A stretch of 32,689 nucleotides of DNA. Source: a virus. The notes under the pieces are model-generated. The model was not told where the DNA came from. It did not search any database and saw only the letters and a program-made list of their open reading frames with translations. Position numbers and translations under genes: made by a program. Below are positions 1-32,689 of this stretch, piece by piece. Position 1 is the stretch's first letter; the number at the start of each line of letters is the position of its first letter. The DNA is taken from positions 1 to 32,689 of IMG/VR virus record IMGVR_UViG_3300025736_000103; one strand, 5' to 3'.

Positions 1-462
1 GCAATGAAAGAATTAAAAGAAAAAGGATTAGATGCTGCTGATGGATTAGTTGAATTGGATGATGGAACTATTGAATTAAGAGATTCATTCGGCAATCTTA
101 TTGATACGTTTGGTGAAGATACAACTTTAATGAATTTATTTGGAGATGGAGTAGCTATAGCAACTAATGCAATAAAATCAATCCCTAATGCAATAATAGA
201 TATAATGAATTTTGTAACTGGAGGTAATGTGGGAGGAATTACTCCAACTCTTCATACTCCAAGTGAATTTGTAGCTACAACAACAACTGGACAAATGAGT
301 ACAGCATTTCCTGATGCTGTTCACGCAGCAAACAGTCAAAGCTCAGCTGGTGGTTTTTCCCAAATCAATCCATTGGCAGGAACTGTATTTGACCCAACGA
401 TGCCTGTGATGCCAGAAAGTAGCATAACTTGGGCCAACGTAACTGGGAGAAGTTTCATATAA
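1..462 (+). CDS. C-terminal part of a probable tape-measure protein (partial)
   Basis: The frame is open at the left edge. The first ATG, at base 4, has no SD sequence and is preceded in frame by an alanine codon, so this is most likely the end of a longer gene. The visible 153 residues are rich in Gly, Thr, Ser and Ala, with a hydrophobic stretch around residues 45-75. That composition is common at the end of tail tape-measure proteins. Position is the main argument: it sits directly before a small tail protein and a tail hub. No catalytic motif is visible, so the function is an inference from gene order. Confidence 0.5.
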   Translation, partial: AMKELKEKGLDAADGLVELDDGTIELRDSFGNLIDTFGEDTTLMNLFGDGVAIATNAIKSIPNAIIDIMNFVTGGNVGGITPTLHTPSEFVATTTTGQMSTAFPDAVHAANSQSSAGGFSQINPLAGTVFDPTMPVMPESSITWANVTGRSFI

Positions 463-463
463 A

Positions 464-859
464 ATGGTAAAACCACAACTACTAGGACAAGGATTTACAT
501 CTGGTTCATTATTTAATTCAGATGCAAATTTAATTAATTCAGAATCGCTTAATATAGATGCACAATTATTCCATTTTGGAATACCATTATCTAGTATAAC
601 TGAAAATATAGGTTTACGAGCAATATTTAAAGTTATACAAATTGCTGGACAATTTAGAGGTACAGCATCTGAAATGAAAACGTTTGTTGAAAACATAGAA
701 GATCAGATGGAAGCACCTCAGTCTGAAATTAATTACACTAGTGGTATTAATAAAAAGTATACAGTAAAAATAAACAATTTTACACATAATACTTCTCCAA
801 ATACTAATATTATTGGGTGGACATTACAATTTTACGATGAAACGATTACTTCAGGATAA
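464..859 (+). CDS. Small tail protein, unknown family
   Basis: This 131-residue protein begins one base after the preceding stop, and its own stop overlaps the next ATG (TAATG). The three genes are therefore translationally coupled. It has no signal peptide or membrane segment and appears to be mixed alpha/beta. Between a probable tape-measure gene and a hub, siphoviruses usually encode a distal tail or tail-assembly protein. That is the most likely role, but no diagnostic motif can be seen. Confidence 0.6.
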   Translation: MVKPQLLGQGFTSGSLFNSDANLINSESLNIDAQLFHFGIPLSSITENIGLRAIFKVIQIAGQFRGTASEMKTFVENIEDQMEAPQSEINYTSGINKKYTVKINNFTHNTSPNTNIIGWTLQFYDETITSG

Positions 860-2739
860 TGACATTTCAAACCAAAGTAACAGTAGATGGGACAGATATT
901 ACAAGTTATGTAATAAATTATCAAGTAGTAGACACTGTAGCTGATATAACTCCTGCTAATATCATTTTCACTAATAGTATTATTAATATCATTAAGTTAC
1001 AAGAAGATCAAGAAATAATTATTACAAGGGGAACAAATACCCCAACAGATTATATTATATTTAAAGGAAACATCAGTAAAATAACTAAGGCACAGGGATA
1101 TAATATCAGAGTTACTGCACTTGATAAATTGTGGTTACTATCAAGACAAACAATAACAATTTCTTATGATCAGAATATTGATACTGAAGCTGGTGTTGTT
1201 AGTGCGATTGCTTCTGATTTAATTATCCGAGGGGGATTAACTCCTAATGTTGAAGATAGTGGATCAGCGACAAAGATTGATAAATATATTATTCGTTCTG
1301 ACAATATTCTTGATCACTTACAAGAATTAGCTGACTTAATTGATTATTGGATTTATTATGATCCAGAAACAGATACTGTGCAATTTCGTTCTCGTGGATT
1401 TGAAACCTTTGAGACTACTTTACAAGTGGGGGTAAATCTTATTTCAGTACCTCAATGGAGTTATGATTATACTAAAATCTCAAATGATATTACACTTACT
1501 GGAGATTTACAGGAAATAGAAACTGATGAGGTTTATGCAAATGGAGTAGATACATTAACATTATCAAACAAACCTGAATCAGTAAAAGTATTTGGAGATA
1601 ATATATTATTAACAGGAGGTGTTACTGACCAAGATTCAGAATTTGATTATTCAGTAGATAAAGAGAATAAAATAATTAATTTTGCATCAACAACAAGTTC
1701 TTCAGGGACAGTTTCGTATTCTTTCTTGCGACCAATCAAAGTTAGGAAAAAGAACCCAGAAAGTATTTCTACTTATGGGGTCCATGCTATTCACAAAGCC
1801 ATTGATACAATTCAAACAACAGTTGATGCAGAATCAAAAATTGATGAAATTCTTACTAAATTTCCAAATCCAACTGTGACTGCACAAGCAGTTAGTATTT
1901 ACAACATTTATGGTGGCAAGGCAGGACAACAAGTAAAAATTATAGATACCGTAAATGATGAAAATAGAATTGTTAATATTAGAAGATATGTTTACAATTA
2001 TCCAGAAATAATTGACAAGATTGATGTTGATGATGAACCAATATATGATGATTATATTTTAATAAATGCTTTTAGGAAAAGGATTGAAAGATTGGAAAGA
2101 AGGAATGAAACACAAGGTGATTTAATTACTCAAATATTATCTTTTTATAGAAATTACAAACCTCGTAGAAGATTTGCTAAATTATTAAAAGCAGTATTAT
2201 CCTCAGCTGGATGGGTATGGGGAGATTTACCAGGTGGATATAGAAGTTATACTCAAATTACTGCTGATGGTGGTGTCTGGGGTGGAGATGGAACTCAATT
2301 TGATACTGCAACGACACAGAAGTTAATTCAAGGTGACATGACTTATTATGAAGATTTGAGAGATGATGAATTTTTTGATTCAGGTAGTACAGATGCAGTG
2401 GCAACTACAAGTGGAACTTCACCATCAACTACTAACATTTCATTTTCAACAGGTTCAGTATTTCAAACAAGTGCAATTGATATTGGAACTGAGATTAATC
2501 AATGGAAAGTTGTATTAGGAACAACATCTGGAACATTTAACATTGATGCAAGTAATGATGGGAAAACAAATTGGGAAAGATTAACTAATAATACTTTAAC
2601 AAGCGTAAGTGATAGTGGCACATCAACTTATTTAAGAATTACAGAATCTGGAACTTCAAGTGGTACAATTCAAAATACTGTCAATTCATATGGGGAAGTA
2701 ACTTCTCCAGCAATAACAATGACATTAATAGAGGGGTGA
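859..2739 (+). CDS. Tail hub / baseplate protein (late-control gpD, gp27-like)
   Basis: This is a 626-residue tail-tip protein. Residues 1-130 match the pattern of late-control D/gp27-like hub proteins: a start of the form VDGTDIT, a beta-rich region ending IFKGNISKI, then VTALDKLWLL. These hubs cap the tail tube and connect it to fibres or cell-wall-piercing parts. A basic, charged helix (about 397-420) may be a coiled coil. The last 120 residues are Ser/Thr/Gly-rich and look like a beta-sandwich of the kind used for attachment. The gene overlaps the next start codon. Family assignment is by pattern, not by alignment. Confidence 0.65.
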   Translation: MTFQTKVTVDGTDITSYVINYQVVDTVADITPANIIFTNSIINIIKLQEDQEIIITRGTNTPTDYIIFKGNISKITKAQGYNIRVTALDKLWLLSRQTITISYDQNIDTEAGVVSAIASDLIIRGGLTPNVEDSGSATKIDKYIIRSDNILDHLQELADLIDYWIYYDPETDTVQFRSRGFETFETTLQVGVNLISVPQWSYDYTKISNDITLTGDLQEIETDEVYANGVDTLTLSNKPESVKVFGDNILLTGGVTDQDSEFDYSVDKENKIINFASTTSSSGTVSYSFLRPIKVRKKNPESISTYGVHAIHKAIDTIQTTVDAESKIDEILTKFPNPTVTAQAVSIYNIYGGKAGQQVKIIDTVNDENRIVNIRRYVYNYPEIIDKIDVDDEPIYDDYILINAFRKRIERLERRNETQGDLITQILSFYRNYKPRRRFAKLLKAVLSSAGWVWGDLPGGYRSYTQITADGGVWGGDGTQFDTATTQKLIQGDMTYYEDLRDDEFFDSGSTDAVATTSGTSPSTTNISFSTGSVFQTSAIDIGTEINQWKVVLGTTSGTFNIDASNDGKTNWERLTNNTLTSVSDSGTSTYLRITESGTSSGTIQNTVNSYGEVTSPAITMTLIEG

Positions 2740-3656
2740 TTAAAATATCAACTGTAGGATCAATAATAACAAATCAAGGGAAACAAATAATCATTAATAG
2801 AGCATACAAGGCAACACCTGACTATACTATACCAACTCAATTTAAAGTGGGGATAGATTCAGATGCTCCAAACATTGCAGATACTGATTTGGATAATACC
2901 ATTCCAATAAGTAATGGGACAGTTCTTGATGATGGTGATGTTAATATGTCAGCTTCAAATAGTGGTACAGTTTCAACAAGTAACACCACCACTTATAAAG
3001 AAGGGGCTGGTACAAATGATGCTACTTCCCAAAATCTTATTGCTTCAGGAACATCAAGTGGAACTGCAAGTTGGTTCTTGACAACATTATCTAACAATGC
3101 CTCTGGAACCAAAGAAACAGCTTGTTGGATTTATATTAAAGATGCTACTACTTATGCAAAATTATCAACTGGAACTGCAGTTGAGATTAGGTTAGGTAGT
3201 GGAACTGCAACTGATTATTATTATTGGCAAAGAACTAAATCTCAACTTAAAGTTGGGTGGAATTGGTTAAGTTCAGGTACTCAATTAAATTCATCAGGTT
3301 CAGTTGGAACTGTTGGGTCACCAATTAATGATTTTACTATTGAGATAACTAAAGCTAATGCCACTGATACTTTGGCAAGTGGGGAGGTAATTTATGATTT
3401 ACTTCGTCAATGGGGAGAGGATGATACATTAAAAAATTGGGTATCAGGTACATATCCCTTCATTAATGAATCAACTTTCATTGCTGAGATGCGAGGAGAA
3501 TTAATCACAACAGAAGCTAATGGATTTGATTTAGATTCAATTGGTGATTTTAATACTGATACTGCTCGGAAGATGAGCGGTGAAGATGTGTATACATCTG
3601 AATCGAAAAGTTCAACTGATAAATTCACATTTGTGATACAAGATCGACTTAACTAG
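2736..3656 (+). CDS. Tail fibre-like protein 1
   Basis: The 306-residue product starts at a GTG that overlaps the hub stop codon, with a GAGGGG sequence just upstream. The N-terminal 60 residues look like a short tail-anchoring domain. The rest is dominated by Ser, Thr, Gly and Asn with regularly spaced Trp and Tyr, typical of beta-rich fibre or receptor-binding proteins. Its place between hub and lysis-type genes supports a role in host contact. No sugar-binding or enzymatic motif is obvious. Confidence 0.6.
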   Translation: MIKISTVGSIITNQGKQIIINRAYKATPDYTIPTQFKVGIDSDAPNIADTDLDNTIPISNGTVLDDGDVNMSASNSGTVSTSNTTTYKEGAGTNDATSQNLIASGTSSGTASWFLTTLSNNASGTKETACWIYIKDATTYAKLSTGTAVEIRLGSGTATDYYYWQRTKSQLKVGWNWLSSGTQLNSSGSVGTVGSPINDFTIEITKANATDTLASGEVIYDLLRQWGEDDTLKNWVSGTYPFINESTFIAEMRGELITTEANGFDLDSIGDFNTDTARKMSGEDVYTSESKSSTDKFTFVIQDRLN

Positions 3657-3668
3657 GAGGAATAAAAT

Positions 3669-4652
3669 ATGACAGTTATATTTGCTTTAAAGAAACCAAT
3701 TAATGGAGAAAGTCCAGATGTGGATGAATTGATTACTAATCATTCATTTATTTTGGGAAATATGTTAGCATATGCTATTGATGGAGCTACAACAACAAAT
3801 CAAGGTAATTTTAAGTATGATGCTCTTGCGAATACAACGGGGATAGATACAGGTAACACTACTGCTTATTTTTCAAGTCCGATAGGAGGATACTTATTTT
3901 GTGAATCATTTGATGATTTTGGTGATGCTTCTATTGATGCTACCAAATGGAATACTACGGGAACACCAACTGAAACTGGTGGTTATTTAAATCTTGGTAG
4001 TTCTGGAGATATTGTAATTAGTAGTGGGGCATCAGGATTTGATGCAAAAACATTTAGTGGTAATTCAGAAATTATAATTGATGTTAATCCTACAAATGGG
4101 GATTCAGGAGCAGATTGGTCAGTCACAATCTCAAATGGTACAACTCACATAAATATTGCTGATGGTAATGGAACTGCTACTGCTCATTTATACAGAGTTG
4201 TAATTAATCAAGCTGGGGAAACAATGGATGTTTATACTGATGATACATTAACAGACAATGATGTTGATATCAGTTCAGTTACAACAAATTGGTATATAAG
4301 ATTTTATCGAACTGGAGGTACTGGTGTATTAAAAATTTTACAAGTAAGTTATGCTGAAACGGATACAACTGGAACTCAAGATGTTGTCACTGATACAGAA
4401 ACAGCAAGTTCAAATTCAGAAGCTGGTATCATTATGGGCAATATGTCTGCTGGTTCAATAGGGTCAAGTGAAATTGTATATAGTTCTGACAATGGTTCTA
4501 ATTATGCCACTGGTGATCAAAAAACTTTAATTAAGGCAACTGTAGCAGGGACAGGTGTTAAATTTAGATTTAGAATTGCTTTTGAAACAACAATAAGTGC
4601 TTCTGCAATGAATATTCCAACACTTACAAGTTATGCATACTATTACGGATGA
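3669..4652 (+). CDS. Tail fibre-like protein 2 with a lectin-like domain
   Basis: This 327-residue protein has a strong SD sequence (AGGAGG) before its ATG. Around residues 77-210 it has the signature of a concanavalin/LamG-type jelly roll: an ESFDDF...W segment followed by alternating hydrophobic strands ending near YIRFYRTGG. The N-terminal 60 residues probably anchor it to the tail. The final 90 residues are again beta-rich. A carbohydrate-binding receptor protein is the natural reading. The fold is inferred from pattern only. Confidence 0.6.
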   Translation: MTVIFALKKPINGESPDVDELITNHSFILGNMLAYAIDGATTTNQGNFKYDALANTTGIDTGNTTAYFSSPIGGYLFCESFDDFGDASIDATKWNTTGTPTETGGYLNLGSSGDIVISSGASGFDAKTFSGNSEIIIDVNPTNGDSGADWSVTISNGTTHINIADGNGTATAHLYRVVINQAGETMDVYTDDTLTDNDVDISSVTTNWYIRFYRTGGTGVLKILQVSYAETDTTGTQDVVTDTETASSNSEAGIIMGNMSAGSIGSSEIVYSSDNGSNYATGDQKTLIKATVAGTGVKFRFRIAFETTISASAMNIPTLTSYAYYYG

Positions 4653-5434
4653 TAAAAACAATACAAGAATGGATCAGAAGGATAACTGATTATCCACAAA
4701 TTGTAGATACTTGTGCAGATTTACTTCAAGGTAACAAGGCACATTTGGATCAAATTGAATTACTTAAAAGTCAAATAAAACAGTTGGAGATGAAGAAACA
4801 TGAAGAGGTTAATAATGCAGACTATTGGAATGAAAAGTGGCAAAAAAACACCATCAAATATTCAGCTCCGAAAAGGAAAAAAGTCACAGAGTATTTGGCT
4901 TATAGACCTATTGAAGGGATTACTATCACAGCTAATTTACTTATTGCTCTTCATAATTTGCACAATGTATCTGTGGATAAGATTCCACTAGTGGTGATGA
5001 AATGGGTTGAGAAGGAGTTTAAAGCTGGTGTGTTCAAGTATAAGTTAGATAAAGGAGAAATATGGGAGAAGCCAGAAGATGTCCTTAGAACTAAAGTAAA
5101 CGATTGTGACGGTTATGGTATTGTTGAGTATTATCTGATCAGAGAAATATTTAAAATGTTGAAAGTGTGGGAGTTTGTTAAACATCGGTTGAAGTGTGTT
5201 GACGGTCACGTTTACAATGTTGGAACTATCAATGTTTATGCTGGTCGGCATTTCTATTTAATGTGGTTACATTCTGATGGGGAATTTTACACAGTTGAAT
5301 CAACTTTCTATCGACCAAGAACTAAATCACAAAAATTGAATTTACAATATGGAACAATTAACTATACTTTTAATGAACAATTTAGTTGGGCACAAAAGTC
5401 AGTTTCAATAAGTAAAGGGGATTATAATGTTTAG
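4649..5434 (+). CDS. Transglutaminase-like cysteine peptidase (candidate cell-envelope lytic enzyme)
   Basis: The 261-residue product has an N-terminal helical part (1-65) with heptad-like spacing. A transglutaminase-like core follows: W139, the segment PEDVLRTKVNDCDG with probable nucleophile Cys153, then GRHFYLMW with probable catalytic His201, and the acidic residue Glu217 in YTVEST. The W-x-x-PED...DC[DE] arrangement resembles bacterial transglutaminase-like cysteine proteinases. Viruses of methanogens use Cys-His-Asp peptidases to cut pseudomurein, so a peptide-cutting lysin or entry enzyme is plausible. It lies after the fibres and before a holin-like gene, with ATGA coupling to the upstream gene. 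The substrate is unknown, and Glu in place of Asp is a point to check. Confidence 0.65.
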   Translation: MIKTIQEWIRRITDYPQIVDTCADLLQGNKAHLDQIELLKSQIKQLEMKKHEEVNNADYWNEKWQKNTIKYSAPKRKKVTEYLAYRPIEGITITANLLIALHNLHNVSVDKIPLVVMKWVEKEFKAGVFKYKLDKGEIWEKPEDVLRTKVNDCDGYGIVEYYLIREIFKMLKVWEFVKHRLKCVDGHVYNVGTINVYAGRHFYLMWLHSDGEFYTVESTFYRPRTKSQKLNLQYGTINYTFNEQFSWAQKSVSISKGDYNV

Positions 5435-5570
5435 GATTTATCGGAACAGATTAAATGTTTGGTTAAAAAGTTACATTACTAAAAAAATTAAGAAACTTGC
5501 TGAATGTCATGATAAATATTTGGTTTACGATTTACACAAGCAAAAATATATTGGGAGGAAGAAAAAATGA
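5427..5570 (+). CDS. Small basic protein, unknown
   Basis: This is a 47-residue, very basic ORF. Its ATG lies inside the end of the peptidase gene, and its stop overlaps the ATG of the next gene. The tight coupling on both sides supports a real gene. AGTAAAGGGG precedes the start. No family is recognised. Confidence 0.55.
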   Translation: MFRIYRNRLNVWLKSYITKKIKKLAECHDKYLVYDLHKQKYIGRKKK

Positions 5571-5752
5571 AATGGAGTTTAGATGGATGGGATGTAAAGA
5601 GTTTTTTTAAAGGTAGAAAGAAGTTATTAATTGCAGTTATTGGTGGTCTTGCTGGTTGGATTGCAACTGCTGACCCAACATATACATTGATGGCAAGTGC
5701 TGGTGCTGACTTTTTGTATGCAGTTATTGAATATTTTGTAAAGAACAATTAA
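5567..5752 (+). CDS. Holin-like small membrane protein
   Basis: This 61-residue protein has a basic N-terminus and two hydrophobic segments (about 19-35 and 41-57), separated by a short ADPT turn, and a charged tail. Size and topology fit a holin, and it lies directly behind a candidate lytic peptidase. GGGAGG is a good SD sequence ahead of the ATG. Nothing in the sequence proves pore formation, and other small membrane roles remain possible. Confidence 0.5.
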   Translation: MKWSLDGWDVKSFFKGRKKLLIAVIGGLAGWIATADPTYTLMASAGADFLYAVIEYFVKNN

Positions 5753-5773
5753 TTAATCATTGAGGTGATTAGA

Positions 5774-6046
5774 ATGGTAGACTTAGTTAAAGTTGTAGGT
5801 CAACTATATTACCGAATAGATAATCCGTTGACTGGTAAACCTATAGTACGCTCTTGTTTAGTTGGTGATGATTTTAAGTTGTATGGTTACTCCCATGCAA
5901 TGCATACTGTTCATCCTTTTTCTAGTAACATTAATCCAACTAAAAGACTAGCATATGATGATAAGAGAATTGAAAAGTTGCTCCATGATGGATTGATTGA
6001 ATTTGAAGATGGAACATTGAAACGTGAACAAACGAGGTGGCCATAA
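5774..6046 (+). CDS. Conserved-looking small protein, unknown
   Basis: The frame can start at GTG 5765, but the GAGGTGAT at 5762-5769 is spaced correctly for ATG 5774, so that start is preferred (90 residues). The protein is soluble and mixed alpha/beta, with no Cys pairs and no recognised motif. Its stop overlaps the next ATG by one base. Confidence 0.65.
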   Translation: MVDLVKVVGQLYYRIDNPLTGKPIVRSCLVGDDFKLYGYSHAMHTVHPFSSNINPTKRLAYDDKRIEKLLHDGLIEFEDGTLKREQTRWP

Positions 6047-6255
6047 TGGATTTAGGAAAAATAACAAAAGAATTGAATGAAGCTTCACAAAGAACTCGAA
6101 GTTGTTGTGAACCTGATGGGAGGATATATCATTTTCGATTTGAAGGGAGAGATTATTGTATGAATAATGCTTATTGTCCATTACAAGAACGAGGTGATCC
6201 GCAAAGAATACCTTTCTGCACTCATGTTGAATATCATATGGAATTGGCAGAATGA
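6046..6255 (+). CDS. Small Cys-rich protein
   Basis: Start ATG 6046 is chosen because GAGGTGG lies 5 bases upstream; the earlier in-frame GTG has no SD. The 69-residue product has a CC pair, then YC, YCP and FC spaced through the chain, plus several His. It may bind a metal, but the spacing is not a standard zinc ribbon. It overlaps the next gene by ATGA. Confidence 0.6.
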   Translation: MDLGKITKELNEASQRTRSCCEPDGRIYHFRFEGRDYCMNNAYCPLQERGDPQRIPFCTHVEYHMELAE

Positions 6256-6419
6256 CTTACCTGGAACAAATGTTAGCCGATGGTATGGATAATTTAGTTT
6301 ATCACATTCCAGTTCAAGAATTAATTAAGATGGGTGAGGAGAGACATTTTTCAATTATTGATTATAATAATAATTTAGTATATATTTTTCCAGATAAATC
6401 CCCTTACTCCATTAATTAG
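6252..6419 (+). CDS. 55-residue protein, unknown
   Basis: The start codon overlaps the upstream stop (ATGA), a strong sign of coupling. The product is acidic in its first half and ends in short hydrophobic strands. No family is recognised. Confidence 0.5.
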   Translation: MTYLEQMLADGMDNLVYHIPVQELIKMGEERHFSIIDYNNNLVYIFPDKSPYSIN

Positions 6420-6420
6420 C

Positions 6421-6555
6421 ATGGAAATCTCACCGGCAGTTAAGAAGTATCGAATTAAGTTAACTTGTGATTATTGTAAATGCAAATCTCATTTCTTTAA
6501 ATTTGATGGATGCACTGCGATGTTCTGTCATTGGTGTAGGCAAAGGATAACTTAA
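6421..6555 (+). CDS. Zinc-ribbon microprotein
   Basis: This is a 44-residue protein with two CxxC-type knuckles (CDYC and CHWC) separated by about 20 residues, the arrangement of a single zinc ribbon. It begins two bases after the previous stop, without a clear SD, so translation is probably by coupling. It is the last gene of the rightward tail operon. Confidence 0.6.
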   Translation: MEISPAVKKYRIKLTCDYCKCKSHFFKFDGCTAMFCHWCRQRIT

Positions 6556-6577
6556 CTCCTCAAGACAGTAAGAAGAG

Positions 6578-6763
6578 ATGATAACAAAAGTGGTCGAAAC
6601 TGATGTTAAAAAATCTTGCTTTCGTTGTCCGGAGTTAAGCTAGTGTGATTTATTAGTATTGTGCGGATTATACTGGCATAACACGGCATCCAGTAGATAA
6701 CCAATTTAATACAGTTTGTTGGTTCCAAGTCCTGTCTCGTCCTTGCAAGTTGAGTATAATTTA
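6578..6763 (+). pseudogene. Possible remnant of a Cys-rich gene in the convergent gap
   Basis: A short ORF from ATG 6578 encodes a CFRC pair and stops at TAG 6641. The same frame stays open for 18 further codons past the TAG, and another frame then stays open to about 6760 with further Cys residues. Read together, these would make one Cys-rich protein interrupted by a stop and a frameshift. No tRNA-like fold was found here. It could equally be non-coding spacer between convergent operons. Confidence 0.2.
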
Positions 6764-7024
6764 TTAGGAAAGCGAAGTTATTAATTCTGCGAGTAATTGT
6801 TCATTAATACTATCTAAAGTCTCCTTATCTTCATAGTTTTCAAACTCAATGTACTTAATCCCTAATTGGTAATATGGCATAAAAACATAATCTTTTGTGT
6901 GAACATTAAACATCTCATAATATTTAAATACAAATCGTACGGAACAGGTGCCTTTTTTATTCATTAAATTAATGATGTCTGTACTGTAATGGCCGCCAAT
7001 TAGTTCTTTTTTATTTTTCTCCAT
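6764..7024 (-). CDS. 86-residue protein, last gene of the leftward operon
   Basis: The start has a clear SD (GAGAGGT, 5 bases upstream). The product is mixed alpha/beta with an aromatic centre and an acidic helical end. No motif is recognised. It is the promoter-distal end of the leftward operon. Confidence 0.6.
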   Translation of the reverse strand: MEKNKKELIGGHYSTDIINLMNKKGTCSVRFVFKYYEMFNVHTKDYVFMPYYQLGIKYIEFENYEDKETLDSINEQLLAELITSLS

Positions 7025-7054
7025 TTTTACCTCTCATTTGTTTATCTTTCCGTA

Positions 7055-7234
7055 TTAGTTATGCGAAGTTTCTAAAATCAAATCTAATATTAATTCCCTT
7101 CTCATTAATTTAGCCATTTTTACCTTTAATTGTAGTAATTCAAAATCAATTTCATTTTTATTTGATTCTTTGTATTTTCTAAATGCGGAATTTGAATAAC
7201 ATTCCAAAGCAAATTCTTTTAATTTATTTATAAT
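7055..7234 (-). CDS. Helical small protein with an apparent non-ATG start
   Basis: An open frame of about 59 codons follows a GAGAGG SD like that of the next gene, but no ATG, GTG or TTG sits at the right distance. The best-placed codons are ATT at 7234 and ATA at 7231. A TTG lies about nine codons further in, without an SD. The product is basic and helical with no recognised family. Either an unusual initiation codon or a mutated start is implied. Confidence 0.45.
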   Translation of the reverse strand: MINKLKEFALECYSNSAFRKYKESNKNEIDFELLQLKVKMAKLMRRELILDLILETSHN

Positions 7235-7246
7235 TTTATTTTCCTC

Positions 7247-7336
7247 TCATTTGTATTTTAATAAACATTTATTACAAATACTTATTTTGTAATCATACTC
7301 AAATTCAGTTCCACAATCATTACATTTACATTTCAT
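7247..7336 (-). CDS. 29-residue zinc-ribbon microprotein
   Basis: This protein starts MKCKCNDCG and has a second pair, CNKC, about a dozen residues later: four cysteines of a minimal zinc ribbon. It follows leader repeat copy 1. Its first 9 codons are identical to those of the gene at 8842-8913, because the duplication extends into the coding region. Confidence 0.5.
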   Translation of the reverse strand: MKCKCNDCGTEFEYDYKISICNKCLLKYK

Positions 7337-7443
7337 TGTTTATTTTTACGAAGGGAATCTTGCGAGATTGGGTATATCTTTTACACACCATTTTTGGTAG
7401 CAACCGATAAACATCTTTCGCATTCTCTTCATAATTTAGTTCT
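7309..7443 (-). repeat. Leader repeat, copy 1 (135 bases)
   Basis: This is identical to 8886-9020 except at one base (7372 versus 8949). It begins just after the methyltransferase coding region and runs into the start of a CxxC microgene. In the minus-strand RNA, UGCGAA near its 5' end can pair with UUCGUA near its 3' end (7417-7422 with 7347-7352). Inside are AATCT-CGCA-AGATT and ACCA-AAAA-TGGT hairpins. It also contains a 28-codon ORF (7346-7432), which differs by one residue from that in copy 2. Confidence 0.85.
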
Positions 7444-8389
7444 AGTACGAAGTTAACCCTTTTTGAGTTAATCTTTCTTCAGCAATTTTTATGTAATCTG
7501 TATTCAATTCAAACCCAATAAAATTTCTGCTTAGTTGATGACAGGCAACAGCAGTAGTTCCACTTCCCATAAAGCAATCTAAAACTAAGTCACCCTCATT
7601 ACTTGAAGCTTTGATGATTGTTCTTATCATTTCGATAGGTTTAACTGTTGGGTGATTGTATTTAGTCATTTCTAATTTATTGTTGTAATACCAAACATTA
7701 GGCATTATTTGTTTGTCATAACTAAATTTTCTTTTGTCTCTTGGATTCCTCTTAATCCTTATTGATTCATGGTTAAATGTATAAATTAGAGACTTAAAAT
7801 CTCTATAATCTTTATTTAATTCAAGAATTTTCTTTAATTTATCATAATGATTTTTAGAAGGAATCATAACATCTTTTTTGTTTCCCATATAACATGAAGC
7901 ACAACCTCCTCCTGTCGATGCCCACCCTAAATTTTTATTTATATCAGATAATGATAAATTTTTGTTTTTCCTTGCTTCATTTAGGTATTCCCAAATAGGA
8001 TTATTAATTTGACTTTTTGGTTTTGTGAAAAATAATAAATGTTCTGTAACATTAGCATAACTTCTTATTGCATTTTGTTCTTTTGAACCTTTGTCCCAGA
8101 TTATCCATGATGTTAATTTAACTTCTTTTTTGTTTAACATAACTTTTATATCAGCGATAAATCTAAAATCACCAAATACATAAATTCCTGATGTCCTTTT
8201 TGTTACTCTTATTATTTCATCAAAAACAGACTCCATCCAAATTAAATATTTTTTATCATCAAATTTGTCCCATTCATCTATTGATATGTTATATGGTGGG
8301 TCTATCACTACCAAATCAACTGAATTATCTTCTAATTGCTTCATTCCTTCAAGACAGTCCATGTTATGTATTTTGTTTATTTCTAACAT
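7442..8389 (-). CDS. DNA methyltransferase (beta class, DPPY; N6-adenine or N4-cytosine)
   Basis: The 315-residue protein has the catalytic motif IDPPY at 29-33 near the N-terminus and the AdoMet-binding motif CFMGSGTT at about 272-279 near the C-terminus. This is the order of beta-class amino-methyltransferases. A 100-residue central region with an HTH-like helix pair and a GGGCASC segment is the likely target-recognition insert. HPTVKP, typical of this family, lies before motif I. Its start overlaps the end of the preceding microgene. No restriction endonuclease is adjacent, so it is probably an orphan enzyme that masks or marks the viral DNA. The methylated sequence cannot be read from the gene. 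Confidence 0.9.
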   Translation of the reverse strand: MLEINKIHNMDCLEGMKQLEDNSVDLVVIDPPYNISIDEWDKFDDKKYLIWMESVFDEIIRVTKRTSGIYVFGDFRFIADIKVMLNKKEVKLTSWIIWDKGSKEQNAIRSYANVTEHLLFFTKPKSQINNPIWEYLNEARKNKNLSLSDINKNLGWASTGGGCASCYMGNKKDVMIPSKNHYDKLKKILELNKDYRDFKSLIYTFNHESIRIKRNPRDKRKFSYDKQIMPNVWYYNNKLEMTKYNHPTVKPIEMIRTIIKASSNEGDLVLDCFMGSGTTAVACHQLSRNFIGFELNTDYIKIAEERLTQKGLTSY

Positions 8390-8481
8390 TTTTCACCACA
8401 TCTAGGACATTCAGTAAAATCTTCTTGTTCATTGTGTCCACAATTATGAGGACACCAATATTTTATTTCTTTTCTTGCCAT
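8383..8481 (-). CDS. 32-residue zinc-ribbon microprotein
   Basis: The short product has CPHNCGH and CPRCGEKC, a clear zinc ribbon with a His as possible extra ligand. The stop overlaps the methyltransferase start (ATGTTAG), so the two are translated together. Confidence 0.6.
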   Translation of the reverse strand: MARKEIKYWCPHNCGHNEQEDFTECPRCGEKC

Positions 8482-8497
8482 TATTTTTCTTCATCTC

Positions 8498-8620
8498 CTA
8501 CTTCAATTGTGCATATTCTTCTAATTTCCTAATTTTTTTGTTTTGGTATAACATTACAATTGCAAGTAATAGTATAGATGTACCCATTAAAGCCAAACGT
8601 ATATCTATTTCATTTATCAT
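8498..8620 (-). CDS. 40-residue single-pass membrane protein
   Basis: A GGGGAGA SD precedes ATG 8620, and the gene overlaps the preceding stop. One hydrophobic helix spans about residues 9-25, followed by a basic, charged tail. The topology suggests a membrane anchor with a short cytoplasmic end. Function unknown. Confidence 0.55.
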   Translation of the reverse strand: MINEIDIRLALMGTSILLLAIVMLYQNKKIRKLEEYAQLK

Positions 8621-8814
8621 TCGTTCTCCCCACATATTATAAACTTCTTTACAACAGCATTAAGTTCCTTTAGACAATTTGGACATAATGCATGGCCCTT
8701 CACCATTTTCCACTTATTTGGTAACTTAAAATATCCTGACCAACTATTGTTAACTGGATATGACTTATCTAACTCTGCAGCATCATGACATCGTTCACAT
8801 TGTACTATTTCCAT
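8617..8814 (-). CDS. Zinc-ribbon protein, 65 residues
   Basis: The frame extends upstream to a GTG at 8829, but ATG 8814 is better placed behind the GGGGA. Two CxxC pairs (CERC near the N-terminus, CPNC near residue 50) flank a Trp-rich loop. A third Cys lies near the end. Probably a structural zinc site; role unknown. Confidence 0.6.
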   Translation of the reverse strand: MEIVQCERCHDAAELDKSYPVNNSWSGYFKLPNKWKMVKGHALCPNCLKELNAVVKKFIICGENE

Positions 8815-8841
8815 CTTCTTAGTCCCCACAATTTACGAGTT

Positions 8842-8913
8842 TTAAAGCAAAGTTCCTTGTTCTTTTGCTTTATCTCTACATTTCTTTCCACAATCATTAC
8901 ATTTACATTTCAT
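8842..8913 (-). CDS. 23-residue Cys-rich microprotein (possible degraded copy)
   Basis: The start is identical to the 29-residue gene at 7247-7336 (MKCKCNDCG). The second CxxC pair is missing and the tail differs, with a single extra Cys. It is probably a truncated or recombined copy made by the same duplication as the leader repeat. Confidence 0.35.
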   Translation of the reverse strand: MKCKCNDCGKKCRDKAKEQGTLL

Positions 8914-9020
8914 TGTTTATTTTTACGAAGGGAATCTTGCGAGATTGGATATATCTTTTACACACCATTTTTGGTAGCAACCGATAAACATCTTTCGCAT
9001 TCTCTTCATAATTTAGTTCT
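8886..9020 (-). repeat. Leader repeat, copy 2 (135 bases)
   Basis: This is the second near-perfect copy of the element at 7309-7443, offset by 1577 bases. It lies between the gene at 9045-9284 and the microgene at 8842-8913. The single difference changes one Pro codon to Ser in the internal 28-codon ORF (8923-9009). The terminal pairing and hairpins of copy 1 are preserved. Confidence 0.85.
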
Positions 9021-9044
9021 TTACTGTTGTTTATTTTTACGCAG

Positions 9045-9284
9045 TTACTCTTCTTCTTTCAGTGCTTCATCTATTACTTCATCAGTTACAGGGAATTTTC
9101 CTTGAACTTTTCCACAATCCATACAAAGATTAAATTCCATTGCATCTCCATAGTTCCCATACAAATTTAATCCTTCTCTCATGTATCCACTATAATCTTT
9201 TCCCTTAAAAGATAAGCTATGCGTGTCTCTGCCTTGACAATAACATTTAAGGATTCTTTCTGAATTACATTTATCACATTTCAT
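9045..9284 (-). CDS. Zinc-ribbon protein, 79 residues
   Basis: The N-terminus reads MKCDKC and is followed by a CYC pair. A CMDCG knuckle lies near residue 55, and an acidic helix ends the chain. A GAGAGGT SD lies upstream. The layout resembles small zinc-ribbon proteins common in virus early regions; the function is unknown. It is preceded by leader repeat copy 3. Confidence 0.65.
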   Translation of the reverse strand: MKCDKCNSERILKCYCQGRDTHSLSFKGKDYSGYMREGLNLYGNYGDAMEFNLCMDCGKVQGKFPVTDEVIDEALKEEE

Positions 9285-9303
9285 TTTCTTTTAACCTCTC
9301 ATT

Positions 9304-9419
9304 ATTTTTATGAAAGGAATATTGCGAGAGTTTGTTAGGTGCTGACCTTTGTGTCAACATTAATAAACTCGTCAGTTTAAACAATCCATTGACCCTTTCG
9401 CATTCTCTTCATAATTTAC
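9304..9419 (-). repeat. Leader repeat, diverged copy 3
   Basis: The two ends match copies 1 and 2 (about 20 bases at the 5' end and about 25 at the 3' end), but the middle is different and the internal ORF is lost. Pairing is kept by other bases: GAAAGG with CCTTTC closes the element, and a GGT-N4-ACC hairpin sits in the middle in all copies. AAACT-GACG-AGTTT competes with a longer GAGTTT/AAACTC pairing. This pattern favours a structured RNA over a peptide. Confidence 0.6.
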
Positions 9420-9420
9420 T

Positions 9421-9702
9421 TCAAATACACATTTGTCTTAATAGTTTTACAATTTTACTCTTATTATTTAGGATAAAATATTTTCTCCTTCCTTGAACTT
9501 TTCTTTTAGATTGTTCTATCAATCCTTCAATAAAAAGATTTTTCAATATTTTAGTTGTTGTGTTTCTACTAGCATTAGTTTCTCTTGCAATATCACTTAT
9601 TGTCACATGATATTCATCAAAATCAAGTAAAAATTCCATGATTCTAATTTGAGGCCCTGAACCAAATATTTTTTGTAATTTCATCATATTTCTACAATTC
9701 AT
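9421..9702 (-). CDS. Winged-helix transcriptional regulator
   Basis: ATG 9702 is chosen because of the GAGGTG SD; a longer frame upstream has none. The 93-residue protein has a winged HTH of MarR/ArsR style. It has a helix RIMEFLLD, then VTISDIARETNASRNTTTKILKNL as helix-turn-helix, and EQSKRKVQGRRKYFIL as the basic wing. Many archaeal viruses carry such proteins. It probably regulates this operon or the late promoters; the target is unknown. Confidence 0.8.
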   Translation of the reverse strand: MNCRNMMKLQKIFGSGPQIRIMEFLLDFDEYHVTISDIARETNASRNTTTKILKNLFIEGLIEQSKRKVQGRRKYFILNNKSKIVKLLRQMCI

Positions 9703-9730
9703 TTCCACACCTCTAGTATTCTTTCTCTCA

Positions 9731-9985
9731 TCATTGTACTTCGCACCCCTTACCATCACACTTTTGACATATTTGCCAAACTCTCTTTCCATCTTCATCT
9801 ATCCAGTTCTTGCCTTCACCTTTACAAATTAAACATTTCTCTTCAAACAAACCCTCTGCTTGTTGATCATCAATAAATTCTGATTCACATAAACTACAAC
9901 TCCAACGATTATCCATGATGTGAAGTAACACTCCAACTTTACATTCTTTGCAAACTGTTCTTCCCCTTTTTATTAATCTAAACAT
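9731..9985 (-). CDS. Multi-knuckle zinc protein (DnaJ-like CxxCxGxG repeats)
   Basis: The start at 9985 follows a GGAGG SD; an upstream in-frame ATG has no support. Of the 84 residues, eight cysteines form four pairs: CKEC, CSLC, CLICKGEG and CQKCDGKGC. The last two have the CxxCxGxG form of DnaJ cysteine-rich domains, which bind two zincs and hold unfolded proteins or act as scaffolds. No J domain is present. Confidence 0.7.
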   Translation of the reverse strand: MFRLIKRGRTVCKECKVGVLLHIMDNRWSCSLCESEFIDDQQAEGLFEEKCLICKGEGKNWIDEDGKRVWQICQKCDGKGCEVQ

Positions 9986-9986
9986 C

Positions 9987-10184
9987 TTATTCCTCCTTCG
10001 CCTTACTGACCAATTCAGTATAAGCGACCTTACAGATAAGAAAAACAACTAACAAAAAGGTTATAATCCCTAATACTAGAAAAATTTCTTTCTTAATCGC
10101 TACTTCAGAAAGAATAGCACAAACAACAGTAACTAGAGTTAGTACCATAATTAAAACTCCATATCTTTCTATTTCTTGTTTCAT
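9987..10184 (-). CDS. Two-pass small membrane protein
   Basis: The 65-residue product has two hydrophobic helices (about 9-27 and 34-52) and a charged C-terminus. AAGGTGA precedes the start. It lies next to another membrane microgene whose stop overlaps its start. Confidence 0.6.
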   Translation of the reverse strand: MKQEIERYGVLIMVLTLVTVVCAILSEVAIKKEIFLVLGIITFLLVVFLICKVAYTELVSKAKEE

Positions 10185-10309
10185 TTTTTAGTCACCTTTT
10201 CAGTCTTAACTGAATGGTATTTACCCGTTACGATAAAATATGATACCATAACACAAAAAAAGAATATTAATGCTTTAATCATCCATCCTGCTTGTATTTC
10301 AGTTAACAT
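10181..10309 (-). CDS. 42-residue single-pass membrane protein
   Basis: A hydrophobic helix at about residues 9-27 is followed by a basic tail. The stop overlaps the next ATG (ATGA). It begins immediately after the preceding stop and has no separate SD. Confidence 0.5.
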   Translation of the reverse strand: MLTEIQAGWMIKALIFFFCVMVSYFIVTGKYHSVKTEKVTKK

Positions 10310-10310
10310 T

Positions 10311-10493
10311 TTAATTATCTTTCTTAGTGGAGAACGAAGCTAAATGTTCTTCAACATCTTTTAGTAAAATATCTCTTGCAACAACCAGTTCTGCTCTAAC
10401 CAATTTCCATATTAATTTGTGTTCTGGCATTTCATGGATATATTCACTATAGTCTTCAATTAATCCTTTTAGGTAATCATCAATATGTTTCAT
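10311..10493 (-). CDS. 60-residue helical protein
   Basis: This acidic, helical protein has no Cys motif. The ATG overlaps the upstream stop, giving coupled translation. No recognised family. Confidence 0.55.
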   Translation of the reverse strand: MKHIDDYLKGLIEDYSEYIHEMPEHKLIWKLVRAELVVARDILLKDVEEHLASFSTKKDN

Positions 10494-10738
10494 TCTTTCA
10501 CCTTCTGATTTGCTGACAAGAACGATTCTTTTAACTTATCAAACACATTATAATCAATATTTAAACAAAATTCAAGTGGTTCTGAATTACAACAACTTGT
10601 TAATGATTCTTCTTTAATGGCATCAAACACTTCTTCCATTGCTTCCTTTCTTAACCTCATTCTTAACCAAGGTGGTGTGTTAGCAATTTCTAATAATTGT
10701 ATATGTTCTGGTGGTTTATGATATTCTGCTTTAGTCAT
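10490..10738 (-). CDS. 82-residue protein, unknown
   Basis: A strong AAAGGAGG SD precedes the ATG. The chain begins with a TPPWLRMRLRKEAMEE segment, Pro/Trp then a basic helix, and contains a CC pair in the middle. No family recognised. It sits directly behind the Gly-repeat gene. Confidence 0.6.
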   Translation of the reverse strand: MTKAEYHKPPEHIQLLEIANTPPWLRMRLRKEAMEEVFDAIKEESLTSCCNSEPLEFCLNIDYNVFDKLKESFLSANQKVKE

Positions 10739-10762
10739 TGTTTTCCTCCTTTGGCAATTTAA

Positions 10763-11035
10763 TTATCCATCTCCATTGCCAGAGCCATTGCCAGAGCCAT
10801 TGCCAGTGCCAGAGCCATCGCCATCGCCAAAGCCAGAGCCATCGCCATCGCCAAAGCCATAGCCAGAGCCATCGCCAAAGCCAGAGCCATCGCCAAAGCC
10901 ATAGCCATCACCAAAGCCATAGCCAGAGCCATCGCCAAAGCCAGAGCCAGAGCCATCGCCAAAGCCAGAGCCAGAGCCAAAGCCAGAGCCAGAGCCATTG
11001 CCAAAGCCATAGCCAGAGCCATCGCTTTTACTCAT
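10763..11035 (-). CDS. (X-Gly)n dipeptide-repeat protein
   Basis: After MSKSD, almost all of the 90-residue chain has Gly at every second position. The other residue is Ser, Phe, Asp, Tyr, Asn or Thr. The DNA is a six-base repeat, with GCC fixed and the other codon variable on the + strand. This frame is chosen because GAGGAG lies before its ATG and it overlaps the upstream stop. The overlapping repeat frames have no such signals. The composition suggests a flexible or aggregating, phase-separating chain. I recall similar ORFs in other phages but no known function. Confidence 0.7.
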   Translation of the reverse strand: MSKSDGSGYGFGNGSGSGFGSGSGFGDGSGSGFGDGSGYGFGDGYGFGDGSGFGDGSGYGFGDGDGSGFGDGDGSGTGNGSGNGSGNGDG

Positions 11036-11447
11036 TTTTTGTCCACTCCTCTACTTTTTTGATACTATCTTCTGCTTCTTTTGTACAAGGTATTACTTCA
11101 ATGATTCTGTTCAATTCAATTTCTGGTACTTCACAGGGAAATTTACATTTGTTAGGTTTGGCTACTCCTTTCATCGCCAATTCAGATAAACTTGCAGCTC
11201 CGTCCCAGTACCACAATCTTCTTGTGTTTTTCATAATTCCTTCTTGTTTATTTTTACTTACAAGAGTTCCTGCAAATACTCCAGCAGAGTATGTTCTAAC
11301 AATTACATACTTTCCGATGAATTTACTTTTTGCTGATTGTTGTAAGCATACTTCTTTTCCAAATAAGGAAGACAATTCTTCGTATGCTGTTTTGTGTTCT
11401 TCAAGTTTCTTTTTTGCTTCACCTATTGTTAATTTATTTATTTCCAT
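11028..11447 (-). CDS. DUF6948-like phage protein
   Basis: The 139-residue protein has a signature block at about 48-91: VIVRTYSAGV, then GTLV, then TRRLWYWDGAASLSELAMKGV, followed by KFPCEV and IIEVIPCT. This block recurs in uncharacterised phage proteins that I recall as DUF6948. The N-terminal 45 residues are a charged helix. Its role is unknown, though it is often found among early genes. Its stop overlaps the repeat gene start. Confidence 0.75.
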   Translation of the reverse strand: MEINKLTIGEAKKKLEEHKTAYEELSSLFGKEVCLQQSAKSKFIGKYVIVRTYSAGVFAGTLVSKNKQEGIMKNTRRLWYWDGAASLSELAMKGVAKPNKCKFPCEVPEIELNRIIEVIPCTKEAEDSIKKVEEWTKNE

Positions 11448-11449
11448 TT

Positions 11450-11788
11450 TTATTTTACCTCTTTGTCAATATGCGCAGTTGATTTTAGCTTTAAATCAGG
11501 TGATGTTGAACTAGCAGTGTCATTATGAGTGGTAGATGAATTATGTGTATATTTTATTCCACAATCCTCAAAGAATTGTTGTTTGTTAAATGGTTCTCTT
11601 TCTCCATGCCAACCACAACAACCTATTTTCCAAGAGTTTCCACACCATTGGCACTTACTATCTTCTTCCTTAAAGTATTTAGCTAATACTCCAATTAAAA
11701 AGGGATGTATAGCTTTACCCATAGATTTAGTTTTGTAGGAGTGTCTTTCTATAATCTCAGCTATTTTGCTGTAGTTTTCTTGGTTCAT
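11450..11788 (-). CDS. Cys/His-rich protein, 112 residues
   Basis: A GGAGGCG SD lies before the ATG, which overlaps the YopX stop (ATGA). Residues 1-40 are helical. The centre contains CQWCGNSWKIGCCGWHGE, a probable metal site. A Ser/Thr-rich, low-complexity tail follows. No family recognised. Confidence 0.6.
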   Translation of the reverse strand: MNQENYSKIAEIIERHSYKTKSMGKAIHPFLIGVLAKYFKEEDSKCQWCGNSWKIGCCGWHGEREPFNKQQFFEDCGIKYTHNSSTTHNDTASSTSPDLKLKSTAHIDKEVK

Positions 11789-12177
11789 TCCTTCGCCTCC
11801 TCTGGAGATTGTGCTAATTCTGGATTCTCATAGATGTTGCCAATAACTTCAAAATAACCACAATTCTCCATTTCCCAATCATCAATCCATTCTTCTTCTG
11901 TTAAGACATCGAAATAATACATTGCTGGATTATCATCCCAATCAATTCTTGCTCTTGCGGTGGATTTCTTCCCTTCATATTCGTAAGTTCTTTCAACAAT
12001 ATCCCCATCATAAATCTCTTTACCATTCTTGTCTTTAAGACCAGTGAATTGCATGATTTCAAAATCAGAGGAATTTAATATTGCCAATCGTTCATATTTA
12101 TCTAAAGTATTGTCCTCCTCATCTCCTCTAAAACAGTTATGTTCTTTATCCCAAGCTCTAAATTTAATCTCTCTCAT
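11785..12177 (-). CDS. YopX family protein
   Basis: This protein carries the hallmarks of the YopX family: an N-terminus MREIKFRAWD, the segment MQFTGLKDKNGKEIYDGDIV at about 42-61, a central W-rich beta part and a final EVIGNIYENPEL. At 130 residues it has the usual family size. YopX proteins are widespread in phages, and their biochemical role is not established. AGGTGA serves as SD, and the gene is the first after the structured leader at 12178-12352. Confidence 0.92.
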   Translation of the reverse strand: MREIKFRAWDKEHNCFRGDEEDNTLDKYERLAILNSSDFEIMQFTGLKDKNGKEIYDGDIVERTYEYEGKKSTARARIDWDDNPAMYYFDVLTEEEWIDDWEMENCGYFEVIGNIYENPELAQSPEEAKE

Positions 12178-12352
12178 TTTTCATTCACCTTATGTAGTTT
12201 ATACAACTCTCACCCAGCCAACCAAACGGGTAGGGCATACCAGTGTATCCGATGGTAACTTTGAGAGTTTGGTTGTTTTAACTGCCTGTATCGTATGTCA
12301 AAACTAAGACAAGTGCTGTTTAGTGGTTCGCTTTTTTGATTTTGTGCGAATC
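12178..12352 (-). promoter_or_regulatory. Structured leader RNA with two crossing stems
   Basis: This 175-base gap separates the prepilin-like gene from YopX. Two perfect complementarities cross each other. One is AACTCTCA (12205-12212) with TGAGAGTT (12262-12269). The other is CAACCAAAC (12219-12227) with GTTTGGTTG (12267-12275). In the minus-strand RNA they can form an H-type pseudoknot or two exclusive states. TACCA/TGGTA pairing lies within the loop. A 7-pair hairpin (12325-12331 with 12346-12352) stands directly after the upstream stop. Confidence 0.6.
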
Positions 12353-12718
12353 TTATCCCATGATTGGGTTAACTCCTATGACTAAATCTCCACAGCTACC
12401 CAAAAAATGTTTCTTATATTTTAATTCAACTCTTTGCTTGCTTTGTATGTACCATTTCATTATTTCTTTAATTGGACTATCTTCTTCCAAACAATATTGA
12501 TCAGTTTGACTACTTTCATATTCAGCCCTAATCCAAACACTATCAAAAAATATTCCTTCTTCAACAGTTGTCATGACACCATATGTGCTTCCTTCTCCAT
12601 ACTTAAATAATGGGAATGGTTGTACTAACAAAAATAGTAATGAAAATGTTACAATTGCTACCATTATTATACCTACTATTGCTAATAATTCAACATCAAT
12701 AAATCCTTTTTTCTTCAT
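12353..12718 (-). CDS. Prepilin-like single-pass membrane protein
   Basis: The 121-residue product starts MKKKGFIDVELL followed by about 20 hydrophobic residues. This is the type IV prepilin pattern: basic residues, Gly just before Phe (+1), Glu at +5 and a long hydrophobic helix. The rest is a soluble domain with two Cys (near 76 and 109) that could form a disulfide outside the cell. AGGAGG is the SD. A surface or pseudopilus-like role, or interference with host pili, is an inference. It could also be an ordinary N-terminally anchored protein. Confidence 0.6.
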   Translation of the reverse strand: MKKKGFIDVELLAIVGIIMVAIVTFSLLFLLVQPFPLFKYGEGSTYGVMTTVEEGIFFDSVWIRAEYESSQTDQYCLEEDSPIKEIMKWYIQSKQRVELKYKKHFLGSCGDLVIGVNPIMG

Positions 12719-12744
12719 TTTATTCCTCCTTCGCTTTCTTGATT

Positions 12745-12993
12745 TTATGCATCTCTCATCACCCTTAATTTTATTTTTAAATTCTTAATTTTTTTATAAT
12801 GTGAATCAATATAATATTTCATTAATTCAATTTTATATTTTTTAACATGTTTCCAAAAACATTGTTCACTTACAGGAATCCAATCATTTGTATGGGGATT
12901 TTTTCTTGGACCAACCTTCATTTCTCTTAAATTACATCTAACACAAATTCGTAAATCAGCACCAAACCATTCATATTTATGTATAAAACACAT
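12745..12993 (-). CDS. Zinc-knuckle protein, 82 residues
   Basis: The N-terminus has CFIHKYEWFG followed by CVRCNLRE, giving C-x2-H...C-x2-C, the layout of small phage zinc-binding proteins. The C-terminal half is a highly basic helix, which could contact nucleic acid. Specific function unknown. Confidence 0.65.
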   Translation of the reverse strand: MCFIHKYEWFGADLRICVRCNLREMKVGPRKNPHTNDWIPVSEQCFWKHVKKYKIELMKYYIDSHYKKIKNLKIKLRVMRDA

Positions 12994-13035
12994 TTTATTT
13001 ACATCTCCATTTTATTGAGTGTTTATGCATAATAA

Positions 13036-13203
13036 TTAATTGTCATCTTTACACTCACAAATCTTTAAGCCAAACTTAAATTCTCGAGCATGGCGAACTC
13101 CACCACATTTAGTACATATGGCAGCTAATGAACCATTGCAGTAAGCACACCGTTTAGTATTAGTGGTGGCAGTCCGGTGACAATCTTGACAACTAATTAA
13201 CAT
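13036..13203 (-). CDS. Double zinc-ribbon protein, 55 residues
   Basis: Start 13203 follows a GAGGTGA SD; a longer frame upstream lacks one. Four Cys pairs are present (CQDC, CAYC, CTKC, CEC), enough for two zinc sites in a very short chain. Its first codons lie inside the end of the neighbouring gene. Confidence 0.65.
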   Translation of the reverse strand: MLISCQDCHRTATTNTKRCAYCNGSLAAICTKCGGVRHAREFKFGLKICECKDDN

Positions 13204-13324
13204 TATAGTCACCTCTCTCTTTACAATCATTAATTTCATTTTCACATTTTACATGCATACCACAAAAATTATCATATACATATTGATCTGTGACCTCTTT
13301 ACCACAAAGTTTGCAAATGTTCAT
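13193..13324 (-). CDS. Zinc-knuckle microprotein, 43 residues
   Basis: The N-terminal CKLCG pair and the later C-x2-H and C residues could hold one zinc. A GAGGTG SD precedes ATG 13324, which overlaps the stop of the 199-residue gene, so expression is coupled. Confidence 0.6.
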   Translation of the reverse strand: MNICKLCGKEVTDQYVYDNFCGMHVKCENEINDCKERGDYNVN

Positions 13325-13920
13325 TGTAACACCTCTATTTTTTTGTTATTACCTAAAGTTGCCGCAGTTCTTATTTTCATTTCTTTTCTTAATTCTATCA
13401 AAATTCTATTCTCAAATTGAAGAGATATTGGTTTTTCCATCAAACAATGTTTAATTGTTGAATCAACAGAATAACAAAGGTCCTTAGCTGCTCTAAGTTC
13501 TGCTGCATATTTCTTAACAAGGTTTTTGACAGTGGTATCAGTTGCTTCTCTAATTATTGTTGGCAAATTGTTATTAATACAACTTCTTATTTTATAATCA
13601 ACATCATTAAATACATCATTATTAACTATTTGAACTTGAATTTCCCTTGTAATTAGTTGTATGATTTTTGAATTAAATGAAGTAATAAAATTGGGATGAT
13701 TTAAAACAGAATCAATATGTTTAAACATAGTCTGTTGTATTTGTTCCTGTTCTTCATCAATTAAATTTACTCTTTTTATTAGCTTAAATAAAGCATTGTT
13801 TAGGTATCCAATTGTTATTGGAGTTTCTTTTTGATGTTCATTTTCTTTTTTTAATGTACTTCTTTTATGTTTATTTTTACTTATAAAAATATCATCAATA
13901 TCCTCATACAATTTTGTCAT
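13321..13920 (-). CDS. 199-residue helical protein, unknown
   Basis: This is the first sizeable gene of the leftward operon, with GTGAGG ahead of its ATG. The protein is soluble, predominantly helical and basic at its N-terminus (about 15-30), with evenly spread charges and no Cys pairs. No enzymatic motif was recognised. Its position next to the divergent promoter suggests very early expression. Confidence 0.65.
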   Translation of the reverse strand: MTKLYEDIDDIFISKNKHKRSTLKKENEHQKETPITIGYLNNALFKLIKRVNLIDEEQEQIQQTMFKHIDSVLNHPNFITSFNSKIIQLITREIQVQIVNNDVFNDVDYKIRSCINNNLPTIIREATDTTVKNLVKKYAAELRAAKDLCYSVDSTIKHCLMEKPISLQFENRILIELRKEMKIRTAATLGNNKKIEVLQ

Positions 13921-13957
13921 TTTATTGCCTCACACTCTCTTCATAAGCTTCCACCCA

Positions 13958-14026
13958 TTATTCATAATTATTAGTTGGGACACAAAATCTCATCCCTACC
14001 TTATTCACATAATTTGTTTGTTTCAT
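13958..14026 (-). CDS. 22-codon leader ORF
   Basis: This is a short ORF with an excellent SD (AAGGAGGTC), directly downstream of the leftward promoter. It ends 37 bases before the start of the 199-residue gene. It may be a leader peptide tuning translation, or a genuine microprotein. Confidence 0.4.
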   Translation of the reverse strand: MKQTNYVNKVGMRFCVPTNNYE

Positions 14027-14043
14027 TTTTCTAGACCTCCTTG

Positions 14044-14068
14044 ACACCAGTTAAGGTGATAATGGTGT
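14044..14068. promoter_or_regulatory. Operator-like inverted repeat at the leftward start site
   Basis: ACACCA (14044-14049) and TGGTGT (14063-14068) are perfect complements 13 bases apart. A third half-site GGTG lies between them at 14055-14058, making CACC-N6-GGTG. The repeat spans the transcription start expected from the leftward TATA box, so a bound repressor would block it. The AbrB-like or winged-helix protein is a candidate ligand. Confidence 0.45.
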
Positions 14069-14083
14069 ATAAGTATAACTTAC

Positions 14084-14096
14084 ATATAAATGTTTC
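14084..14096 (-). promoter_or_regulatory. Leftward archaeal promoter
   Basis: Read on the - strand this is GAAACATTTATAT: a purine-rich BRE followed by a TATA box. The expected start of transcription is near 14061, leaving a short 5' UTR to ATG 14026. The sequence is the exact mirror of the rightward promoter. Confidence 0.65.
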
Positions 14097-14134
14097 GTTT
14101 TTGTGTGACTACTAGGCAGTATATAGCCAGAAAG

Positions 14135-14147
14135 GAAACATTTATAT
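14135..14147 (+). promoter_or_regulatory. Rightward archaeal promoter
   Basis: GAAACATTTATAT on the + strand, preceded by AAAG, forms BRE plus TATA. Transcription should begin near 14171, 21 bases before ATG 14192, with the SD TTGGAGG in between. Together with 14084-14096 it makes a perfect 13-base inverted repeat. Confidence 0.65.
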
Positions 14148-14191
14148 ATTGGGTCCATTTATAGATAATTAAAGTTTTTGGAGGTTCACAA

Positions 14192-14344
14192 ATGGAATAT
14201 GAAATGTTTTATGATGAAATTAAAGACACCGGAGAAGTTCTTAGAATCACAATCCCTCACAGATTAGCTAAGTTTGCTGGAATGAAAAAGGGAGATCTGG
14301 TTAAAGTAATGATAAAGAAGGTGAAGAATGATGGCAGGGAGTAG
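14192..14344 (+). CDS. AbrB/SpoVT-like transcriptional regulator
   Basis: The 50-residue protein has the swapped-hairpin pattern: GEVLRITIPHRLAKFAGMKKGD followed by LVKVMIKK. In this family IP(x)n, a hydrophobic helix and KGD are conserved, and dimers bind DNA. It is the first gene of the rightward early operon and lies next to the divergent promoters. It is probably the local switch, acting on its own and the opposing promoter. The SD is GGAGG. Confidence 0.85.
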   Translation: MEYEMFYDEIKDTGEVLRITIPHRLAKFAGMKKGDLVKVMIKKVKNDGRE

Positions 14345-14423
14345 AATTTTAGCAACGGACGCAGTAACAATTCAGGAAGTCAGGAGAATATATTGGGAGA
14401 AGAAAAATGAAGAAAAAGAGTAG
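14328..14423 (+). CDS. 31-residue charged microprotein
   Basis: This ORF starts within the end of the AbrB-like gene behind AAGGTGAAG and ends 9 bases before the helicase start. It is highly charged and helical. The overlap supports coupling; function unknown. Confidence 0.45.
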   Translation: MMAGSRILATDAVTIQEVRRIYWEKKNEEKE

Positions 14424-14432
14424 GAAGTCAAT

Positions 14433-16385
14433 ATGAATACTGGTGATAATGTTTTACTTAAAAATGGAGTTAATACTTCAGGATTATTAAAATTATACAA
14501 AATTTTCAAAAAATATATGAAATATCCATCATTTAATGCAATGATGGATGGGAAAAGTAAATATTCTGAATTACAATTTGAAACAATACAAGGATTCCTT
14601 ACTGGAAGCATGGAACCAGCACAAATTGTTACCGATATTAAAAATTGTTTAGAATTTCTAAAAGGAGAAGGATTTGATGAATATTGTTGGGAGAATTTTG
14701 AAAAGTATGCAATTATGAATTTAAGAGAACAAAGGCAAGAAAAAGAAGTCAAACAAAAAAATGATAAGGAAGATGTGGTTTATACAAGTCTTCATATTGA
14801 TGATAAATATATTTATGAACAAGGTTTCAACAATGGATTTAGTTATTTTATTAAATATGATAGAAATGGTGGTGAATGGGAACAAGTTAAAGATTTTGAA
14901 GTAGGGGGAATAATCCACCGGCCACATTATGGACAAGAATTACATAAAAGTGTTGTTCACCTTCCAAAAGAACCAGGAGAGTATGGAACTTATGAAGATT
15001 TAGAAAAAGATATCAAGAAACACATTAACAAATATTTGGATGTATCAGAAGATTATGAACAATTAGCATTTTATAACATTCTTCAAAGTTGGGTTTATCA
15101 AAGGTTCAACACATTAAATTATATTAGAGCTTTAGGAGACACAGGAACAGGAAAAAGTAGATTTTTAGACACAATTGGATTATTACATTACAAACCAATG
15201 GTGGTTGCAGGAGCATTAACGCCAGCAGTAATATTTAGGTTAATTGACAAATGGAAAGGAACGCTCATTATTGATGAAGGGGATCAGGATAAAAGTGAAG
15301 AAACTAACACATTCATCAAAATTATGAATTGTGGGTATGAAAGAGGGAGGGCAGTAGGAAGATGTGATAAAAATGACCCAAACCAAATTGATTTCTTTGA
15401 AGTATTTTGCCCTAAAGTTATCACAACAAGAAGAAGATTTGAAGATAAAGCAACTGAAGCAAGGTGCATGACAACAATTATGACTCAAACGCACAGAACA
15501 GACATACCAGACACATTACTTGATGAATTTTATGAAGAAACAAGAATATTAAGGAACAAATTACTTCTATGGAGATTAAGAAACTATCATAAAATTGATC
15601 CAAAAGCAGGAATGAAAATTGATTTGAGTGAATTTGAACCAAGGTTAAGACAAGTTAATAGATCATTTGTTAGTTTATTTGCTGATAGAAAAGAAGAAAT
15701 TGAAAAATTTAAAGAAAATTTAAGACATTATCAAGAATCATTAATTGAAGAAAGAGCATCATCATTCGATGGAATTATCATTAATGTACTGGCTGAAATG
15801 GTAGCTAATGGATGGGAGTCACCAAGTCCTGGTGACATAAAGGAACAATTAGATCAGAAGAATATACACTTCCAATACCCAGTAACATCACATAAAATAG
15901 CAAAGTTACTAAGGGGTATGGGACTTGATTTTCACCGAATGAAAATATCAGGAAGGACAAAAGTAGCACTTCTAATGAAAAAGGATATAATGGAAAATAT
16001 ATTTTCTAGATATATCTTTGAAGAAGAGGTTTTAGAAAATTTAAGCTCAAAAGGTTACTCGGTTACTAAAGTTACTGGATTACTGGGGAGAGTAAAGATA
16101 ATGGAAAAAAGTAATATTATTGAAAAAAGCGATGAAATAAGTTTTGTTGAAGATTTTCAGAAAAAACCGCTAGGTCCCAGTAACTCCAGTAACTCCAGTA
16201 ACCCAGTAACCCAGAAAAATATTGCAATTACTGAAGAAATTGTTGTTGATTATTTGATGAAAAAAGGATCTGTCAAAATTGAGATTATGAAAAAAGAACT
16301 AAACCTAAGTGACAGATTGATTGATAAAATGAAAGCTAGAGGATGGTTCATGGAAAACCCTGCAGGAGTTGCAAGGAAATTATAG
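14433..16385 (+). CDS. Replicative helicase-like ATPase (putative replication initiator)
   Basis: This is a 650-residue protein. Walker A is GDTGTGKS (235-242), Walker B is TLIIDEGD (277-284), and a VITTRRRFEDKATEAR block (329-344) carries the likely sensor and arginine finger. This layout resembles the P-loop helicase domains of phage and plasmid primase-helicases. The N-terminal 200 residues show no readable primase motif. After residue 600 a winged-helix-like end (VDYLMKKGSVKIEIMKKELN) may bind DNA. A short NSS repeat links the parts. It is the largest early gene and the only clear replication protein here, so it probably opens the origin or unwinds the fork. Exact superfamily uncertain (SF3 or other AAA+). 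Confidence 0.7.
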   Translation: MNTGDNVLLKNGVNTSGLLKLYKIFKKYMKYPSFNAMMDGKSKYSELQFETIQGFLTGSMEPAQIVTDIKNCLEFLKGEGFDEYCWENFEKYAIMNLREQRQEKEVKQKNDKEDVVYTSLHIDDKYIYEQGFNNGFSYFIKYDRNGGEWEQVKDFEVGGIIHRPHYGQELHKSVVHLPKEPGEYGTYEDLEKDIKKHINKYLDVSEDYEQLAFYNILQSWVYQRFNTLNYIRALGDTGTGKSRFLDTIGLLHYKPMVVAGALTPAVIFRLIDKWKGTLIIDEGDQDKSEETNTFIKIMNCGYERGRAVGRCDKNDPNQIDFFEVFCPKVITTRRRFEDKATEARCMTTIMTQTHRTDIPDTLLDEFYEETRILRNKLLLWRLRNYHKIDPKAGMKIDLSEFEPRLRQVNRSFVSLFADRKEEIEKFKENLRHYQESLIEERASSFDGIIINVLAEMVANGWESPSPGDIKEQLDQKNIHFQYPVTSHKIAKLLRGMGLDFHRMKISGRTKVALLMKKDIMENIFSRYIFEEEVLENLSSKGYSVTKVTGLLGRVKIMEKSNIIEKSDEISFVEDFQKKPLGPSNSSNSSNPVTQKNIAITEEIVVDYLMKKGSVKIEIMKKELNLSDRLIDKMKARGWFMENPAGVARKL

Positions 16386-16398
16386 AAGGTGGTAAAAA

Positions 16399-16515
16399 AT
16401 GAAAAGTAAAGAAGAAATGTTGAGTAATTATTATATTATGGGTTCTCCTAAAGAGGATCTCATTGAAGTATTAGTTGATATAAGGGATATACTGATTAAA
16501 ATTGCTAAAAAATAA
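16399..16515 (+). CDS. 38-residue protein, unknown
   Basis: The ORF has AAGGTGG as SD, 13 bases after the helicase stop. It is a short amphipathic helix with a hydrophobic core, probably an accessory peptide. No family. Confidence 0.5.
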   Translation: MKSKEEMLSNYYIMGSPKEDLIEVLVDIRDILIKIAKK

Positions 16516-16609
16516 AATAAGTTACAAAGCGATGATATCAAACCACACGCTTGATGAATTTGATAGTTATGACAGGACCAAAGAGTCAAGTCAAGACGGA
16601 GGTGTCGAA

Positions 16610-16939
16610 ATGACACAAACAGAAATCATTAGTTGGGATGAAGCATTAACTTCAAGTGCGTATGTGAAGTTAGAAAGTGAGAAGCGGAAGGTATTAGTGG
16701 CAAAAAATCCATTACTTGAGCGGAAAGAGAAATTTGGAGAAATGACAAATTGCTTAACATTGGATGTCATTGAAGAAGATGAAGTTGAAGTTGAGAAGAA
16801 GTGGGAAGTTAGTAGTAAGAGATTATTGAAGAAGTTAAGACCATTCTTTGAAAATGTTGCTGCTGATGCTGAAGTTAGGTTTAGCGTAAAGCGATTAGGT
16901 GATCGATTCGATACATCTTACGACGTTGAACAACTTTAA
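16610..16939 (+). CDS. 109-residue acidic/basic protein, replication-associated by position
   Basis: ATG 16610 is preferred because GGAGGTG lies just ahead; the frame itself extends upstream to 16502 without an SD. The product has an N-terminal WDEALTSSAYVKL block, an acidic centre (VIEEDEVEVE) and a basic end with LLKKLRPFF. It lies between the helicase and the nuclease and is followed by a hairpin terminator. A single-strand-binding or replication accessory role is possible but not shown. Confidence 0.6.
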   Translation: MTQTEIISWDEALTSSAYVKLESEKRKVLVAKNPLLERKEKFGEMTNCLTLDVIEEDEVEVEKKWEVSSKRLLKKLRPFFENVAADAEVRFSVKRLGDRFDTSYDVEQL

Positions 16940-16951
16940 CCATTGTTTTTT

Positions 16952-16972
16952 GGGCCTTAGTGCCCTTATTTT
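16952..16972 (+). terminator. Hairpin with flanking T tracts
   Basis: GGGC (16952-16955) pairs with GCCC (16962-16965) across six bases, with T-runs before (16945-16951) and after (TTATTTTAT). It lies shortly after the stop at 16939 and before the nuclease gene. Archaeal termination depends mainly on the T tract. Confidence 0.45.
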
Positions 16973-16997
16973 ATATTAATGGTGTTAGGTGGTGAAG

Positions 16998-17426
16998 ATG
17001 AAAATAGTTGTTGATACAAGGGAGAAAAGAGCTCTGTGGAAGAGTGGAGTTGTTGTGAAGAAGTTAGATGTTGGTGATTACTCATTGTTGGGGAAGGAAC
17101 ATCTCATTGCAATTGAACGTAAATCGATGGGGGATCTATATCAAACGTTAGGGCAAGGTCATAAACGATTCAAGAAAGAGTTAGAACGAGCACTTCAATT
17201 AGAATATTTTGCAATTGTTGTTGAAGATTTGTTTGATTCATGCAAATTTAAACATTTTCGTGGATCAGAGTATTCAAAGATGAGTGGGGGGTTGGTAACA
17301 AAGATATTGTTTACCATCAACATGAAGTATAACATTCCCATCTTCTTTTGTAACGGGCGGATGGAAGCTAAGCTAGTTATCGAAGAGTTATTTGAAGCGT
17401 ATTTGAGAACAAAAGGGGGAAAATAA
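16998..17426 (+). CDS. XPF/ERCC4-family nuclease
   Basis: The 142-residue protein is a stand-alone ERCC4 nuclease domain: VDTREK at 5-10, GDY at 26-28 and the signature IERKSMGD at 39-46 (GDx(n)ERKxxxD). Arg and Lys follow on the next helix. ERCC4 nucleases (XPF, Mus81, Hef) cut branched or flapped DNA in archaea and eukaryotes. The virus probably uses it to process replication or recombination intermediates. No helicase or HhH2 domain is fused. ATG 16998 is chosen behind AGGTGG; two in-frame GTG codons lie just upstream. Confidence 0.9.
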   Translation: MKIVVDTREKRALWKSGVVVKKLDVGDYSLLGKEHLIAIERKSMGDLYQTLGQGHKRFKKELERALQLEYFAIVVEDLFDSCKFKHFRGSEYSKMSGGLVTKILFTINMKYNIPIFFCNGRMEAKLVIEELFEAYLRTKGGK

Positions 17427-17427
17427 C

Positions 17428-17565
17428 ATGGCATCATACTACACATTTAAACCAATAGGTAATTTAAAATATAAGAAAATCTGTATAAAATGTCTTAAAC
17501 AATTTGTTACAGATTCCACAAATAAGATTGTTTGTAAGAAATGTACACCAAAAAAGAAAGATTAA
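17428..17565 (+). CDS. Zinc-ribbon microprotein, 45 residues
   Basis: Two knuckles, CIKC and CKKC, in a strongly basic chain suggest a nucleic-acid-binding zinc ribbon. AGGGGGA lies before the ATG, and the gene starts one base after the nuclease stop, so it may be a partner of the nuclease. Confidence 0.6.
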   Translation: MASYYTFKPIGNLKYKKICIKCLKQFVTDSTNKIVCKKCTPKKKD

Positions 17566-17591
17566 TCATCACTCAATAATTAACAATAACC

Positions 17592-17612
17592 ATTAAATAA
17601 ACTATATAGTTT
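17592..17612 (+). promoter_or_regulatory. Promoter overlapping a perfect 14-base palindrome
   Basis: A TATA-like ATTAAATAA (17592-17600) lies 26 bases before ATG 17622, which has no SD: a leaderless arrangement. AAACTATATAGTTT (17599-17612) is a perfect palindrome directly downstream of the TATA box and is a good operator candidate. Confidence 0.45.
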
Positions 17613-17621
17613 ATAAATAAT

Positions 17622-17765
17622 ATGAAAATGCAAAAGTCTGTTTTTGCAATTGATAAGGAGTTAAGAAAATTGAGGAAAGATGATTATGTTTCTTTCTTGC
17701 AAGAGTATCAAAGGCGATTAGCAATAGTATTGGATAAAGGGTTAGATAAAGATGCAGATAATTAA
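17622..17765 (+). CDS. 47-residue protein, unknown (possibly leaderless)
   Basis: This basic, helical ORF starts 26 bases after a TATA box without an SD. Its end overlaps the next start. An internal AAGGAG belongs to no longer frame. No family recognised. Confidence 0.45.
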   Translation: MKMQKSVFAIDKELRKLRKDDYVSFLQEYQRRLAIVLDKGLDKDADN

Positions 17766-18141
17766 AAATTTCCCATTTATGAAATTTAATCGTGGGTTTA
17801 GATCCAAATTAAGGGATGGATGGATATGGTATAATTTTTATTATGGTACTGGATTAGGTTGGTATGATAAAGTTAAACAACCAGCTATGGTTCTTACTGC
17901 ATTAGGTGCAATTACCTATTTTAAACTTCTTCCTCAATGGGTATTATATTTTTTCGTACCTTTATGGTTTGTTGGTTGGTTTTCAGTTGGATTATTTGAA
18001 TTTAAAGTATTGAAGATACCACAAAGGAATGCTATTATTAGTGGGAGTAGGATTAGTCCTTGGGAAAAGCAAAACAGGAATTTACTTAATGAAACCAGAA
18101 AGGAGGTCAAATGGATCAAAAAGAAACTAAGCGAAATTTAG
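17752..18141 (+). CDS. Two-pass membrane protein
   Basis: The 129-residue protein has an aromatic, basic N-terminus (1-40), two hydrophobic helices (about 44-60 and 62-83) and a long basic soluble tail. It opens a run of four small membrane genes. Function unknown; the topology would fit a membrane-associated remodelling or exclusion protein. Confidence 0.65.
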   Translation: MQIIKNFPFMKFNRGFRSKLRDGWIWYNFYYGTGLGWYDKVKQPAMVLTALGAITYFKLLPQWVLYFFVPLWFVGWFSVGLFEFKVLKIPQRNAIISGSRISPWEKQNRNLLNETRKEVKWIKKKLSEI

Positions 18142-18401
18142 TTATGTTATGTATTTTAATGTTGCTTGTTGGTGGTGGGCTCGTTTGGATATATTATGTT
18201 TTTATGGATGTTTCTTCTATTGATGTTGATTGTTTGATTGATTATGCTGAAGATGAGAATTTTACAGCAATACCTTATGCTGAGTATGTTATTCATAGTG
18301 ATTTAGATTATGTGCGTGATTTATATTTCCAGAAGTATCCCAAATCGAGAATGTTAGTCAGGATGGCAATTATAACTTTGTTTAAGAGGTGTGAGAAATG
18401 A
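18111..18401 (+). CDS. Membrane-anchored protein, 96 residues
   Basis: A perfect AAGGAGGTC SD lies inside the end of the upstream gene. One hydrophobic helix spans about residues 9-32, and an acidic domain with aromatic residues follows (40-85). Probably N-in with the domain outside. Function unknown. Confidence 0.65.
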   Translation: MDQKETKRNLVMLCILMLLVGGGLVWIYYVFMDVSSIDVDCLIDYAEDENFTAIPYAEYVIHSDLDYVRDLYFQKYPKSRMLVRMAIITLFKRCEK

Positions 18402-18496
18402 TAGGAGATGTATTTTTTTATTGTTACTTGGCTGTGGCTTTAACAATTATTATTAGTGTTATTAAAGATTATTTTGGAGACAAATGCACAAAATGA
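18398..18496 (+). CDS. 32-residue membrane microprotein
   Basis: The ATG overlaps the upstream stop. Nearly all of residues 4-24 are hydrophobic, with a short charged end. The next gene starts inside its last codon (ATGA). Confidence 0.5.
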   Translation: MIGDVFFYCYLAVALTIIISVIKDYFGDKCTK

Positions 18497-18588
18497 CACC
18501 ACTCAAAACTTGTATTCAAGTTACAAAGTTGTTAATAGCTGCATATGCCATCCATTTACTCTGGTTGATAAAGGAGGCAGTGATATGA
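18493..18588 (+). CDS. 31-residue hydrophobic microprotein
   Basis: This ORF is coupled by ATGA at both ends. It has one hydrophobic helix (about 11-27) ended by a charged patch. The chain of overlaps argues for real translation. Confidence 0.45.
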   Translation: MTPLKTCIQVTKLLIAAYAIHLLWLIKEAVI

Positions 18589-19265
18589 CTGAGAAGAAAC
18601 CATTCATGAAAGAAGTTCAAGGTAAAGCAGATGCTGCTGAATCATTCCTATTAACTATTGGAAATAAAAAATCAAGGGGTACATTCATTTTACCAATAAT
18701 CAATTTTGCAACTGAAGAGAATTCAAAAGAAGCATTTATAATATTTCATCAGGATTTTAATATGATTAAGGAAAAACTTAATACTATCAAGGAACCGTTT
18801 GATTTAGTATGTGATTATACTGATGATCCAACTGCAAATTATGCAGGGTCAGTGGTATCCCTCGGTTATCCATTAATTCGTATTGATTCCAAAAATCTAA
18901 AAATAGTTACCATGCATCCATTAGTTCTTAAAACAACACCAGATAAGTTGAATGTTCATATCAATCGTGAACAGAGAGAATCTTTAATTGAAATGCCAGT
19001 CATGGAAACTTTCCCTGGTAATTTTCAAATAAGTAAAGGTGCCGTTATCAGAAGGTATTATGTTATTCCTCATGGCTTTATGAAACCATTATATGTTATT
19101 TCTTGTATTATTGGTGAGAAGAAATATACCAGTGTTGAAATGATTGACATGACTTCCTTCTGGACAAAACCTCAAGTAATTTATTGTAAAGAACATCGAA
19201 GTGCACAAGTAACAACTAACAATTATCAGAAATTAATCAAGAGGTGGACAACATCGCACACATAA
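18585..19265 (+). CDS. 226-residue soluble protein, unknown
   Basis: The frame is open from 18456, but AAAGGAGG at 18570-18577 places the start at ATG 18585. The protein is mixed alpha/beta with no membrane segment and two closely placed basic blocks. No known motif was seen. It is the largest unknown gene of the middle region and is followed by an overlapping gene. Confidence 0.6.
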   Translation: MTEKKPFMKEVQGKADAAESFLLTIGNKKSRGTFILPIINFATEENSKEAFIIFHQDFNMIKEKLNTIKEPFDLVCDYTDDPTANYAGSVVSLGYPLIRIDSKNLKIVTMHPLVLKTTPDKLNVHINREQRESLIEMPVMETFPGNFQISKGAVIRRYYVIPHGFMKPLYVISCIIGEKKYTSVEMIDMTSFWTKPQVIYCKEHRSAQVTTNNYQKLIKRWTTSHT

Positions 19266-19789
19266 TAATAGCAGTTGATGCGGACAAAACTCAACAAGCT
19301 AATTTAGTTAAAGCAGTTAATGCTCGAAAATATCATTTTGAAGGTGCAAGGAAAGGATATAACCGACCGCACATGAGTGAAATTAAATTTTATAATATCA
19401 GATGTAAGAAAGAAGTGGTTCCTTATTTGTTACAGGATCTCGGTCCTCACAATCTCATGCCTGAAGTAAAAGTTAAATTGATGGATGTTATCAAAGGACC
19501 AAGAGATAAGGTTAAACCTGATGCATTTTTCTCAGGTAGAATTGCATTAGTTACAAAATACATTTTGCAAAAGTTAGGTAGATTTGTCAGAATTCATCCT
19601 GCAACTGCATCTAATGCGAAAGATCGTAAACGCAAACCTTTCGTTCGTGGGTGGATATATACATACTTCTTTGGTAAGATAAAAGATATTGATCGAGGCA
19701 TGGGAGAAGAACTTGTTCTTCTTGTACCCCTAGGTATTGCATTTATATTCAAATTAGTTTCACGACATTTATATTTATTTGGTTCATAA
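19244..19789 (+). CDS. 181-residue protein with a C-terminal membrane helix
   Basis: The frame starts at GTG 19244, but that codon is itself part of the AGAGGTGG that looks like an SD, so initiation a few codons later at a non-standard codon is possible. Residues 5-150 are basic and soluble, with a lysine/arginine stretch near 120-132. Residues 155-176 form a hydrophobic helix, so it may be tail-anchored. No family recognised. Confidence 0.55.
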   Translation: MDNIAHIIIAVDADKTQQANLVKAVNARKYHFEGARKGYNRPHMSEIKFYNIRCKKEVVPYLLQDLGPHNLMPEVKVKLMDVIKGPRDKVKPDAFFSGRIALVTKYILQKLGRFVRIHPATASNAKDRKRKPFVRGWIYTYFFGKIKDIDRGMGEELVLLVPLGIAFIFKLVSRHLYLFGS

Positions 19790-19798
19790 CCCATACCC

Positions 19799-19870
19799 AT
19801 GGTATTAATAAAATGTAAATTATGTGAAAAATGTCATATGGAAACACACAGAAAACACACCTATCAATAG
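19799..19870 (+). CDS. Possible CxxC microprotein
   Basis: A 23-codon ORF contains CKLCEKC and two His. It fits the local theme of tiny zinc proteins but has no SD sequence. It may be chance. Confidence 0.25.
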   Translation: MVLIKCKLCEKCHMETHRKHTYQ

Positions 19871-19893
19871 TGGTAGAAAGAGGATAAAGAATA

Positions 19894-20268
19894 ATGGGAC
19901 AATCAGACGCAATGAACTTTTTTAAAAAGAATGCAGATAGTTTTTTTCCAGCTGAAGATGTAGCACAGATATTGGGAATTAACATTCAATCCGCATTAGC
20001 AATATTAAAGAAATTGAGAGAATCAAAAGATTTGGATTATAAAGAAATTAAGTTACCAAATCAAGGTGCAATCAAGAAATTATATTGTTACAGGATAAAA
20101 GATGATTATATTGAAGAAATTAAACATGAGTATAAATATTTAAGAAATCAACGTGAATGGCGAGAGTGGAGAGCCGAGCAAGTATTGGCAATCATTCAAT
20201 TGAGAGAAATGAAGATATTGAATAAGCGAGTTGAACATTTAGAAAATTTAGGAGAGGCGAAGAAATGA
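19894..20268 (+). CDS. Winged-helix DNA-binding protein
   Basis: The 124-residue product starts after GAGGAT. Residues 10-65 form a winged HTH: FFPAEDVAQILGINIQSALAILKKLRES as helix-turn-helix, followed by a wing and LYCYRIK. The C-terminal 50 residues are a charged coiled coil rich in Arg, Trp and Glu, probably for dimerisation. It heads the packaging gene series and could be a late regulator or a terminase-associated DNA-binding factor. Confidence 0.7.
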   Translation: MGQSDAMNFFKKNADSFFPAEDVAQILGINIQSALAILKKLRESKDLDYKEIKLPNQGAIKKLYCYRIKDDYIEEIKHEYKYLRNQREWREWRAEQVLAIIQLREMKILNKRVEHLENLGEAKK

Positions 20269-20432
20269 CATTAACAAAAGTTGATATATTTGCACATAAA
20301 ATTTACTTGGAATGTGTTGAGAATAATTTCAGTATAAAAGAAGTATATACTATTTGTGACAAAGTTAACTTAAAATGTTTTAATAGCACATTTACTGAAA
20401 TTAAATTGGAGGATAAGGAAGATGAAAGTTGA
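20265..20432 (+). CDS. 55-residue protein, unknown
   Basis: The start overlaps the upstream stop (ATGA), and the end overlaps the next gene. The chain contains three spaced Cys without CxxC and an acidic end. No family. Confidence 0.5.
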   Translation: MTLTKVDIFAHKIYLECVENNFSIKEVYTICDKVNLKCFNSTFTEIKLEDKEDES

Positions 20433-20883
20433 TATGGGTTTTGAAGTTAAGAAAATAAATGATGACATTGTGTTTAAACAAATCATCACCAAGACGATTC
20501 CAGTAGAGGAATCATTTCAAGAATTAAATACACTTGAAAGAGAAGTTTTACAATTACAAGGTAAATTTTTACAACTTGAAAAAGCTATCAAGGAAAAGAA
20601 AATGCAAGAAGAAAGTGACATGTTAGCTAAGCAAATGAGAAAGTTGAAACAAGCGAGAGTTGAATGGACAAAATTAATTCAACCACAATATGATAAGTTG
20701 GAGAAGGATATTAAGTTCCATGTTAAAGCAGATAAGGCAACTACTGGTTGGCATAGAATCACTGATGGTGATGTAGCTATTGTTAAGATGAATCAAATCA
20801 TGGCCCCATTGTGTGAGAAGTATAATTTAGATATGACTCATCCACTAATCATGAAAGTTAAAAGGGATTTTGAAAAGATATGA
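20422..20883 (+). CDS. Coiled-coil protein, 153 residues
   Basis: GGAGGATAAGGAAG lies before the ATG. Residues 30-100 form a long charged coiled coil with heptad-spaced Leu. The last 50 residues are compact with a TTGWH segment. Position before the terminase genes suggests a role in packaging or early morphogenesis, without direct evidence. Confidence 0.55.
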   Translation: MKVDMGFEVKKINDDIVFKQIITKTIPVEESFQELNTLEREVLQLQGKFLQLEKAIKEKKMQEESDMLAKQMRKLKQARVEWTKLIQPQYDKLEKDIKFHVKADKATTGWHRITDGDVAIVKMNQIMAPLCEKYNLDMTHPLIMKVKRDFEKI

Positions 20884-20893
20884 GGTTGATAAA

Positions 20894-21025
20894 ATGAAAA
20901 CGCAAATATGTAAATGTGGAGAACCAATGCATCATTCAAAATCATTCAGTACCCGTTGGATCTGTCTGACTTGTAGCATTTATTACGAGACTGACACGAA
21001 AGAATACACAAGATTAAATGCTTGA
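20894..21025 (+). CDS. Zinc-ribbon microprotein, 43 residues
   Basis: CKCGE and CLTC pairs with two adjacent His between them form a minimal zinc ribbon. GAGGTTGAT serves as a weak SD, and the stop overlaps the next ATG. Confidence 0.6.
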   Translation: MKTQICKCGEPMHHSKSFSTRWICLTCSIYYETDTKEYTRLNA

Positions 21026-21201
21026 TGTTATACTTAAGAAGATGTAAAAGATGTAGTGAGATATTCAAAGGTGAAACCAGATACACAAGAATTTGTAGGA
21101 AATGTAACAGAGGTAGACAATGGGTGAATTCCCTAACAAATCCACACAATTTAAGACCGGAGATATCCGGACAAAAGAATTTGCTAAAAAAGCAGGGCTA
21201 G
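21025..21201 (+). CDS. Basic zinc-ribbon protein, 58 residues
   Basis: CKRC and CRKC pairs lie in an Arg-rich chain that could bind nucleic acid. Its last 82 bases overlap the following gene in another frame, which is unusual here, so either the real tail is functional or this end is fortuitous. Confidence 0.5.
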   Translation: MLYLRRCKRCSEIFKGETRYTRICRKCNRGRQWVNSLTNPHNLRPEISGQKNLLKKQG

Positions 21202-21533
21202 TAAAATCTGAGAAAAAACGTATTGCTGGTCTTAAAAGATTTGCAAAACAATATGATATTACTCCTAATGTTGCGGGTAGATTTTATCAAATAATTAGTG
21301 ATCCTGATTTTAGTATGTTTGAATGGTATAAAGATATTGAGTTGTTTGAGAGGTGTTCAAAACTTGAACCAAAGATCCTACCTATCTTAATTGATAAAAG
21401 GAGGGATTTTCATAAAACTGTTCATGGGGATAAATCAAGTAATCAAATTAACATTGCGGCTAAAGATTCAAACATTATGGTTAATATAATAGTGCCTAAT
21501 AAAGATGGAAATAAATTGGAAACCAAGTCATAA
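21120..21533 (+). CDS. Probable small terminase subunit
   Basis: The 137-residue protein overlaps the large terminase gene by 29 bases, the usual place for the small subunit, which recognises the packaging site. A basic N-terminus (1-45), a helical centre (FAKQYDITPNVAGRFYQII) and a beta-like end (IMVNIIVPN) fit small terminase architecture. The family cannot be confirmed by motif. GAGGT precedes the ATG. Confidence 0.55.
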   Translation: MGEFPNKSTQFKTGDIRTKEFAKKAGLVKSEKKRIAGLKRFAKQYDITPNVAGRFYQIISDPDFSMFEWYKDIELFERCSKLEPKILPILIDKRRDFHKTVHGDKSSNQINIAAKDSNIMVNIIVPNKDGNKLETKS

Positions 21534-22878
21534 ACAATATTTAGCATATGAATATTTAAATGATAAGACTACCACTGAATTATTTTATGGTGGTGGTGCT
21601 GGTGGGGGTAAATCTTATCTTGGTTGTTGTTGGTTAATCATATCCTGTTTAAAATATCCTGGCTCTCGTTGGTTAATGGGGAGGGCTATATTAAAATCAT
21701 TACGAGAATCAACATTATTAACTTTCTTCATGGTATGTAGTCAGTGGGGATTGAAGAAGAATGTACATTACAAGTATAATGCTTCTGATAATGTAATTAC
21801 CTTTCTTGAAAATGGGTCTGAGATATATTTGAAAGATTTGTTTTTATATCCTTCTGATCCTGAGTTTGATACATTAGGTTCAACTGAATTTACTGGAGGA
21901 TTTATTGATGAATGTTCACAAGTTACATTAAAAGCTAAAAATATATTATCATCACGGCTTAGATATAAGTTAGAGGAGTTTGGGGTTATACCTAAATTGT
22001 TAATGACCAGTAACCCAAGTAAGAACTTTCTTTATTATGATTTCTATAAGCCAGACAAAGAAGGAACAATATTACCTTATCGTAAGTTCATCCCTGCATT
22101 AGTTCAGGATAACCCATTCATATCACCACATTACATTGAGAACTTAAAGAAGTTAGATAAGGTTAGTAAAGAGAGGTTATTGTATGGGAACTTTGAATAT
22201 GATGATGATCCAGCAAGGTTAATGGAGTATGATAATATCCTTGACCTGTTCACTAATGCTGAAGTTAAATCAGATAAGAAATACTTAACTGTTGATGTTG
22301 CACGGAGTGGTAAAGATAAAACTACTTTTTTCTATTGGAAAGGATTACATCTTTATTGTATTGATTATTTCAATAAGAATACCACTAAGGAAGTTAGAGA
22401 GAAAATAGAAAGAGATTGTACAATCGAACATATACCTCGAAGTCATGTAATAGCAGATGAGGATGGTGTTGGTGGTGGTGTTGTTGATGAAACTCAAGGT
22501 ATCAAAGGCTTCGTTAATAATTCAAGGGCCATTGAAAAGAAAAGGTTTCAACAAGCCTCTACAAAGAAAGATTATTTAGGGTATGTTCCAATGAATTATA
22601 GAAACCTGAAATCACAATGTTACTTTAAGTTAGCTGATTACATAAATATGCATAAGATAAGTTGTTATAAAGATATTCCTGTTGAGATTAAAGAACAATT
22701 GATTGAAGAGTTGGAGCAAGTTAAACGTAAGAATATTGATCAAGATACTAAGTTGGAAGTAGAACCAAAAGAAAAAGTTAAAGAGTTATTAGGGCGTAGT
22801 CCAGACTTTTCTGATGCAATGATGATGAGAATGTATTTTGAAATAAATGATAATAAAGCAGGTTGGTTCGCTGGTTAG
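21505..22878 (+). CDS. terL: Terminase large subunit
   Basis: The packaging motor, 457 residues. The ATPase half has Walker A GGGAGGGKS (29-37), Walker B GGFIDECS (131-138, with D135 and E136) and coupling motif MTSNPS (167-172). The RNase H-like nuclease half has D264 (LTVDVARSGKDKT), a DED cluster at 318-320 and a final acidic site near SPDFSDAMM. It pumps DNA into proheads through the portal and cuts concatemers. Full length and intact. Confidence 0.95.
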   Translation: MEINWKPSHKQYLAYEYLNDKTTTELFYGGGAGGGKSYLGCCWLIISCLKYPGSRWLMGRAILKSLRESTLLTFFMVCSQWGLKKNVHYKYNASDNVITFLENGSEIYLKDLFLYPSDPEFDTLGSTEFTGGFIDECSQVTLKAKNILSSRLRYKLEEFGVIPKLLMTSNPSKNFLYYDFYKPDKEGTILPYRKFIPALVQDNPFISPHYIENLKKLDKVSKERLLYGNFEYDDDPARLMEYDNILDLFTNAEVKSDKKYLTVDVARSGKDKTTFFYWKGLHLYCIDYFNKNTTKEVREKIERDCTIEHIPRSHVIADEDGVGGGVVDETQGIKGFVNNSRAIEKKRFQQASTKKDYLGYVPMNYRNLKSQCYFKLADYINMHKISCYKDIPVEIKEQLIEELEQVKRKNIDQDTKLEVEPKEKVKELLGRSPDFSDAMMMRMYFEINDNKAGWFAG

Positions 22879-22889
22879 GTGGAAGAATA

Positions 22890-23084
22890 ATGACAATAAA
22901 CAAAGATGATGAAACGTTGGAACATTTACTTAGACTTGCCGATAATACTGCATCTGGAGTAATATTTCCTTTAATGGTAGAATATGCACTTATGCGTAAT
23001 AGAGGGATAAGAACCGAAGATACAATGGCATATATGGAACAAAGATATGCTGGACCAGGAGTGTTGTATCCCAACATAAAATAA
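22890..23084 (+). CDS. 64-residue protein, unknown
   Basis: ATG 22890 follows AGGTGG; an in-frame TTG 27 bases earlier is less likely. The protein is helical, acidic in its first half, with a GPGVLYPN end. It closes the terminase transcript before a promoter. Confidence 0.55.
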   Translation: MTINKDDETLEHLLRLADNTASGVIFPLMVEYALMRNRGIRTEDTMAYMEQRYAGPGVLYPNIK

Positions 23085-23104
23085 TATTATTTAAATACCT
23101 TAAT
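23084..23104 (+). promoter_or_regulatory. Late promoter element, copy A (21 bases, repeated)
   Basis: A TTTAAATA TATA box lies in a 21-base block that recurs exactly at 26560-26580. Transcription should start near 23120, about 60 bases before the portal ATG, which has its own SD AAAGAGG. Two identical elements suggest co-regulated head genes. Confidence 0.6.
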
Positions 23105-23181
23105 AGTCATTTACATATTAAACATCTATCACCTTACCCCTCTTTGCTTGACTTCTCGGTCATTTAAAGAGGTTAATATTC

Positions 23182-24561
23182 ATGGGAATCCTCGAACTGT
23201 ACAAGAACGCAAGAAAGTATCTAGCTAAAGATAGTGGGCTATTTATGAGTAATGGGAAGGCTAATACTAATAGAGCTCCATTGTTACCAAACTGGTTCTG
23301 GCAAACGGCATTAGGATCACCGAGAGGTATCAATGTAATTGAACTTAGACAATTCGCTAAATCTAATTGGTATCAGATGGTTAAGAGAACTATCAAGAAT
23401 CAAATTATGTTAACTGATTGGGATATAGTTCTGACTAATGAAGATGAAAATACTGATGAAAAAGTTTATCAAGAAGATATTGAGAAGATAAAACAATTAT
23501 TGAATTTCCCGAATAGGAATGGTATGACATTTGGTGAATTATGGGGAACTTACCTTGATGACCTTTTGGATCTTGATGCAGGAGTTATTTGGAAGGGGAG
23601 AAATGTTAGTGGTGAATTAACTGAATTATATTCTTATGATGGTGGAAGATTCTTATGGAAGATTGATCAACATGGAATTCTTGACCATTACTTACAATTT
23701 TCATTCTTATTTCCAACATCAGCCCCACTTCCATTCGATAAAGATGAATTGATATATGGGAAGATGGGTGTTAATAATGACATGTATCCTTATGGATGGT
23801 CACCTTTACAATCAATTCAACAAATCATTGAAATTATGATCCAGAGTGCAAGACAAAATAAAGAATTCTTTGAAAACAATTCTATCCCTGATGGGTTAGC
23901 TCAAGTTGATATGGATCAAGATGCATTGGATAGATTCAGAGCATATTGGCAACAACAAACTAAAGGGCAAGGGAGTAAGTTAGTTTTCACTAACGTTCCT
24001 GTTAATTTTGTACCAATGACTATGAGTAGGAAAGATATGCAATGGTTAGAAGGTGAGAAATGGTATTTCCATTTAATCTTTGGTGCATACGGATTAAGTC
24101 CTGCTGAAGTTGGATTCTATGATGATGTTAATCGAGCTAGTCAAGAAGGACAAGAAAGGACCACCGTTAAGAATGCAATAAGACCTTATTTAGTTCACAT
24201 TGCAGATAAGATTAATAGAGAAATTATCCCTGAATTGATTGATCATAAAGAGTTAGAATTCAGATGGTTCCCTAAAGATGATCAAGCAGAGAAGTTAGAA
24301 CATGAACAAACCATGGCTAAACTTAATGCTAACGTAATTACAATTAATGAAGTTCGAACCATGGAAGGTAAAGAACCTGTTGAATGGGGAGATCAACCAA
24401 TGGCGATGGCAATGCAAGAGCGAGCAGCTGAAATGATGCCAGATAATGGTAACAAAGATAATTCTAAAGACAATCCTAAAGATAAGAAGAAAGAGGAGGA
24501 AAAAGAGGATGCGAAGAAACTATATCAAAAGCTCTTCACCTCTTTCGTGAAACGTGGGTAA
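23182..24561 (+). CDS. Portal protein
   Basis: The 459-residue product has the portal pattern: an N-terminal ALGSPRGI...ELRQFAKSNWYQMVKRTIKNQI, the wing segment YGWSPLQSIQQIIEIMIQSARQNKEFFENN, and AYGLSPAEVGFYDD...RTTVKNAIRPYL. A Lys/Glu-rich tail follows (435-455). Portals form the dodecameric ring through which DNA enters the head. It lies after terminase and before the morphogenesis gene, as expected. SD AGAGG before the ATG. Confidence 0.88.
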   Translation: MGILELYKNARKYLAKDSGLFMSNGKANTNRAPLLPNWFWQTALGSPRGINVIELRQFAKSNWYQMVKRTIKNQIMLTDWDIVLTNEDENTDEKVYQEDIEKIKQLLNFPNRNGMTFGELWGTYLDDLLDLDAGVIWKGRNVSGELTELYSYDGGRFLWKIDQHGILDHYLQFSFLFPTSAPLPFDKDELIYGKMGVNNDMYPYGWSPLQSIQQIIEIMIQSARQNKEFFENNSIPDGLAQVDMDQDALDRFRAYWQQQTKGQGSKLVFTNVPVNFVPMTMSRKDMQWLEGEKWYFHLIFGAYGLSPAEVGFYDDVNRASQEGQERTTVKNAIRPYLVHIADKINREIIPELIDHKELEFRWFPKDDQAEKLEHEQTMAKLNANVITINEVRTMEGKEPVEWGDQPMAMAMQERAAEMMPDNGNKDNSKDNPKDKKKEEEKEDAKKLYQKLFTSFVKRG

Positions 24562-24832
24562 TTCTGATAGTGAATTAATGGCTAGTGACCAGAATCATGA
24601 GTCATATGCTGATGATGCAAAAGCAAGACGAGTATTAGAAGTTGATAGTGAAGGGAATGTAATTTCTAAAGCTGAAGTAGTAACAGAAGGAAGTCAAACT
24701 AAACAATTAATTCAAGATAATGCAAGTGAGGAGTTATTAACTAATATCCTCAAAGAATTAAAAAAAATGAATACACATCTAATGATATTAACGGATACCG
24801 TTATTCAAAATAGTGATGTGGGGGTACAATAA
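24554..24832 (+). CDS. 92-residue acidic protein, unknown
   Basis: A GTG start at 24554 overlaps the portal stop; an ATG at 24578 is an alternative. Neither has an SD, so reinitiation after the portal is likely. The product is acidic with a C-terminal amphipathic helix. Minor head or connector role possible. Confidence 0.5.
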   Translation: MGNSDSELMASDQNHESYADDAKARRVLEVDSEGNVISKAEVVTEGSQTKQLIQDNASEELLTNILKELKKMNTHLMILTDTVIQNSDVGVQ

Positions 24833-24833
24833 A

Positions 24834-25013
24834 ATGTCAGATATGATTAAAGATGGAACTAACAGTTGGGTGTCTGTAAATGTTCAATTTAATGAAGCAG
24901 TTATTCTTAAAGCAGAAGATGATGATAAGATGACTTTAACTATTAATGATGAATTGAGTGGCTTACTCTATTTGAGAGTTGGTGCAGGTGCTAAAGTGGA
25001 GGATAGAACTTAA
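24834..25013 (+). CDS. 59-residue protein, unknown
   Basis: GGGGGT precedes ATG 24834. The chain is short, beta-rich and acidic. Its stop overlaps the next ATG by one base. It could be a small head-assembly factor. Confidence 0.55.
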   Translation: MSDMIKDGTNSWVSVNVQFNEAVILKAEDDDKMTLTINDELSGLLYLRVGAGAKVEDRT

Positions 25014-26074
25014 TGTTAGAATTAAACTTTGATGTATTCTGGGATCATTTCCAGAAGCAGGACAGATTAAAAAATCAAGATAGACGTAAGTTGCATTACC
25101 TGGAAGATTCTAACAAGTTTACTCTTTACCTTAAATCCGCTAAATATTGGGAATATTTCACAACTATTACTATTGATAAAATAATGGAGTTTGGTGGACA
25201 GTATGAAGTTGATAGGGAACAAGCAGTTAAAGATTTCAAGAAAAGTTTCTTACATGGTGCAATGCCACTGAAAGTTAAAGAAGAAGTAGTTGATAATTTA
25301 CCTCCTGTTGAGAAGAAGTTAGCACCAATAACTGCAGAGGAAGTAAAACCATATGCTGATTTCTTAGAGGGTGAGTTTAAGAAGTGGGAGAAACAGATAT
25401 TAAGTTTTGTTGATGTAACGTTATCAGATACACTTATTGAAAAGACATTTGGTGAATTTATGAGTAGATTGTTCAATGTAGTAAACACAGCTACTTTTAG
25501 AACTAAACTGACTGCAGCAATTAAATGCGTATTCATTGATGGGATTGAAGAAGCAGAGTTAGAGATTGATGTTGATATTGGTTTTGATGAGGATTTTAAG
25601 AATGATGTTGAAGTGGCAACGAGTAGACAATTAGATGGATTTTATATTAATGGTAAACCTTGGGCTGGTCTAAAAGGAGTAGCTGGTGATGTTCAGAAGG
25701 AAATTAGGGAATTAGTTGTTAAGGGAATTGAAACTAAATCATCTTCTAAAGAAATTAAAGATAATATTAAAGGAACAATGAGTAAATATATTGGAACTGA
25801 CGTTACTGAAGGACGGGCAATGAAGATTGCAAGGACTGAATCAAATAGGTACAGAAACAGTGCCAAAGTTAAATCATATGAAAAGAGTGGTCTTATTGGG
25901 TTAAAACGGTGGGAATCGTTTGTTGATGATAGAACCTCTGATATTTGTAAAAGGTTAGATGGGCAGGAAGTTACATTGGATCAATCATTCTTAGATATTG
26001 ATACTGGTAAGTCTTTTCCTCACCCTCCCTCACATCCATCGTGTCGCAGTACAGTATCTTTTGTACTAATGTAG
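25013..26074 (+). CDS. Head morphogenesis protein (SPP1 gp7 / Mu gpF type)
   Basis: The 353-residue protein ends in the typical module: AMKIARTESNRYRN, then LKRWESFVDDRTSDICKRLDGQ, and finally HPPSHPSCRSTVSFV at about 338-352. This family helps prohead assembly or DNA ejection and occurs next to the portal. The N-terminal 200 residues are helical and acidic. No fusion or frameshift. Confidence 0.9.
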   Translation: MLELNFDVFWDHFQKQDRLKNQDRRKLHYLEDSNKFTLYLKSAKYWEYFTTITIDKIMEFGGQYEVDREQAVKDFKKSFLHGAMPLKVKEEVVDNLPPVEKKLAPITAEEVKPYADFLEGEFKKWEKQILSFVDVTLSDTLIEKTFGEFMSRLFNVVNTATFRTKLTAAIKCVFIDGIEEAELEIDVDIGFDEDFKNDVEVATSRQLDGFYINGKPWAGLKGVAGDVQKEIRELVVKGIETKSSSKEIKDNIKGTMSKYIGTDVTEGRAMKIARTESNRYRNSAKVKSYEKSGLIGLKRWESFVDDRTSDICKRLDGQEVTLDQSFLDIDTGKSFPHPPSHPSCRSTVSFVLM

Positions 26075-26082
26075 TTCAATAA

Positions 26083-26097
26083 TTTTTATATATAAGT
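26083..26097 (+). promoter_or_regulatory. TATA box for the endonuclease gene
   Basis: TTTTTATATATAAG lies about 25 bases before ATG 26115, which lacks an SD. This is the spacing of a leaderless archaeal transcript. The insert therefore appears to have its own promoter. Confidence 0.5.
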
Positions 26098-26114
26098 TTG
26101 TTTTCTTTATAGTT

Positions 26115-26555
26115 ATGACTTTTAAAAAAGGACAAATACCTTGGAATAAAGGAAAAACACATAGTGAAAAAACTAAAGAAAAATTAAGAAAATAAATTCT
26201 AAAACAATATTGTGATGGAACAAGAGATAAATTTGAGATAACTAAATCTGCCAATGAAGCAAAAAGGAATATTACATTAAAGAGATTTAATGAAGGGAAA
26301 TCAAAAAGAATGATTGGGAAAAGAGGATATTGGTTAATTTATCTACCTAAGGTAGAGTGGTATTTAGAACATCATTATATATGGGAAAGGTACCATAAAA
26401 GAAAAGTACCTAAAGGTTTTAACATTCACCATAAAGATTTTAATCCATTAAATAATAATATTGACAATTTAGAATTAATGACAGCAAGTGAACATTTAAA
26501 ATTACATTACACCAAAAGGAACATTGGTTCTGATGGTCGATTTCTACCTAACTAA
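26115..26555 (+). pseudogene. HNH homing endonuclease with NUMOD3 repeat, broken by an in-frame TAA
   Basis: ATG 26115 opens a frame with the NUMOD3 pattern IPWNKGKTHSEKTKEKLRK, typical of the DNA-binding tail of phage homing endonucleases. TAA at 26193-26195 interrupts it. The same frame then continues without stop to 26555 through an HNH domain (NIHHKDFNPLNNNIDNLELMTASEH). The catalytic His and Asn residues are intact, so the stop looks recent. Translation could restart at ATG 26310 and yield an 81-residue HNH core; a weak GAAGGG lies upstream. Insertion between two head genes is typical of free-standing homing genes. Confidence 0.85.
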
Positions 26556-26559
26556 ATAA

Positions 26560-26580
26560 ATATTATTTAAATACCTTAAT
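26560..26580 (+). promoter_or_regulatory. Late promoter element, copy B
   Basis: Exact repeat of the 21-base block at 23084-23104, with the same TTTAAATA box. The predicted start coincides with ATG 26597, so the first transcript ORF would be leaderless. Probable promoter of the protease-capsid transcript. Confidence 0.6.
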
Positions 26581-26596
26581 GTGTATTAAAAGTGGT

Positions 26597-26677
26597 ATGA
26601 TAGGTAAAAAATACAAATATGGATATATGGAAAAGCACAAATCATTAAAGTCTTTTGTTTTGGAGGGATTAAAATGA
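26597..26677 (+). CDS. 26-residue leaderless leader ORF
   Basis: The ATG lies about 27 bases after the TATA box and the stop overlaps the protease start (ATGA). It is basic and aromatic. It may be a leader peptide that couples translation of the protease gene, or a microprotein. Confidence 0.4.
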   Translation: MIGKKYKYGYMEKHKSLKSFVLEGLK

Positions 26678-27474
26678 AAACTGATAAAATGATAAGGTGT
26701 TGGATGCCAATTTCAAAAGGTCTCGATGGTGAATTTGTTGGTATTCTTTCTGATGATTCTATTGATAGAGACGGCGAGTTTATGACAAAAGAACTATTAC
26801 AATCTTGGGCAATGAATAAAAATGTTCTACCAATGTTAGCTAATCATGAAAATAAGATTGAAAAGTTAGTTGGTGGATGGACAGATAAAAGGTTAATTTC
26901 AAAAGGTAAGAATAATGCATTAACTGCCAAACCATTTTTTCTTGAATCTAACCCATTGGGTAGACAAACTAAAGCTATGGTTGAAGAAGCATTATCAAAA
27001 GGACTTAATGTTGGTATTTCTATTGGTGCTATTCCTCATGAGACAGTTAAGAAGGAAATGGATGGGAAAGAACATTTAGGATATAAGTCAGCGGAAATAG
27101 TAGAAGCTACTATTGTACCTATACAATCAAATCGTAATGCTAGTTTCACTAGTCTTGCAAAAAGTTTTGATATAGAAGTAAATAAATTGGAGGGTTCCAA
27201 AATGAGTGAACAAATTACAAAAGAAATTCCTGAAGAAGTTCAACAAGAAGAAGCAGTTGCTGAAGTTGTTGAAGAAGTGAAGGAAGAAGTTAAAGAAGTA
27301 GTAGAAGAAGTTAACCCTGAAGTTAAAGTTGAAGCCGAACCAGTTGTTGAAGAGAAAGCAGAAGAAGTACCAGCTGTTGATCCTCAAGTAATTGTTGATG
27401 AGAATAAATCATTGAAAGAAGACGTTTTAAGATTAACTAAAGAATTGCGGATATTAAAGGTAAGGCAGTTATGA
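26674..27474 (+). CDS. HK97-type prohead protease with C-terminal scaffold-like region
   Basis: The 266-residue protein has His58 (LANHEN), Ser116 (VGISIGA) and Glu144 (EATIVP), the pattern of the HK97 prohead serine protease (family S78). This enzyme matures the capsid by cutting scaffold and capsid N-termini. Residues 177-266 form a distinct acidic Val/Glu-rich coiled coil, like a scaffold, and carry their own start (see 27202). GGAGGG precedes ATG 26674. A protease fused in frame with its scaffold recalls lambda C/Nu3. Confidence 0.88.
   Translation: MKTDKMIRCWMPISKGLDGEFVGILSDDSIDRDGEFMTKELLQSWAMNKNVLPMLANHENKIEKLVGGWTDKRLISKGKNNALTAKPFFLESNPLGRQTKAMVEEALSKGLNVGISIGAIPHETVKKEMDGKEHLGYKSAEIVEATIVPIQSNRNASFTSLAKSFDIEVNKLEGSKMSEQITKEIPEEVQQEEAVAEVVEEVKEEVKEVVEEVNPEVKVEAEPVVEEKAEEVPAVDPQVIVDENKSLKEDVLRLTKELRILKVRQL
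27202..27474 (+). CDS. Nested scaffold protein from an internal start in the protease gene
   Basis: Met177 of the protease is preceded by GGAGGG, 6 bases before ATG 27202, a better SD than many gene starts here. It would give a 90-residue acidic coiled-coil protein, the size and character of capsid scaffold parts. In phage lambda the scaffold Nu3 is made the same way inside gene C. This is inference from the signal and composition. Confidence 0.6.
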   Translation: MSEQITKEIPEEVQQEEAVAEVVEEVKEEVKEVVEEVNPEVKVEAEPVVEEKAEEVPAVDPQVIVDENKSLKEDVLRLTKELRILKVRQL

Positions 27475-27581
27475 AAGGAACTGTTGAAAGTAAAGCAGCT
27501 ATTGAGAAAATGTATAACAAACCATTAGCAGAAGTATTAACTATTAAACAAATGCTTCAAGCTAATATAGGAGGAAATTAA
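27471..27581 (+). CDS. 36-residue helical protein, or frameshifted end of the scaffold
   Basis: The start overlaps the protease stop (ATGA). The same frame is open from 27441 and reads as a natural continuation of the coiled coil (ADIKGKAVMKG...). Either a coupled microgene, or the C-terminus of the scaffold reached by a -1 shift. No independent SD is visible. Confidence 0.45.
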   Translation: MKGTVESKAAIEKMYNKPLAEVLTIKQMLQANIGGN

Positions 27582-27582
27582 G

Positions 27583-28635
27583 ATGGGATTTGGAACAATG
27601 GGAATGAACGATTATGAATCATTCTATCATTTTGACAAAGTTTTTGGTAAAGCTGGAGTAAATCACGAAGAGTGTTATTATTCTGGTTTGCAAGGTAGTA
27701 AAAAAGAATGTGATGAGAAAATAGTAGAGATGAATAAAACTTGGAATCAAGTTCAAAAAGGTCCTTCTTTGGTCACAACTAGTGGTGGAACTTATACTGG
27801 TTATGGTATGATGCCTCCTTTCTTAGATCCAAGTATTGTTGATAAAACTATGCGGGAAACTCCTTTAGTAAAATTGTTACCTAGACGTGCAATTAGGGGA
27901 AGAAGTTATGTTTACAACATTATTACAGCAAAAGGTGGAGCAAGTTTCTTAGCAGACGACGCATCTTTAGCGGATCAAGTTGATACTCGAAGTACATCAA
28001 CTGTACATATGAAATACTTATACGCGGTTGGAAGAGTAACTGGACCTGCACAAGTAAGTGGACAAGGATACCTTAACTTATTAACTGAAGATATTCGAGT
28101 TAAAACTGCAAGTATGAATGAAGCATTAGAGAATGAAATCATTAACGGAAACACATCAACAGATGCAAATGGTTTTCAAGGTTTAATTCAAACTATCTCA
28201 ACTAACAGCAGTGCTAACGCTGGTGCAAGATTAACTTTAGAACAGTTTAGAACTGATACTAACACTTCATTCGAAGCTAATGGTTTAATTGACTTAGCTG
28301 TAACTGACGGGCAAACTCAACAATACATGAAAGGATTGTTACAAGACTTCCAAAGAAATGTTGAAAGACCAAGTGGCAGTATGGATTTCGGTATTCCTGA
28401 CGCATTTATGTTTGATGGTATCTTGATCATTAAGGACAGATATATGCCAACAACTGCAGCATCTCGAAGAATATTATACTTAGATACAAGATATTTATTC
28501 TTAGCGGTACTTCAAGACATTACTTTTGAAGAGTTAGCAAAAACCAACGATAGTCAAAAATACATGCTAAAATGGTACGGAGCATTGGTTGTTACATTCG
28601 AATCAGCTATGGTGCAAAGGACTGGATTAGCTTAG
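27583..28635 (+). CDS. Major capsid protein (HK97 fold)
   Basis: The 350-residue protein lies behind the protease/scaffold gene with a strong SD (GGAGG). The HK97 pattern is seen in the order: N-arm and spine helix region (1-60), P-domain with the TASMNEALENEIINGN block at about 179-194 and GFQGLI, then the A-domain with DAFMFDGILIIKDRYM and SRRILYLDTRYLFLAVLQD. Whether its N-terminus is trimmed by the protease is not evident. Confidence 0.85.
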   Translation: MGFGTMGMNDYESFYHFDKVFGKAGVNHEECYYSGLQGSKKECDEKIVEMNKTWNQVQKGPSLVTTSGGTYTGYGMMPPFLDPSIVDKTMRETPLVKLLPRRAIRGRSYVYNIITAKGGASFLADDASLADQVDTRSTSTVHMKYLYAVGRVTGPAQVSGQGYLNLLTEDIRVKTASMNEALENEIINGNTSTDANGFQGLIQTISTNSSANAGARLTLEQFRTDTNTSFEANGLIDLAVTDGQTQQYMKGLLQDFQRNVERPSGSMDFGIPDAFMFDGILIIKDRYMPTTAASRRILYLDTRYLFLAVLQDITFEELAKTNDSQKYMLKWYGALVVTFESAMVQRTGLA

Positions 28636-28647
28636 GAGGAAAAACAA

Positions 28648-28899
28648 ATGGCAGATCACACAAGTGGAACTGTTGTTGCTTCTCCATTAGGTGACTTTTG
28701 GTTAGGTACAATAGAATTAAGTAATGGACAAGATGCTGATAATGTAGGTATTCAAGCTATTATGGGTAGAAAGATTGGGGGAATTGCATTTGCAAATGCT
28801 AATTCAGGAACTTGCTCTTTCAGTACTACATCTGGAACCGTAACATTATCCGGAACAAGTAACTTTGTCTTTTTTCAAGCATTGAGTAAAGCACAATAA
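28648..28899 (+). CDS. Small beta-rich protein A1 (possible capsid decoration)
   Basis: The 83-residue product follows the capsid gene with SD AGGAGG. It is nearly all beta-type with Gly, Ser and Thr, and is clearly a paralogue of the next gene (identical first 8 residues, then GDFWLG shared). Small abundant beta proteins behind a capsid gene are often decoration or spike proteins. Candidate role only. Confidence 0.6.
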   Translation: MADHTSGTVVASPLGDFWLGTIELSNGQDADNVGIQAIMGRKIGGIAFANANSGTCSFSTTSGTVTLSGTSNFVFFQALSKAQ

Positions 28900-28951
28900 A
28901 AATATATTTTTTTATTTTTTATATTTTTTACAATTAAGAGGTAAATAAAAA

Positions 28952-29203
28952 ATGGCAGATCACACAAGCGGAACAGTTGTAGCCTCTCCTTTAGGAGACT
29001 TTTGGTTGGGTTCAGTTGAAGTAACTGGAGCAGCAACAGGAGATAATATTGGTATTCAACATATCATGGGTAACAAAATCAATGGAATTACTTATGCTGT
29101 AGCAGGTTCAGGAACAGTAACTTTTAGTACTACATCTGGAACTGTAACGTTGGCAGAATCTAGTAACACTGTATTTTTTCAAGCAATAAGTGAAAATCAA
29201 TAA
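28952..29203 (+). CDS. Small beta-rich protein A2, duplicate of A1
   Basis: This protein is identical in length (83) to the previous one, and its start MADHTSGTVVASPLGDFWLG repeats exactly. The middle has diverged while the TFSTTSGTVTL end is kept. Separate SD GAGGT. The DNA between the pair is T-rich and may attenuate transcription. Confidence 0.6.
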   Translation: MADHTSGTVVASPLGDFWLGSVEVTGAATGDNIGIQHIMGNKINGITYAVAGSGTVTFSTTSGTVTLAESSNTVFFQAISENQ

Positions 29204-29243
29204 AAATATTTTTATTTTTATTAACAAATAGGAGGAAAAAACC

Positions 29244-29489
29244 ATGGCAAGTGGAACAGTAGAATATGTCGTTGAAACGATGAACACTAACAAGGAAGTT
29301 GTTAGATTAAACGTTGACGATGAGGATACATATACAAGTAGAAAATTTAATACTATTCAAGCAGCAGAAGTAACAGGGAATGCTGATTCAGATGCACACA
29401 TTAACGTAACTTTTAGTGGAACAGTGGCAACTGTAAATTGGGCTTCAGTAGCAAAGAGTGATTGTACATTAGTCTTGTGGGGTGAATAG
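29244..29489 (+). CDS. Small beta-rich protein B1
   Basis: This 81-residue protein follows SD AGGAGG and is the first of a second paralogue pair. Shared with B2: a beta segment ending TYTSRKF/TYLTRKY, then TIQAA, HINVTFSG and a final LWG. It may trimerise as capsid decoration or form the connector; unproven. Confidence 0.6.
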   Translation: MASGTVEYVVETMNTNKEVVRLNVDDEDTYTSRKFNTIQAAEVTGNADSDAHINVTFSGTVATVNWASVAKSDCTLVLWGE

Positions 29490-29735
29490 ATGGCAGCGGC
29501 AACAGTATTAAGAGTCATTGAATCACCTGATCCAACAGAAGAAGTTGTAGTATTAACTGCATCTGATGGTGAAACGTACTTAACAAGAAAATATACAACC
29601 ATTCAAGCAGCAAGTGTCAAATCTAATTATAATACTGATTCCCACATTAATGTTACATTTAGTGGGGCAACAGCAACAATTAATTGGAATGGACAAACTG
29701 ATAAAATGTGTACATTAACTTTGTGGGGAAGATAA
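29490..29735 (+). CDS. Small beta-rich protein B2, duplicate of B1
   Basis: Same length (81) as B1 and the same order of conserved blocks, including HINVTFSG and the LWGR end, but about half the other positions differ. It starts directly after the B1 stop with GGGGTGA as SD. Confidence 0.6.
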   Translation: MAAATVLRVIESPDPTEEVVVLTASDGETYLTRKYTTIQAASVKSNYNTDSHINVTFSGATATINWNGQTDKMCTLTLWGR

Positions 29736-29736
29736 A

Positions 29737-29994
29737 ATGGTAAAAGCAGAAAGTAAAGTTGTTCATGTAAAAACTGGTGGTAAAGGACATGATTGTGTCT
29801 GGCATACTTTTTACAGAGGGCAAGATATTCCTGAGAATTTAGTTCAACCATATTTAGCACATGGTGGAATTATTATGAAGGAAGAAGTTAAAATTGTAGA
29901 ACCAGTAAAAGAGGTTCCTAAAGTTGAGGAAAAGGTTGAAGAAGTTAAAACTGAAAAACCAAGGCGAAGAACTACTCAAAGACAAAGTCTTTAA
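29737..29994 (+). CDS. 85-residue protein with a basic Arg-rich end
   Basis: The N-terminal half (1-45) is compact and contains one Cys and two His. The second half is an acidic Val/Glu/Lys run that ends in PRRRTTQRQ. SD GGGGA. The design resembles a small protein with a charged linker; a head-tail connection role is possible by position. Confidence 0.5.
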   Translation: MVKAESKVVHVKTGGKGHDCVWHTFYRGQDIPENLVQPYLAHGGIIMKEEVKIVEPVKEVPKVEEKVEEVKTEKPRRRTTQRQSL

Positions 29995-30064
29995 GTAACC
30001 GTAACGGCGAGCTGTCTCCTCTGATTAGCAGCTGATAATAATTAATTAAGGAGGAATAAATAAA

Positions 30065-30673
30065 ATGGGAGATTTAAACGATCGACAATATGGTAGTCAT
30101 GTTAAAAATTTAACCAGTGGTACAAACTCTGGTATAAACACAGTTTTTGGAGTAGTTGGTGCAGGTAAATATACTGCAGCAGATCCAACATTAACAGATG
30201 AACAATTCGGATTCTTTAGAGTTACTAGTTCTGGGGAGTTAATGACTTCAACTACTAATCTAGCTTATGAGACTGCAACAGATTCAAATAAAGTATTTGA
30301 GATTAATCCAATAAGTGAACATCATACTGAGGAAACTTTAGCAGATGTAACTAATGGTACAGCGGGAACGTATGATTATCACGTTGACATGGATGGATTT
30401 AGAACTTTTGCACTTCAATATAGTTTAAGTGGAACTTCAGGAATAACTGTATTAGCAAGTCTTCAAGATGATGGAACTGCAGTAGCTTCATGTTTGTTTA
30501 CTGATGTGACTAATACCTGGTTTGGCAGTGGCAGTTTTGCAACAAGTTCTGGAACTAGTGGAATAATTCAAAGAGATGTTCCAACGTGTGTAAAGTATTT
30601 AAGGTTTGAAGTGGATGCAACTGATGGAAATAGTTTAGCAGATTGGGCATTGTATTTCAAGAAATTATATTAA
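30065..30673 (+). CDS. 202-residue beta-rich structural protein
   Basis: AAGGAGG lies before the ATG. The protein is rich in Ser, Thr, Gly and aromatic residues; the second half (95-200) reads as a beta sandwich (DMDGFRTFALQYSLSG... then LRFEVDATDGN). It lies between the small beta proteins and the adhesin, so it is probably a virion part such as a tail, neck or fibre protein. Family not recognised. Confidence 0.6.
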   Translation: MGDLNDRQYGSHVKNLTSGTNSGINTVFGVVGAGKYTAADPTLTDEQFGFFRVTSSGELMTSTTNLAYETATDSNKVFEINPISEHHTEETLADVTNGTAGTYDYHVDMDGFRTFALQYSLSGTSGITVLASLQDDGTAVASCLFTDVTNTWFGSGSFATSSGTSGIIQRDVPTCVKYLRFEVDATDGNSLADWALYFKKLY

Positions 30674-30710
30674 ATATTTTTTATTTTTTAATATTTATAA
30701 TAAATAGAAA

Positions 30711-32689
30711 ATGGCAATAACAACACCAAGTGACATTGTAGTAACTGATAGTACACATAATAGTGTTTCATTTAGTTGGACAGCTGCGGTTGATTCAACC
30801 AAAACTATGATTAGGTATAAGACTGGTGATTACCCATCAAGTGTAACTGATGGTGAATTAGGTTATCATGGTGAAGATACAACTGTAAAAATAACTCATT
30901 TAGATGCAAATCAAAGATATTATTTCAGTTTCTTTGGGAGTACAGATTCTCTTAGTGTTGGTGCAGTAACAGATACAACTACTACTGGGATGGTACCATT
31001 AGGTATTGCTGTTGATAACAAATTTCTTTATTTAACTGGAGCGACTGGGGGAGCAATAAGAAAATATAATCGTTCTGACTTATCATTAGATTCAACATTC
31101 GGTCCTTCTGGAGTAACTGGTGGAGCTAGAGTTTGTATCAAAGGTCGATATTTAGCTTTTGTTCTTGGTGATGATGGATATTTGTATGATATGAGTACAA
31201 CCACATTGATTCTTAGTTTTACTGCAACTTCTGATCCTGGTGCTGATGATCTTAGATCAGTTCATGTTGATGATGAAGAAGAATATGTTTATTTTGGAAA
31301 TAGTGATGGAACAATTTATTATTATGATATAGCTACATTAACTCAAAACACTTACAAACCTCACACTGATAATGTTAGAAGTATTGACACTAGTGGAGAT
31401 AATTTAATTAGTGGATCTAATGATAATACTGTTGCATTGTATAGTAGGAATATCAGAACAAGTCCAACATTAATTAAAAATGATTTTGCTGGACCAACAT
31501 CATCAGTTGAAGTAACAAGATTTTTGAGTGATTATATTGTTGCTGGGTCAGATACTAGCAGTGGGACAGTTTATTGGTATAACAATACCTCTCCATATGC
31601 TGCAGTTGATACACAAACAGGACCAACAGATGACATCACTAGTGTAACTTATGCGTTGGGTTATTGGTTAGTAACAAGTGATGATACTAAAGCTTACTTA
31701 TATTCAGGTACACCGGGAGCATTAACATTAGAAGATACTTTTGATGAAGCTGGTAATGATTATGTTGAAGATGGGTGGATTGATGGGAATGGTAAATTAT
31801 ATTTCATAATGGGGCAAGGAAGTAGCACAGAAAAACTTTATACTTACACTTACTTAACTTTTACTAACGGGGCTACTTATTCAACAAAAACTGCATTACC
31901 AGATCAAAGGAATGTTACTTTAAGATATAAGTCTGAAAAAGTTATCATGAGGGAAGATTTTGATAATACTGGTTCATGGAAGAATAATGATATTACTGTT
32001 GTTGGTGCAGAAGAAATTGATAGTGGATTAAGAATAAATGATAATTCATATTGTTACTGGTCCACTAATAAAAAACTTAGTAATTTAAAAGAATTTACAT
32101 TTATTTTTGAATTCACTCCAAATTTTGAAACTGATGAAGATGTACAACGAGTCTTATTTTATTCATCTGATTATACATTCGGTATGATTAAAAGAGCCAA
32201 TTCTTTAGATAACAAGATCAGGTTAACTATGGGTGGAAACACAATCAGAGATATTACTGAAGCCACTTATAGTCCGGCTTGGAATGTTGGTGAAAAAAAC
32301 ACATTAATACTTTCTGCTATATCAGGTTCAACTAATGTTTGGTTGAATGGGACATTAATAGTTCCTGCTGATTTTTCAGCATGGGCAGATGTAGATATAG
32401 ATACCCTGAATTTTGGTGCATTATCTGGTGGTAGTGTTTATTTTGATGGTGATATTAATCATGTATCATTTAGTCATGGACTTCTTACTACAGATGAAGT
32501 TTCAGACATTTCAAATGAAACAACCTTTTCAGAAACAGATGCAAGTAATTCTTTACTTTATTTACCAATGGATACTTATTATTTACATACAGATAGTAAA
32601 TATTATACCCCAAATTCAGGAACTGGTGGAGATGTATTAATGGGAACAAATGGAGTAACAACCACAACTTTCCCCAAACTTACTAGTGG
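30711..32689 (+). CDS. Large adhesin / receptor-binding protein (right end cut off)
   Basis: ATG 30711 opens a frame with no stop for at least 659 codons to the edge. Domains in order are: a fibronectin-III-like unit (about 5-88; VSFSWTAAV then RYYFSF); a beta-propeller-like part (about 95-400) with WD-like blades such as DNVRSIDTSGDNLISGSNDNTV; and a concanavalin/LamG-like jelly roll (about 455-600). The end is missing. This modular make-up is typical of host-binding proteins. There is no SD, so initiation may be leaderless or reinitiated. Confidence 0.75.
   Translation, partial: MAITTPSDIVVTDSTHNSVSFSWTAAVDSTKTMIRYKTGDYPSSVTDGELGYHGEDTTVKITHLDANQRYYFSFFGSTDSLSVGAVTDTTTTGMVPLGIAVDNKFLYLTGATGGAIRKYNRSDLSLDSTFGPSGVTGGARVCIKGRYLAFVLGDDGYLYDMSTTTLILSFTATSDPGADDLRSVHVDDEEEYVYFGNSDGTIYYYDIATLTQNTYKPHTDNVRSIDTSGDNLISGSNDNTVALYSRNIRTSPTLIKNDFAGPTSSVEVTRFLSDYIVAGSDTSSGTVYWYNNTSPYAAVDTQTGPTDDITSVTYALGYWLVTSDDTKAYLYSGTPGALTLEDTFDEAGNDYVEDGWIDGNGKLYFIMGQGSSTEKLYTYTYLTFTNGATYSTKTALPDQRNVTLRYKSEKVIMREDFDNTGSWKNNDITVVGAEEIDSGLRINDNSYCYWSTNKKLSNLKEFTFIFEFTPNFETDEDVQRVLFYSSDYTFGMIKRANSLDNKIRLTMGGNTIRDITEATYSPAWNVGEKNTLILSAISGSTNVWLNGTLIVPADFSAWADVDIDTLNFGALSGGSVYFDGDINHVSFSHGLLTTDEVSDISNETTFSETDASNSLLYLPMDTYYLHTDSKYYTPNSGTGGDVLMGTNGVTTTTFPKLTS

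Follow-up and report, generated by a model that had tools for sequence, protein, structure and literature searches.

A palindromic repeat found three times between the genes of one operon in a single virus population

An operon of the virus record IMGVR_UViG_3300025736_000103 carries, between its co-directed genes, three copies of a repeat with conserved complementary ends and unrelated cores. The window, that is, the whole stretch of DNA that was analysed, is this 32.7-kb virus record (32,689 nucleotides). The repeat is small, genuine and belongs to one virus population; by its letters it should form a hairpin, and these letters are equally compatible with a role at the RNA level and with one at the DNA level. 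All three copies lie within 2.1 kb, in a leftward operon whose genes run from 13,920 to 6,764 on the minus strand. An earlier note on this DNA had described a hairpin-forming element, present three times between genes of one operon and ahead of small CxxC ORFs, and this arrangement was borne out. The features are the following.

7309..7443, minus strand: copy 1, predicted hairpin leader plus the first 9 codons of a small CxxC ORF
8886..9020, minus strand: copy 2, predicted hairpin leader plus the first 9 codons of a CxxC ORF
9300..9424, minus strand: copy 3, ends as in copies 1 and 2, longer unrelated core
7415..7442, minus strand: copy 1, 28-nt conserved end on the left (5')
7340..7366, minus strand: copy 1, 27-nt conserved end on the right (3'), forming 16 bp with the left end
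9027..9052, minus strand: partial extra right end, 22/26 identical, between the stop of 9045-9284 and copy 2
7346..7432, minus strand: 28-codon ORF inside copy 1, MKRMRKMFIGCYQKWCVKDIPNLARFPS, no Shine-Dalgarno sequence (SD), stop 9 nt before the CxxC ATG
7247..7336, minus strand: Zn-ribbon-like ORF after copy 1, 29 codons, MKCKCNDCGTEFEYDYKISICNKCLLKYK, no SD
8842..8913, minus strand: CxxC ORF after copy 2, 23 codons, MKCKCNDCGKKCRDKAKEQGTLL, no SD
9045..9284, minus strand: CxxC gene after copy 3, 79 aa, own SD (GAGGT)
7442..8389, minus strand: N6/N4 DNA methyltransferase gene, ending at copy 1 (Pfam PF01555, E 2.5e-51)
9421..9798, minus strand: winged-helix (MarR-like) regulator gene, ending at copy 3 (Pfam PF12802, E 3.8e-6)

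Copies 1 and 2 are one base apart, as had been reported (134/135 identical), and the repeat is well beyond chance (E 2.8e-66 for copy 2). The third copy was said to keep the ends and a central GGT-N4-ACC hairpin. Its ends are indeed kept: the left one, GAA[C/G]TAAATTATGAAGAGAATGCGAAAG, has 1 mismatch in 28 bases, compared with 8 at the second-best site of the window, and the right one, CTCGCAAnATTCCnTTCnTAAAAATAA, has 3 in 27. The hairpin part of the claim fell, since GGT-N4-ACC is present in both core types at unrelated positions and is not part of either predicted hairpin. Alignment of the 48-nt core of copy 1 with the 66-nt core of copy 3 was no better than that of shuffled sequence. A position right after a stop codon holds for copies 1 and 3 (TAG 7444-7442 and TGA 9423-9421), whereas 24 nt separate copy 2 from the upstream stop, and this gap holds the partial right end. 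The left boundary (GAA) is constant in both comparisons, copies 1/2 and copies 1/3, and the repeat of copies 1 and 2 extends into the next ORF up to codon 9; by these boundaries, the duplicated unit is the leader with the start of the ORF. Downstream of every copy, the ORF begins ATGAAATGT (MKC...).

The stem common to all copies comprises 16 bp, in which UUAUGAAG-A-GAAU-GCGA pairs with UCGC-AAG-AUUC-C-CUUCGUAA, the right arm of copy 3 being UCGC-AAU-AUUC-C-UUUCAUAA. It is imperfect, and would be contained in any minus-strand transcript of the operon. Folding z was -5.1 for trimmed copy 1, -5.0 for trimmed copy 2 and -2.95 for copy 3, and the duplex energy of the two ends was matched by 4/5000 shuffles for copy 1 and 23/5000 for copy 3; since the copies have homologous arms, these values are not independent tests. 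In the shared stem 48/48 cells were paired, against 38-54% when the partner was slid by 1 to 3 columns.

Structure at the RNA level had earlier been argued from compensatory pairing. This argument did not hold, as 0/16 pairs of the shared stem are changed on both sides and 2/16 on one side, a count drawn from no more than two independent types of sequence; on the minus strand, each of the two one-sided changes still leaves a standard pair (U.G to U-A, G-C to G.U). Covariation, by which a structured RNA may be recognised, was thus not seen in the shared 16-bp stem of the three copies. The closing stems proposed before, UGCGAA/UUCGUA and GAAAGG/CCUUUC, turned out to be weak alternative pairings. 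Forcing them gave -16.4 versus -27.3 kcal/mol in copy 1 and -22.4 versus -28.0 in copy 3, that is, 11 and 6 kcal/mol worse than the shared long stem. A core helix with compensatory changes proposed by RNAalifold was also rejected: under three gap settings, the alignment was no better than that of dinucleotide-shuffled cores (p about 0.4-0.7), and none of these settings aligned the pairs of the helix. The lesson is that stems which look compensatory to the eye may be alternatives to a better pairing common to all copies.

Folding of the plus strand is about as favourable as that of the minus strand, with duplex energies of -15.3 and -13.3 kcal/mol versus -14.5 and -12.5 kcal/mol. The two are about equal because one mismatch per strand becomes a wobble on the other strand. 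The wobble pair once taken as an argument for the minus strand is cancelled in this way, an A.C mismatch of the minus strand being a U.G pair of the plus strand. Near-equal strand energies mean that RNA and DNA function cannot be separated from the sequence alone. Stems of comparable energy were found elsewhere in the operon.

Relatives were sought with exact and gapped patterns in 2.9 million viral contigs, with the gapped pattern in 84,980 species genomes, by BLASTN in phages and plasmids, in Rfam and with a covariance model. None of these scans revealed a homologue except in the sister record of the window, IMGVR_UViG_3300031227_000003 (G001; 40,506 bases). It matches the entire window with 99.8-100% identity, and about 7.7 kb of it is missing from the window. 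Its ends (1-127 and 40380-40506) form an exact terminal repeat of 127 bases, which makes it likely that the record is a whole genome of about 40.4 kb, either circular or terminally redundant. Its copies are identical to those of the window, hence uninformative on covariation, and no additional copy was found in it. Over the first 10.3 kb, the two records differ by one event at 5321, the insertion of 18 bases together with a change of the neighbouring base. This insertion, at window 5321-5322, is in frame inside the ORF 4649-5434, which reads RPRTKSQ in the window and RPRAILNFGNKSQ in G001.

DNA-pattern matches in the viral contigs (42/43, 11/12 and 1/2) and the single match of the gapped pattern among the 84,980 species genomes were discarded, being without the stem or in unrelated GC-rich genomes. 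The covariance model, run on 50 sources and then on 29 whole records (the window and 28 relatives), returned nothing outside the window beyond E 0.08, which is chance level. When relatives were traced via the primase, terminase, methyltransferase and regulator, only G001 carried the region; the closest relative of the replication module (G002, primase 47% identity) had no copy. The further copies predicted before CxxC genes of archaeal viruses were likewise searched for and not found. Rfam gave no match above the gathering threshold anywhere in the window, the sub-threshold ones being snoRNA chance matches outside the copies (E up to 5). ARAGORN detected no tRNA or tmRNA in the window, and looking through the letters by eye revealed no complete hammerhead, C/D or H/ACA motif, in line with the negative Rfam result. 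With no homologue in another virus, we regard the stem as genuine complementarity, short of independent evolutionary proof.

Could the repeat spread as DNA, transcript folding being incidental? A small MITE- or ERIC-like element, or a protein-binding inverted repeat, would account for the inverted-repeat ends around unrelated cores, the constant left boundary, the partial right end adjoining copy 2 and the equal strand energies. Terminal inverted repeats around variable cores are indeed what such elements have. However, no target-site duplication was seen at the copy flanks, there is a 3-nt offset within the inverted repeat, no further copy exists in the 40.4-kb sister genome or at unrelated places in the scanned collections, and no transposase was recognised among the scanned window proteins. 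We consider this explanation rather unlikely.

The one-base difference between copies 1 and 2, together with the 9 downstream codons they have in common, could also reflect recent copying or gene conversion without function, copy 3 being in decay. Neutral decay, however, would not spare just the complementary ends, and those of copy 3 are nearly intact around an unrecognisable core, which makes such a history improbable. Conserved complementary ends with unrelated cores would instead be the expected trace of selection on the stem, and the constant left boundary would fit a discrete unit.

We therefore lean, tentatively, towards a palindromic intercistronic leader that was duplicated along with the first codons of a small Zn-ribbon ORF and that acts as an mRNA hairpin affecting the downstream cistron. 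An argument for the RNA level is the location of the copies inside a transcribed operon. Each copy would fold into the 16-bp hairpin within the polycistronic mRNA and set the small downstream cistron apart from the upstream gene, by protection of an mRNA end, by cleavage or by control of ribosome access. The core would be free to vary because only the stem would matter. An SD is present in most other genes of the operon and absent from both the CxxC ORF and the inner ORF of copies 1 and 2; translation of this CxxC ORF would then depend on the leader. The lack of an SD there, compared with GAGGT in copy 3, suggests a part for the leader in translating the downstream ORF of copies 1 and 2. Such a leader may be an RNA switch or a processing site.

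Dependence on the leader might also be achieved by its short ORF. The 28-codon ORF occurs in copies 1 and 2 and, in agreement with its reported loss in copy 3, is cut to 11 codons there. Its translation could follow the upstream stop and, ending 9 nt short of the SD-less CxxC ATG, be coupled to that of the CxxC ORF. The positions of ORF, stop and SD suit such coupling, as do the ORF start (ATGAAGAGAATGCGAAAG), identical in all copies, and the presence of an own SD on the CxxC gene of copy 3, where the ORF is shortened. However, reinitiation in Haloferax volcanii and E. coli falls steeply with distance and is almost abolished at about 20 nt, and -4/-1 overlaps are the rule (PMC10666635), so that published data favour overlaps. 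Moreover, the sole difference between copies 1 and 2 within this ORF changes an amino acid (P/S), and no homologue was found. We hold this coupling to be very unlikely. Coding in the third frame (...ELNYEENAK...SRKIPFVKINNEM) was considered and rejected: this frame is open in copies 1 and 2, has stops in copy 3 and has no phage or PHROG homologue.

Tiny Zn-ribbon/CxxC ORFs are unusually many in the operon (6764-13920), with about seven, e.g. 8617-8829, 9045-9284, 9731-10048 and 13036-13245. The Zn-ribbon-like ORF following copy 1 has weak PHROG similarity only. The operon also contains a 12/18-base tandem repeat (10719-11055), in which one frame encodes a Gly/Ser/Asp-rich protein (GSGFGDGSG...), and a second frame of the same strand gives an Ala/Leu/Met repeat (MALALA...).

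The window encodes a large terminase, a portal, a Mu-F-like head protein and a major head protein. Its host is likely, not proven, to be an archaeon: divergent promoters at ~14,080-14,160 (CGAAACATTTATATG, GGAAACATTTATATA) resemble archaeal BRE/TATA boxes, and the encoded proteins include an ERCC4 nuclease and a winged-helix regulator, whereas the named phages closest by terminase are Bacteroidota phages.

With such a host, the tRNA-splicing endonuclease might process the mRNA at a relaxed bulge-helix-bulge site or release a 56- or 74-nt piece. In the candidate register, GCGA/UCGC is the 4-bp central helix, the 3' strand carries a 3-nt bulge (AAG or AAU), and the candidate cut would fall at the position cleaved in canonical tRNA introns. 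An outer helix, a 3-nt bulge and a 4-bp central helix define the hBH type (PMC3978253). Sequence permits this geometry in all copies, such motifs being frequent by chance, and the promoters look archaeal. Yet the register is a minority one (0.30 versus 0.68 and 0.29 versus 0.68 for the 5-bp register), and about 20 such motifs per 40-kb genome occur in predicted folds anyway. The strict hBHBh' form, with two opposite 3-nt bulges, a 4-bp helix and flanking helices on both sides, was not found in the copies: the 5' bulge is 2 nt or open, and the inner helix is not common to the copies. We give this possibility very little credence. In one register, the copies would thus resemble the archaeal motif in its outer helix, its 3-nt bulge and its 4-bp central helix; they differ from it in that this register is in the minority, lacks the strict 5' bulge and inner helix, and is not located in a tRNA, an rRNA or a split gene. 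If the reading were true, an archaeal virus would rely on the host's machinery for tRNA introns to cleave or splice the mRNA of its early operon between genes.

Two better-known arrangements can be compared with the preferred hairpin leader. REP/BIME and ERIC are intercistronic palindromic repeats of bacterial operons. Like the copies described here, they are imperfect palindromes between co-transcribed genes, multi-copy and with variable cores; unlike them, the present repeat consists of three copies in one virus, has conserved flanks past the stem and was copied together with the first codons of the ORF that follows. The likeness is one of arrangement, a relation in sequence not being established. 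In the early operon of T7, RNase III processing hairpins separate early genes, and these, like the hairpins predicted here, lie between early genes of one viral polycistronic mRNA. In contrast to T7, the host is here probably archaeal, and RNase III is mostly absent from archaea. Should the stem have a function, this tailed virus, whose host is probably archaeal, would carry a repeated element for intercistronic control or processing; to our knowledge, little is known of post-transcriptional regulation in such viruses. At present it is a genuine but unplaced repeat of a single virus population.

Other repeats were observed in the window. An inverted repeat (14060-14171) contains both divergent archaeal-type promoters (GAAACATTTATAT); the leftward operon and a small AbrB-like ORF (about 14,190) both lie downstream of it. 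A 28-base repeat, TATTATTTAAATACCTTAAT, 93% identical between 23077-23104 and 26553-26580, precedes the genes at 23182 and 26674, and is probably a promoter. At 28648-29735, directly after the major head protein, small virion-type genes are duplicated in two pairs (28648/28952 and 29244/29490).
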